Source of the DNA: Dicyema japonicum
Lineage: Eukaryota > Dicyemida > Rhombozoa > Dicyemidae
Length of the DNA stretch: 64,000 nucleotides
NCBI GenBank assembly: GCA_011109175.1
Contig: RDEW01000008.1
Span: 129,228-193,227 of the forward strand
Reading direction: 5' to 3'
Part shown: positions 1 to 64,000 of the stretch, in pieces
Position numbering within the stretch: the first letter of the stretch is position 1
Layout: each line of letters starts with the position of its first letter
Position numbers and translations under genes: made by a program
The notes under the pieces: generated by a model
The model's database searches: none
Seen by the model: the letters and a program-made list of their open reading frames with translations, nothing else
Told to the model about the DNA's origin: nothing

Positions 1-311
1 TAATAATAATAAAGCTTTTTCACTAGAGCCATAATATTTATAGCTCCGCATAGGCAAGACACACACTTTATTTAAGTAAAGAACAGTTAATTTTAACTAA
101 TTGTAGAACCAAGGAATGATCTTCACTTCTTTTTTTCTTTTTCTTGTGTGAGTGTCCTTTCTAGACAATCCAGTTCCGCAGTGAGTATCCACTGATGACG
201 GCGTCACTCGTCAAACCCTTTCTGCATCGTAGATGCGTGGAACCTTCCACCAGGTGAAACCCGTAGCCTAAGCCACTTAAGCCCGACAACTAACCACTAT
301 GCCACCCGGCT
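1..311 (-). repeat. SINE-T copy 1, tRNA-derived SINE
   Basis: Read on the minus strand, a tRNA-like head carries a pol III A box, TGGCATAGTGGTTAG, at 290-304. It is followed by a GGGTTTCACC region where the B box should be. A body of about 200 bp follows, and the copy ends in a TTA microsatellite at the window edge. Other copies lie at 50154-50415, 40205-40445, 40495-40610 and, more decayed, 31005-31115. Compared with the 50154-50415 copy, this one has lost about 20 bp spanning the B box, so it should no longer be transcribed. The SINE assignment rests on the internal promoter, the multiple copies and the short-repeat tail. Confidence 0.75.
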
Positions 312-659
312 AAAAACCTTACAATGACATCAAAAAAAACTGAGGCGCTAAAATATGCGACCTTAAAAGAACAATTCGTCATCAATCCCATAATAGCAAA
401 ACCTCGGATCATAGGACCAAAATTATTTACTCTTTTACGTGCCATCAAATCTTTGACAGCAAAAAGGACAGTCGGTAAGAAGGATAGCTGATTTATCTAA
501 TTTCCATACAAATTATTGGAGAGAATGCGGTCTCAAACAAGAAGCTTGACTTAAATACATATTTTTTTGTTTCTTAATAAAATTTATTAATTTACTGAGA
601 GGAGATTATCCACTCTATATTGTTGTCAAGGAGATCCTGCTTTGAATAAAAACCTGGCT

Positions 660-2400
660 ACTCTCTCGCAGTCTTGACGTCTACATACTTACACTATAGA
701 TACCTAATTGACTTCCCTCTGGCTAGGTCTGGGAAGAATCACATTCCGAAAGACAAAGAGCATGGCATCAACATCCAACTTTAGTCTTCTAGTGCAGAAC
801 AGTGCTTGCACAGCCTTTTCCTTTGCTCTTCGATGTCCTTCAGGTATGATCCTCAACCATCTACTGCAATCCCCAGGTATTTCAGGGATGAAACTCTCGG
901 TGTACGAAGAGTGTAGGGCTCTTTCTGATGCCTACCCGGCCTGCTATCCTCAAGTAACTGGATTTTTCCGTGGAGAGTTTCATGCCTCTCCGATTGCACC
1001 AACCCTGAACTTTGTCGATAAAAGCTCCTAGTCGCCGCTCTGAGAGGTATGCCTTCAGAGACGAATCCAGGATTAAAGATGTCATCCGCGTATATCATCA
1101 GCTTGGTCCTGACGTCTTGCGGTGACGGAAAATCTTCCATAAATACGTTGAATAACAGGGGGCTTAGAATAGATCCCTGTGGCACTCCCCTTTTAAACGA
1201 TATACCATCAGAATATCTTCCACCGACTACCACGTGAGATATCCTCCCAGTCAAATAGTCTTTCAACCATAGGAACATTTGTTTAGATATCTTTGATCGT
1301 ACAAGTTGACAAAATAAGGCTTTGTGCCATGCACTGTCGAACGCCTTTGAGATGTCAAGGCAAACAAGGCTCAACTGCTTTTCTTCTCAAATGTATTTGT
1401 AATTTCGTAGTTTAGTGAGTATACAGACGGAAATCCATTGGTAAGGTCGTAGAAAGTTACTTTCTTCTATAAACCGATTCAATCTCTTGAATACAATCCG
1501 TACCATAATCTTTGATGTAGAACATAAAAGGCTTATTGGCCTATAACTGAGAGGATCCTTCCTCGACTTTCCAGGTTTGAGGATCATCTTCACAATAGAA
1601 CGCTTCCATAACGGAGAAACATGTCTGAGCATAAAACTCGAGTTATACATCTTTTGTAGAACAAATAGTAGTTCATCAGACCCTTCTTTAAACATAATCA
1701 TGGGAATGCTATCGAATCCAGGAGCCTTGTTTTTGCACTCGCGTATAGCAGTTCTGACTTCTGCCAGAGTGATTTCCTTTACCAAACTTTCCAGATCGCC
1801 CATAGAGTATTCCATAGAATTAGATATCTCCTGAAAATTTTCAGGTATAATACTAACAGGGTCAACTCTTTGTATATTTCCAGTTGTTTTCTGAATACCG
1901 AAAGTACTCTTTCCAAGGAAATTGTCCTTCCCTCTTGATAGGCCAGCACAATATTTTTTGCCTTTAAATTTCCATCAGTAAGCCTTCTGTACATTTTCCA
2001 ATAACAAGGGTTCTTCCAGTTAACCTTCGAGGCTGCATTCTTCAATTTATTTTCGGCGTTTACTTTCCAAGCTTTTTGCAATATTTTTTGAATCACATCA
2101 ATTCTACTTTTCAGAGTTGTCCTATCCCACAAATCAACACATCGTTTGTGCTTCGCCTTCAGAGTATTCCCCTCGCGAATAAGATTCCGTATTGAAGGTG
2201 GGGAAGCCTGTTTGTTCTTCAGAAAGCTCTTGGAAGACCTTCGTTCCATATAGTCGTAGATACATCAGCATAGTATTGGATAGTTCCCAGTTAAAAACGT
2301 CCAACTCATTAGGTGTAGAAAAGGAATTAGTCTTCATTAGTAAGGTCTTCGACAAATAATGGCGATAAAGTCCCAGTCTATCGACGAGGTATCAAAGTAT
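660..2400 (-). pseudogene. LINE-J ORF2, reverse transcriptase part (Jockey/I-like)
   Basis: This is the reverse transcriptase half of a non-LTR retrotransposon that copies its RNA at the target site. The fingers region (about 1387-1815) shows KAPGFDSIP and SYRPISLL. The palm (853-1374) shows LDISKAFDSAWH, GVPQGSILSPLLFNV and the catalytic IYADD. The linker to the endonuclease is at about 1840-2400. The frame changes at about 1380, 1800 and 2250 and again after the palm, so no single protein can be made. The left end at about 660 lacks a clear 3' tail. Order on the minus strand is ORF1, endonuclease, RT, the usual layout for Jockey/I-clade LINEs; the clade is inferred from motif style only. 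Confidence 0.85.
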
Positions 2401-2412
2401 AAGAAAATATCT

Positions 2413-3000
2413 TCAGTTCGGCTCCAGGTTTATAGTTACTTCCTGAGGGATATGATCACTCCCTATGTCCCAAAGTAATCTTGGTCTGTCTACATGATCA
2501 AACAGTTGTGGAGATACTAATCCAAGCATGTCACCGCCATAGTGTGAGAAATGGTTAGGTTCCTCAGACGTCAAGACTTCAACTCCAATTTCGCTAACCA
2601 GATCTGCTAGGAGTCGACCGTCCCCGTTGTTTTTGCAACATCCGTAGCTCGTAGCATTCAGGTCTCCTACCAAGATCGACATAGGGTTTGTTTCTAAAAA
2701 TTGAACAATTTTCGCAGAAGATCGGTCCAAGTCCTTAGAGTATATCCCTCCCACGCTTATCCATGTTCCTCCACATTGTATATCGATGGACACGAATTCC
2801 GAAAATTGTTTGCAATTCTTTACGAAAAAAAGATCGAGGTTCCAGTTCCAGTCACTGCTCCATCTATCCATGGAATATCCACAGAGTCATATCCTTCCAT
2901 ATTATACTTTCTTCAGTGTTTGATTTTCGTTTCGTTAACTACCAAGACATCCACTTTGGCATTACTCACAAGTAGCGCTAGTTCATCATGCACTTTCACC
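2413..3000 (-). pseudogene. LINE-J ORF2, APE-type endonuclease part
   Basis: This is the apurinic-type endonuclease domain that nicks target DNA for LINE-J. On the minus strand it begins with VDVLVVNETKI (the VNETK element, about 2940-2990). It continues through GDLNATSYGC, which carries the metal-binding D-N pair, and ends with DIGSDHIP, where SDH is the terminal catalytic triad. A stop follows the NETK motif, so the first 40 or so residues are out of register with the 152-residue main block. It lies directly upstream of the RT part (660-2400) and downstream of the zinc-knuckle ORF1. Confidence 0.85.
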
Positions 3001-3830
3001 AAGGCGGGCATTCACCAGCACTACTTTCAAATTCCTTTTCATAGTTTTTGTGGTGGCCTGCGCTCTCCACAGCCAGGTCCACCAGACTCCATAAATCCAC
3101 TTTCAGCAGTGTACATAGGTTGTTCAGACGTGTGATAAGTTCATTTAGCTCCCGAGAAACCGACTCTGAGACACCTGCCTTGCTCTGCTCATGTTTCCGT
3201 GTAGCACTCCGATCCACCGATCCATCCTGAGTATGTGAAATATTGGTTCTTATCATTTCTTGTGTTTGCTTGACCGCTTCCCGAGATACCGTCTCGGAAA
3301 CTTATGACTTGCTCTGCATAAGTTTACTTGTAGCGCTCCGCTCCACCGGCCTATCCAGAATATGTGAAATATTGGTCCACTTCATCTCTTGTGTTGGCTT
3401 GATCGCTTCCTTTTTAGACACTGTCTGTATGGGGATCATTTCTTGGATACCTCTCTCATGGCAGGACATCCTCTGTAACGGCATTATGTCTTGGTCCTCC
3501 ACAATTAAAACAATTTGTCTCCACGTTCAAAGAAAATTCACACATAAGAAGGTCGTGTTCCCTTCCACACTTGAGGCATCTCTTCTTCTCCTTGCAATTC
3601 TTTCGCAATTGTTCTCTGAATGATCAGTCTTCATTGGTTCATCCGCAGTTTGGATACTTCCCTGGGGTCGTGTTTTGTAAGAACATTCGCTGGTTTAACA
3701 GATTCTGCCTTATGTGGTGTCTTGTTCTCCGAAGAGAATGATTCAGCTGTAGCACTTTCCGGAGGACGAGAAAAGCTACTGGTTTTCATTGTTGTGGCTT
3801 TCACTGCAGTTTTTGCAGATCCTTTTGGTG
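2996..3830 (-). pseudogene. LINE-J ORF1, gag-like nucleic-acid-binding protein remnant
   Basis: This is the first ORF of LINE-J, which normally coats the element RNA. The minus strand at about 3480-3580 encodes two CCHC zinc knuckles. The first is complete (CLKCGREHDLLMC). The second starts CFNCGGPRH but loses its last cysteine to a one-base shift, after which CPAM can be read in the next frame. The flanking charged segments at 3302-3502 and 2996-3256 are in different frames. The upstream end is not defined. Zinc knuckles before an APE endonuclease are typical of I/Jockey elements. Confidence 0.65.
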
Positions 3831-4189
3831 CTAGCTTTTTGAACCATAGACACTAATCTGAACCATAGATACTCCACTCTCATTCAACTTATACATAACA
3901 AGATTGATAACCACGATATTCTTTCCCCAACCAAGTTGTCTATACCCGACCCCAGTCAGTTCAACCTAGAACCAACACTTTCTATACAAAACTCCTCTTC
4001 TTTATCAAAATCAAAAAAATGCTCAACCTATTCAAGACTTATTCGGGTACTTCATTTGGCCAGAGCAAAGAGAGCTTAACAATCAACGGGTAATTTATCA
4101 AAAGCATCTTTGACGACTCCCATTGAACACTTGAGGATTCAAAGTTTCTTTACCCCGCAAATTTTCTGTCCAATAGATGGGTCTCCGCT

Positions 4190-4915
4190 GCGATCACCAT
4201 ACGTTTCACAATCCAAAATCGAACGAAACAATTGTTCCACCACATTTTCGACACGCCATGAGAAGTGCATGTGCATATAGAAGGTTATTCCAAAATTTTT
4301 TACTCTTGAATACGTTTTGGAAAAAATGGTATAGTTCGATGAACATCCTCTTGATGTTATTCAAGTTCAGCTGTGACTTCATAGACAACATCCCCAGAGA
4401 AAGTTGCTCTCGAGAACCGACACATTTCTGGCGGTTTTCCATTTTGGGTGAATGTGCCGCAGATTTCCTCACAAGGACCTCAAATGGGGTTGCTCCTATT
4501 GTAGTCCTGTGATTTTAGAGATTGTTTTAGTCATACTGGATTGATGTTTGTTCTGGTATGTGTGTTGAACGTTATGAGGGTGTCGAATGATACTCCTAGA
4601 ATCAGTTTGTTTCTTTTGGGATTAGTTCACCATTCAAAGATAGTTCGACGGAATAACTTGATAGCCCTCTACTCGACGTAAAAAAAGAAGTCGAAGACTT
4701 TTCTGTGGACATTGAAATTGAATATCTGTTCAACCATTAATGAAGTCTATCCAGAGTAGTTTGCAATATGTTCGTAGCTGTCATAACACATGAATCCTTG
4801 CAAGCATAAATTATGTCATCGCCATACGCAAGAATTCCGTCCGAACCGACTGGAATATCGGCAAGAAAACGTTAAAAAGTGACTGTGACAGGGGGGAACC
4901 CTGCGCCACGTCGTC
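4190..4915 (-). pseudogene. RT palm-thumb fragment of another LINE
   Basis: The minus strand from about 4915 encodes VAQGSPLSQSLFNV, then AYGDDIIYA (a catalytic YADD box with A changed to G), then a WLNRYSISMSTEKSS block typical of the segment after the catalytic loop, then LILGVSFDTLITFNTHT. Several in-frame stops and shifts break it; the longest open piece is 4206-4472. Sequence upstream of the PQG motif is missing, so the fragment is truncated at its 5' side. It differs from LINE-J in sequence, so it is a separate insertion. Confidence 0.7.
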
Positions 4916-4990
4916 TTATAAATTAAATGTAATAAATTTAGTAAAATGATAATTTTGAATAATAATAAATATATTTTTATAATAATTCAG

Positions 4991-5596
4991 ATGAAGAGAA
5001 AACAATCAACTTGTGGAGTTTGTGAGAATACTAAGAATAACGAAGCAACCTTGACTTGCTGTGGCTGCAAAATAATCTGTAAGAAAACCAATATAATCCC
5101 CAGATCACACAAAATGCGTAAATTACTCCCACAATGGTGGAGATCTGACGAACTGGTTATGCTTAAATTGTAAGACCTGCATCATCTGCAACGAAAATAT
5201 TAATTTGGGAGAATTTTTAATCTGTATAATTTGTGACCTCGGATTCCACACAGAATGTCTCGATCCCTCGTTAAAAAAATATCCAGGGACCATGGCGATG
5301 TTCCTCGTGCATTGAAGTAAAGTCAGAAAAGAAAACCGAAAAATTGAAATATTCCCAATGGTCCGTGCTGGACGTAGCAAACTGGGTAACCAAACTGGGA
5401 TTTCCTGAAGTGGCTCAACAGTTTGTGACAAAAGTGAGGCTTATGTGGACTGTAGGGAGTCGATGGACTTGCATTGATTTGTCTGACAAGGGAGGATGTC
5501 CTCGTTGATATGGATATTCTGCTTGGACCAGCTCTTGTTATTTACGATGAAATTCAGTGGCTTCAAAAAAGACTGATTTTTACAGATAAAAAATAA
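4991..5596 (+). CDS. Tandem PHD-finger and SAM-domain protein, host gene with ultra-short introns
   Basis: Probable chromatin reader: tandem PHD fingers of the MOZ/DPF type bind histone H3 tails, and SAM domains mediate protein association. Exons are 4991-5078, 5104-5433 and 5456-5596, about 185 residues. The start ATG opens MKRKQSTCGVC. PHD1 has CGVC, CCGC, then YHTKC, restored only after splicing, then WLCLNC. PHD2 follows at once with CKTCIICN, CIICDLGFHTEC and PWRCSSC. The SAM domain runs from WSVLDVANWVTKLGF through VDGLALICLTREDV to LLGPALVIYDEIQWLQ, ending at TAA. One break remains: a one-base surplus near the A7 run at 5273-5279, between HTEC and PWRC, possibly a consensus error. The tight match to both folds argues for a functional gene. 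It could also be a recent pseudogene or the 3' end of a longer gene, since an AT-rich stretch ending TTCAG precedes the ATG. Confidence 0.8.
5079..5103 (+). other. Intron of 25 nt in the PHD-SAM gene
   Basis: It starts GTAAGAAAAC and ends ATCCCCAG. Left in place, the frame runs on as nonsense and PHD1 loses its H-x2-C ligand pair. Removed, codon phase is kept (ATC T|AT CAC) and YHTKC followed by WLCLNC appears at the right spacing for a PHD finger. This is the strongest intron call in the window. Confidence 0.85.
5434..5455 (+). other. Intron of 22 nt in the PHD-SAM gene
   Basis: It starts GTGAGGCTTA and ends GGACTGTAG. Removal joins QQFVTK to GVDGLALICLTREDV in phase 0. That restores the F-x4-(I/V)DG spacing usual in SAM domains of the SAMD1/SAMD13 type. 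Retained, the frame meets a stop. It is among the shortest spliceosomal introns one could propose for an animal. Confidence 0.8.
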
Positions 5597-5629
5597 TATT
5601 TTCATTTTTTTAAACATTCATTGTCTTGG

Positions 5630-5912
5630 AAGATACTAGGAATTGGGGGAATATATTACTTTGCCATCAAATTTCACTAATAAATTATACCAATGTGGTA
5701 GTGTGATGTATCTGTTGAGGAAAAAAAGAAATGTGGACATGAACACTCGGGAGTGCTCACCCTGTAACCACATCAACGTGCGAAAAAAAAGTTTCTCTTG
5801 TACAGGCTGCGGAAACTTATTTAATCTCGACTGTCTCAGACTTTCCCAAGCATACACAAATCAGATATCGCTGTTCCTGTCTTGGTCAGAGGGATTCCTT
5901 GTGACAAACTGA
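5630..5912 (+). pseudogene. PHD-like zinc-finger fragment
   Basis: An open stretch just downstream of the PHD-SAM gene encodes CSPCNHINVRKKSFSC, CTGC and FNLDC. This is the first two-thirds of a PHD-like finger with the usual histidine replaced by asparagine. The last ligand pair can be seen only in the next frame (YRCSC at about 5868-5882). It may be a decayed paralogue or further exon of the neighbouring gene, or the N-terminal finger of a LINE ORF1. No ATG near its start is convincing. Confidence 0.4.
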
Positions 5913-6226
5913 ATACTAGTATAATCATACTTTTTGACTTGGAGCAACATTATTATTCTCAAACTATCTCAGAAGGATGGTTGTAGCGTTCCCCTTCGCT
6001 GCTATGACCTTTTCCGAACCGAACCGAAAACACTTTATTCAACAGGAATTAGGAGTTAGTTAAGAGGTTATTAACGAGTCCGCCTATGCGGCCTGGACTC
6101 TTCCGATGCACCCCATCTTCATTTTAATCTCGTCCTCGCGTCGGATCCCATGAATCCTATGAACGCCCTTATATCCAAAACGTAGTAGGTACAAAGCTAG
6201 TAAGCTTATCTCCAGTTAGTTCTCCC

Positions 6227-6480
6227 CTAGTAGGTCCCTTCCCCAGTATGTTATTCCACATTAGTCCCAAGCAGTCTTGTAGGGACCAGTTGATGTGGCT
6301 AACAAATTCTTGCGTAGAACCCAATTCGATGTAAGGAACAATTGGTGTGGGAACCTCCCAGTAGGTCCCAGCTCCAGTATGTTACTTCTAAGGTAGTCCC
6401 AGGTCTTGTAGGGATCCATGGAGGCAAACAAAGTCCCGTGTAAACCCGGATTCGATGTAGGGATCAATTGGTGTGGGCAC
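6227..6480. repeat. Diverged tandem duplication, two units of about 130 bp
   Basis: The unit starting GTAGGTCCC (6229 and 6359) repeats with shared blocks CCAGTATGTTA, CTTGTAGGGA, ATTCGATGTA and CAATTGGTGTGGG. The two copies differ by many substitutions and small indels, so the duplication is old. No gene is seen. The preceding stretch 5990-6226 contains one hairpin (GAGTCC ... GGACTC near 6076-6101) and nothing else recognised. Confidence 0.7.
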
Positions 6481-6684
6481 TTGGTCCAACTTGGAAAATA
6501 TCCAGAGATTTTGACCTTTGTCTACTGCGCCTTTCAATAGGTCTCTTCGTAGTTGTGAGTATGTTTTTTTGACTTATGATATGTTTCTCCACCCTATAAT
6601 AGGTCTCTCCACCTTGTAATAGGTTTCTGCGTTTGTAATATTTTTTATTCGTCTTGAGGAGATTCCCTCGGAGTGAGTTGGTTC

Positions 6685-6845
6685 CTTCGTCTTGTGATAT
6701 GGCCCTTGTAATGTGCATTTTAGGATCGTCTTGTAATCTGGCCCTTGTAATGTGTATCATCGAATTGTCTGGTAATATGACCCTTGTAATGTGCATCTTC
6801 GGATCGCTTTGTTGTATGGCCCTTGTAATGTGTATCTTCGCTTTG
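6685..6845. repeat. 39-bp minisatellite, about four units
   Basis: Units starting CTTGTAATGTG at 6705, 6744, 6783 and 6822 are 39 bp apart, with a partial unit before them. Because 39 is a multiple of three, the plus strand stays open and would encode a 13-residue repeat beginning LVMCI. The composition gives no reason to think it is translated. A looser GTAATAGGT(C/T)T repeat precedes it at 6595-6640. Confidence 0.75.
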
Positions 6846-6849
6846 AAAC

Positions 6850-7600
6850 TCTGTCGAGTTGAAAACGTGGAAGTAGGACCAATGGCGAATGACATCACCA
6901 TTCACCAATGGCACCGGCCACGTATTTTTTAAAGACCTTTTCCATTACAATTGAAAACTATTTACGCTCTAGCTCTCTCCGATTGGGTGAGGGCATCTAT
7001 CGAAACTCTGATTCCGATGAAAATGGTCTTTCTTCACTGACATGAAAGACAATATCCGATCCTTTTTGGAAGGCAACTACCCAACTTTTCGTAAACAAAA
7101 GCGAGAGTTCCGGAATCGAAACTAAATTTCTTTTCCTCGAGAGGCCAGTTTGCATGAGTCCTTGTTTTTAAAAACACTCTTTTTCAAACGGGCATCCCAT
7201 TTATAAACAACTAACATATTTCATTGAACAAACATCTACCTCCCTTCGCAATCGTCTTATTACCTGCAAGAGTGAGCTTAAGTACTTTTCGAGATTCAAA
7301 AATTTGCCTTAGGCAGCAGTGGAGACCTGGATAGAATAAAACCTGGCCAGTTGAAAGAACTTATCCTTCAGTTTGTTGAAGATTCGGCTTTCGTCTTATA
7401 TCCTCTATCACTTCTCTTACGAACAGGTTCTATCAGGAGGTCTACTTGAAGTAATCTTCCATGTCTTTTAATGAGAGTGAAGATATATCACTGTCGGATT
7501 TATTTACAAGAGGCTATTCGCCAAAATCGACTGTAAGGGTTCTATTTCTACGTTAGTACTTTCTTAAGTCCTTAGGGATTACGTAGATAAATTATAATTA
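6850..7600. other. No gene recognised
   Basis: Both strands are closed by stops every few dozen codons and no domain or repeat copy was recognised. The composition is similar to the rest of the window. Confidence 0.5.
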
Positions 7601-8060
7601 GAAAAAAGAGATCCACATTCATTCCTATTTTGAAGTCTACCCACGACCCTTCTGATCTTCCTTATTCTTCTATTTCCCTTTTGTCTATTGTCTCGAAGAT
7701 TTCCAAGTTTTACTAATTTTAGTCAAATCTTACCAATCATTTACCGAATCACACGGGATCGTGCTCGACTCAACACATTTTTTTAAACTGACTCAATTTA
7801 TTGCTGATGGATTTAATAACAATAAACCTCCGGAAATGTTCATCTATTGATATCAACAAAGCTTTTGACCCATCATCGAGACACGTTCTGAGCAGGAAAT
7901 TCCTTGCTAATAATATCACGTATCCGTTTGAAAATTGGTTACACACTTCCTCTCATGCTGCTTTAGACGTCCTTTATTATGTCAACCAACTCTCACTACC
8001 GATACCCTTACAGAGCTTCTTTCCATATCCGAAAGGACTCTGTTTATAAAAATGGTATTG
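7600..8060 (+). pseudogene. LINE-P reverse transcriptase fragment
   Basis: Out-of-frame pieces in the right order match the LINE-P copies. They are SISLLSIVSKISKF (RT fingers), LTQFIADGFNNN (compare LSQFIADGFNTH at 59376-59418) and SIDINKAFDPSSRHVL (compare SIDINKAFDIVSRKIL at 59448-59495). The GVPQG and YADD boxes are absent, so it is truncated on both sides. This is the most diverged member of the family here. Confidence 0.65.
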
Positions 8061-10580
8061 ACCGTTACAGACAAATCTCCATTTGTAGCAAAGTGCTATA
8101 TTCATATTGGTATTGGGAAAGTCGTCAACTACTGCTACAGTAGCTCTTTACCGTCCGATGAATAGTCCTTAGATTATATTCAAAGGAGGCCATCTCCTTG
8201 GTAGTACCTGCTCCGAGGCCTTTCGTTAGAAAGGGTAATTTACATAGCTCGCCCCGTGTTTATCTTTGCCACAGTTTACTTACTTGAGAGACTTCCACTG
8301 ATTGGCAGGTCTTCTGCTAATGTGGACCCTCAAAGAAAGTCATTTTTCTTTATAATTGTAACTGGAGCTCGTGTGGCCAAGGATAGCTACAGGTATCTCA
8401 TAGGTCACATCTAACCTAAAGTAACCTGACCTCACTATGTCTTAGCAGCTCTTCGTTTCCACTTTCGAGTGCATTAACATTTACATGGTTTTCAGCCTCC
8501 TTCCACCACTTGTAAAGTCTTCAGTCTTGAAAGAAGTTCTGATGGACTCCGAAAAATAGCACGATATCGTTCATCCACTTTCTTCACCCTCATATCTACC
8601 AAAAACAGCCAGAGTACTGATGGAGCAAAGTAGTTTAAAAAACGTTTCTGAATTAATGAGAAAGAGAATAAGGCTCTGGTGTTGCATTGTCACTATGAAT
8701 CACATCCGATCTAAACTATACTACCAATGTCCTTCTATAATGCCCATCTAGAATCGAGTTCATAGGGGGATCTTCTTTCCCATTGACGTTATTTCCCTTT
8801 GCTTTTCATTATAAGAGGCAAAGATATAACATAGATCTTCGAACACAAGTTGCCAGCAATCAGATCCAAGGACGTAAAATCCCCGAATAACCGAGTTTTT
8901 CACTTTATGAACTTATGATTACTAAGGTTATCCCTTCTCGACATAGGGCCTTTGTCGAGGACTTCTACTTGGAGTTCTTGAGCACTTTTACAGACCAAAA
9001 GGGGGAGGGGATCATGGTTCACTGGAAGGGGAAAAATTGCTGAAAGGTTTTTCAAACACGCCGCTCTAACAGGATCATTAAACGCGTTTTAAGTCAGTTG
9101 AATTTCTTTCGCTGATTGAGCACTGAAACCTGATCACTGAGATAAGAAGAGACCTGATGGCATGACAATTGTCTGCTAAAAGAGATGATTTTCACTTTGC
9201 ATGACAATTCCCATCGTTTTTTGGAAGGTGGAGCGTAAATTGTTTACTATAAACTTCTCTCTCTGAAGTTAATAAATTAAACTAAGCTTATACGATTGAG
9301 TTCTTAATTTTTTTATCGAATTCTGATACTACTTTATGGGAAACTTTGAACAAACTTCCTTCAGGTTTAGAAAGACAAAAAAGAGTTTCCTATGAAAATT
9401 CATTAACACCGTTGGATTTGATATTTTAACTATTATTGAACCAAAGCATTTTTCTCTGAACGGTCGAGTACAAGACAATGATTTTTTATCTGTCTTTAGG
9501 AGAACGAGTCTGGCTGGTGTTAGGAAGTGCCTGACGTCTAACTCACGGAAAACTTGGACTCAACTTCTCCTTCTGCTCATATTTCTTACTTCAGCTGTGT
9601 CCGTTTAATCTAACTTTTTGTCATTGCTCCACTCCCTGAACTGTGTCTTTAATCACTGGAATTTATTTGTATTAGGAGTGTTGTGAATCAGCCTGATGTT
9701 TTTTCACCTATAACAGCACCACCAGAGAACGGTCGCTGTCAAAGCGGGCATCTTAAACGAGTTCAACAGCGTTAGATCCGAATGCTTCTTAAGACCATCG
9801 TCCAGAGATTGAATCTCGCATTTATGGCATACGGAACGAAAAGAGTTCTTGTATTCAAAGAAGACGTCGTCCGCTCACGTGAGGAGGTCCGACACAGAGA
9901 CTCATTAAAACCTCTCTTCCCCTATTAGGCGATCGACGACGTTGGAGGAAAAATGAAAGCATTCAAATGGTCGACTAAAACGGGTGTTATGAAGTCAATA
10001 AACTGAATAGTTGGAATCCAACCTTTTGAAAGTTCTACGAAAAATCATATGACAAGCAACCTAATCCGGCGCTATTGTTTTGGAAAAACTAGAAAATATT
10101 GTTACGTAAAAAAAATATCTTAAATCTTTCGTAACTATTGAACGAGATTTAGGGAGTTGATCCTTGTAATTACATTATCTCTTAAAAACAGATTAAACAT
10201 GATCCATTTATTAAAAAAAGGTTGAGACTACTTAATTCCACTCATGACGTATAACTTTTCGAAGGTGTATGGTATTAGGGAATGCAAGAAAAAAGCTCAT
10301 GGCCATGCTCATATGAGAATTTACTATTAAAAAAATCCGTTAGTCTATTTGAGCTACTCGTTTGACAAGAGACTGAAACGGTTACCTTCTATGCGAATGG
10401 AAATTATAAGTTATCATGGTGGTTTTAAAAGAAGGAAAACCAAAAAACCGTCGATTTTGCCTCAAAAGTTATCAATTTCATTAATGATAAAGAAAATCAC
10501 AATTTTAAAATTCATTTCAAAAACTCTGGAATCAACACTGGATGCATCTTGATCATCATCAACTACCAGATTATCCGGAG
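8061..10580. other. 2.5 kb with no recognised gene
   Basis: No domain, repeat copy or plausible long reading frame was recognised on either strand. An ORF at 10349-10552 (67 codons) has a Lys/Ser-rich composition and no known motif. The stretch may be old, unrecognisable transposon sequence. Confidence 0.5.
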
Positions 10581-10720
10581 TAATGTTGTTAGCGTGGTGT
10601 CATTGGCTCACCAGAAATAATGTCACCCATTCCGAAAAGGAACGAAAAGAGCAACAGCTTCTCCCCACCGTCCGGTGGTCCTCTCAACTTGTATGTCTTC
10701 GACCTATCTGATGTCGCCAT

Positions 10721-11460
10721 TTGTCCAGACTTCTGATTCTTTTATGTGGAGACGTCGAAACCAATCCTGGGCCATGGAGAGATTTGGCAATTATTCAACT
10801 GAATACGAATGGGATCAGGAGGAAAATCTTTGAACTCCGGGCACTCCTCCGCGAAAATGGGGCTGATCTCGCTTTAATACAGGAGTCCAAGCTATCTACT
10901 TCCACACCAACACCCTTTTTTCCCGGATACACAGTGATCCATAAAGATGGTCTAAGAGGACGCGGAGGAGGACTACTTACTATTATAAAGAACGATATTC
11001 CCTTTATAGATACAACTCAACGAACCTCAGAGCTAATTGGCACCGACAAGACTTTGGAGCAGATTACTGTCGAAATCGAGTTATTCCCGTCCTTTTGGAT
11101 CCATTTGGCTAATTTATATATTCCTCCACAAGGATCGTGTCCGACATCTTACATCCCTGATTTATCACGCATTTCAAAATCTATTGTTATGTATGGATCT
11201 TAATGCACGACATCCAGTTTGGCTCATTTCTCAATCCTCTGATAACCGAGGAGAACTCATTGCAAATTATTTTCCTGACCTTATTATACTGAACAACCCT
11301 AACTCACATACGAGGACTCCATTAAGGATGACTGATAGCTGCACATCCCCCGACTTAACATTATGCTCACCTTCACTGGGTGGACAACAACACAACACTT
11401 TCCTGGAACTTCTTTTACGGTTTCTCCCGTGACCACAATCCAATCCTTTTAAAATTGAGA
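10721..11460 (+). pseudogene. LINE-P copy 1: 2A peptide and APE endonuclease
   Basis: LLILLCGDVETNPGP (10730-10774) is a canonical 2A ribosome-skipping sequence (D-V/I-E-x-N-P-G-P). At such a sequence the ribosome releases the upstream peptide at the Gly-Pro junction and continues. The endonuclease starts straight after it: IIQLNTNGIRRK, ADLALIQESKL (catalytic E), GLRGRGGGL, then MDLNARHPVW in a second frame (from about 11190) and FSRDHNPILLKL in a third (about 11426-11461). A TGA at 10709-10711 and a one-base deletion close the leader upstream of the 2A; in the second copy the same position is an open Trp codon. The copy cannot make the full product. Confidence 0.85.
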
Positions 11461-12020
11461 GGTCTTCGACGATACAAAAGACGGCCGGAGGAATCAAAAA
11501 GATTCAAGGATTATACGAAGGTAGACTGGTCCGATTTCAGTAACCTTGTGGATAAATTCTTGGCCGGAGATTATCCTCACCAATACGCTCTATTGATGAG
11601 GCCGCAGAAATTATCAGCGCTGCCATTCAGAAAGCTGACCATATTTTTATTCCTGTATACAAGACGTTTACTCCTACCCTCAGCTATTATACAATAAGTC
11701 TTATAAAACAAAGAGACCGGTTGCTGAGATGTTATCTGATGGACCTGGAGTCCTTGACAGCCTCAGACAACTAAATAAAAGGATCTGTCAGAGCATAAAA
11801 ACAAGGACAAGAGATGGCAGCATCTAGTTAACCACCTCGACAGGAAAAGTTCATCCCGACATTTCTGGAAAACTCTTAAACAAGTCAAGTCGGAGCTGGA
11901 TGATGCAGACGGAACCGGAAAGCTTTCTCCTGAACACTTATGCCACTTACATCCTAACACCCTTATGAAACATTACGCTGGAATTAGCTTCAAACCTTCT
12001 CTAAACACCTGGACATTAGG

Positions 12021-13195
12021 GTGCGTGCCCATAAACCGAAGAAGGAACCTTACCACGAACAATTCTCAGATGACCAAGTCTTGGATAATATCACCAGATT
12101 AAAGAGCAGCTCACCGTGCGGGCCTGACAAAGTATCTTCTATTCACCTAAAACACCTAAGCCACTACGCAATTGGCTACCTCACGCAAATATACAATCTG
12201 TCCATTAACTATAATATTATTCCAAGATTTGATAGAATTCTATCATCAGACCGATATTGAAAGCTGGGAAAAAAGAGACAGAACCTGCCTCCTTCAGGCC
12301 TATCTCCGTTACCAGCACACTGTCAAAAATTATGGAGAAACTTGTATTATCAGTCATTATTCCATATCTTCCACGTCTATATTTCAACATGGTTTCCTCC
12401 GCGGTAGGTCCACCGCTACATACTTGGCTATCCTATCGCAGTTCATTGCCGACGATTTTAACACCCATCCCCGCCTCACAAAAGCACAATCTTGCTTTCT
12501 ATTGACATCAAAAAAGCTTTTGACATTGTTTCGAGAAAAATCCTGGTAGGAAAAATAATTTCTACTAATATTCGTCCGAATGTGAAATTATGGATGGCCA
12601 ACATTTTTCTGAAAGAAGTGGAAGAGTAGTCAGTAGTGATCTCAGATCTAGATCACGATTACTACCGAACGGGGTACCACAGGGGTCTCCACTTTCACTA
12701 ATTCTATTCAACTTATTCCTACACGACAAACCTAATGATGGAGACGAAGACTCCCTCCTATTATCCTACGCAGACGATGTAGTCATTGCATTACGGAACC
12801 GTTCGACGCAAGTCACATCTTTAAAGACTCAGCAAAATTGATCATTCTCCACAATTGGATTGTTGGCAATCGACTTACAATTTCTGCAACCAAGTCTATT
12901 TGTACTATTTTCACTTCGGACCGTCGTTCTAAGGATGAACCGAGTATCTTTATTGGCCCTACTCGGATTTCAGTGACAATGTCTCCCACTGTCCTTGGAG
13001 TCAAGTACGACTGTCTATTTAATTTAACTCCCACGCAAAAACATGATTACCAAGGGCCTCCAGAAAATTAAAGTTTTACGCGCCTTGTCCGGAAGACCCC
13101 GCTAAATATGGACTTTTCTGTTTCTACCCTCTACCAGCAAACAATCGCGCCAGCCGTTGAGTATGCCTCTGTTGCATGGAGATTCGCACTATCGG
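12021..13195 (+). pseudogene. LINE-P copy 1: reverse transcriptase
   Basis: Fingers are at 12021-12250 (ITRLKSSSPCGPDKV). FRPISVTSTLSKIMEKLV follows at about 12290 and RGRSTATYLAILSQFIADDF at about 12400-12460, in alternating frames. Then come FDIVSRKIL, NGVPQGSPLSLILFNLF (about 12670-12720) and the catalytic SYADDVV at about 12764-12784. The thumb continues in the frame of 12838-13071 (IVGNRLTISATKS, GPTRISVTMSPTVLGVKYD). At least five frame changes are present. The connection to the endonuclease (11460-12020) is a degenerate linker with the open piece RFKDYTKVDWSDF. Confidence 0.8.
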
Positions 13196-13599
13196 AGACT
13201 AGGATCACCTAACTGTTTGACTCTTTTGTCTTTCTTTCTCGGTGTTCCCGGGGTTATTAAAAATAAAATAAAAAACCATTGTAGTTAATGGCCGATTCCC
13301 GTTTTCCTTGTACAAGTTGTTCGCATCTAGCAGCTAACATAATCATTGGTCCCATTTCCGATTCTTGCTTCTTAAAAACTTTATCCCAACGACAACAAAA
13401 ATATTGATCTTAGAAACTTATTAAACAAACCTCTCTAGGACAAAATTATCATATACCAGGACCTATCAAAGATAAGACTAGGAACCGGTTATAAAAAAAC
13501 AGTTTAAGAAGTTCGACCCCGACGGTTTAACCTCCAACTTGTTGGTCTGTAATAACTTTCTTAGATTTTACTTTTTCGGTAAGACTACAGTACACCAAA

Positions 13600-13690
13600 C
13601 TTAACTACTCACGTGACCAGAGACTTCATCTTGGTCCGATGCTCCTCCCTAGATCCCACAGATACACATACTGGACGTAATAACTGGATG
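13600..13690 (-). pseudogene. 3' end scrap of the LINE at 50770-51750
   Basis: The minus strand reads SREEHRTKMKSLV, closely matching TREEHRAKTRSLLERAGIK at the C-terminus of the 50770-51750 element. The flanking DNA GGAGGAGCATCGG is nearly identical in both. Only the last 30 or so codons remain. Confidence 0.6.
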
Positions 13691-13739
13691 TTTTTATTAT
13701 TTTTATTTTAAAATACTAAGACTAAAAGAAAGAATGGTT

Positions 13740-13965
13740 AACTCATTAAGTAGGTGATCCCAGCCAACTTAATCTCACGAATTCTCCTTGAATGTTCTCT
13801 CAGCTGCCCTCCGGAAGTGCCTTCATTTGTGTCTGCAGATGAACTCTTTCGGAGTACACTTCTTAGTTGTCGATCTGAATTCCTCTACATGACTTCCCTT
13901 TCTCTGAATGGGTTTCCTATTCCCTTGCAGATATGAAGAAAGCCCTTGCGAATTATCAACGTCGC
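13740..13965 (-). pseudogene. C-terminal scrap of a CR1-like LINE
   Basis: The minus strand encodes REHSRRIREIKLAGIT, which parallels the MAQVIAKTGIT terminus of LINE-P (60430-60475). It is preceded by about 50 codons in mixed frames with TPKEFICRHK. No catalytic domain is present. It sits in the same orientation as the scraps at 13600 and 14217, so the three may be parts of one dismantled region or independent 5'-truncated insertions. Confidence 0.45.
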
Positions 13966-14216
13966 CGCCTCTGAAAGGAGAATGAAGATAAATATGATGT
14001 CAGAATACATATGCCGCATGATTTTCCACTAGAGAGAGTTTATAGTTCGACTCTCGAAGAAAGAAGACCGAATTTTCAGGCATAACGGGTAAGAAGACCG
14101 AATTTCAGGAATAATTCACTTCTCGGCAAATAACTTGAAGATATGAATGCTTATTGTTTAGTTTTTTAATTATTTAGAACCAAGGATCACCAACAAAACA
14201 ATGGTGAGTAGGGCCG

Positions 14217-14477
14217 TTAGGCGATCCCGGCCTTTTTTTCGGTGTTCTCCCCCGAGTGCCGACACATTTCCGTGAGGACGAATGACTTTTTTGGAGGTTT
14301 AGAGGTTTTGGCAGAGTTCCCGTATTCCTCACGAGTTCTTTGAACGGGTTGGTTTAATATCGAGGAGGAAGATCTTTGTAGGGTCTTTGTACTGTCTCTT
14401 GGAAGGAGTTTCTTTAGGTTGGCGTGAGATATGTTAGTACTCAATCCGCGCAGAAGTAGCTGATCGAGTTGCATCAT
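14217..14477 (-). pseudogene. C-terminal ORF scrap of a CR1-like LINE
   Basis: An open 86-codon stretch ends CRHSGENTEKKAGIA and a stop, again the (A/T)GI(T/A)-stop ending shared by CR1-like LINE tails in this window. The body is basic and serine-rich with no catalytic motif. The upstream part would have been RT but is absent. Confidence 0.4.
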
Positions 14478-14499
14478 TTAATTAATTAAAAGCAGATTA

Positions 14500-14737
14500 T
14501 AATAAAATATTTATGAAACTCAAATAAGAAATAAGGACCTAAAAGCCATAGGCAGGAGTTGAAAACAATGGATGACCTCGATGAACTAAGAAATCTTGCG
14601 AAACGGAGAGGCCATTGGATGCGATTGGTGCAAAGGGTGGCCGGCGCGGCACAAGGGAACCTTAAGTGACTTTTGTTTTTATGTGTTCTCGGCAGTGCTG
14701 ATAATAATAATAATAATAATAATAAATAAGAATTAAA
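14500..14737 (+). pseudogene. LINE C-terminus with 3' tail
   Basis: The plus strand from 14570 encodes MDDLDELRNLAKRRGHWMRL, then VQRVAGAAQGNLK and a stop. This is the kind of basic helix that closes the RT ORF in many CR1/L2-like elements. It is followed by TGTGTTCTCGGCAGTGCTGA and (TAA)n at 14697-14725, a typical microsatellite 3' terminus. It is heavily 5'-truncated. The source family is not otherwise present here. Confidence 0.5.
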
Positions 14738-14861
14738 AATTAAAAAAAATATATTAATTTTTTTATAATATGGAAACACCATCATTGTATGCATTATGCA
14801 TTAATAATATCCGACAAAACTTTGAAGAAAAAAATATATAAAATTAAACGACAAGTCTAAA

Positions 14862-15600
14862 AAAATGTTTTCCAAAAGAATCCTTAATGAACTGAAATAT
14901 TTGAATTCACGACCAGAGAAAGTTCTATCTTTTCAAGATTCAAGTTAATATAGAATTTCGGATGTAGTACAGAAGGATATTTTTACATTGAATTGACTGG
15001 TGAAGATGTTGACGTTAAGGACGTTGTTAAGATGATTCAAGTTTATCCAAATTTATCCAATATTAAAATAAGAAGGATTGTTTCATCAGAAAAGATTTCC
15101 TGTACTGCCAATTTCCCCGAATGAGGTCAAATCATTCACACTCTTGCATTATGATGACCCAGATTTGCTACATCAGCTATTTATGACTGGTTTTAGAAAA
15201 ATAAGGTCCCTCAACCTTTCTCGAGTGCATAGAACAACGACCATTTATAACTATACACTTAAAATAATTGATAAACTGGAACGCATAAATTTTTACAACG
15301 TCTTAATTTCTGATTTTGCAGAATTTACTGAAAGTATTAACAGTCCGAGTCTTTAAAGTTTGATTTTCTCTCAAATCTAGTCATTTTTTGCATACAAGTG
15401 ATGGATACATGTCGGGATATGATTGTAATTTCATCTCACTATTCAAAAAGACCGAAAATCTTACTTTTGTAGATTTATCAGGATATTCTATCGACGAGAA
15501 ATATTAAGCGACTTAACTGAGTTATTTATATTAACAATTTTAGCCAATTTGCAAAAAAAGGATTGGAAAAATTTCAATTTAATTTGATTTTAAATTTCAA
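14862..15600 (+). pseudogene. Possible leucine-rich-repeat host gene, broken
   Basis: The AT-rich stretch holds successive coding-like pieces in shifting frames. They are MFSKRILNELKYLNSRPEKV (14864), then FYIELTGEDVDVKDVVKMIQ (about 14978-15040), then the open 92-codon piece at 15078-15356 with FRKIRSLNLSRVHRTT and LKIIDKLERINFYNVLISDF. Last comes LTFVDLSGYSIDEKY (about 15460-15506). The LxxLxLS spacing is what leucine-rich repeats look like. I could not link all pieces with short introns, so it is either a pseudogene or a gene with an intron pattern I cannot resolve. No specific family is recognised. Confidence 0.4.
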
Positions 15601-16400
15601 TAAGAATATAACCAATTCGGTATATTTATAAAATAATATAGAATGATCCGGAATCAATTTTAAATAACCTTGTGAGGTCTATTTTACATTTCGAATATAA
15701 AATAAACTTATCAATTGAAACCACTGTAGAAATTTCTAAAATGAATTTCAGAATTCAAAAAAACTTATTAAATAAATTTTTTTAAAGTATTTTGAAGGTT
15801 TAGTTTAGTTTATTCGTAAGAATAAATATTATCTGGTATGTATTTCATCCATTATGTAATTTAATATGATTATTATAGAGAAATTTTAATTAACATAATC
15901 AAGAACCAACCAATTTCGTATGCTTGTAGCTGGTATTAGAGAAAATTATATTTTAGTATTATTTATGATATTTTTCTTGAGCTCATTGATGAATATTAAG
16001 ATGTTAAAAATGATGTATCAGTATTGTAATTTTAGCATTCTTTTCATTGTTTACAATTATTGTGCTGTTTTAGACCCTGGGAAATATCTATATTTGTAGT
16101 TATTGCTCATTTTAGTTTCCTGCACTGTCATTCTTGCTAACACAAATGGGTGATTGGTACGACGTCGAAACTGATCATTATAATTGTTGCCCCTATATTA
16201 TGAAAAGTACGAGTATCGAGTTTCTAGCCTATCTTGGATATTCCGGTCTTGTCAATGTTTGAAAGACATAATACTTTTATTTATGTTTGAGGATTTCAAA
16301 AACTTCGAATTTTATATATACACTATTCCTCTCGTCAATTATTGAGAAAGACCGATCTAATAAATTATTTATTGTAATATTGTTGGTTTATTAAGAAGAG
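15601..16400. other. AT-rich stretch, no gene recognised
   Basis: Very AT-rich with runs of A and T, stops in all frames, and no repeat copy recognised. It separates two groups of host-like reading frames. Confidence 0.5.
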
Positions 16401-16401
16401 A

Positions 16402-16930
16402 AATGGATTTTGCTTTGTTCAATTTCCATGATCACTATATAATTTCGAGTTCTCTCTGTTTGTTATTGAATGACCCAAATGATGTTTTGTCAACATTTAT
16501 TAATTCTGATTTCAGTGATCTGAATCCACAAGAACACATTCTAAATAAAATTGTTCATTTTATAGGAAAATACCCTTATGAAGCCTACTGTGATAAGAGG
16601 TTATTGTCAATTTTTTATGGTGAGATCGTTGAAGTCAACAATAAATTTATTAAATATGAACTTAGATGAACGAATTTGGCTTTGGGCTGTCTGGGAATGT
16701 GCTAATTTAACAACATTAGAACGTTTTTTTTATTTTTACAATAGCACGTGTATTTATGGCCAAGTTAATTCCACATGACATTATCATAAAAATTGAGAAT
16801 GTATGCTTACTATCCAAAATGAAAGAGATTCATCACTATGCCGAGATTTTTCGAAGGAATTACAATGTTGTCATTTTTATAATTTTAGAACTACGTTGAT
16901 GACCATTAAGATTATTTAAGTGATTATTTT
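16402..16930 (+). CDS. Hypothetical protein, possible multi-exon host gene
   Basis: An ATG at 16403 opens 88 codons (MDFALFNFHDHYIISSS, then HILNKIVHFIGKYPYEAY). A GTGAG donor at about 16620 and a TTAG acceptor at about 16665 would join it in phase to DERIWLWAVWECANLTTLER, giving a 46-nt intron. A third open piece (16754-16903, MAKLIPHDIIIKIENVCLLS) follows in another frame; its IPHDIIIKI looks faintly like the start of an F-box. No family is recognised with confidence. The codon pattern is coding-like and unlike the LINEs, so I list it as a candidate host gene with uncertain exon structure. Confidence 0.35.
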
Positions 16931-16989
16931 ATTAATTTACTGATTATTATTTCGCATTGTAGATTAGTCATAATTAGGCTCACCACTTT

Positions 16990-17225
16990 ATTATTCTAGA
17001 ATTCCGGACAGTTATTGATTTTGATAATCAAAATTTGTGTCTTTCGGGACTAAATTTTTTCACGGAAAATCAAGAAAATATATTTATTTAAAATTATCTA
17101 AGAAAGTCTATTGTATTTTGAACTGAATGAACTTTATCTAGAAATTTTTGATCATCAATTTGATAATCCTGGACATTCCGGGACTGTCCCGGCTAATCCG
17201 GGAAGGATATTAAACCTAGTCATAA
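16990..17225. mobile_element. Possible MITE with GGGACTGTCCCGG terminus
   Basis: Near the right end the sequence CATTCCGGGACTGTCCCGGC is followed by TAATCCGGGA, a palindrome-rich pattern seen at the ends of some hAT-type non-autonomous elements. A looser TTCCGGACAG and TTGATAATC block in opposite orientation lies at about 16999-17030. Target-site duplications could not be identified. Weak call. Confidence 0.3.
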
Positions 17226-17382
17226 TAACTCATAAAAAACTTTAAATTACTAAGATTTTAAATTTTTTAATTAAAAAAATTTTCTAGGTTGGATTGGATG
17301 AAAGTGATGATTCCTTTATAATTGCATGAAAATGTGTGATTAATTTAAATTTTAAAAATTCATATAAAAAACAACTTTTTAG

Positions 17383-17570
17383 TACCGGACACTCCTCCAT
17401 GTTCGAACCAGGGAAAAGACTAGATGCGATAACCATCTTGTCTGGGAGATCACCTGCATCTAATCAAGAGTGCCTCTGGAGCATGTTCTGCTACTGAGAA
17501 GGTTTAGGTTGAAACAAACAAAGTACGCGTTCTCCCAATGGTTTTTTGTTTGTTATTTTGAAACAGATGG
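17383..17570 (+). pseudogene. LINE-A 3' fragment
   Basis: CCGGACACTCCTCCATGTTC, then AGAGTGCCTCTGGAGCATGT, then TTGTTTGTT line up with the C-terminal domain and 3' UTR of LINE-A at 28004-28245. An internal deletion removes most of the PDG-to-WDV nuclease motif. No frame remains. Confidence 0.7.
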
Positions 17571-18884
17571 TATCCTGATCACATTAAAAAAACGCACTTT
17601 ATAAATTTTAAAATCAGATTGATAAAATTATAGACTTTGTTATTTAAAATGTGTAAATTTAAATTAATATTGAAAAACTATTTAATACTTGGGTTATATT
17701 GGTTAAAGTGATTTATCGCTTATAGTGAAGCAAAATCAGATTTTGTTTGATTTCACTATTAACGCTTTACATCAGGTATTTCAAAACTTGATGTTTGATC
17801 ACAATTGTTATATTTTGCGTTTTGGAGCGTTACCATATTATTCCCGTTGTAGTAGGCTTGCAAATTAATAAATAAACTTCAATAAGATTAAGATTTTTCA
17901 GATTCGTCAGTGCGGCTTCGCATAAAGCCTTTTGAGTTTTACATACCTGCTCACACTGTATATGAACAGTAGACGACGGAATACAGTCAGAAATTATATT
18001 TTGGTGACGATTTATGTGGAATAAGGAAGTATCTAAAACCGGTATTTCATATCAAGTTATTTCTATCAAAACATTAAAAAAAACGACATATTTCTATCGG
18101 AGTCGTGCTCAAATGATTTTTTGCGTAATCCAAAAAAGACAAGTTTTATAACCTCCAAGTCTAGTTGGAACCAAGGGAAGAATAAATATCCAGTTTTGCA
18201 GCTGTGAAAATCCCTCCACATGTGTCTGTTATTATATTACGAAACGACGGACTATAAAGGTGGTACACGAAGTTTACTTAAATTACTGAATTTCACTTGT
18301 CCACAGATTAGCAATTGAATATTACACTCCCCGTTTGTTGATAACCGATTTACTTCGGAGACTGACTAGCCACTCGATATTCTTTTAGAAGATGGGGTAA
18401 CTCTCAAAAAGTCCTAAAGCCAATAAGATCATTTTTTCTCTGACTATTGGACATCATCTCCCGTTTTGCTAGAGTAATGAATTTATACCAAAGTGATCTT
18501 TCATTAATAGGGAAACCATAAGTCAACTGAAGTTATTTGTTTAATTTGATTGTAAAAATGATATTAAGAAATATATTTTAATAACTTGAGGTTTTCGATG
18601 TATTCTGAGTCCATCAGTGGGATCTATAAGTAGCAAAAAGAGTCAAGTACCACGGAGGCATCAAAAAAGGATCAGTCGGTTTTCCGACTTGATTGGATCA
18701 TTCGCTGATGACGTTCTCACCGACATGGTTCTGGATGGACAATTCTACTGTGGGAGATTCTTCCAAATTATTTCATTTTAAGTAATAAGTATTCGAACTC
18801 GGTCACGGAAAGGAGTCTCTCGCTACCACCATGAAGACCAACATTCGTTCTTTTTTGGGAGGTATCCACATTCCCAGTTGTCCT

Positions 18885-19215
18885 ATGGCTTCTAACTGTA
18901 CGAGGGAGACACGTTGTCAGAACTAAGAAGTCGAAGTGCTCCGTCTCAAGAGAACTGTTCGGTTAAAGTTAATCGAAGGTGGTATCTGCGCAGTCATCAG
19001 GGCACTTTCCTTGAGTAGACCACAAAAACCGACTCCATACGCCTATTTTTACTGACAACAAGGATCCACTGCCACCTCAAAATTTACGCCAGTCGCTCCC
19101 AATCAGGAGTGAGTCCTCTGATTGCATCAAACGATGAACTTATCCTCGCAATACGGAATTTTGTCCCTAGTAGTGGCGGGCTCGACGGAATGAGACCTGG
19201 TTACCTAAGGATCTA
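18885..19215 (+). pseudogene. LINE-A RT N-terminal piece, array unit 1
   Basis: This corresponds to the open 111-codon piece at 20501-20836 in unit 2, but is broken here by an early stop, a small indel near 19045 and a base loss near 19088. The end of the piece still reads LILAIRNFVPSSGGLDGMRP, a motif common before the fingers of this RT family. Confidence 0.7.
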
Positions 19216-19464
19216 ACCTCTTTATCCGTAGAAGGCCCCGCATATGCAACACTCAAAGAAACAATTTTTTATAGTTAGTCTTTTCCAGTCTGAAGTGTCG
19301 ATCTAGGTCGTATTAAATTACACTAAATGTGAAATCTACAATTGCGGATTTTCAGAAAAAAAGTATTCAAAAGCTTTGTCATGCTTTGGAAAATTACTGC
19401 CTGCAAGTATTTCCACACCCTATAAAAAATTATATTCCTCGGATCCCCAATCACCATAAATCTA

Positions 19465-20004
19465 ATGGGAAGAGCTATGCGTGAAAATCGATTGTTATTC
19501 GGAAAGACTCTGGATCGCTTGTGTCTACTTGACATGCATACAGCATTATTCCTCCTGAAAAATAGTCTCAACGTACAGAGGCTTGCATATGTCCTGAGGA
19601 CTGCTTCCTATTTCACCCAGTGTGACCAACTCGCAAAGATTAACGAGATCTCCCTTACGGCAGTGGAACGTATCTTAAACGTCCGGTTCAAGGATTACTC
19701 ATGGAAGAAAGCCACGCAGCCAGTGAGACTAGGAGGACTTGGAATTCGGAACCCTGTGGACCTTTCTCTCCCTTCATACCTATCATCGCTAATGGCCTGT
19801 AACTCACATGTCAAGAGGATTCTACACTCTCTACCTGAATTCTCTATTGACAAGTACGCCGGCCATGCTTGTGAGGCTTGGAACCGCACTTATCAGCTTT
19901 CCCTGTTTTCATCGTTCTCTCAGCGAGACGATACTATTTGCTGGAAATTATTCAAAGATTTGCTAGTGTCACCTAGCCAACATCGCCGTGCCTGTTTGTT
20001 GTAG
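19465..20004 (+). pseudogene. LINE-A RT thumb piece, array unit 1
   Basis: An open 179-codon frame starts MGRAMRENRLLFGKTLDRL. It contains FLLKNSLNVQRLAYVLRTA, PVRLGGLGIRNPVDLSL and LPSYLSSLMACNSHVKRIL. These are thumb-region motifs after the catalytic palm, so alone it has no polymerase activity. It ends at a stop (HRRACLL) where the intact family continues into the C-terminal nuclease-like domain. It is identical to the unit 2 copy. Confidence 0.8.
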
Positions 20005-20500
20005 GGAGCGTATTCCGAGAGCGGTGCCTGGGTCAACGCCATTTCCAATGGAGTTCTGGGTACCTTCCTGGATTATGAATGCGTCCGTATTAGGATCTCA
20101 TTACGACTGGGATTATAAGTCGTGTTCCACATCAATAAGTCAAGTGAAGTTATTTGTTTAATTTGATTGTAAAATAATATTAAGAAATATATTTTAATAA
20201 CTTGAGGTTTTCGATGTATTCTGAGTCCATCAGTGGGATCTATAAGTAGCAAAAAGAGTCAAGTACCACGAAGGCATCAAAAAAGGATCAGTCGGTTTTC
20301 CCGACTTGATTGGATCATTCGCTGATGACGTTCTCACCGACATGGTTCTGGATGGACAATTCTACTGTGGGAGATTCTTCCAAATTATTTCATTTTAAGT
20401 AATAAGTATTCGAACTCGGTCACGGAAAGGAGTCTCTCGCTACCACCATGAAGACCAACATTCGTTCTTTTTTGATGGTATCCACATTCCCAGTTGTCCT

Positions 20501-20836
20501 ATGGCTTCTAACTGTACGAGGGAGACACGTTGTCAGAACGAAGAAGTCGAAGTGCTCCGTCTCAAGAGAACTGTTCGGTTAAAGTTAATCGAAGGTGGTA
20601 CCTGCGCAATCATCAGGGCACTTTCCTTGAGTAGACCACAAAAACCGACTCCATACGCCTACAATATTTTACTGAACAAGGATCCACTGCCACCTCAAAA
20701 TTTACGCCAAGTCGCTCCCCAATCAGGAGTGAGTCCCCTGATTGCATCAAACGATGAACTTATCCTCGCAATACGGAATTTTGTCCCTAGTAGTGGCGGG
20801 CTCGACGGAATGAGACCTGGTTACCTAAGGATCTAA
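20501..20836 (+). pseudogene. LINE-A RT N-terminal piece, array unit 2
   Basis: The open frame MASNCTRETRCQNEEVEVLR runs to GLDGMRPGYLRI and a stop. One base shift later the same strand reads LTSLSVEGPAYATLKETI, the expected continuation, so the stop is a frameshift artefact of decay. An overlapping ATG at 20449 opens a short hydrophobic frame (MKTNIRSFLMVSTF). Catalytic residues are absent. Confidence 0.75.
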
Positions 20837-21083
20837 CCTCTTTATCCGTAGAAGGCCCCGCATATGCAACACTCAAAGAAACAATTTTTATAGTTAGTCT
20901 TTTCCAGTCTGAAGTGTCGATCTAGGTCGTATTAAATTACACTAAATGTGAAATCTACAATTGCGGATTTTCAGAAAAAAAGTATTCAAAAGCTTTGTCA
21001 TGCTTTGGAAAATTACTGCCTGCAAGTATTTCCACACCCTATAAAAAATTATATTCCTCGGATCCCCAATCACCATAAATCTA

Positions 21084-21623
21084 ATGGGAAGAGCTATGCG
21101 TGAAAATCGATTGTTATTCGGAAAGACTCTGGATCGCTTGTGTCTACTTGACATGCATACAGCATTATTCCTCCTGAAAAATAGTCTCAACGTACAGAGG
21201 CTTGCATATGTCCTGAGGACTGCTTCCTATTTCACCCAGTGTGACCAACTCGCAAAGATTAACGAGATCTCCCTTACGGCAGTGGAACGTATCTTAAACG
21301 TCCGGTTCAAGGATTACTCATGGAAGAAAGCCACGCAGCCAGTGAGACTAGGAGGACTTGGAATTCGGAACCCTGTGGACCTTTCTCTCCCTTCATACCT
21401 ATCATCGCTAATGGCCTGTAACTCACATGTCAAGAGGATTCTACACTCTCTACCTGAATTCTCTATTGACAAGTACGCCGGCCATGCTTGTGAGGCTTGG
21501 AACCGCACTTATCAGCTTTCCCTGTTTTCATCGTTCTCTCAGCGAGACGATACTATTTGCTGGAAATTATTCAAAGATTTGCTAGTGTCACCTAGCCAAC
21601 ATCGCCGTGCCTGTTTGTTGTAG
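21084..21623 (+). pseudogene. LINE-A RT thumb piece, array unit 2
   Basis: Same 179-codon thumb frame as 19465-20004, with no differences seen at protein level. Directly upstream (20942-21083) the same domain continues in other frames (CFGKLLPASISTPY). The junction scar lies just before that, at about 20906-20929. Confidence 0.8.
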
Positions 21624-22121
21624 GGAGCGTATTCCGAGAGCGGTGCCTGGGTCAACGCCATTTCCAATGGAGTTCTGGGTACCTTCCTGGATTATGAATG
21701 CGTCCGTATTAGGATCTCATTACGACTGGGATTATAAGTCGTGTTCCACATCAATAAGTCAAGTGAAGTTATTTGTTTAATTTGATTGTAAAAATGATAT
21801 TAAGAAATATATTTTAATAACTTGAGGTTTTCGATGTATTCTGAGTCCATCAGTGGGATCTATAAGTAGCAAAAAAGAGTCAAGTACCACGAAGGCATCA
21901 AAAAAGGATCAGTCGGTTTTCCCGACTTGATTGGATCATTCGCTGATGACGTTCTCACCGACATGGTTCTGGATGGACAATTCTACTGTGGGAGATTCTT
22001 CCAAATTATTTCATTTTAAGTAATAAGTATTCGAACTCGGTCACGGAAAGGAGTCTCTCGCTACCACCATGAAGACCAACATTCGTTCTTTTTTGATGGT
22101 ATCCACATTCCCAGTTGTCCT

Positions 22122-22457
22122 ATGGCTTCTAACTGTACGAGGGAGACACGTTGTCAGAACGAAGAAGTCGAAGTGCTCCGTCTCAAGAGAACTGTTCGGT
22201 TAAAGTTAATCGAAGGTGGTACCTGCGCAATCATCAGGGCACTTTCCTTGAGTAGACCACGAAAACCGACTCCATACGCCTACAATATTTTACTGAACAA
22301 GGATCCACTGCCACCTCAAAATTTACGCCAAGTCGCTCCCCAATCAGGAGTGAGTCCCCTGATTGCATCAAACGATGAACTTATCCTCGCAATACGGAAT
22401 TTTGTCCCTAGTAGTGGCGGGCTCGACGGAATGAGACCTGGTTACCTAAGGATCTAA
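22122..22457 (+). pseudogene. LINE-A RT N-terminal piece, array unit 3
   Basis: Same 111-codon frame as 20501-20836 with one replacement, RPRKPTPY for RPQKPTPY. This is consistent with a very recent duplication. Confidence 0.75.
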
Positions 22458-22581
22458 CCTCTTTATCCGTAGAAGGCCCCGCATATGCAACACTCAAAGA
22501 AACAATTTTTATAGTTAGTCTTTTCCAGTCTGAAGTGTCGATCTAGGTCGTATTAAATTACACTAAATGTGAAATCTACAA

Positions 22582-23245
22582 TTGCGGATTTTCAGAAAAA
22601 AAGTATTCAAAAGCTTTGTCATGCTTTGGAAAATTACTGCCTGCAAGTATTTCCCACACCCTATAAAAAATTATATTCCTCGGATCCCAATCACCATAAA
22701 TCTAATGGGAAGAGCTATGCGTGAAAATCGATTGTTATTCGGAAAGACTCTGGATCGCTTGTGTCTACTTGACATGCATACAGCATTATTCCTCCTGAAA
22801 AATAGTCTCAACGTACAGAGGCTTGCATATGTCCTGAGGACTGCTTCCTATTTCACCCAGTGTGACCAACTCGCAAAGATTAACGAGATCTCCCTTACGG
22901 CAGTGGAACGTATCTTAAACGTCCGGTTCAAGGATTACTCATGGAAGAAAGCCACGCAGCCAGTGAGACTAGGAGGACTTGGAATTCGGAAACCCTGTGG
23001 ACCTTTCTCTCCCTTCATACCTATCATCGCTAATGGCCTGTAACTCACATGTCAAGAGGATTCTACACTCTCTACCTGAATTCTCTATTGACAAGTACGC
23101 CGGCCATGCTTGTGAGGCTTGGAACCGCACTTATCAGCTTTCCCTGTTTTCATCGTTCTCTCAGCGAGACGATACTATTTGCTGGAAATTATTCAAAGAT
23201 TTGCTAGTGTCACCTAGCCAACATCGCCGTGCCTGTTTGTTGTAG
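22582..23245 (+). pseudogene. LINE-A RT thumb piece, array unit 3
   Basis: A base gained near 22653 and one lost near 22686 extend the open frame upstream (MRIFRKKVFKSFV ... FPHPIKNYIPRIPITINL) into MGRAMREN. A one-base insertion at about 22990 splits the frame, and the rest continues at 22979-23245 to HRRACLL. The other units lack these indels. Confidence 0.75.
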
Positions 23246-23741
23246 GGAGCGTATTCCGAGAGCGGTGCCTGGGTCAACGCCATTTCCAATGGAGTTCTGG
23301 GTACCTTCCTGGATTATGAATGCGTCCGTATTAGGATCTCATTACGACTGGGATTATAAGTCGTGTTCCACATCAATAAGTCAAGTGAAGTTATTTGTTT
23401 AATTTGATTGTAAAAATGATATTAAGAAATATATTTTAATAACTTGAGGTTTTCGATGTATTCTGAGTCCATCAGTGGGATCTATAAGTAGCAAAAAGAG
23501 TCAAGTACCACGAAGGCATCAAAAAAGGATCAGTCGGTTTTCCCGACTTGATTGGATCATTCGCTGATGACGTTCTCACCGACATGGTTCTGGATGGACA
23601 ATTCTACTGTGGGAGATTCTTCCAAATTATTTCATTTTAAGTAATAAGTATTCGAACTCGGTCACGGAAAGGAGTCTCTCGCTACCACCATGAAGACCAA
23701 CATTCGTTCTTTTTTGATGGTATCCACATTCCAGTTGTCCT

Positions 23742-24060
23742 ATGGCTTCTAACTGTACGAGGGAGACACGTTATCAGAACTAAGAAGTCGAAGTGCTCCG
23801 TCTCAAGAGAACTGTTCGGTTAAGTTAATCGAAGGTGGTACCTGCGCAGTCATCAGGGCACTTTCCTTGAGTAGACCACAAAAACCGACTCCATACGCCT
23901 ATAATATTTTACTGAACAAGGATCCACTGCCACCTCAAAATTTACGCCAAGTCGCTCCCCAATCAGGAGTGAGTCCCCTGATTGCATCAAACGATGAACT
24001 TATCCTCGCAATACGGAATTTTGTCCTAGTAGTGGAATGAGACCTGGTTACCTAAGGATC
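23742..24060 (+). pseudogene. LINE-A RT N-terminal piece, partial array unit 4
   Basis: It matches the unit 2 piece but has a base lost near 23820 and about 12 bp lost near 24027, where GGCGGGCTCGAC is absent. It runs straight into LINE-B at 24134. With the segment at 27062-28440 it represents the LINE-A copy that LINE-B disrupted. Confidence 0.7.
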
Positions 24061-24133
24061 TAACCTCTTTATCCGTAGAAGGCCCCGCATATGCAACACT
24101 CAAAGAAACAATTTTTATAGTTAGTCTTTTCCA

Positions 24134-26935
24134 TCTTCCTCTATCGAATGCGAGTAATCTCAATTCGTCCAGGTCGTCCCCGTCTTTAGATTTTTTTTCA
24201 CACGATTTAGGTCTTTGTTTATGGCAGTCTGAAGTGTCGATCTAGGTCGTCCGCATAAGGGTTTGTCGCAACTGTCAAAGTAATCTTCCATCGCTTTGTT
24301 AGCGGTTGCCTCCGGGTTCATTCTTAGTACATGCCCAAATATCCTCGACCGGACATCTATCACATCCTTGCTGATGTAAAAACACATAAGATACCAGTGG
24401 TTGATATTCTACGTGGCCACTCCATTCCGAGTAAGCTTCTTAGTTGCCTTCTATGGAACAATCCAGTTTCAATAGTTCGTTGAAGGAACTTCCCATGTCC
24501 AGCGTTGTACAGTAGGATCGGTTTCACAAACGCGTTGTAGAGCTTGCATCTGATGTCAATTCCAAGTCCTTTGGCCCTTAGCCATCCTTTCTTCAGTTTA
24601 GCCATTGCCGCATTTGCCAGTGTTTTCCTCCTTAGTACATCTTCAGCGTCTCCTAGTAGAGAGCCGAGCTTATTAGTACGTCTCCATATTTCATAAGTAA
24701 TATTGTCTTCTTTTTTGATTTCCGTAATTTCAGTTTTGTTAACATTTACGCTGAGAAACCATTTCTTAAGCTCCGCAGGTGCATTTTCTAGTAGGTGTTG
24801 GAGTGCGGTCACGTCCCGTGATACAGAAATCCAGATCATCCGCATAAGATGTCTTTCTTCTATGTCTCCTATATAGCATTTACAGAGGTCGCGGAGTGCA
24901 GATTCAAGGTATATGGTGAATAGTAAAAGGGAGAGAGAATCACCCTGGGGTGTCCCAATTGTAGTTTTGAAACTGCGGGAAGTTGCTCCTTCTGTCCTCA
25001 CAGATAGTCTTGTATTCGCAAGTAGTAGTCTGATTATCCTAACCGACGATTTATCCGATATTTGCTCAGCACATTCATCAGTTTCTGTCTGTTTATTGAT
25101 CGAAAGCTCTGGAGAGATCTATTCCCAGCACGGTCGTTGCGCTCTTGAATCTTTGGTGCGTTGCACAGCGCCATCTATGGCTCCATACAATGTCTGCCGT
25201 AGACCTCTTTTTTCGGAACCCACTTTGACTTGCTGGTAGGTATAGCAAGTCAAAGTGGATCCGTTACAACCCTTTATTCCGGCTTAGTGCAATGTTTGCC
25301 AGCACCTTGCTATCGAATTCAGAAGAATATCAGGCGGAGATTTTTTACTGGTTCTTTTGATTTGAATTTTTATGGCCCATATTTTAGGAGCTCAGGGCTT
25401 ATGTCGTCCGGCCCAGCACTCTTGTTGTTCTTCAATTTATTTATTGCTAATTCCACCTCTTCCACTGTGATTGGATTTTTAGCGCCTTTGCTTCTCTTTG
25501 GAAAGGGGGAAAGTCCTTATTTTCTTTATTCAACAGTGTTTCAAAGTGTCGTGCAATCAATTCTGCTTTTTCTTCAGGGTGACCCACTAATTTTCCATAT
25601 TTGTCTTTGATATGATGGGTGTTTTGTCCTTTCTTTGTCTGCAACAGCCGCAAAGCCGCATAATCCTTGAATTGCCTTTTAGGCATTCCACATCTTTTAA
25701 TAGGGATGTAATAATTTCCCGTAAGTGTTTTCTGTTCATTTTTTTGATTTTCCATTTTAGTTCCCTTTGTTGGATATTAAGCTCTTTTTTTTACTCTCGT
25801 CAGACGTGTTTGCTGCTTTTAGCCTTAGCTCTCTGCAATGCTTTGCCAAATCTGGCACGTTCGGGTGATGATCCAATTTTAGGGCGTGATGATTTCGGAC
25901 TCCAAGGCATATATTGGCCGACTTGGAGATTGCCTGTTTTGTTTGATCCCACAGAGTTCGTACTGATGATTCCGGTGCGGTTTTCACATAAGAGTCTCGA
26001 TTTGTTCGTGATATTTAGCTCTACAAGTTGGCTCTAACCACAATTTTTCTGTCTGAAAGTATATATTGGGTCTTTGTCTCGCCTTCTTCGCGTTTTCAAT
26101 GTATTTTTTCCCAGTCAGGTGCTTTTTTACACAAAGTTTTGCGATGACGATCCTGTGGTCGCTGTCAGTTGTTGTTCCCTTGTAGAAACGTACCTCATTT
26201 AACAGGTGTTTATCAGACTTTCGGCAGATAATGTAATCGATTTGATTATATATTTACGGTCTCCCTGACGGAGTTTTTTCTTTGTCCGTGCCACGTCGTC
26301 TTGTGGCAACCTGAGTACGTGAGAGCCGTGTTACACAGGAAAAGGCTATTTGTATAGCAGAAGTTCACCACAAAGGCTCCAGATGCATTTCTCCTTCCGT
26401 GCCCGTGTCTTTCAACAGAGGATTCTTCGAGCCCCATTCGCATTCCGGCCTTTGCATTCATATCTCCCGCAACAAAGACAAGGACAAAGAAAAATTATTA
26501 GAGTATGTGCTTGATTGTTCTGAATAGAATTCCTCGAGCTCACGGGGTTCTTGATTAATCGTCCACAGAGTGGTGCATAGACATTTATGACAGTTAATAG
26601 ACTCTTGGACGGGCATAGTTCATTTAGTTTGACTTGTAGGACACATATTCGGTCGTTGACTCTTTAATAGCAATGTAATCTTTTTGAGGTAATCCACGTG
26701 TAAGGCAAATCCCATGCCGTAGTGCTAGCAATTAGTTGGGAAGAGAATCAGTCGGTAGTTGTTTCATATCTCATCGCGTCCATTTTCGATTTTCGTCTCT
26801 TGTAGGCAGCCAATAGATATTTTTTATTTCTCGAGATCGTCACAAAGTACTTTCCTTGTCCAATCTTTCGATATTCCACGTACGTTGAACGTCATTAGCC
26901 TGAGTTCTCGATTGTATGATGAGTGTTTTTAGACA
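24134..26935 (-). mobile_element. LINE-B copy inserted in LINE-A, APE-type non-LTR element
   Basis: On the minus strand it opens near 26895 with MTFNVRGISKDWTRK and CLQETK (endonuclease start). The mid-endonuclease follows at 26246-26461 (MNAKAG, LFLCNTALTYSGCHKTTW), then a linker (25447-25990), then RT (24360-25001) with GTPQGDSLSLLLFTIYLE. The catalytic YADDLDF is readable at about 24830-24848 one frame off. The C-terminus is FGHVLRMNP (about 24313-24345) and GRPRSTLQTAINKDLN. Stops and shifts occur throughout. The flanks are LINE-A on both sides. The palm of LINE-A is missing between them, so insertion came with, or was followed by, loss of about 0.6 kb of host element (estimated from domain content). 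Confidence 0.85.
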
Positions 26936-26944
26936 TTTTTCTTA

Positions 26945-27757
26945 ACCGTTGTACAGAGAAGAAACGAGGCACGTCACCACCTCACCAAAAAATCGAAGGA
27001 CTCCCGGATACTATTTTTCGAGATTTAAAAGTGATAATTCCAGCACTGTTGGAAGCTGGACTGGTATTAAATTACACTAAATGTGAAATCTACAATTGCG
27101 AATTTTCAGAAAAAAAGTATTCAAAAGCTTTGTCATGCTTTGGAAAATTACTGCCTGCAAGTATTTCCACACCCTATAAAAAAATTATATTCCTCGGATC
27201 CCCAATCACCATAAATCCAATGGGAAGAGCTATGCGTGAAAAACGACTGTTATTCGGAAAGACTCTGAATCGCTTGTGTCTACTTGACATGCATACAGCA
27301 TTATTCCTCCTGAAAAACAGTCTCAACGTACAGAGGCTTGCATATGTCCTGAGGACTGCTTCTATTTCACCCAGTGTGACCAACTTGCAAAGATAAACGA
27401 GATCTCCCTTACGGCAGCGGAACGTATCTAAACGTCCGGTTCAAGGATTACTCATGGAAGCAAGCCACGCAGCCAGTGAGACTCGGAGGACTTGGAATTC
27501 GGAACCCTGTGGACCTTTCTCTCCCTTCATACCTATCATCGCTAATGGCCTGTAACTCACATGTCAAGAAGATTCTACACTCTCTACCTGAATTCTCTAT
27601 TGACAAGTACGCCGGCCATGTTCGTGAAGCCTGGAGCCGCACTTATCAGCTTTCCCTGTCTTTATCGTTCTCTCAGCGGGACCATACTATATGCTGGAAT
27701 TCTTTCAAAGATTTGCTAGTGTCATCTAGCCAACATCGCCGTGCCTGTTTGTTGTAG
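26945..27757 (+). pseudogene. LINE-A, region after the palm and thumb
   Basis: This is the right-hand half of the LINE-A copy broken by LINE-B. It starts with KKRGTSPPHQKIEGLPDTIF, then LLEAGLVLNYTKCEIYNC (the segment that follows the catalytic loop in this RT family), KIIFLGSPITINPMGRAM and the thumb. The frame breaks near 27363 and 27430 and resumes at 27476-27757. In array units the first part (up to about 27064) is missing. Confidence 0.8.
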
Positions 27758-28440
27758 GGAGCGTATTCCAAGAGCGGTGCCTGGGTCAACGCCATTTCCA
27801 ATGGAGTTCTGGGTACCTTCCTGGATTATGAATGCGTCCGTATTAGGATCTCATTGCGACTGAGATTATAAGTCGTGTTCCACATCCGTGTCGATGCGGA
27901 GACCAGATCGACTGTTTTGTCCTACACCCTCTCTCCTGCAGGAAGAGTGCAGGCAGATATCCAGACACATGACCTTGAACAAAGTCGTTAGGCGAGCTTT
28001 GGACGCCGCCGGACACCCCTCCATGTTCGAACCAGTCGGTCTTTGCAGGCGGGACGGGGAACAACCAGATGGGATGACACTCTTCCCTTTTGAAGCCGGG
28101 AAGCCTCTTGTCTGGGACGTTAACTGCACCGACATCTTTGCCTCTTGCAACCTACTCCAGAGTGCCTCTTGAGCATGTTCTGCCGCTGAGAAGGCCGAGA
28201 AGATAAAACGGGAAAAGTACGCGGTCCTACCCAAGGATTTGTTGTTTGTTCCACTCTCCGTTGAGACGTCTGATTCCCTTGCGCCTGCTACGCTGGAATT
28301 TTGAATCGTTTAGGGAATCGGATCGCTACACGAACAGGAGACCCTCATAAGCGCTGCTGAATATTTGAGCGAATCCTGAAAGGAAATAGCCACGCAGCCA
28401 GGGCAGCCGCTATATAACCGTTTACTCTTTTTTTTTTCCC
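27758..28440 (+). pseudogene. LINE-A C-terminal PD-(D/E)XK-like domain and 3' UTR
   Basis: The plus strand at 27888-28172 encodes TLNKVVRRALDAAGHPSMF, EPVGLCRRDGEQPDG, TLFPFEAGKPLVWDVNCTD. The spacing PD...(D/E)-V after a hydrophobic strand resembles a PD-(D/E)XK nuclease fold, known from restriction-like endonucleases of some LINE clades; that reading is inference. The 3' UTR continues with CACGCAGCCAGGGCAGC and CTATATAACCGTTTACTC before a T run at 28430. Both parts recur in the 61200-62540 copy. Confidence 0.65.
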
Positions 28441-28534
28441 TTAATAAAAGTTGACTTTATTTGATAATTTATTATTTTATATATAAAAATAAAATAATTC
28501 AAAACAGGTTTTATATGACTTTATATGTTACTAC

Positions 28535-28580
28535 TCCTTTTTTTGGTGTTCCCTTTTCGGAGTTATTGAATAGATAAATA
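28535..28580 (+). repeat. Solo 3' tail resembling LINE-P
   Basis: GGTGTTCCCTTTTCGGAGTTATTGA resembles the CGGTGTTCCCGGGGTTATTAAA terminus of LINE-P. Nothing upstream is recognised as coding, so this may be a very short 5'-truncated insertion or the tail of a short repeat. Confidence 0.35.
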
Positions 28581-28899
28581 ACGAGGGTGAAATCCAAACT
28601 AGTGCAGATTTTATCCGTCGAAATATCCACACAATAAGAATGCTTACACTCCTATTTTGCCAACGTAGGCACTCGATCTCCCTGGAAGAAACATTAATGG
28701 GAAGACGTGGCAAGGAAAGAAAAAACCTAACAGGAAGCTTACTCGATAAATTCTGCTAGGCGACTAATTCTGTATCACCTATAAACTAATTCTCTTCTCC
28801 AGTGAATCGAATCATTACGGACAAAGTTTCGCAGTCCATGACCAACTTGTTTCTCGAATCAATGACATGATCAGTATCCTGCAAATCAGATGAATGAAA

Positions 28900-29880
28900 T
28901 GTGCCCTTCCGAAAGCTACATGACAATGATTAACGTGTATGCTCCACATGGTGGTATTTTTTTAAAAACCCTGGTGAATTGCATAAATTCTACTGTCACT
29001 GTCAATTAGAATAAATGTTTACTCAGAATATGAAATTTTATCGCTGATATTTATGGCCGAAGACTTTAATGCAAAAGTTGTAATACGACGCAGTGGAGAG
29101 GAATCGTGGACGGGGGTGGAGAAACACTCCGGAAACACTACTGGCCAATTTCTGTCAACTGAATGATTTTTAGGAAATACTGCTTTTATGCATCCAGCTC
29201 GCCACAACAATTTGTGATTTTGATTCATAACTACCAACTCCCTACAGCTGTTTTCCAGCTCTGTGACAAAACCGATACCTTCCTTGTTAGAAAAACAGTG
29301 ATATTATTTAGGAAAAATGAGTGACTCGGATGTGAAGTCAGGGGATAAGGATTAGTTGATATTCAATTTTTATATTGGGGAGAGTGAATCGTACTATCGA
29401 GGGTCGCACTGAACAGGATGAAGACGGATTGGTTGGCTAACAGACCGGTAACGATAGCGCTTCGTTTGCGCCTCTACAATGCTTTCGTGAAGCCAGTCCT
29501 GCTATTTAACTCTTCCTGCTGGGGACCTTGGTCTCAGAAACCAAAATTTTAACTCCTTCCACCGAAGGCAATTACGAATACTGTGCGGGTACGATGGCCG
29601 ACACGGATCAACAATGAGGCACTGTACCGAAAGTGCTCAAGGCGACCTGTTACTTGAAATGTGGTGGAGGCCCGATGGAGACTGTTTGGACACGTCCCTT
29701 GGATGGACCCCACATCACTGCGAATTTGGCAATGGTTGAATATTTCGCTGCAAGTGGAGGGAAATATCGGGGACACTCGCGTACTACGCTACCGGGGGTG
29801 CTGGATGAGGATCTCAAAGCAATCAACCAGAGGCTCGTAAGTGGGGATGATCGACGAGATTGATCCTAAAAATCGCTTTA
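28900..29880 (+). pseudogene. LINE-B copy with RT core deleted
   Basis: The endonuclease piece is at 28920-29220: MTMINVYAPHGG, FMAEDFNAKVV, GNTAFMHPARHNN, matching NIYAPTG, AGDWNAKAG and CNTAFRHPARHKK of the 35030-37770 copy. It is followed almost at once (29400) by the thumb, MKTDWLANRPVT and LRLRLYNAFVKPVLLFNS. The C-terminus is at 29633-29863 (AMVEYFAASGGKYRGHSRTT, LPGVLDEDLKAINQ). The whole RT palm is missing between 29240 and 29380. Stops occur in the endonuclease. Confidence 0.75.
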
Positions 29881-30149
29881 AGTGCCGCATGTGTGGAAAT
29901 ACAACAATTATGTTTATGCGATAGTTGCCTATAATAATTTACTATTATGCCTGAATGTCAGGATCATTAAGCCTTGCCTACAATCCAGGACAATTGATGG
30001 CAGCTGGCCTTTTACATGTTAATAAGGTCGGGGTAACTTACCTAAGGACTGTCTTTATTCTATTAAAAAGGTTATTATATTTATAAATACAAATAAACCA
30101 GAAACATAAGAGATCCAAATCACCTTTGATATTTTCACATGGGGATTGG

Positions 30150-30870
30150 TGAACTTTGATGCTTCAAGGAACAGGAACATTCTCAGGAAATAGACAGGAA
30201 CATTCTCGTATAAAAGCACAGTTTTTGATAATCCAACATTTGCATGTGTTGGCAAGAAAAATAAAACAAGAAGGTTACCGATATGTGATACACCATGCTT
30301 CATACGAAATTGATTCTGTCGCATACACCTTAAAAAGAGGGATTTTTTCACAACAGAGAATCCAAAATCTTCCCATGCAGGTTCGCAAGTTCCAAGGAAT
30401 GTATGTTGAACAAAGTAAAGACACGTGTGAGCTTGATCGAATGCTTGTATATGTGGATAAAAATAACAATTATGTAACTAAACCCGTGACAGTACTTCTT
30501 TTATATCACCAAACTTTGGACAATCCTGCTGCATTCATTTTTGTGACTGATTTTATATCAACAGATGGCTGATGTTTCATGATAAAAAGAAGGAATGTAA
30601 GCGATATTGTGTAAAAGGCCCGAAAGGTATGAAGAACCATTGGTATATAAACTCGCAGATCGATCAGGTAAAGAAAATGATTGCTAACACACTCTGTGTA
30701 ACAGTCAAATCTGAGATTATTAATTCTATGGTGATCAGGGAGTCTTGCTATTTCAGGTATTTATATGTCGAATGCTCCAAGGTTTTTACTCCAAGAAGGC
30801 ACAACACACGTGATTTGACTTGGCTATGTCGACACCAACAGGATTGTAGTGCTAAAGAAGGTTAATGCTC
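30150..30870 (+). CDS. Hypothetical protein(s), two consecutive frames
   Basis: An ATG at 30156 opens 138 codons (MMLQGTGTFSGNRQEH, then YVIHHASYEIDSVAYTLKRG, then KPVTVLLLYHQTLDNPAAFI) ending at 30572. A second frame (30563-30865) follows with RWLMFHDKKKECKRYCVKG and a Cys/His-bearing end (LYVECSK, WLCRHQQDC). I tried to join them through short GT-AG introns; a 22-nt candidate at 30543-30564 has proper ends but gives the wrong phase. I do not recognise the family. Length and composition are better than background, so it may be a decayed host gene or an unfamiliar transposon. Confidence 0.3.
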
Positions 30871-31004
30871 TAGTGACATGAATCTTTTCAGCGGTATGTA
30901 TATCAACAAGAATAAACCCTAGTTTTCTAAATGCTTATTTTTTATTTAAGCATCCCGGATAATAAACAAATCTTAAATTAATAAGTAGTTCTTTTGATTC
31001 CAGC

Positions 31005-31115
31005 ATTTGCTGGGACAAGGAATGTTCTCAACCATTATTTCTTTCATCTAGTGAGTTCCTGTAGAAAATCCAGTTCCTGAGTATTTACTTATGATGACGT
31101 CACTCATAAAATAAA
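31005..31115 (-). repeat. SINE-T copy, degenerate
   Basis: The blocks TTCTTTCATCTAGTGAGTTCC, AAAATCCAGTTCC and GATGACGTCACTCAT follow the order of the SINE-T body at 130-215. The tRNA head is not recognisable. Confidence 0.45.
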
Positions 31116-31119
31116 GAAG

Positions 31120-32810
31120 CATAAAATTCAGTCGAAATTAACAGAGCAAGATTCGATCCATGAAGAATTTGGATTTTGTCCGGTATTTGTGACCAACCTT
31201 GTTCCGTGTTATGAAGCTTAATAAAGGAATAATCGATTTTTTATCATAAAACCAGCTCTTTTTTTGTCATAAAAATCCACTATCAAATAAATTGGAAAGT
31301 ATAGCTTGGAGACCCTTGGAGAAAGTCAAAGAGAAATTAAGAGTATCGAGTTTCAACAATCACAAAGACAAGTCTTATCAATCATTCATGTCCTTTTAAT
31401 TATGTGTGTCCAGTTACCGTGGTCACATTAGAGAAAATACCTCCAAGCACAAGTCTAATCTGAATCACAGTTGGGGGAATCCATAATCCAGTAAATGGAT
31501 CCGAAATATTCGAGAGTGAATCATTGACTCAGTTCTGATCCGCGGAATCTGAGCTTCTGGTTTTTTTAATTAAAGGTCAATAGGCCAATCAATAATTACA
31601 AAGTATGCGATGTTAACAAGACCCAGCTTTTGGATTTTTAAAGCTTAATTTCCTTAAGGTAAGTTTTCTTTGTGAAATATCAAAGCATACTATCTCATTG
31701 GGGTGTTTGGATGAATGTGTACATTATGTGACGGTCAATTGATGTGCCTATGTTGTCTCGATCGATAAGAATAAATATGCAATTTTCCCGATTTGTCGTC
31801 ACGACTTCATTATAAAGTTCGTAACTACAAGAATGGAATTTCCGCTAACATAAGAATAACAGCAGGCTATATGCTGATTGATGGTCGAGTGAATGGAGAC
31901 TAAACTCAACTCCAGTACAGAGACGAGAAGGTCCAGAGAGGATTTATGTTAGGATTCTTGTCTCTATCAAGGCTGCTTCCGAGTAGTCTATTGGTTAGGG
32001 GTGGTAGTCCGTTGACGCGAATATTTATATTCAAAGAATGAAAGCGGTGCTTGGGTCAGAACTTTTATGCGCTTCCCTTGGATCGCTATTGGATGAGACA
32101 CCGCGAGAATAGGGTGTCTGCATCCCCTCTGAGTGAATGTTGCGTGGTCCACCAATGGTCGACGCTAAAGGTCTTTACCTCCTCTCCTGTTGGAGGAGAG
32201 CTGGAAGAAGTCCAAGTCACAGAACCAATTGGTATAAACAACAAAGACCACTCTTCCCACGAGAAAGCGGTAGATACTTGCCTGGGACGCCATCTGCTTA
32301 GATGGAGGATACACATTTTTAAGATTTCAACATTAGCAAACAAGGGGTTCTTAAAACTTCCGTTTTTGATCATTTGTTTTATCTTTGTAACGAAGTGTCA
32401 GGGAGTGAAAGGAACTCTGACCATTGGAGTGAAAGTTTCCTTGCATCACAAATAACCTTGTTGAACAATTTGACTATTCGGTCAATTGAGGACAGATGGT
32501 GGACTTTTAAGTACCTAGTATGAGTATCTGAAACTTCTCTAGTTTAAGATTATTATTGTTGGAGATGTCTTCGTGAACTTGTCTTTAAGAAGACTGGGTT
32601 GTAATCGTTCAGCGTGTCACATTCGAAGACTATCTTGTTAGTGCAATCAAAGATGGGACGCTATATGAAGTTGTGTCATTATTTCTAGTTAGTTATTTCT
32701 AGTGAAGGGTCGAGTAGTTTAAATCTAAAATTTTTCAAGGTCCTCCATTATCATTTCCCCTCATGGACATTAGAAATCCAAAAATTATTATTAAACACGG
32801 ATATATCGAA
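31120..32810. other. No gene recognised, one tRNA-like head
   Basis: GTAGTCTATTGGTTAGGGGTG at 31983-32003 resembles a pol III A box, but the B box is not convincing. The ORF at 32051-32455 has no domain and an almost equally long antisense frame, which argues against coding. The remainder is featureless AT-rich DNA. Confidence 0.4.
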
Positions 32811-32819
32811 AAATAAGTT

Positions 32820-33110
32820 AACAAAAATTAAGATTATCCAGTTTCCAGTCACATAAACAGAGTCCAATTCCATCCATAAGCTCTGTTAATAAATCGTTAT
32901 TATTTATTATTATCATACAATTCCATCCACAACCTACATGAAAAATGGAAGACATCCATTAAATGCAGTTGTGGAAACCCCTCCATTGGAGTGGGAGAGA
33001 CAGTGTGATCCCTTTCATGCCACCCTGGCATTGGGCGCCACCCGAGACAGGGAGATCACATGACGCCACTCTATTAAAATGGAAACATAAGAAACACAAA
33101 AAATCTTCAA
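32820..33110 (-). repeat. Repeat-V copy, short dispersed repeat
   Basis: On the minus strand it contains GTGGCGTCATGTGATCTCC, GGTGGCGCCCAATGCCAGG and GGTTTCCACAACTGCA in the same order as the plus-strand copy at 58405-58705. A third partial copy is at 49095-49240. Its likely 3' end here is interrupted by an AT-rich insertion (32885-32925). Size and copy pattern suggest a SINE. Confidence 0.7.
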
Positions 33111-33354
33111 TCAAGTAGCCATAACACCACATTAATGTTAGTGGCACGCGTCAATCAACTATCACAAATGATTAAGTCCTTGATATAATAAATAGTTTTA
33201 TAATTTAAATAATAATTAAATAAATATAAATTAATTATCACCTCAATATGAGTCATATGAGTGATGATTGATATTTATTTAATGCCAAAGAAGAAACTGC
33301 AAAACTTAATTTCAATCAAATTCAGAGACAAAGTTCACCACGGTTCCTGATTTT

Positions 33355-33872
33355 ATGATGGTAGATAGAACTGATCCTGTGGTCACTATGAGATTTTTCA
33401 AATCTGTTCAATCATCTTCTATTCCACATGGGGCTAGATCTACTATTCGATCTAAGGTTTCTACGAAAAAACCGAATAAACCAAGAAAACTTGGCCGACG
33501 GAAAGGCCAGAGGATTCAGCAATCACTTCTCTCAATGTTTGGGGACAAGATGTCATCACAATCGTGTCCATCCACCACAACTGAAGGGAATAACTGTCCA
33601 GAATATTTGGATGAAGACTTAGTCGATTCAAATCTGGATTTCTTTACTGTTAAATCCCTACTAATGAACTTAACAAAGTCATTGAATTCATCTCAAAACC
33701 GTGGAAATATTTTCAACTACTTCTCCTCTTTGGTAAATCCTGATAGTGGGGATTTGGTGAAAGTACATATTTTAGTGGGAATGCTCATAAGGTTTTGATT
33801 TGTGTAAATTATAGACACTCCCGCTTGACTGATAGTGCTGACAGGTTGATTGATGATTTGCAAATATTATGA
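33355..33872 (+). CDS. Hypothetical host protein with 23-nt intron and PIP-box-like motif
   Basis: An ATG at 33355 opens 145 codons; splicing out 33792-33814 continues the frame for about 19 codons (HSRLTDSADRLIDDLQIL) to TGA, about 164 residues. The N-terminal third is very basic (KKPNKPRKLGRRKGQR) and runs straight into IQQSLLSMFG. That approximates a PCNA-interacting PIP box (Q-x-x-hydrophobic-x-x-aromatic-aromatic) with Met in place of the first aromatic residue. The rest is acidic then helical (NIFNYFSSLVNPDSGDLVKV). An upstream ATG at 33272 (MPKKKLQNLISIKF) could be a first exon, but I found no in-phase join. Function unknown; a nuclear role is only suggested by the basic tract and PIP-like motif. 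Confidence 0.5.
33792..33814 (+). other. Candidate intron of 23 nt
   Basis: It starts GTTTTGATTT and ends AAATTATAG. Removal joins ATA AG|A CAC in phase and extends the ORF; retained, a stop follows after two codons. Support is weaker than for the PHD-SAM introns because the extension has no known domain. Confidence 0.5.
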
Positions 33873-33874
33873 TC

Positions 33875-35025
33875 CACAATTATGGTCATCCCATGAGGAC
33901 GACATAATTTTTATTATAATAATATTTATTGTAAATCGAGGATCACCTACATTATGACTACGATGGGGTTATGTGGTCCAGAGTAGCATGATAGGAATGT
34001 GTTGGGTTTACCGAGTCTTTACATCGTTCGAACTCCTTAAAATAGCCATTGAAAGAAAAGATCTATAATAAGAAAACGGAGACTACTGTCTGATGATAAG
34101 GCAGTCGATAACCACCAAGAGAGGAAGGGAATGTATTTATAATAGACCGGTCTACTAAATCAGATGCCCTATGACTGATTCCTCGTCTCTGGGTCTACCA
34201 ACATGAATGTAGTAGAGACTTGGGGCTGTGACGGTTTTACATGTGACATTTGAAACCAAAGTTCTGAGGATGTAAGTGAATCCTGGTTCGGCCAAAATTA
34301 AAAGAACTTGGAGGAGCACCTACCAGGAACACGCATAGTGATTCTATGTAAGTCGTAATAATGTGGAATGAGTAATGGACCAAATCAATAATAACCAATG
34401 GAGTACACAGCATCAGTTTTTCTCTGTTTATACAAAAGTTACAGAAAATCATTTTAGAAAGTCTCAGATCGATCAATGAATAACGAAAAGAACACATCGT
34501 CAGCTACATTTCAAAGATAAATTATATCCTCTCGAATCCACCATTTTTGGACTTTAAAAATGTGGTTGAGTTATTTTTTATGTAATGTTGAATGTCGCGT
34601 GCACTGTTACACTAGAATGAACATTACTTGAGCTTTTTTTCTTTTCTTTTTTTAAATTTATTAAGCCAATGTATTTTAAATAGTAAAAGGGAAATTAAAC
34701 AATTAATTAATTCCTTTAATTAACTGTTGGTGATTTTGGGTTATATAAAAAAGAGCACTCACTTTAGGAAGCGTGAATGGCTATGATGTTTTATCTGACA
34801 ATAGATATCGAGATACGCTCTCGAAGCTATCCTGTCACATATAAATCATTTGTGACCCTTTAAATCATTGAGGCGACTTGATCGTCCACTTGTTGGTCAA
34901 AGATTCCTGACTTCTCAATGGCACAAACAAATGATTTCCCGAAATGCTTAGGTACTTCCTTCTCTTCTGATTCTCGGTTTGCTTAGAAGCATTACCTGAC
35001 CACAAAATTCTAAGGAACCAAAAAT
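33875..35025. other. No gene recognised
   Basis: AT-rich sequence. The antisense frame at 34237-34497 (86 codons) has no motif and no good context. No repeat family copy was recognised. Confidence 0.45.
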
Positions 35026-35029
35026 GGCC

Positions 35030-35620
35030 AAGTTGAGAGGATTTATTCTTCTTATTTTATGCACGAGTCAAATGAATTTGTTCCAGTAGCTTTTAAAAAA
35101 ATTTAACATTGGCAAACTCCACTGTCGTTACAGACAGGATTGCGGTACTGCAAATCCGGTGGGGAAGCAAACCAAACTCTACAGTGACAATCATCAACAT
35201 ATACGCCCCGACTGGAATCAGGGCATCTGCCAATCCAGAAGAACTAGACGAATTTTACTCCGCCCTCATAAGGGTTTACAACACCCTCAGTTCTTCATAC
35301 TTTTGCTTAATTGCCGGGGACTGGAATGCCAAAGCAGGAAAAGCCAGATCTGGAGAAACTTGTATCGGATCTCATGGAAGAAATCGGCGAAACACGCCCG
35401 GAATGGCATTAATCCACTTTTGCACTTCCTTGGATCTGTTTTTGTGCAATACGGCATTCCGTCACCCAGCGAGACACAAGAAGACGTGGACTGGAACTAG
35501 GAAGGATTTGCAAGGAAATTACATAAAAATATATAATCAAATTGACTACATACTATGCAGACAAGGTCACAAACATCTCCTCGTAGACTCCAGGTCATAT
35601 GGAAAATAGAGACAAATTGT
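35030..35620 (+). pseudogene. LINE-B endonuclease, 5'-truncated copy
   Basis: The open frame 35109-35609 begins inside the APE endonuclease: VTIINIYAPTGIRA, FCLIAGDWNAKAGKARSGE (metal-binding D-N), LFLCNTAFRHPARHKKTWTG, IYNQIDYILCRQGH. The N-terminal QETK segment is missing, so the element is 5'-truncated or rearranged near 35030. A stop at 35609 ends the frame. The same endonuclease appears at 26246-26461 and 57719-58137 on the minus strand. Confidence 0.85.
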
Positions 35621-35639
35621 GGTTACGATACAAAGTCTA

Positions 35640-37770
35640 TAACCAAATGAAAACACCTTCCAATAAAAAGCAGGCGCAATATGATATCCAATTATTACAT
35701 GACAAGTCAACTTAACAAAAATATGCGTATCAACTAAATCTTGAACTTAATGATGTCGACGAAACTAAACCTGTTCATATTATTTGGGACAAAGTCACAA
35801 AGTCGATAAAAGGTACAGCATGTGATGTGTTGGGAAGTATTACAAAACCCCGTAAATTTTACAATCATGATATTTGCGTCCTATCAGTAAACCAGAAAGC
35901 CTTGAATTGAAGATAGAAAACTCAAGGTCTCCAGAAAAGGCCAAGGAACTTCGGCAACAACGAAACCGAACATTACTAAAAATCAAGCAAACTCAGAAAT
36001 CCCTAACAACTAAAGAAATAGAAAAACAAATTGAAGAAATTGAAAAATATAAAGATGGAGTGAAAATGTTCAAAGCTATTCAATTAATTAATAAGAAAAA
36101 GAGTGCAAGCCCCATAATAATCAATGACATCCTTGGCAGAATAATTATCGATGAAAACGACAAAGCAGCTACTATATCCGCTTATTACTATCATATGCTC
36201 AACTGGGACAACGAAAGAGGCTATAAATTTGGTACACAAGTCAAGCATGGTTTGGACATCCCAATAAACACACAAAACACTGGATGCAATTAAAAAATTG
36301 AAAAATGACAGATCGGCAGGACCAGAGAATATCCCAGCCGAACTTATAAAGTATGCCCCAGTGAAGTTGGTAACAATCATTACCAATATACTCAACAAAA
36401 TATTTGAAGAAAACACTAGTTAGACATTGGCAAGGGTTGGTTAATTCCACTGCAAAAACTGGGAAAACCCAAAGGGCCCCTTTCCAACCTAAGACCAATC
36501 ATCCTACTAACTACGCTGCGAAAAATCTTGTCAATCATTACATTGGAAAGAATCAAAGACAAGGTGGAGTATTTTCTGTCACCAGGACAAAGTGGTTTCC
36601 GGTCAGGCAGATCCACTGCCGATGTCATTTGGACACACAGATGGTCAAGTGCTCTATGCCAAAAATATAAAAAGTGCATAGATGTTCTCGGAATAGACAT
36701 GTCCAGAGCGTTTGACTCAGTTCATAGAGGCAAACTTCTTGAAGTACTCACAAGCTTCCTAACAACGGATGATGTCAAAATTATACAAAAACTACTGCAG
36801 AATACGCAACTAGCAACCAAACTCGGAAAAACTACTTCAGAATTCTTTTATACTTCACGTGGAATTCCGCAAGGAGACTCTTTGTCACCAGTTCTATTCA
36901 TAATCTACCTGGAGGCTGCACTGAGAGATTTCAGGCCTTTAATTGAGAACAACAAAATAATCGAGTTAATATATGCAGACGATCTTGACTTTGTTTCTGA
37001 GGATGTTGAAATTCTTCATCACGTTCTCAAAAACTTACCAAATGCTTTTTCTAAATGGTTCTTAGTTATCAATCAGGACAAAACTGAATATACAAAACTT
37101 GTACGAGTTGTACGCACTTACGATGAATCATGGAGAAAACATAAAAAAGTTGGTTCACTACTTGGAGACTCAGAAGATGTTCCCCACAGAAAAATCCTTT
37201 CCACTGCTGCATATAAAAAATTCTTAACTATCTGGCGTTCTAAGAAGAGCATAACTACGAATACAAAGCTAAAATTGTATAAAACATTCGTGGTTCCAGT
37301 CCTGATATACAACTGTGGGACATGGGGACTACGAAACGGGAAATAGACAATCTGGATCAATTTCATAGAAATCAACTAAGAAACATCTTGAGAATACATT
37401 TCCCGAAAAAGATATCAAATTCAGAACTGTAAAAAAGATGTGGCTTAAGGCCATTATCAGAGGAGATTCTCAAGGCTAGGTGGAGACTTTTTGGTCACAT
37501 CTTACGAATGGATATGTTGACTCCACCAAACATTGCAATGGAGAACTATTTCGCACAACTGAAGGATCCTTCCGTGCCAGGCCTAGAGTGACGTTGCCTT
37601 CAGTACTAAATGATGACCTAATCCGAATAAACAAATCTCTACGAAATGGTGAAGATTTTGACTCACTACGAGCAATGGCCAGGAACAGGGGAACATGGAA
37701 GAGGATGTGTGGAAGGATACGGACGTGGAACTTAATTAATCTAATTAATTTTTGATTTCCCGGGAGTGCT
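35640..37770 (+). pseudogene. LINE-B reverse transcriptase and C-terminal domain
   Basis: The best RT reading frame of the window is 36528-37346. It contains FLSPGQSGFRSGRSTADVIW, GIDMSRAFDSVHRGKLLE, SRGIPQGDSLSPVLFIIYLE and an intact catalytic LIYADDLDFV, then WFLVINQDKTEYTKL and KVGSLLGDSEDVPHRK, ending with LYKTFVVPVLIYNCGTWGL. The linker (35874-36293) is a charged coiled-coil-like stretch (IEKQIEEIEKYKDG, KAIQLINKKKSAS). After a frameshift near 37345 come NQLRNILRIHFPKKISN, RWRLFGHILRMDM and FRARPRVTLPSVLNDDL to about 37750. Several frame changes upstream of 36528 prevent a full product. Confidence 0.9.
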
Positions 37771-37959
37771 TAAAAAACTCCACTGTAGTGCTAAATGTCA
37801 TTTATATAATAATTTTCAACATTTCATCATATTTCTAGCGGACGGATAACTTTTTTCTCTGTAACACTACCATCATGAACAAATTCTGACATAAAATACG
37901 TGGTCAGGGCGCAAGACTGAATTTACAGCTAAACAGGACTATTGTGACTGAATCCTGTT

Positions 37960-38720
37960 CATACTTAGCAAAAACTGGTCATTGCTAAAAGCACGTTCGA
38001 GACAATATAATCTGAAACTTAATGAACTATTCCAATCTGGTTTTTGGTGTAAGAAACGTCCGGATACGTAACTCAATGACTTATCTACAAATCTGCTACC
38101 AAAAATCATTAGGTTTTTTCGGCAAATCTCTCACTAGCGACGGACCTACCAAATTAGCTATCACAAATGAATCATTTTTGGAAGGAACAAAAATATTTTA
38201 ATTTTTAGTCAATCAGCATAGGTCAATGTGGCTACAAAAAATAAACATCGATAATATCAGAGAACTTGTGTGTTGAGAGAAAAACTATTAAATTAAAAAT
38301 CAAGAAGGGCTTAAATATTTGATAAAAACTTAATATCATTAATCGGATCAAACAAGCAGAGGAATTAAAAAACATGCAAAACATTTACCAAGCCATTCAG
38401 TCGCTCGAGATAGATCAATTAAATCACCTTTAACCATCGAAAATTGGCATGGTCGACAAATCGAAGATTAAAAAAATTAGATGAGCACATCTCGAGACCA
38501 TTTTAAGAAATTAATATTTCAAATGACCAGACTAGATACTTGAAGAATATTCCAGTTATTCTTGACATGCAAACCCAAAGAAAACGGAGATAATATAACA
38601 CAAGAAGTAGAAAGACAGAACTAATAAGTACTCAGCAAAACCAAAAAGTTGAACCTTCTTAAGGACCACAAAAATAGTCTAGAAAACATTCGCAAATGCC
38701 ACTCTACGAAATTTTACAAA
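37960..38720 (+). pseudogene. LINE-B linker fragment, heavily decayed
   Basis: Short matches in LINE-B order: ARSRQYNLKLNELFQ (compare YAYQLNLELNDVDE near 35720), then EELKNMQNIYQAIQSLE (compare KDGVKMFKAIQLINKKK near 36060). No catalytic domain remains. It lies directly downstream of the better copy in the same orientation. Confidence 0.4.
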
Positions 38721-39169
38721 TTAAAACATATATATTAATGATTTAATAACTAATATTTTGGAAAAAATATATCGGATTTGTTAAATCGCATTATAATTTT
38801 AAATCGTATCAAAAAATCAAATTTGAGAAATTTTTATGTAAGGAAAACAACAGTCTGATGTCCAATGCTCTGTTTAAAATCACCTCAATTAGACAGGTTA
38901 CTCAGTGTATATTTTCAACCTAAATATTTACTGTTAACGATTTATTTTAGATATTTTAATTTCTTTCATTTAAATTCCAAAATTTAAATATCCTGAAAAA
39001 AATTAATTTTATTAAATTAAAACAAAATTATAAATATTAAATTTTATTTATTTAGACATAATATACAATAAATATAAAAGATTAAGTTATTATCAATGAA
39101 ACTAATAACAAGTATAGCCAAATTATAGTGATTTTGATAAATATATTATTCTCTACAAAATAAATACTG

Positions 39170-39911
39170 AAGTCATCGGATATAAAAAGAGCGATTGTCC
39201 TGTCCCTACATGGATAATTCCAATAAAGTCTAATGATCAGACCTTCTCCGTCTTATTTCAGGGAATCGTAAATTTGACATATATTGATCCAAATGATGAT
39301 GTATTAAGTGTTGTTATAAACCAAGTTTCATGAAATCAATTTGAATAATGCTACGATTAGCTATGGGAAATCTCCACAACATTATATATCTTTTATTATC
39401 AGATAATAAAGGAATTCAATTAGATTTAAATTTTGTTGATGGAAAGGCCTATTATACAAAAATTCGTGATCTTTATCGATGGTAATATGATAATTTGAAC
39501 TCAGGTAATTGGATTACTGGTGGTGATACTGATTATTTGAACAAAGCATCGAAGAATACTCACTTTGACTGTCCTAACTTATTGATAAACTTGGCCCGGA
39601 TTATAAAGCGAAAATTTATTATATGAAACTTCAACTATTTGATGGAAAAAAGTGGCACAAGTTTTTCTGGAAAAAGTCAAATTTATTATAATTATTAGAA
39701 TCAACGTGTGATCCACGATACCTAAATAAACAAGTTTATTCACTGAATGGTAAAATTATAATTTATTTTATAGAAACTGATTGTACAACTAAAAATACAG
39801 TTAAAAGTAAAATTTAATTTTATTTCTATAGGTCCTAATGTTGATAGTTCTATAAAACGTACAATATTGGGTAAATTAATGATTTTCCTTGTGGGAATAT
39901 TAGTTATTTAA
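39170..39911 (+). CDS. Putative membrane protein gene or pseudogene with 23-25-nt introns
   Basis: Coding-like pieces run in order: SDCPVPTWIIPIKSNDQTFS (39192), GIVNLTYIDPNDD, FHEINLNNATISYGKSPQ, NFVDGKAYYTKIRDLYRW, NWITGGDTDYLNKASKNTHF, KIYYMKLQLFDGKKWHKFFW, then TILGKLMIFLVGILVI and a stop. Four GT-AG segments of 23-25 nt (39301-39325, 39482-39504, 39750-39773, 39807-39831) sit between or within pieces. The first and last restore the frame exactly; the other two do not settle it. Breaks remain near 39400, 39580 and 39690. The last 14 residues form a hydrophobic helix, suggesting a C-terminal membrane anchor. The pieces VDGKAYYTK and FDGKKWHKF look like two copies of one repeat. Family not recognised. 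Confidence 0.45.
39301..39325 (+). other. Candidate intron of 25 nt
   Basis: It starts GTATTAAG and ends AAACCAAG. Removal joins DPNDD to FHEINLNNATISYGK in phase 0; retained, a TGA follows. Confidence 0.45.
39750..39773 (+). other. Candidate intron of 24 nt
   Basis: It starts GTAAAATTAT and ends TTTTATAG. Its length is divisible by three and it has no stop, so it could be retained. Its near identity in pattern to the intron at 39807-39831 (GTAAAATTTA ... TCTATAG) favours splicing. Confidence 0.4.
39807..39831 (+). other. Candidate intron of 25 nt
   Basis: It starts GTAAAATTTA and ends TTTCTATAG. Removal joins KNTVK to SPNVDSSIKRTILGK through a split AGT codon; retained, TAA follows. Good splice-site consensus at both ends. 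Confidence 0.55.
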
Positions 39912-40204
39912 TTAAATTTGGGCTTCTGTTATTATTTGGACTTTTGTTATTATTTGGAGTTGTTATTTAATCTGTATTTATTATTTACTCGACCTCATTA
40001 ATAAGTGATCGGACAGGATGTCTAAATCCATCTCAAGCATATAGGTTGTTTGCTTAGAGAATTACAAAGGAATGACTGCGATTGTTAATTAAACAATTCA
40101 CTAAGCCAGGATGGTGAATATTAAAGCACGGAACAGTTACCAGAGCTTTTGATAAATATTCATTTGGAAAATATGAACAAATATTTTATTAAATAATACT
40201 TATT

Positions 40205-40445
40205 CTAGAGGGAAAAAGCCACACTTTTCGCGAGAATCATATTACGGTTAGCTCCCCATTCACACACTTTATTAAAGTGAAGGACAGTTAGGATAACAAA
40301 TCGTAGAAAGAAAGAACCAAAGAAAGCTCATCTCTTCTATTTAGAAAATCCGGGTTTGAAGTGAAATATTCACTGATAGCTGCGTCACCAAAGCATCGTA
40401 GATGCGTAGAACCTCCAGACGGAGTCTAAAGAAGCGTGATTCGGT
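40205..40445 (-). repeat. SINE-T copy 3
   Basis: ACACACTTTATTAAAGTGAAGG, then ATCCGGGTTTGAAGTG, then GCATCGTAGATGCGTAGAACCT follow the SINE-T body (compare 58-250). The tRNA head is lost beyond about 40440. Confidence 0.6.
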
Positions 40446-40494
40446 CCAGGGTCATCTATAAAGGACATAGATCCAACAATTAAAAAAAGAAGCG

Positions 40495-40610
40495 GAGAGC
40501 AATTTGTAGTTCTCCTTCTACGATTAGTCATAATTACTGTTCTTTACTTAAATCAAGTGTGTGTCCTTCCTGAGCGGAGCTATAGCTACTATGGCTCTGC
40601 CTATAAGTGC
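40495..40610 (+). repeat. SINE-T 3' half, opposite orientation
   Basis: CTGTTCTTTACTTAAATCAAG, TGTGTGTCC and CGGAGCTATAGCTACTATGG are the reverse complement of 40-95, so this copy points the other way from its neighbour at 40205-40445. The pair forms a diverged inverted repeat with a spacer of about 50 bp. Confidence 0.6.
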
Positions 40611-40639
40611 AGTTTTTTTACAGAAGACACATTTGCATA

Positions 40640-42010
40640 GTTTAGCAAAGAAATCATCCTTGAAGTAGTTAAACAGCTTTCGAACTGGAGAGCTAGCGGA
40701 TGTGATGGGGTTTACAACCATCACTTCTCAAAAAAGTCACATCAATTTATGACCACCGCTATGAAGAGGTCTCCAAGTTAATTCACGGAAGGTATACTCA
40801 TGATGACTGGTTCTACACTGGAACACGTATTTTATTCCGAAGAAAGACGTGTACCATACCCCAAAAGACATAAGACCCATTACATGTATAATTTGCCACT
40901 GTGTGGATTGACGTTAAGAAGGCCTTCGATTCAGTTGATCATGACTTTTTTCGGTACTCCATAACACTGGACCCCCTTTCTAGATTGTAGATTTCGTGAA
41001 AACTTGATCACGAAATGGAAAATTGATTTGAAGTTTAATCAAAAATTTGGGAAATCAACATAAGAGAGGGATAATGCAGAGTGACTCTGTCACCGCAGAT
41101 CTTCGTGCTTGCAATGGACCTTCTTAGCATGATACTAAATGCGATATTGGTTATTGACAACCATGACCCTAGATCCTCTAGCTATGTAACAATCCACCTT
41201 CTGATAAAATATTCTCTCGAGAAAGAAAAAAACACAACGATTATGATGATGGCGTTGATTCTTTTTTTGAATCCGCTGGACTTAAACGAAATGTGAAAAA
41301 TCTGCTACTAATGTACTCACAGAATAGATGTAGATAGAAATTCTTACACAGAATCGGATTTATTAAGCTTGGAAGAGGATTGGTATCCATTATCAATAAT
41401 TGAAGGATACATTACAATTCTTCCGAGACTGGAAAGATGTCGAATCATTGTTTGAAGAAATCAAGGAATCAACGTGTGATAAAATCAAAGAAACACAATT
41501 GGCACAATCGTAGAATTCCTCAATCAAAGATATAAAGAATCCGCTGTTATGCATTTGGACTTACTAAAGAGCTCCAGGAGAAATCTTGAATGGAACAAAT
41601 ACTGAGGAAGCAATTGCATGGAACTCTTCGAATGTCTGGATGAAACAACGTCGACTTTAGAGAATCATCTCAGTGGTTATCACGTGGGAACAATTCTCAA
41701 AAGATAGAAGAATTGTCGTTTCTTATAAAAGACCGTAATTTATTTTTAAACAATGGTGGCGGAAAAGTGGCAATTCTGCAGGAAAAGTGTCGAACAGAGA
41801 TTACCTGCGAAGACATAAAGAGGTAGTTAAAAACATACATCTGCACTTGTGTTGTCAATATATAATTAAGAAGACTAAGAGATTCAATACACACTTTGTA
41901 CAGTCTATTGTTGCAATCGAGTCTGTAGAGATTTGAGTGGATACAACAATAGCCACAGATACGAAGGTACAAAATAACAAATCGAACATATTTGTGTTCG
42001 ATTGACTTGT
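40640..42010 (+). pseudogene. LINE-R, RT and restriction-like endonuclease (R4/NeSL-like)
   Basis: Decayed pieces in the order of a restriction-like-endonuclease LINE: NWRASGCDGVYNHHF (about 40688-40732), WIDVKKAFDSVDHDFF (about 40903-40952), then MQSDSVT read one frame off as LSPQIFVLAMDLLSMILNA (41084-41140). LGRGLVSIINN (about 41369-41401) corresponds to the GGRGL thumb motif. The C-terminal IATDTKVQNNKSNIFVFD (about 41950-42005) corresponds to the TD-x-NKPDI-x-D nuclease core. Stops are frequent. The YADD box was not found. Clade is inferred from motif order and nuclease position after the RT. Confidence 0.6.
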
Positions 42011-42540
42011 GATGGATTGTCAGCAGATACTAAAACACTATTTAGATGCCTAAAGCTGGAATGTATGTGAAAGCTTATATGCAGACTGTCACGATTAAGA
42101 AGACAGCAGAAAGCATTCTTAACAATACAGAGATCAAATGGGAATTGCGAACGACTATGAGAAAAAAACTAGTACGAAGGACATGCTGTGAAGGATTCTG
42201 TTTGCTTGAAAGTCTGAATTGTCAAATTGAAGAAAGGAAAACCAAATCCATGACTGACAAAATTATTTACTACTTACATAGAGCCTGAATGTGAGTTGGG
42301 AGAGCTCAAAGAAAAAAAAATTTATGATGCCCTCTCAAATGTATATGCAGAACTCTCCTCATCCCTCTTCTTATTATTATCGATACTGGAATGCAATAGC
42401 TGGTAGATCATATGATGAAGACCTATGTATTGGATCACATGAGAGAAACAGAAAAAAACCAAGATGGTACACTGATCAAGAGGAATAACAAAATCGCTAT
42501 TTGGTATGCAAATAAGGTCAAAATAGATAAACGGTCTCAA
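42011..42540 (+). other. Two short ORFs, possibly LINE-associated
   Basis: Frame 42046-42288 (80 codons) reads KAYMQTVTIKKTAESILNN and KWELRTTMRKKLVRRTCCEG. Frame 42291-42488 reads SSYYYRYWNAIAGRSYDEDL and SHERNRKKPRWYTDQEE. Neither has a recognised domain. Position right after LINE-R suggests they are 5' parts of another retrotransposon copy or decayed spacer. Confidence 0.25.
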
Positions 42541-43069
42541 TAAATCTATAGAAGTTTGTTTGCTTTATAATTCAAATCCAATCAAGGTTGGTAACGACTT
42601 TGGCGAAGTAACGAGTGTGGATCTCGGCATTCCACTATCACAGGAGTTAGAAAATTATAATTTATTTATTGTGTATAGCAGGAGAACCCGGGCATCTTCG
42701 TGTCTGCGCTGATAAGTAAAACTTATCACTCCAAATCATATGATTACCTGAGCCATTAATGAAACCAAGGGAATTACAATGTATTTCCATGATAACCAAA
42801 AGAATTCAACAATTACTACAATTTATCAAGAGGATAGAAAATGTAGCAAAGGCAAAATTCAAAAAATTTCTCTTTTTATCTTTAATAGACTTTATTAACA
42901 AAGAAAGTAAATAGGGTATTAATTGGCTTCTTTAGCTTGTACTCTCCTCTGCGCTCTAAGACCCCTTTTATTATTTATTCTGTGCTGTTACATACGAGTA
43001 AATGATGGCATCCACTTTTAGGAAATTTGCCATCCTTTTCTCGGCTGCATCTCTGATCGACATTAATAA

Positions 43070-43740
43070 AAAATCTTAATCTGACTTCTTATTGAGTCAT
43101 TTGCGCAAGGAAATCTTAATATCAAAAAATAAACATAAAATTTATAGATAAAAATTACAAGTCATGTTAATCATACTTCGGACATTGTATTTGTCAATAA
43201 AACAAACTTTAATAGAATATTCATTCTATTTGTTATCTATCCGCGTATAGATATTATTTATTTCCTTTTTAGCTCCTGAGTTCTTTCGACAAAACCCGTC
43301 TTATTCCTGTATGAAACAATCATCGACTCTAAAGTTTTACGTATAACCAATGATTGAATATACGTATAGGTTTTTTCGCTTATGTTTAGAGATCTGGAAT
43401 GTTCTCACGAATGTGAGCTTACCAATCCATCCCAAGTTAGTACTATTGAGACAATCCTCACTTTAGCATGGTGTATTGATTCCAGTTCTTTCGACAAAAG
43501 ATCATACTTTCTTAATTTTTCGAATTTTACTTGTTGGTAATTTTGATCGATTTAACTAAACAGTATTTGATTTTTTTGTCGTAGATAAATAAATCAGGCT
43601 CGTTGTGTTCAATGTTGATAAAAATATCAACCCTTATTTCTACCGAATCACTCATCATAATTGTTTGCACTAAGTGGGTTTTTAATCTCTTTTCGTTTTT
43701 GAGACAGTATTCTTTGCAAAAATAGAAGTGAAGGCACCGT
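43070..43740 (-). pseudogene. LINE-R C-terminal restriction-like endonuclease fragment
   Basis: On the minus strand from about 43660 it reads IRVDIFINIEHNEPDLFIYD, then KKIKYCLVKSIKIT, then KFEKLRKYDLLSKELESIHH and AKVRIVSIVLTWDGLV. This is the EPD...D...K pattern and trailing helices of the nuclease that follows the RT in R4/NeSL-type LINEs. Two stops interrupt it. Upstream (43700-43850) nothing of the RT is recognised. Opposite strand to the 40640 copy. Confidence 0.6.
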
Positions 43741-43859
43741 ACGACTTAATTGTGTCTTCTGACGTAATATCCATGCAATATTTGCCACATAATTAAAATA
43801 TATTTAAATTCTAAATTTTTTAATTATTGTGAATCTTATGGTATCTCCCCTACACATTT

Positions 43860-44180
43860 CTTTTATTCAAGAATACAATGCAGTTGTTTATTACCCTCAA
43901 AAGACACAATATCCAGCTGATGCATCTGAATCGGAAAGACGAAAAATCAGAAGATCCAATAATTTAAGAATGATTGAATACCAATTATTTTTAGCAAGAA
44001 TCTGATGGCTTAATCAAGCACGTTGTTTGTGAATTTGAGATTAAAAAAATTAATTAAATTTTAATCAAAGAACATTCTGATGGACACCCTGGAATCAATA
44101 AGATTCTGACTCTTTTGTCAAAAAAACGTGGGATTTAAAAAATCAACTATCATTGATTTTATTTCAAACTTAGTTCTTGT
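43860..44180 (+). pseudogene. Integrase zinc-binding (H2C2-like) fragment
   Basis: Pieces ESERRKIRRSNNLRMIEYQL, GLIKHVVCEFEIKK and LIKEHSDGHPGINKILTLLS resemble the N-terminal zinc-binding segment of retroviral-type integrases as found in Ginger/KRBA2-like transposons and Ty3 elements (H-x3-H-x-G-x-x-K-T). The frame is broken twice. A core-domain scrap of the same general kind lies on the minus strand at 53400-53840. Confidence 0.45.
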
Positions 44181-44397
44181 TCTGGATTCAATTCCATGAC
44201 TTGTGGGGTTGTGTTGTATTTAGTATATGTCACCGTATGTTGGAGGAATCCGCCGTTGAATGAATTTTTTCAATTTTTTCAATTTTTTATTAAACTTAGA
44301 AAAAATATACATTAATAATTTAATAAAAAATATTAGAAAATACAATTTAAGGAGAATCAACATAACCAACATATTACATATCACTATCGATTAGTAC

Positions 44398-44470
44398 AGG
44401 CGTGTCAAACACGCGGCTCTCGACAAGCGGCCCTCAGTAGACCTTGACTAGCACTAGTGCGACCAGATTT
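44398..44470. mobile_element. Possible hAT-type terminus
   Basis: CAGGCGTGTCAAACACGCGG followed by CTCTCGACAAGCGGCCCTC has the form of the CAGGGGTGTCAAACT...GCGGCCC ends of animal hAT elements. No matching second end or 8-bp duplication was found nearby. An open 62-codon frame (44457-44645) follows without a domain. Confidence 0.3.
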
Positions 44471-44896
44471 AATGGGTATGAACCACAAAAAATCATTAAT
44501 TCAAAATGATATTGCGATGGTAATTTCAAAAACATCAAAAATTATTTGTCCAGATATCGCCTACTTGTTTAAAGTTATTTCATTAACCAGAATCGTCTTT
44601 GAATTATCCAGAAACGTCTCAAACACATTAATGAAATGTCTTTGAACTTGAACAATTGTGCGATAATACCCAAACTGATTGTTCGCTCGAGTTCAAATGC
44701 ACCTAGAGGCATAAGTGATTAATTTATCTTACATACTGCACAGGTCTCCTTTACCTCAACTTTTCAAGATGTTCTTCGTTCTGTTACTAATGATACACCA
44801 CACTTCAATTATAGATATAATTATTAATTAATTTATTTTATTTGTTTTAAAAATTGTTTTAAATTATGGCGAACCTATCGATAAATTATTGCATTA

Positions 44897-45721
44897 CAGT
44901 CCGACCCCGAATGGGGCAGACCCCAGGGGTGGGCACCCCCGCATTTTGGGGCATTTTTTTTGGCCAACATTTTGCAGAGTAAAATAGAAAATCGATAAAA
45001 ATATGGAAATTTTGGGGCACTATAAAATTGTGGGGAATGAAATTATAAGTAAATAAAATTATATTTTATTAATAAATATATAATTTTAATTTACATGTTT
45101 ATTTACATTTTTGTTGTGAATGGTTATCAACTACGAAACAAAATTAACGATTGCTAAATTGATATTGAAGAACAAATTATCTGAAAAGACAGATAATTAA
45201 AAAATACAAAACTAGTAAAGGCATGATTTCGCGAATAAAAAAAACAATTGTACCTTTTCTTGAATAAGGAACTGTAAACTCGGATCCTATGCCTTATTGT
45301 GAAATATCTAAATTCGATGATCAAGTTTTTGAATATCAGGTCCTTTCATAAAGAAAGAAATGATCAACAATGCCGTAAACGAAACATTGAATGGAGAAAG
45401 TGACGAATTCGTTAATAATATTTACAACGAAGGTTAGAAAACGATAACATGGAAACAATTCTAAGAGAAACGCAAGATTCTCTTGATCAGTTAGAGAAGA
45501 AATTTTTTACATATCTCCTGAAATACTCAAAGAATTTTACGATTTTCGACTTAATTTTATGAAAAATGTAAAAAGTAAAAGGATTAACTGGGGATAAATT
45601 AACTGATTATTTTTCTAAAATTGATTTTTGATGTTTAAAATCTCTGTTTTATTAAACCCCTGTTTTGGGGGCACCGCCGATTTTTTGGGGCACTTGTTGC
45701 CCCGATTTCTGTGTCGGACTG
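44897..45721. mobile_element. TA-flanked DNA transposon, pogo-like, deleted
   Basis: Terminal inverted repeats CAGTCCGACC (left) and its complement GTCGGACTG (right) are bounded by TA at 44895-44896 and 45722-45723. G-rich subterminal blocks follow (GGGGCAGACCCCAGGGGTGG left; CCCCTGTTTTGGGGGC right). Inside, the plus strand reads IIKKYKTSKGMISRIKKTI, a helix-turn-helix like the DNA-binding part of pogo/Tigger transposases, and then decayed sequence. No DDE catalytic region is present, so it depends on a helper. Confidence 0.65.
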
Positions 45722-45729
45722 TATTTGGC

Positions 45730-45890
45730 GTGTATTTTGAAACGTGAGAAGAGTTGTTCAGGATTCTCGACCCCGCCGGACTCGTCCTCACCTTTTCGGT
45801 CAGGGATCACTTAGTTAGATGAGAACTTTTATTTCTTTCTCTTTGACCCAGTGATCCTGAGGGTAATAATAATAATTTTTAGACGTTGTT
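45730..45890 (+). repeat. Retroelement 3' end with TAA tail
   Basis: CTTTGACCCAGTGATCCTGAGGG followed by (TAA)4 at about 45863-45875 has the look of a LINE or SINE 3' terminus. Upstream GACCCCGCCGGACTCG is GC-rich relative to the flanks. No coding part is recognised. Confidence 0.4.
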
Positions 45891-46154
45891 GTAGTTTCCT
45901 TGCTTGTTCTACATTTTATTGTCTTTTTCCTGTTGTACTGTAATATATTTTCTTTTATATTATATTAATGGATAATCAAGCAGTGTGAACACTGTTATTA
46001 AAATGTCTAAAATATATATATTTTGATAACCTATAAATATGGATTATTCTCCACTATTTTGATTTTTTAAAATTATTGCCCAATTTTTTCTATCACTATT
46101 TTGAAATTTTATTGTAATTTTTTAGAAAATTAGCATGAATGCAAAAAAATTATG

Positions 46155-46480
46155 AGGATTCTTTGCTCTTCCGTACTTTGCTATGTTATTTCTTGACAAG
46201 TTTTGTTTATTTCACGGTTCTTGAATTCCGTCGCTTTTATTCTGAATCCATTAAAATCAGCGGCATATGAATTAAGAAAACTTCGATGAAATTTTATTAG
46301 AATTCTTTTTTTTAAATCGGATTCATTAATTTTTAGGATTTTGTTTATTGCTCATATTGACATGTTGAATATTTTACTTAATTGTGTTTGCGTAATGTTT
46401 TTATTTTTTTATATTAAAAACTTCGAGCTTTTTTTTGAAAACTATATGTTCTTCGATTGTTTTTTGCATTATTTTTACGT
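46155..46480 (-). pseudogene. pogo-like transposase N-terminal fragment
   Basis: The minus strand reads KNITQTQLSKIFNMS, then AINKILKINESDLKKRI and FRIKATEFKNREINK. A T-Q-x-x-L-x-x-F-x-(V/M)-S helix followed by (T/A)I-x-x-I-L-K is the first helix-turn-helix of pogo/Tigger transposases. One stop lies within it. The catalytic part is not present nearby. Confidence 0.4.
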
Positions 46481-46950
46481 GCACACATCAAGCAAAATTC
46501 AAATAAATAGTTTTCGTTAATATTATTTTCGTGAAAAATTGATTTTCTTAAGATTTTAGTAATTTATAAAAAAAAATTCGTCAATCCAAATTGAACGAAA
46601 ATTTTGCCAAATAGTTAATAAACAGAAATATACAGCGGCCACCTTGACTGCGTGGTTATTTCTGTTAAGATGGTGAGCCAGATTCGCTCAAATGGCCATT
46701 TGTTGAAATAAATTATATGACGATCCGTTGAGGAAGCTCGAGAACTAGCATCAAATCATTTGCTTAAAAAAATTTATTAGTATAGTTACAGACACTAAGA
46801 AAATGGTTAGGGTGTCCAATGAAGAATACATATTTGCTTCTAATCAACTAGTAGAAGTGGCATGTTCAACATGTAGATGCTCTGGAAAGAAGTGACTGAT
46901 TCAAGTATAGACATGGATTGAAGATCGATTGGTGGTACTGTGAGGCTATT

Positions 46951-47150
46951 GGTCGGGAAAGTTAAGTTAATGGTCAGGAAAGTGACGCTTTGTCAAAAAA
47001 GTGACGCTATTGGTCAGGAAAGTGACTCTATTGGTCGGGAAAGTGACGTTAATAGTCAGGAAAGTGACGCTATTGGTCAGGAAAGTGACGCGATTGGTCA
47101 AGAAAGTGACGCTATTGACCAGGAAAGTGACGTTAATGACCAGGAAACCC
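46951..47150. repeat. 21-bp minisatellite, about nine units
   Basis: The unit GGTCAGGAAAGTGACGCTATT repeats with few substitutions. Being a multiple of three, it leaves long open frames on both strands; on the plus strand it encodes the heptapeptide QESDAIG (variants QESDVND and RESDSIG). It ends shortly before a stop at 47160. Whether it is part of a gene is unknown. Confidence 0.85.
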
Positions 47151-47194
47151 CATATATAATTTAAAAATTTTTTAATATGGACAACCATATTAAT

Positions 47195-47420
47195 AAAATT
47201 TATTATACACGTTATGATTGTGTCTCTAGTGGGGCAATGTTGCTTTTGTATTTCTTTATATTAATATTTCTTCATAATTTAAAGTGGTAGATTTATCAAA
47301 CTATTATCAAATAATCCTTTGATACCTCATTTCATTACAGTGCTTTTAATTATGAAGAATTTATATAGAACGTACTGATATATTTTAAATTTTGTCAATT
47401 CTCTCCCATTTTGAGTTTGT
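47195..47420. repeat. Dispersed repeat, copy 1 (second at 53060-53290)
   Basis: Shared blocks in the same order and orientation: TACACGTT, TATTTCTTCA, TATCAAA, ATTATGAAGAA and TTTGATAC/TTTGATTC. The copies are diverged, with an estimated identity well under 80% by eye. It may be the edge of an unrecognised transposon. Confidence 0.45.
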
Positions 47421-47658
47421 AAATTGTGATTGGTCCAAAAAATGAAGATAAATATTACAAACAACACTGCCCTATTCCTTGAAACATCATTGTGATACCA
47501 AGCAAAACTATTTTTCCGCGTTTGTTCTAATTATTATATGTATTTGCTCCAATTTATTTTATTATCGTTCGCGTTTGTTCTAATTTATTCTATAAATTTC
47601 TTATTTCTTCTTATATCCACGATTGCTTTCCTCCACAAGTTGAAATGTTGGGATAAAC

Positions 47659-47919
47659 ATGTTAAGGATACATTTCAATGTTTTATATGATCCTTTAATT
47701 TACCCATTGCTTTATTATACGGGCCTTGATATCCTTGGAGACACTCTTTACTGCGGAAGATCGTTTATTCATTTTGGAGTCTTAATTTTGTTTTATATTA
47801 TTATAACGAAAGTACATTTCTGTGACATTATTAGCTTTATCCTCCAATTCACATCATCTTGCTTTTCACTACTTGCCATATTCAGTGGAGATTACGTCAG
47901 AATGAGCATGATCCGTTAA
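47659..47919 (+). CDS. Hypothetical ORF of 86 codons
   Basis: The frame starts MLRIHFNVLYDPLIYPLLYY and continues hydrophobic (HFGVLILFYIIITKVHFCD). DPLIYPLL recalls a motif of Helitron replication proteins, but the expected following G-E-x-G-W is not present, so I do not call it one. It could be chance in AT-rich DNA. Confidence 0.2.
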   Translation: MLRIHFNVLYDPLIYPLLYYTGLDILGDTLYCGRSFIHFGVLILFYIIITKVHFCDIISFILQFTSSCFSLLAIFSGDYVRMSMIR

Positions 47920-48159
47920 AATTATTCGCAAGGTTGATTCCTATGAAATTGAGGGAATTATATTCTACAAAATTTCTATTATTTCAAAAATAATGTTAAC
48001 TGGTGGATGGGAAAAGTTTCGCAATATAAAAAAATTTCATCATTCGAACAGTGACTATTTCATACAATTCCAATACATTCCAAATAATAGAAAGAAGCTG
48101 ACTGATGGCTCAATTAATTGTTTAATGCCAGCAGAAATATATTTTGATTATTCCTAGTT

Positions 48160-48720
48160 TTCTTGAGTAACTTCGGAGATGCAGTCGATTAAATTAAAAT
48201 TTATTTCTTGTCGCATGTCATAACTTCTCTCATAACTTTCAAACCATCCTTGGAAGCCATAAATCAAGAATGGTTCTATACAAGCTGTATACACATAAAG
48301 AAAAGTTTCCGGACTCAATTGAAAACGTAGAAGAGATTTCAACATTGCCGTAGCTTTTTTTCTTCATTTTCTTGATATAATTAATGAACGAGCCCTTTAA
48401 GTTCACACGAACACCAGATATTGTGACTGTTCCATGCATTTGATCGCTCCAGTATCAATAAAAAATCTTTGATTTGTTCTTGTAATTCACAATCCATGAA
48501 GCAGTACATTTTTTCAAGAGATAAAGATAAACCTTCATCTCGGCATCAACATTTAAATTATTTCTACATGTGTCGAAACACGTTTCCAGGAAATCGATCT
48601 ATTAATACTAAGATCGAGCAAAAGAATATCATCGGCATGTATTAACATTTTCGAATTTAGGTGTTCAAACTTCGGGATGTCACACATAAAGCAATTGAAT
48701 AAATAGAGTATTCGCTAACC
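48160..48720 (-). pseudogene. LINE RT palm-thumb fragment
   Basis: On the minus strand CDIPKFEHLNSKMLIHADDI contains the catalytic box as HADD. It is followed by LLLDLSINRSISWK and, after frame changes, GVRVNLKGSFINYIKKMKKK, MLKSLLRFQLSPETFLYVY and TACIEPFLIYGFQGW, a typical thumb ending. It is truncated on both sides. The closest style in this window is the CR1/Jockey-like group. Confidence 0.65.
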
Positions 48721-49094
48721 AACGCTTTAGCGTTTGATTTTAGCGTTCCACCTGCCCTTGTGATTGAGGGTGTCTTGGTCTCGCCGTTATCCCCCGATCA
48801 CATAATAATGTTGAAACTTCAGTGTTACAAAACTCTTTTTCAACCTTTTATTACGCTTAATCGCTTTATTGACTCAAAATAATTTTTTTTGTTTTTGAAG
48901 AAACAAGGGACCGATTTTTCGACCTCGTCTATTTTCGACCCTTTTCACGCTTAATCGATTTATTGACTCAAAATAATTTTTTTTGTTTTTAAGGAAAGAA
49001 CATGGGACCGATATTTGGAAGCAAAATTTAGTGGTTGTTAATGTTTTCAAGTGATAAATTTGTCGGACAGTATCAACAGCCCGGACGCTATCAC

Positions 49095-49240
49095 ATACGA
49101 CATTTATTAACCCCGGATACACCTAGAAAGAAGTTAAATTAAACAATTAATTAATAAGATGCCCATACTTGCAGTTGTGGAAAACCTTCCAGTGGAGTGG
49201 GGGAGAACAAATGAAAGCAAATTTCATATCATTTTTGATG
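49095..49240 (-). repeat. Repeat-V 3' part
   Basis: AACCCCGGATACACCTAGAAAG (49112-49133) is the complement of CTTTCT(C/A)GGTGTATCCGGGGTT found at 58672-58693. GCAGTTGTGGAAAACCTTCC (49171-49190) matches the body of the other copies. It is shorter because its inner part is deleted. Confidence 0.65.
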
Positions 49241-49689
49241 CGCAACGCCGGTCGGAAGTCGCCTTCAAATAGTTTGCGGTTCACTCTCTCCAAGTTTGTC
49301 CGGACCATTCAAATAAACCGGAGGATTGGAAATCAGAATGTCTTGATTTCATTACTTCCGTCTTGGTAAGAGAATGCACATAGGAAACCTGGATGTTCTT
49401 CATTTTTGAAGAAAGGGAGTTCCCAAGTGAGCATGTAGTGTCCAGTTCTTGAGTGTAATTAATTTTTAAATATTGAGTTTGTGGTAGTAGGAAAATTTGA
49501 ATATGTAATTTATTAAAATTTTATAATATGCCGGCAATTATGAATGTAATTCCTATGTAATTGTTCGTATTAATAAGTTTTACGTCAGTTATGAGTTATA
49601 ATAATAATTGATTTTATTCATCATTTTATATTTACATATTATTTATCTACAAGTCAGTGAACGCTCACTCACTAGCCATTAACAAATTA

Positions 49690-50043
49690 ATAGCACAGTA
49701 ATGGAAATATGTGAATTTGTAAACCAGTAAGTGTCGATCCTTTTGGGGGAATTAAACTCGAAAGATACCTCGTTTGGTTGTCGGGGACGAACAGAGACTG
49801 CATTGTTTTGAAGGATATGTTTGCGTCTTCTGGGCTTTCCGTTGTGACGTCCTCGATTCTGAATCACTTCTAAGTCACTATTCTCCATATGGGAATGGAG
49901 TTAATATCGGAATCTGTTCATCAATTTTTGGTGATATTAGTAGTGATCATCTACCAATCCTTTGTAAACTCAGCCTAACTCCTTTACAGATCAAGTCTGC
50001 TCCAGTAGGCTATGATCTGACTAGTATAAACTGCGACCATTAA
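49690..50043 (+). pseudogene. LINE APE-endonuclease C-terminal fragment
   Basis: The plus strand reads FASSGLSVVTSSI, then SPYGNGVNIGICSSIFGDIS, then SDHLPILCKLSLTP, the SDH-containing end of an APE endonuclease. One frame change separates the first part. It is similar in style to LINE-J (VLTSEEPNHFSHYGGDML, SDHIP) but not the same copy. No RT follows; SINE-T begins at 50154. Confidence 0.6.
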
Positions 50044-50153
50044 CAAAAAAGGATTGCTATATATTTGGAACGTTTTGGGAATTTTTGTAATCCGAAAATT
50101 TGTATGTCACAATGTACAGTGAATTCCCTCTAATTGGCCAATTCTCAAATAAC

Positions 50154-50415
50154 AGGACACACACTTTATTTAAGTAAAGAACAGTTAATTTTAACTAATC
50201 CTAGAATCAAAGAATGATCCTCACTTCTTTTTTCCTTTTTCTTGTGTGTAGGTCCTTTCTAGACAATCCAGTTCCGCAGTGAGCATCCTCTGATGACGGC
50301 GTCAATCTTCAAACCCTTTTAGCGGAACCTTCCACCAGGTGAACAGCAGCGAGAATCGAACCCGTAATTTAAGTCACTTTAGCCCGACACCTAACCACTA
50401 TGCCACCCGGCTCGT
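50154..50415 (-). repeat. SINE-T copy 2, best copy
   Basis: On the minus strand the tRNA-like head runs from about 50412: A box TGGCATAGTGGTTAG (50391-50405) and B box GGGTTCGATTCTC (50351-50363), both close to consensus and correctly spaced. The body then shows CACCTGGTGGAAGGTTCC and AAAAAGGAAAAAAGAAGTGAGG and ends near ACTTAAATAAAGTGTGTG. It lacks the last 50 or so bp of tail present in copy 1. The internal promoter looks intact. Confidence 0.85.
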
Positions 50416-50769
50416 CCATATTGAAATCATCTAAAATTATATTCCTTCAAAAAGAGATGCAAATCGTCAAAATTTCCTGAGCTTGATACTATGATATTAG
50501 AATGGATGGATTTGATGGATTCTAATGGTATTTTTAATTTGTTTATGTTGCTGAAAATTTATCAATTAGTGATTTCAAGAATTCTAAAAAAATTTATTAC
50601 ATAATTAAAAAAGACATGGTTTTTGAATAAAGAAATGATAACTGACACAGACCTGACCTAAAAGGATTTGAGAAGACTTTTAAGAAATTTCCAAACATTA
50701 TAAAGAAGGCGAAAATTACAATATGGACGAGATAGGGCTTTATCATAAACTGATTACCTCCATATAATA

Positions 50770-51750
50770 ATAATAACACCAGAGACCACGGTTACACAAA
50801 CTAACTAATCACTTGATCCCAGCACGTTCTAGCAGAGACCTCGTCTTAGCCCGATGCTCCTCCCTCGTCCCTACACAAGCACGTATTGGTCGAGTGACTG
50901 GAACTTCGCAGTCACGACGGCGTGTTCCGTGGTTCATTCTTATCAAGGCTTCAAAAGGCATTAGTGGTTGGAGTTCTACAGGAATCCAGCGTACCGTGAA
51001 TTTGGAGGCTCTTCTCTGGCTAGCCTCGATCTTCAAGACATTCGTCCAAGAGATCAGTGGACCCCATATACCACATGCATAAGAGATGCATGGTTCTATG
51101 AATTGTTTATATATATTGCTCAAAACAGAATGCTTTCCGATCTTCCATAAGCATGTGAGACATTTCAGAACATTAGTTTTCTTTCGCATTTCGTAATTAC
51201 GTTTTCAACATGGGGAGCGAATGACATATGTATGTCAAAAGTCACCCCAAGAATCCTTTGGGATTTTCTGAAAGGAATAGCTTCCTTGATTGTTTTCCTT
51301 CAGTTCGACCGTCCGTCTTCCCAGTCTCTTGTCTGAAGTAAATAGGGTTGTGACGGACTTTTCGCTGCTAGTAGTTAGGCGATTCTTCGATAGCCATTTG
51401 TCAAGACGGTACATATTTTCTTGCAATTTCGAGATGGCAATTTGGATGTCCTGATCGCGTGACGCAATGACGATGTCGTCGGCATAAGTTAGAATAACAT
51501 CATTTTTGGAGTCTGGAGTAGGGAGGTTGAATAAAACTGGAGACAAAAAGGATCCTTGGGGAACCCCATTAGGGAGAAGCCGTGAAATAGATTTTGACTG
51601 TCAAATGCAGACGCGTCCGCTCCGACCACTAAGGAAGTTAGCTAGCCAGAGTTTGAGCTTTCCAGGGATCTTTGTTGGTAAATTTTCCAAGTAAGAATTC
51701 TCCTTGACACAGAGTAGAAAGCCTTGTGGACGTCTATAAATTGGCTTTAA
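50770..51750 (-). pseudogene. CR1-like LINE 3' half with TTA tail
   Basis: From the right on the minus strand: a short palm start (about 51740-51600), then GFPKDPF where GVPQGS is expected, FNLPTPDSKNDVILTYADDI (catalytic box intact), LDKWLSKNRLTTSSEKS, then the thumb (50809-51189) with YKQFIEPCISYACGIWGPLI, RMNHGTRRRDCEVPVTRPIR and the end TREEHRAKTRSLLERAGIK. The 3' end is GTCTCTGGTGTTATTATTATTA at about 50765-50785. It is 5'-truncated with frameshifts near 51200 and 51550. Confidence 0.8.
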
Positions 51751-52545
51751 ACTGATTATTTTGATAAAAAATAATATTTTACTTTAGTGGTTTTATAAAT
51801 AAATTTTTTTTAATTTCCCAAATTGGCCGAATATAGTTCAGGAACAATTTTGGGCCAATTTAAGGGACTTGACTGTATTTATATTTTTTAAAATCCAGGT
51901 AGCGGATTTATATTTTTTTAAAATGATTTTTTAAATTGATTAGTGGCGTTTTACGTATTTGTCATTTTAATTTTAGTAATATTGATTAGTGTAATTGAAT
52001 TGTGAATTCTTTTAATTAATAATAGATTGGAAAATGTATCTTTCGAACAATTCAGTTGATCAATTTTTGACAGGTAACATAGATACGTAACAATAATGTA
52101 AGAAACTTTCATTAAGGGTGAAGCAAGAATGCTCATGATTTAAATGCCTATCCAGAGTTTTTTGAACAATGCACAGTGATTAGCCCTGAGCTACGCACAG
52201 CTCGCATTTGTAAATGTGGAGGATAGGCATGCATAACGAAGATGATCTAATTTTTTTGATCGCCTCAACGCCTCTCGTGATCTCACTCCATGTTTTTGGG
52301 GTTTCTAAGGAAAAGACATGTCCAACTTTTCTCCAGAAAACACCGCTAAAGGCTGCGATTGTGATCCATGCAGGTAGTAGGAGCTGACTAGTGGGGCGAG
52401 CTAATATTGATTTCTCCATAATAATGAAATGGTAATTTTGTCAAAAAAATTTCAATAATTTCCTAATAGATGAACTCAATATCGTATTAATTGTCTTCAA
52501 GAGGTACGTCCGTAGAGAGAATTTGTAAGACACGAAACAGTCCAT
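51750..52545. other. AT-rich stretch, no gene recognised
   Basis: The only longer frame is antisense 52180-52419 (79 codons, ILARPTSQLLLPAWITIAAF). It has no domain and no support beyond its length. Confidence 0.4.
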
Positions 52546-52564
52546 AAAGAAAAAAGGAATGAAG

Positions 52565-52890
52565 CGTTAGATGGAAGGGTACTTTTGCGATGCATGCTTC
52601 ACGAAATAAGGCTCTAAATGAATTAATGAAATTTTTTGAAATATGTCATTGTTTCTATGCAGCGTGATGTTCGGTGGACAATATCTAACGATCGCATTTA
52701 TTAATTCATCAAAGTAGTTGTCCAAATGGCTCACTTGCCTTGTCCACAAATTCTACAAAATAAGTCGGAGTATTTAAACCATAAAATTGTTTCTCTGTCG
52801 AAGCTCCACATGTATATGACAAGAATACATTCATTTAGAGCCTTCTTTCGTGAAGCATGTATTGCAAAAGTACCAATGGAAGTTCAGTAG
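52565..52890. repeat. Inverted repeat, arms of about 50 bp
   Basis: The left arm GTACTTTTGCGATGCATGCT continues CACGAAATAAGGCTCTAAAT (52580-52619). It is matched in reverse complement by the right arm AGAGCCTTCTTTCGTGAAGC continuing ATGTATTGCAAAAGTACC (about 52842-52879), with few mismatches. The spacer is about 220 bp and holds only a short antisense frame. It could be a decayed MITE or a fold-back. Confidence 0.65.
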
Positions 52891-53059
52891 GAAAAAAAGT
52901 GGAGTGTGCGTATCAAAAAGGGTTTTTTTGGTTTGTTTCTTAATAAACTGACTTATTTTTTATATTGCAATATAAAATTAAAAAAGAATCTATAATGAGT
53001 CAAATAAAATATAATTTATTTAATTATATTAATCAAAATTTATATTTTTAAATAGTTAA

Positions 53060-53290
53060 TAAAATACATTTTACACGTTGTAGTCACTTCCTGTGGTGGT
53101 ATTTTTTATATTTGTCTATATCATTATTTCTTCACTATTGAAAATGCAGGATATATCAAAATTTTATTAATAATACTTTGATTCATCAATACATTATGTT
53201 TTTTTTCAATTATGAAGAAATTTTGTTAATGACAACTTATTGCAGTAATTTCATTATGCCCTTTTATTAATTCCTTCATTATCAATGTAT
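53060..53290. repeat. Dispersed repeat, copy 2
   Basis: See the block order given for 47195-47420. This copy has TTACACGTTGTAG, TATTTCTTCACT, ATATATCAAA, TTTGATTCATC and CAATTATGAAGAA. No terminal repeats identified. Confidence 0.45.
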
Positions 53291-53399
53291 TCATATTCAA
53301 AAAATCCTCAAATTTTAAAATATCGAAGATCCATCAGTCACTTATCCTTTCCTCGGTTACACATGCCAATCTAATGTCCGCTCTCTTTGTTTCTTCGTA

Positions 53400-53840
53400 G
53401 AACTATTATTCTCAATCTTCAATAACCATTATGCCATGCTTCCACAACCTATTTTTAACATCTTTTACTGGAAAAGATTGGAAAACTGGACAACCTTAGT
53501 CCTTGTAAATCTATTAGCTCTCCAAAATCAAGCCATGAACTCACTTGCGTCATTTTGTTTTTTCACATCACATGAATCCAATTGCCTGAATAATTCGTCT
53601 ATTTCAATCTCGGTCTCATTTCATCATCTAATATTGTAATCATTTAAAATTCAAATTTAGAGAAAAACATGAAGATATCAAATATTTTAAGATTTCAGTA
53701 AATCTTTCTACTTTTCCTTGTACCCAGGACATCGTTTGTCCGAAATTTTGTTTATAGAAATTTTGTTATTTACAAATTCTGAATAAATGCCCTAAATTAA
53801 CATCATATTGTGCACATGTATGAACATTTGAATAATAATC
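53400..53840 (-). pseudogene. Integrase core fragment (Ginger/KRBA2-like)
   Basis: On the minus strand from about 53800 it reads YSEFVNNKIS (the SEFVN element near the second catalytic Asp), then WVQGKVERFTEILKYLIS, which resembles the S-x-x-Q-G-x-V-E-R helix carrying the catalytic Glu. LDDEMRPRLK follows, then ELFRQLDSCDVKKQND. Frames alternate and stops occur. Function would be cut-and-paste or LTR-type integration. Confidence 0.45.
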
Positions 53841-53852
53841 AACAAGATTTCA

Positions 53853-54092
53853 TTACAGCACGTTGTTGTCGAGACGAGTGAAGTCTCCTGGCCCAAGACG
53901 GACTCTTCTAAGATCACTTGGGTCAGTGATTTCGAAAGTTAGCAATGAGCGTCGAGAAAATGTATGGTTGTTCCAAGGGATTTCTCTGACATTCTTCAGG
54001 GGTAACAGCCATTTTTTCCTATCAGCTGGATTATTTTGATTTTCTTTTTCGCAAAAATTGTTTTCCATTAAAAGATAACAAAAAGTAAACAA
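53853..54092 (-). CDS. Hypothetical protein of 71-79 codons
   Basis: The inner ATG gives MENNFCEKENQNNPADRKKW, then ITDPSDLRRVRLGPGDFTRL and a stop. It is polar and mixed-charge, with no domain recognised. It lies between the integrase scrap and the end of LINE-B. It may be spurious. Confidence 0.25.
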   Translation of the reverse strand: MFTFCYLLMENNFCEKENQNNPADRKKWLLPLKNVREIPWNNHTFSRRSLLTFEITDPSDLRRVRLGPGDFTRLDNNVL

Positions 54093-54169
54093 TTTGTGTA
54101 AATATTGAATTTCAATTGGGTTTTATAAAACAACCCTATTTCCCTTAGATCAGGAATTAGTTTAGTTAG

Positions 54170-54474
54170 TTTAAATCTTCTTAGCGTAGCCTTAAAAGAG
54201 TTTCGCCAACATCCTCGACCACGCCATTTTGTTTCTGGCCCTCATTCGAACATCATCCAGGTCGTCTGCTGTCACAATGTACGACCGATTGTCTCGGAAT
54301 CATCTTTTAAGCAAACTGGAAGTTTATTTCTTGGTCTGTTTCGAAATCCGTGACTTCCGGCGCAGTAGAAGTATTCTTCCATAGTCGGGTCCAATCTGAG
54401 AATATGTCCAAATAGTTGCCATTTCTATAGAATAACGTCCATGCTAATTGGTGTAGATTTACATAGAGCATATA
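54170..54474 (-). pseudogene. LINE-B C-terminus, left of Tc1 insertion
   Basis: The minus strand reads LYALCKSTPISMDVIL, a stop, then KWQLFGHILRLDPTMEEYFY, then GFRNRPRNKLPVCLKDDSET. It matches the RWRLFGHILR domain of the 35640-37770 copy. It is the continuation of the LINE-B sequence at 55991 once the Tc1 element is taken out. Confidence 0.8.
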
Positions 54475-55988
54475 CATTCCCGTGAAAATGTTACCTACAG
54501 GGTCAATAATTCATAAGATAAGCGAAAATGTTACTTTTTGATAATTTTTATTATTTTAAAAAACAAATATGCTTTTTAAATTTTAGCCAACCTAATTTTA
54601 TCTTTTTATTTCATCCCTTAAAAATGGGATTTTTCAACTTTTTATTTTTAACGAAAACTAACCCGTGCATGTTACCGCCACTTTACTCAAAATTCAAGAT
54701 AAACCGAGATTTTGTTAAAAAATTGTAAAATTAATATTTAGAAGTTCCTCCTTTATTGCAAATAACTTCGTCAATTCGTTTAGGCATGGATTTGTATAAT
54801 AATTGTATATATTCATTGTCCATACTGTTCCAAATATTTTGAGCGGTTATCCACAGTTCTGAAACTTTTTTTGGAATGTTATCCTATATTTTTGATTTTA
54901 GATAACTCCAACAATTTTCAATAATATTCAGGTCTGGAGATTGTAGAGGCCAATTTTCTAAAACTGTGATCTCCTTGTTTTGGAGTTATTCTTTTGTAGA
55001 CTTTGAAGTATGTGAAGGAGCACCATCTTGTTCTAAAAAGTATCATTTTTGATAAATTTCAACAAGTCCTTCAGAAAGAATTCGTTGATATTTAACAGAA
55101 TTAACATTTCCAGTGCATAAAACTAGCACTCGTTTTCCATCATTTCTAATTGCACCCCAAACCATAATAGAGGGTGAATATTTAATTGTCCCAGTTGTAT
55201 ACTTTGTTTCAAATCGAGATCCTGGAGGTCTTCTAACATTCTCTCGATTCGCGAATCAATGAAATCCGACACTCATCGCTGAAAATTACATTTTTCCATT
55301 CGAAGAGTATTTTAGTTTTGCACCACAATTTTCTTTTTTTTGAGGCTCAGTAAGCAACGGTTTTTTGACAGCTGCTCGTCCGAAAAGATTATTTTAACGT
55401 AATATTCTTTTTACAGTATCATTACTGATAAGATGAGAAACATCACAGTCTGTTCGGATCTGATTAGATGTTTTTTGGATTGCACACAGAATTTCGGACA
55501 AAAATTTTGCATTTTTCTGCCCAGATTTAGGTCTATCATTGCAGTCATATCCTTCGATATAGCGCTTATGGATTTCACGAACTGTACTTCTGCCTATTCC
55601 GAGAGTGCTAGCAACTTTAGAAATCGAAGTCCCATTTTCAATAAAAAAAATATGATTTTATAACGATTTTCAACTGAAACACGTGTCATTTAACGTTTTT
55701 TTAATTTTGTTGTTTTAGAGAATTTAAAAATAAAATAATTACTACTTGACTTCAGATATATCTAATTCCTTTAGATGCCGGTAACATTTGCACGGCTTAA
55801 TTATCATTAAAAAATAGTGGAAAAATCCCATTTAAGGGATGAAATAAAAAAAATAAAATATTGATTAGGTTGGCTAAAATTTAAAAAGCATATTTGCTTT
55901 TTAGAGTAATAAAAATTATCAAATGAAAGTAACATTTTTGCTTATCTTATGAATTACTTGACCCTGGCGGTAACATTGCACGGGACTG
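54475..55988 (-). mobile_element. Tc1-family transposon with IR/DR ends
   Basis: The 1514-bp element is flanked by TA (54473-54474 and 55989-55990). Inverted repeats of about 210 bp (54475-54680; 55774-55988) are well conserved and contain two repeated motifs each: an outer CCCGTG(A/C)AAATGTTACC-like site at the tip and an inner CCCGTGCATGTTACCGCC at 54662-54679 (right: 55775-55793, complement). Two transposase sites per end is the IR/DR layout of Sleeping Beauty-type Tc1 elements. The transposase gene on the minus strand is broken, so the element is now non-autonomous. Confidence 0.9.
54731..55689 (-). pseudogene. Tc1 transposase, DD34E, inactivated
   Basis: On the minus strand it starts MTRVSVENRYKI. 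A frameshift follows, then the paired-like DNA-binding helix GTSISKVASTLGIGRSTVRE and RPKSG. The catalytic core follows in pieces: VIFSDEC (first Asp), YSPSIMVWGAI, FLEQDGAPSHTSKSTKE (second Asp) and WPLQSPDLNIIENCWSYLK (Glu, 34 residues after the second Asp by family rule). It ends MPKRIDEVICNKGGTSKY. At least two frameshifts and several stops are present. Length and order match a full-size Tc1 transposase of about 320-340 residues. Confidence 0.88.
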
Positions 55989-55990
55989 TA

Positions 55991-58200
55991 ATTTTTCGTT
56001 TGAGATTTTTATCGGCCAGAAGATTCCAGTCAGTATGCGCAGTTGACTTCTGTGGAAAGTTTATAGCCTTTCAAAATTGTTTTTCGAGGTTCCCCATGTT
56101 CTGGAATTGTATATCAGTATTGGCTTGATAAACGTGTCGTATAATCTGACACGTAGTTTCAGTGAAACACGTCTTTTTCTATCCATATGTTGTACATTCT
56201 TTGAAGTATATGGTTATCACCACATTCCTTTGACAAATATCTTCGGGGTCTCCTAGTAGTGAGCCGTGTTTTTTTGTCCAGAGTTCGTCATTTTTTGACT
56301 TGGCTCGTTCGATTAGTGTGTAGTCCATTTTTGTAATATTTATGTGCAGATCCCATTTATTTAAAGAGTTTAGGCTTGGACTAAAACTCAGTCAAGTTGG
56401 CTATTCTGGTCATTACACACAAAGTTTACATTATCCGCGTATAACAATTCAATTGTATCTTCGTATTTAGAACCCATTTCCTTTCTCAGCTCCCTGAGGG
56501 CAGCTTCGAGGTATATGATGAATAAAACTTGGGTTAAGGAATCACCTTGTGGAGTTCCCATGTTGATGCTGAAACTCTTTAAATGGTTAGTTCCTATTTT
56601 CATGGATAGACCAGCTTCAGAAAATAATAGACTTATCAGGCAGTCCTCGTCATGCTGTTCCTGTAAATACCCATGAGTTTTTCTCTGTTGATGCTGTCAA
56701 AAGCCTTCGTTAGATCAATTCTTAGGATATAAATGACTTTCCTGTAGTTGTGACATATTGATGTCAGCCATCGATGACTCCACTCGATATCTTCTAAACC
56801 CACTTTGACTTTGGGAAATGTATTTTTCCACTGGCTCTCGGATACGGTTAACCACTATGATCGATAATGTCTTCCTGATAGTTGAGAGTAGAATAATAGG
56901 CCTTAATCAATCCAGCGATCCCTCTTTTTTCCCAGGTTTGTGTATCGGAATTAAGACTTCATGTCCTAATAAAAGTGAACAGTGAAGTTCCATCGACTCG
57001 TATAACCGGAGCATGTTTTAGTATCTCGCTCTGTGATGCCATCATAGCCAGCTGAACGATTGTCTTTTAGGTGTATGAATGCATTTGTTTTTTCCTTTAT
57101 TGTAATTTTTTGTAAGATGTCTTGGATTTCCAATAAATTTAGGTATATTCACCCCCAACTGAATTAAACTGTACCTCGAAGTGTTTGGCAATATGGTTTG
57201 CTTTATCCTCTGGGTTTTGTAAATAATGACCCGCGTTGTCGCAGATTTTCAGCAGCTTTTTCGCAGTTCCTCGTGTAAGTAATTTAACAGGGAAAACATT
57301 CGTCTTCCATACTGACAGTTTTCAATTTCAGTCGCCTTATCGTCCAAATATTTGTGCCTAATGTCATTCGACCGTTTTTTATCAAATATGATATTTGATT
57401 ACGTTTTTTCTTTAATGCACTTTTATTCGAATTTTAACTTCCCAGTTTTGAACGTATTTCCTTCTGCAGTTCCGACAATTCTCTTATTACGGGGTCATGA
57501 ATAACTATTCCGGTCTTTTTCCTGGTATCCAACAGTCTCTGTCGCCGACAGTGTTAAGATATCCAGTCGAAGGGGTGCTACTGGTTTAAACATCCCGCAA
57601 CCGTTTAGAGACATTTTGTTGGTATCTCTTTTTCCGAGTGTCAAAAGTCAACAATTCCACAGCCATACGTTATTTAGAGTTACTCTTTTTCTTTACTCCT
57701 TCAATTCCGAAGTATCGTTTAGGATTTAATCTGGCCACTGTCAGTTATAGTCCTTCCATAACTCATAGAGTCTGACAACAGTCTCTTTAAAGAGATTGGG
57801 CAGATAATATAATCAATTTGGTTATAAATATACGTGTTATCGCCGTCTTTGGACTTTCTTGTGCCAACCCAGGTGGTTTTGTGCTTTGCAGGGTATTCAA
57901 ACGTGGTTTTGCATAGATACAAATTTGATGAATTACAAAAATCAACGATAGAGTGTCCAGAGAGATTTCGATATCCTCTGCCATGTTTTCCCATTTCTTA
58001 ATCCTTCTCATGTCTGCTTTAGCATTCCAATCACCACAGAAGAACGTTAGTGTAGATTTATGAATTTGCATATGTGTTTTCAACAGGATTTTGTAAAACT
58101 CGTCCAACTCGTCCATATTTCTTGAAACTCTGCCCATGTGCGGAACATATAGTTGATAACAGTCATCATAGTATTGTTCGTGGGCGATAAACGGAATTGC
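55991..58200 (-). pseudogene. LINE-B main part, right of Tc1 insertion
   Basis: The minus strand, right to left, starts with the endonuclease: MDELDEFYKILLKT, LTFFCGDWNAKADM (about 58030-58060), YLCKTTFEYPAKHKTTWVG, YIYNQIDYIICPISLK (57719-57994). The linker is 56650-57700. The RT (56388-56603) has MGTPQGDSLTQVLFIIYLEA and a mutated catalytic box, LLYADNVNF (Asp to Asn). Then HRSQLRILTGIFWPIKISNE reaches the Tc1 boundary at 55991. Stops are frequent in the linker and palm. Confidence 0.85.
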
Positions 58201-58404
58201 ATTACTGCCACACGATCATTGGCTCCATACTTTATACACGTAGTTGATTAGGTTCCAGTTGATTGCAGAACCAAAACCGTAGTGACGATTGTCTGATGGG
58301 AGTAAGATATCCTGTAGTTTCTAAATGGTTCTTCGTCTCCAAGAGCATTATTTGTCTCTTGTAAGCAGCTATTTAAATAGTCGCGTGGCGCCATGTGGTG
58401 CTTC

Positions 58405-58705
58405 GTGGCTAATTGGTTGAAGTTTCAGTTTTGTTTTCTCTGTCCTCCTCTTTCTTCCTATTAGAGTGGCGTCATGTGATCCAACTGTCTAGGTGGCGCC
58501 CACTGCCAGGCCGGTACGAAAAAGGATCATTTGCTCTCCCCCACTCCACTGGAGTGGTTTCCACAACTGCAACTATGGACGTCTTTCACCCTTTGTGTTG
58601 ATTCCGGATGGACTCTTTCTGTAAAAGTGGAAACTGGATACACTTAATTAGTTGTTTACTTTAACTTCTTTCTCGGTGTATCCGGGGTTAATTAATGATA
58701 ATAAT
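58405..58705 (+). repeat. Repeat-V copy, best 3' end
   Basis: The body holds GTGGCGTCATGTGATCCAAC, GGTGGCGCCCACTGCCAGG, CCACTCCACTGGAGTGG (itself a palindrome, CCACTCCA/TGGAGTGG) and GGTTTCCACAACTGCAAC. The 3' end is TTCTTTCTCGGTGTATCCGG then GGTTAATTAATGATAATAATG. That terminus is almost the same as that of LINE-P (60495-60520). No pol III boxes were recognised. Confidence 0.75.
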
Positions 58706-58995
58706 GTAAGCAGCAGATATTAATTTTGTAACGTGACAGATCTTCAGATAGTTGTTCCCTCTTGCTTAGAGATGAGAGGCCTCGAACTAAGAGTTTGAAT
58801 TTTAGCATGATAAATACATTTTTTCCAAAGAAAAACAGAAGCACGTCACCACTTCAACCAACAAGTTTATTAAAAAAATTTAATAGATCAAGAATTATTG
58901 TTAATTGCGACAAATTAATATTATTATTAAAAAACACTTTCATAATTGCGCCAAAAACTCCATATATTAATAACTCCGGTTAGTGTGGATTTTGA

Positions 58996-59499
58996 ATGTT
59001 AGCGTGGTGTCATGTGGCTCACCAGAAACGGTCTCACCCATTCCAAAATGGAACGAAAAGAGCCAACAGCTTCTCCCCACCGTCCGGTGGTCCTCTCATC
59101 TCCTGTGTCTTCGACCCTGTCTGGTGTCCCCATTTATCAAAACTTTTGATTCTTCTATGTGGGGACGTCGAAAACAATCCTGGTCCATGGAGATGTTTTA
59201 CAATTATACAACTGAATACGAATGGGATCAGGAAGAAAATCTTTGAACTCCGGGCACTCCTCCGCGAAAATGAGGCTGACCTCGCTTTAATACAGGAGTC
59301 AAAGCTATCTCCCTCCATACCAACACCCTCTTTTCCCGGATGGTTTCCTCCGCGTAGGTCCACCGCTACATACTTGGCTACCCTATCGCAGTTCATTGCC
59401 GATGGTTTTAACACCCATCCCCCGTTTCACAAACCACAATCTTGGTTTCTATTGACATCAACAAAGCTTTTGACATTGTTTCGAGAAAAATCCTGGTAG
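58996..59499 (+). pseudogene. LINE-P copy 2: leader, 2A peptide and fused endonuclease-RT remnant
   Basis: An ATG at 58996 opens a 64-residue leader that ends LLILLCGDVENNPGP (Gly63-Pro64, codons to 59187), a canonical 2A skipping site. The leader is Ser/Pro-rich with a short hydrophobic end. The endonuclease then starts (IIQLNTNGIRKKIF, LALIQESKL) and after FPGW jumps to RSTATYLATLSQFIADGF of the RT. By family knowledge the ribosome would release the leader and restart at Pro64. This copy shows that the 2A lies at the N-terminus of the retrotransposon ORF rather than between two enzymes. Confidence 0.85.
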
Positions 59500-60530
59500 G
59501 AAAAATATTTTCTACTAATATTCGTCCGAATGTGAAATTATGGCTTGCCAACTTTTTGTCTGGAAGACGTGGAAGAGTAGTCAGTGGTGATCTCAGATCT
59601 AGATCACGATTACTACCGAACGGGGTACCACAGGGGTCTCCACTTTCACCAATTCTATTCAACTTATTCCTACACGACAAACCTAATGATGGAGACGAAG
59701 ATTCCCTCCTATTTTCCTACGCAGACGATGTAGTCATTGCATTACGGAACCGTTCGACGCAAGTCACATCTTTAAAAACTCAGACAAAATTGAACATTCT
59801 CCACGATTGGATTGTTGGCAATCGACTAACGATTTCTGCAACCAAGTCTATCTGTTCCACATTCATGTCGGACCGTCGTTCAATGATGAACCGAGTCTTT
59901 TCATTGGTCCCACTCGGATTCCAGTGACAAGGTCCCCCACTGTTTTTGGAGTCAAGTACGACAGCCTTCTCAAATTCAACTCCCACGCAACAGACATGAT
60001 CACCAGGGGCCTCCAGAAAGCTAACGTTATACGCGCCCTTGTCCGGAGGACCACGAGGAACATGGACTTTTCCGTTTCTACTCTCTACCAACAAACAATC
60101 GCGCCTGCCATTGAGTATGCCTCCGTTGCATGAAGATTCGGGCTATCGGAGTCTTTGGTCCAAAGAATCAACTCGATATACCGGAAAACAATCAGTATGT
60201 TTTCCCTACGTAATGGATCAACAGTCGACCCACTACTCATGGAAGCTAAGATCCGTAGTCGTGGCTCCGGATTTCTTCGCCTCTGTGAGGAAGATGGAAA
60301 TCCGCTTCGCTTGATCCTTTCCAAGGCAAGAAAAAACCGATTGGATAAAAAATTCCCCTCCCCGATCGGATTCCTCTGCAAGAGCGAGAGAAGGCTCTTC
60401 CGGAAAGTAGTGGGGACGATGGAAGATCACAGACGTCGAATGGCACAAGTGATTGCGAAAACTGGGATCACCTAACTGTATGACGCTTTTGTCTTTCTTT
60501 CTCGGTGTTCCCGGGGTTATTAAAATAAAA
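58997..60530 (+). mobile_element. LINE-P copy 2, internally deleted
   Basis: Starts at GTTAGCGTGGTGTCATG and ends CTCGGTGTTCCCGGGGTTATTAAA plus an A/T-rich tail. The endonuclease is cut after about 45 residues: position 59341 joins the endonuclease start directly to the RT, with a 2-bp AT match at the junction, removing about 1.45 kb present in copy 1. The RT palm and C-terminal domain are better preserved than in copy 1. Confidence 0.85.
59442..60475 (+). pseudogene. LINE-P copy 2: RT palm, thumb and C-terminal domain
   Basis: Frame 59442-59927 carries SIDINKAFDIVSRKILVGK, FLSGRRGRVVSGDLRSRS, NGVPQGSPLSPILFNLF and SYADDVVIAL, all catalytic residues intact. A shift leads to GPTRIPVTRSPTVFGVKYDS and MITRGLQKANVIRALVRRTT (59880-60133). 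A second shift leads to the C-terminal frame 60155-60475: MVQRINSIYRKTISMFSLRN, GSGFLRLCEEDGNPLRLI and the end MAQVIAKTGIT. Only two shifts and no other obvious lesions make this the youngest-looking RT after 36528-37346. Confidence 0.85.
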
Positions 60531-60651
60531 TAAAAATATATTAATAACTTTAATAAATTACAAACTATTTACTTATATGTAATGTCAGATATTGAACACG
60601 TTGCTGGTTAATGGTTGTTGTTGATAAGAATCATCTAAATTCATCGAATTA

Positions 60652-60815
60652 TGCGGACTTCTGTGCCGAATTGAGTAAAGAAAACCCCAATCGAACGTCC
60701 GCCGAAAAAAAATCCCACCAGCAAGTGGGATTCTTCACGTCTGACGATCCTTCCTTTGGCATAGGTAGCCAGAGTACCTATGCCACATAGGAGTTTCACT
60801 ACTCCTACCTTCGGC
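60652..60815. other. Cluster of perfect stem-loops
   Basis: Three consecutive hairpins with no mismatch: AATCCCAC/GTGGGATT (60711-60732, 8-bp stem, 6-nt loop), GGCATAGGTA/TACCTATGCC (60758-60784, 10-bp stem, 7-nt loop) and TAGGAGT/ACTCCTA (60788-60807, 7-bp stem, 6-nt loop). GCGGAC (about 60652) and GTCCGC (60697-60702) could close an outer stem to their left. The stretch is richer in GC than its flanks and not open in any frame. It might be a structured RNA or the end of a mobile element. No known RNA family was recognised. Confidence 0.6.
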
Positions 60816-61199
60816 ACTTCGAGCCTAACTAGTGTAGTAAGCCGCCCGAATACATGATTGTTGTGTTTTACCTATATTTGAAATTTTCTTATTCATATGA
60901 CATATAATCGATACTGGGCAAGTTCTAAATCATAAGTTGTTCCTCATCGGTAATTGTGACAATAGACATGATCTTTTTTCGTAATTTAGAAAATTCTTTG
61001 TGCGAGAGTCCCTGATTACACATCTCAGAGTTACGTTCAATAATATCGAGGCCGCATCTTTTAGGATTTCATAAGCCACTCAGTTTAACCGCATCGTCCC
61101 ATCATCCAAATATCAATAATTGATAAAAGTGCCATTTACAAGGCCTGCCTCGTCGACTTCTACTAAAAGACCACGGTAAAACCAAACTAATTATCACGT

Positions 61200-62540
61200 G
61201 ATCTCGACGATGACTTCTCTTCAATTGTTCCAAAATTTTACTCCTAGTTTCCTGGAGGGAGTTCGACCCCTGAAAACGAATTGATATTTTTTAGATCCCC
61301 GATCATCAGGAGTGTGATGAAGCATGTATTCCTTGACAAAAAAACAACTCCTATGCAAATCGCTGAATAGATTACAAATACTTGACTCACAGCACTATTC
61401 CTCATGAATAGAAGTTTTAACATTCAGAGAATCGCTTATTTACTCAGGGCAAAACCGTAATATTCCCAACTAGAGCAGTTTGAGCATTTTGATTTGTCTT
61501 TCCTCAGCTCTACGGAGCAAATATTTAATGTCAAATTCGACGATGCTACATGGAAGCAAGCTACACTCTCAGTTAGATTTGGGAACCTTGGAATCCGTCG
61601 TACTTTGGACGTCTCACTTCCTGCACATCTGTCTTCACTCACGGCCTGTAAACCTTTGGTCAGGAGGATTCTACACTCCCTACCCGATTTCTCAATTGAC
61701 CTAGACATAATTTACGCACGGAAAGCCTGGAATGCCACCAACCTCTTCCTACCACTTTTACAAGACTTTCAGCCAAACCTGGACAATTTATTATGTTGGA
61801 CTCTTACTGGAATCAGCCAATCAGCACCGACGCGCTTGTTTGCATTCGAGGAATTCCCCGAGAGAGGTGCCTGCTCAAAGCCATTCCCAATGGAGTTCTG
61901 GGTACCTTCCTGGATGATGGATGCGTCTGTATTGGGATCTCATTGCGACTGTGATTAAAAGTATGTATTCAACATCCGTGCCGATACGGAGACAAGATCG
62001 ACTGTTTTGGCCTACACTCTCTCTCCTGCAGGAAGAGTGCAGGCATATTTCCCAGACACATGGCCATGAATGAACTCGTTAGGCGAGCTTTTGACGCCGC
62101 CGGACATCCCTCCATGCTCGAAACTGTCGGCCTTTGCAGACGGGACGGTAAACCAGATGAGATTAGAATCTTTTCATTTGAAGGCAAGAAACCATTTGTC
62201 TGGGACGTTACCTGTAACGACACAATTGCGTCTTGCAACCTACTCTAGAGTGCCTCTGAAGCCTGTTCTGACACTGAGAAGTCCAAGAAGATGAAACGAG
62301 AATAGTACGCTGTCTTACCCAATTATTTTTTGTTTGTTCCACTCGCCGTTGAGACGTCTGGTTCCCTTGCCCATGGGACGCAGGAATTCTTGAGTCGTCT
62401 AGGAAATCAGATCGTTACACGAAAAAAGAACCTCGTGTTCGCATCTGGCTATTCAAGCGACTCTCGCTCGCTATCCTGAGAGGGAATAGTCACGCAGTCA
62501 GGGCAGCGTCTATATAACCTTTTACTCTGCTTTCTTACTT
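61200..62540 (+). pseudogene. LINE-A copy 2, thumb to 3' UTR
   Basis: It starts in the region before the thumb (IFLGSPIIRSV about 61287), then ALFLMNRSFNIQRIAYLLR (about 61397-61455) and the open frame 61494-61958 with VRFGNLGIRRTLDVSLPAHL, RRILHSLPDFSID and PMEFWVPSWMMDASVLGSHC. The C-terminal domain (62060-62248) reads ELVRRAFDAAGHPSML, LCRRDGKPDE and KKPFVWDVTCNDTIAS. Here PDG has become PDE and one residue is lost. The 3' UTR ends ACGCAGTCAGGGCAGCGTC and CTATATAACC. It is 5'-truncated, lacking the fingers and palm. Confidence 0.8.
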
Positions 62541-62544
62541 CAAA

Positions 62545-64000
62545 TTAGTCCAGTATAATAGTTTTTATAAAAAAAATTAATATTGATTAAATGACAGGTG
62601 ATATGTAACCAACACGGGATGGGTAACCCATGCGGGAACGACATTTATATCCTCCTACCAATGTGGAATCATTCATATTCCAATAAGTAAAGGCTGTTGT
62701 TATTACTTTGTTGAAATCTTGTTAAATAATTACTTTTTCATGCACCGTGAATACACTAAGTAGTGAATTTGACACATTTATTTATCCTATTGAATTTTCC
62801 ATTAATAAATAATTATTCCAAAGACCAAAAGTAAAACCAAACAAATTCCCTGATTTTGACGTATTCCAGAAAAACCTTCACACAAGAACAGTGATCCAGA
62901 AGACGTCCTCCAAAAAGCTGAGATCGATTCAAGAGCTCGTTAGCAGGGAACGAAATTGTCTCCATGTGGGATGAATAGTTTACTTTTTTAAATGCTGACA
63001 GACATTTGCCGTCTCTTGAGTTAGAAGGATTTAATGACGACATTGGATAGAACGAAAATGATAAGTCAAATAACATGTAACACATCAAAGCATTTGCCGC
63101 CTTGACAAGTGATTGGAAAATATTTATGGAGAGAAATTCGTCATGCTGACAATTTTTGACTATAATAAAAGATATTTAATAAAAAATTAATGAGACACAT
63201 CACATCAATATCTACATTGAGCGAACCAATCCACTGTAGTAAGAAAGCGAGATATCTTTTTTAAAAGCCGTAGTGGCACTGGGCGTTTTCTCGATTCATG
63301 TGGATCCTTATTGATGTTTAAGGATTAGAGAAAGCAAAAAAAGGAAAGAATCCTAGTTAATGTAGGTGGAAGTGTAGGAATCTAACTCGCAGCCAATCGT
63401 GAGTGAAAGCACTACCCATTATCTAACATCGAAAAAGGAATCATCAAGAAAAAAGAGTTAAACCATCAATTAAGAGACTTCGACAGGAATGAGAGGTTTT
63501 TGCTGTGTTCTATCATAGTACCACAGCTTTTCTGAATCCAATCGTTATTCTTAAATAAGAATTTGGAAAGACGTTGGTTTTTTCTCAAATTTACATGTTT
63601 TGCCGACTTGTATAGCTGATTAGTAGAAACGATAGGATTCGGAGCCGCATAGTAATGAAGCTGGAATTGTTGTTCAAGATTCTCACGTTGTCGAGTAATG
63701 GAGGAATAGTTAAAGAGAGAAATTGATAATGTTAACTATATTTTCAATAATTAAAGATATTTAATAAAAAATGGTAATGAAATATCTTTTATCATAGATA
63801 TTTAATATATAATTATATCAAAAAATTAAGATAAAAATTTAAATAAAATAAAATTTGACCTAATAAAATTTAGATTACATGAACAGGACTATTCTTTATA
63901 TCATAATTATTCTGTTTAGCAAAATAGTCAAAATAAAATGTGATAAGAAATATATTAATTGATTCATATGTAATTTATAAGAATCCTTCTAAAGTATATT
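62545..64000. other. No gene recognised, possible tRNA-like head at 63350-63425
   Basis: On the minus strand at about 63350-63425, TTAGATAATGGGTAGTGC and GCGAGTTAGATTCCTAC could be worn A and B boxes of a tRNA-derived sequence. The antisense frame 62813-63088 (91 codons, AFKKVNYSSHMETISFPANE) has no known motif. The rest is strongly AT-rich. Confidence 0.35.

Follow-up and report, generated by a model that had tools for sequence, protein, structure and literature searches.

Two probable introns of 25 and 22 nt in a small PHD-PHD-SAM gene of Dicyema japonicum

Introduction

Are two GT-AG segments of only 25 and 22 nt, each of which breaks a conserved protein domain in the DNA of the dicyemid Dicyema japonicum, genuine spliceosomal introns? 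The segments lie in a stretch of 64,000 nt (the window), within contig C170 of an assembly of 64.67 Mb in 191 contigs, and a sequence-only reading had already proposed that they are introns in a host gene of the chromatin type. Dicyemid mini-introns were reportedly treated by Ogino and co-workers in 2010. That dicyemid introns average about 26 nt, as this reading had stated, agrees with the available text of two sources: Aruga et al., 2007 (PMC2222250) give 26.2 +/- 1.9 nt (n=16) and describe introns at conserved positions in the conserved Zic and Pax6 domains, and Zverkov et al., 2019 (PMC6543705) put the median at 27 nt and some two thirds of introns below 30 nt. We argue, with a probability of roughly 0.9, that the locus is a small host gene whose product has two PHD fingers and a SAM domain like that of SAMD1, and that it carries two ordinary U2-type spliceosomal introns, of 25 nt in phase 1 and 22 nt in phase 0.

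Results

Layout of the gene

The features of the locus, in window coordinates, are as follows.

4991..5596, + strand: whole gene, with three exons, two introns and one frame break
4991..5078, + strand: exon 1, start ATG and first half of PHD finger 1
5079..5103, + strand: intron 1 (predicted), 25 nt, GT-AG, phase 1; GTAAGAAAACCAATATAATCCCCAG
5104..5433, + strand: exon 2, remainder of PHD finger 1, PHD finger 2 and first half of the SAM domain; holds a one-base frame change
about 5257..5292, + strand: stretch in which the frame moves by one base; no GT-AG segment inside it explains the shift
5434..5455, + strand: intron 2 (predicted), 22 nt, GT-AG, phase 0; GTGAGGCTTATGTGGACTGTAG
5456..5596, + strand: exon 3, second half of the SAM domain up to the stop codon TAA

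Both GT-AG segments are present exactly where they had been placed, at 5079-5103 and 5434-5455. Removal of the first joins CGCKI to IYHTKC (...CGCKIIYHTKC...) and restores the H-x2-C ligands of PHD1, while removal of the second joins QQFVTK to GVDGLAL (...QQFVTKGVDG...) and restores the F-x4-VDG spacing of the SAM domain, both as predicted. Excision of the two segments repairs PHD1 and the SAM domain but does not yield a single open frame, for PHD2 retains a single one-base break, which the sequence-only reading had missed, after its H-x2-C (about 5257) and before its W-x-C-x2-C (from 5287). Since neither intron length is divisible by three, retention of either segment would break the frame. 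The initiator methionine and the first cysteine pair are common to all four sister proteins that were aligned with the window protein. A spliced-leader acceptor upstream of the ATG was considered and set aside: the window has CAG directly before the ATG, but only one of five sister genes (L074) is alike in this respect.

Just downstream of the gene, at about 5739-5850, lies a lone PHD-like finger (CSPC...CTGC...NLFNLDC), the frame of which stops soon afterwards and shows no other domain; the finger appears to be the remains of a further member of the PHD-PHD-SAM family. Among the 10 of 68 listed open reading frames that were scanned, reverse-transcriptase fragments (RVT_1) occur at 36420-37343 (+), 59412-59924 (+) and 24360-25115 (-), and endonuclease-like fragments below the Pfam cut-off at 2413-2883 (-) and 10712-11200 (+), so that the gene sits amid broken elements of the non-LTR type. 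The window also contains a tandem array at 18634-24026, with three to four copies of a unit of about 1.62 kb, large parts of which are 100% identical between copies, the outer copies being less so.

Domains of the predicted protein

A Pfam scan of the spliced pieces, of 91 aa (PHD) and 95 aa (SAM), recovered both domain types that had been expected of the spliced product, PHD at 4.9e-14 (in two stretches) and SAM_1 at 7.5e-7, and the shorter unspliced pieces gave no Pfam family for the first (60 aa) and SAM_1 at 0.055 for the second (73 aa). All 16 zinc ligands are kept in a C4HC3 pattern in both fingers, finger 2 spanning the frame break. Among proteins of known structure the PHD pair is related to KMT2D (3.3e-11), KAT6A (8.6e-11) and DPF3 (7.9e-10), KAT6A/B being among the nearest by sequence, and the nearest known structure to the SAM domain by sequence is that of Atherin/SAMD1 (3e-12, over the full length). 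In the Pfam scan the protein of about 185 residues matched zinc-finger and SAM families only, with no MYST, SET or other catalytic domain and no winged helix. To judge by the domain families, the double PHD finger probably reads histone H3 tails and the SAM domain probably oligomerises or docks.

When the genome was searched for PHD fingers, PHD2 was found on its own without splicing (30.9 bits, C170:134405-134512). This search gave at least 144 PHD matches (150 of 397 candidates scored), many of which have identical scores (e.g. 36.7, 32.3 and 32.1 bits) across many contigs; perhaps some repeat or mobile element carries a PHD finger. When the genome was searched for SAM_1, four matches were obtained, and the window gene, the SAM domain of which is split by intron 2, is not among them. 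No homologue at E <= 0.001 was returned for the joined protein (18 candidates) or for an alignment of five members (1283 candidates) from a collection of uncertain animal coverage, a result with no bearing on whether other animals have relatives.

Sister genes share the intron positions

A search of the genome with the window protein uncovered further PHD-PHD-SAM loci, six of which were examined (L072-L077); L078 is the window copy itself, and L079, which was also fetched, aligned poorly and was left out of the family. At the site of intron 1, each of the six sister copies has a GT-AG intron of 27 nt in phase 1, and no empty site occurs among them. At the site of intron 2, a GT-AG intron of 24-25 nt in phase 0 is found in five of the six, and the remaining copy, L073, reads uninterrupted across it. 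When each of the six sister proteins served as reference, the window DNA yielded exactly 5079-5103 and 5434-5455 every time, but these alignments are circular, because the sister proteins were themselves derived from alignments with the window protein. The non-circular test is the run with human KMT2D, KAT6A and SAMD1 as the sole reference, which again gave exactly these two introns in the window, intron 1 in 6/6 sisters and intron 2 in 5/6, with L073 aligned across site 2 without an intron. The six copies are not fully independent, since L072 and L076 are near-identical and lie on one contig.

L073 has an additional 22-nt intron near the place of the frame break in the window gene. A 19-nt intron called in L077 was discarded as a probable frameshift artefact, the KAT6A reference giving a frame break near there instead. 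Comparison of the window gene with each of five relatives shows that third codon positions differ most often; dN/dS for the pair of window gene and L074 is 0.21, while in the other four of the five comparisons it is unreadable because synonymous sites are saturated.

Chance and splice signals

Whether two domain repairs make chance unlikely, as had been argued from the sequence, was examined by replacing each segment in 1000 trials with random window DNA of equal length and realigning the result to the human domain. The aligner placed an intron with precisely the original ends in 0 trials for intron 1 and 4 for intron 2, and the observed score was matched or beaten by any route in 16 and 83 trials, respectively. 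Intron 2 alone is only moderately better than chance (83/1000); the sister genes settle the matter. With L073 as reference and 400 trials each, the score reached the observed value in 2 trials (intron 1) and 28 trials (intron 2), and an intron within 3 nt of both ends was called in 15 and 14.

Splice-site scores, built from the introns of a census of conserved genes (below), are low for both window introns: 0/29 census introns score lower, or 2/29 when each is left out of its own model. They are of no help here: among the chance GT..AG segments of 20-31 nt in the window, 46% equal or exceed the score of intron 1 and 30% that of intron 2. The donors of the window introns are GTAAGA and GTGAGG, which are nearer to the usual animal donor consensus than most census donors. 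The 3' parts of both introns are without the T-rich run common in the census, and the GC content of intron 2 is 50% against a census mean of 25%.

Introns and spliceosome of the genome

The census covered 36 actin, tubulin and HSP70 loci, which were aligned with a custom spliced aligner that allows GT-AG introns of at least 15 nt. Sixteen loci were kept, equal to 14 distinct genes (L022/L032 and L025/L028 are each one gene seen twice); 12 were left out because identity was under 55% or less than 300 residues aligned or, for L015, by name, as were 8 repeat views or exact copies of genes that had been kept. The actin, tubulin and HSP70 genes align to human proteins under the standard code, and 67 homeodomain matches in the genome are in line with an animal. 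Among 30 distinct introns, 29 measure 22-31 nt and one 49 nt, with an overall median of 25 nt, and their uniform GT-AG ends follow from the aligner, which accepts no others. The figure of 29/30 is valid only for well-aligned genes, since the dropped loci hold other intron lengths: a 78-nt intron in an actin-like gene (L005), more short introns (e.g. L018, L027 and L031) and, in poor alignments, many long introns that are apparently aligner artefacts. Three of the 29 short census introns are 22 nt long, so that the 22-nt window intron stands at the lower edge of the range without being alone there.

A branch-point motif YTNAY occurs in 14/29 census introns, its A lying at no constant distance from the 3' end, and only 5/29 have G at +5. 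U2 snRNA has 25 matches in the genome, 22 of them above the cut-off, and the branch-binding GTAGTA is present in all six copies fetched; U6 snRNA has 10 matches, 9 above the cut-off, with ACAGAGA in the one copy fetched. A U12 snRNA match at G000:C68:163471-163599 scores 85.4 bits (Rfam cut-off 53), and the reduced genome may keep a minor spliceosome as well.

The frame break in exon 2

One candidate cause of the break, a GT-AG segment of 17 nt at 5270-5286, was rejected, since 17 is 2 mod 3 and excision puts the reading into the wrong frame. Frame breaks are also present in two sister copies of the six, L076 and L077. Single-base frameshifts are frequent in the well-conserved tubulin, actin and HSP70 genes (e.g. 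L014, G000:C87, and L006, G000:C159), which suggests that the assembly is indel-prone. The census genes hold 18 distinct frameshifts in 14 distinct genes over 7,597 aligned residues (two genes being counted twice in the residues), five of them in one tubulin copy; a base is apparently missing in 14/18, and 4/18 are of the same type as that of the window gene. With 18 frameshifts in conserved genes, one in a gene of about 185 residues is unremarkable. Since similar frameshifts affect conserved genes, assembly error appears to be the likeliest cause, and the break is more likely to reflect such an error than decay.

Discussion

The recurrence of introns at the same positions in sister genes, the clean absence of the second in L073, the 22-31-nt introns of the census and the presence of U2 and U6 genes together sustain the spliceosomal reading that had been put forward from the sequence. 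Most introns of this genome have probably been reduced to 22-31 nt, as the three gene families of the census indicate, and both window introns are probably removed from the pre-mRNA, most likely by the ordinary major spliceosome. Intron 1 would then be older than the split of the seven copies seen, and intron 2 would have been either lost once, in the lineage of L073, or gained once, in the other copies.

The reading of both segments as chance GT..AG strings in non-coding DNA can draw on the sheer number of such strings, as 4476 GT..AG segments of 20-31 nt occur on the two strands of the window. However, the domains are significant and have relatives of solved structure, and six family members share the same or nearly the same exon structure, so that we consider this reading practically untenable. 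A narrower doubt concerns the 22-nt segment, which might be extra coding sequence with a compensating indel rather than an intron, much as the frame is broken nearby by something other than an intron. The weak splice signals of 5434-5455 and the ease with which random DNA reaches the observed score by any route (83/1000) would suit such an origin. Yet at the same codon boundary five of the six sister genes have 24-25 additional nt that begin with GT and end with AG, and L073 has none, and retention would put extra residues into the SAM fold. An origin of the 22-nt segment as coding sequence is therefore very improbable.

The more serious alternative leaves the introns in place. The window gene could be a recently dead family member that inherited real introns, has a genuine frame break and no longer gives the full protein. 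It differs from our preferred reading in the frame break and shares the interpretation of the introns, so that confidence in one overlaps with confidence in the other. The break in exon 2, those in L076 and L077 (2/6 sisters), the low scores of the window introns relative to the census and the lone PHD-like relic at about 5739-5850 are all compatible with a gene in decay. However, all 16 zinc ligands and a full-length SAM match have been kept and differences are concentrated at third codon positions, and the 18 frameshifts in 14 conserved genes make a single one unremarkable, though only 4/18 are of its type. We regard recent death of the gene as unlikely, while giving it far more weight than the other two alternatives.

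The reading of the locus as a small host gene with two U2-type introns invites a broader, more speculative scenario. Perhaps the gene belongs to a family of small PHD-PHD-SAM chromatin readers that is confined to dicyemids and has expanded here to six or seven members at least, and in which introns of 22-27 nt come and go as whole units and are recognised by donors that share hardly any consensus apart from GT. The part on donor consensus is based on the occurrence of G at +5 in 5/29 census introns, despite the ACAGAGA of U6 and the GTAGTA of U2, and if it were true, splice-site choice would depend mainly on intron length and exon context. We put this scenario forward tentatively, as something that is more probably wrong than right. 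The raw sequence does support tiny introns of a narrow size range as a habit of this genome, and in genomes of this kind many genes will be broken up by gene finders that expect longer introns. The part most worth keeping is the small gene family with one intron site that is either filled or empty: with one site at 25 or 27 nt and the other filled or empty, it offers a compact set in which to study how the spliceosome chooses introns of 22-27 nt with weak signals.

The predicted protein resembles the KAT6A/KMT2D/DPF-type double PHD fingers in its tandem fingers, which have the full set of ligands and are joined in a very similar way, and differs from these proteins in having no matched catalytic domain. 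In SAMD1 the SAM domain is coupled to a winged helix, whereas in the window protein it follows two PHD fingers and no winged helix was matched; the SAMD1 winged helix is named in the available text of PMC9908889. As to the introns, short spliceosomal introns are found here as in other dicyemid data, with a census median of 25 nt. In the excerpted text of Lu et al., 2019 (PMC6736024), the D. japonicum genome measures 67.5 Mb with 36.7% GC, against 64.67 Mb here and 37.3% GC for the window only, and its mean intron length of 38.2 nt exceeds the 25 and 22 nt of the window introns, which are also richer in GC than the census mean of their own genome. Assembly size and window GC are consistent with a dicyemid, though not diagnostic of one, and the intron lengths fit as well. 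Since dicyemid mini-introns have been in print since 2007, the window introns are sound but not surprising. Introns of similar or smaller size occur in unrelated organisms, namely in Paramecium (20-35 nt) and in the Bigelowiella nucleomorph (18-21 nt), as quoted in the available text of PMC2222250.
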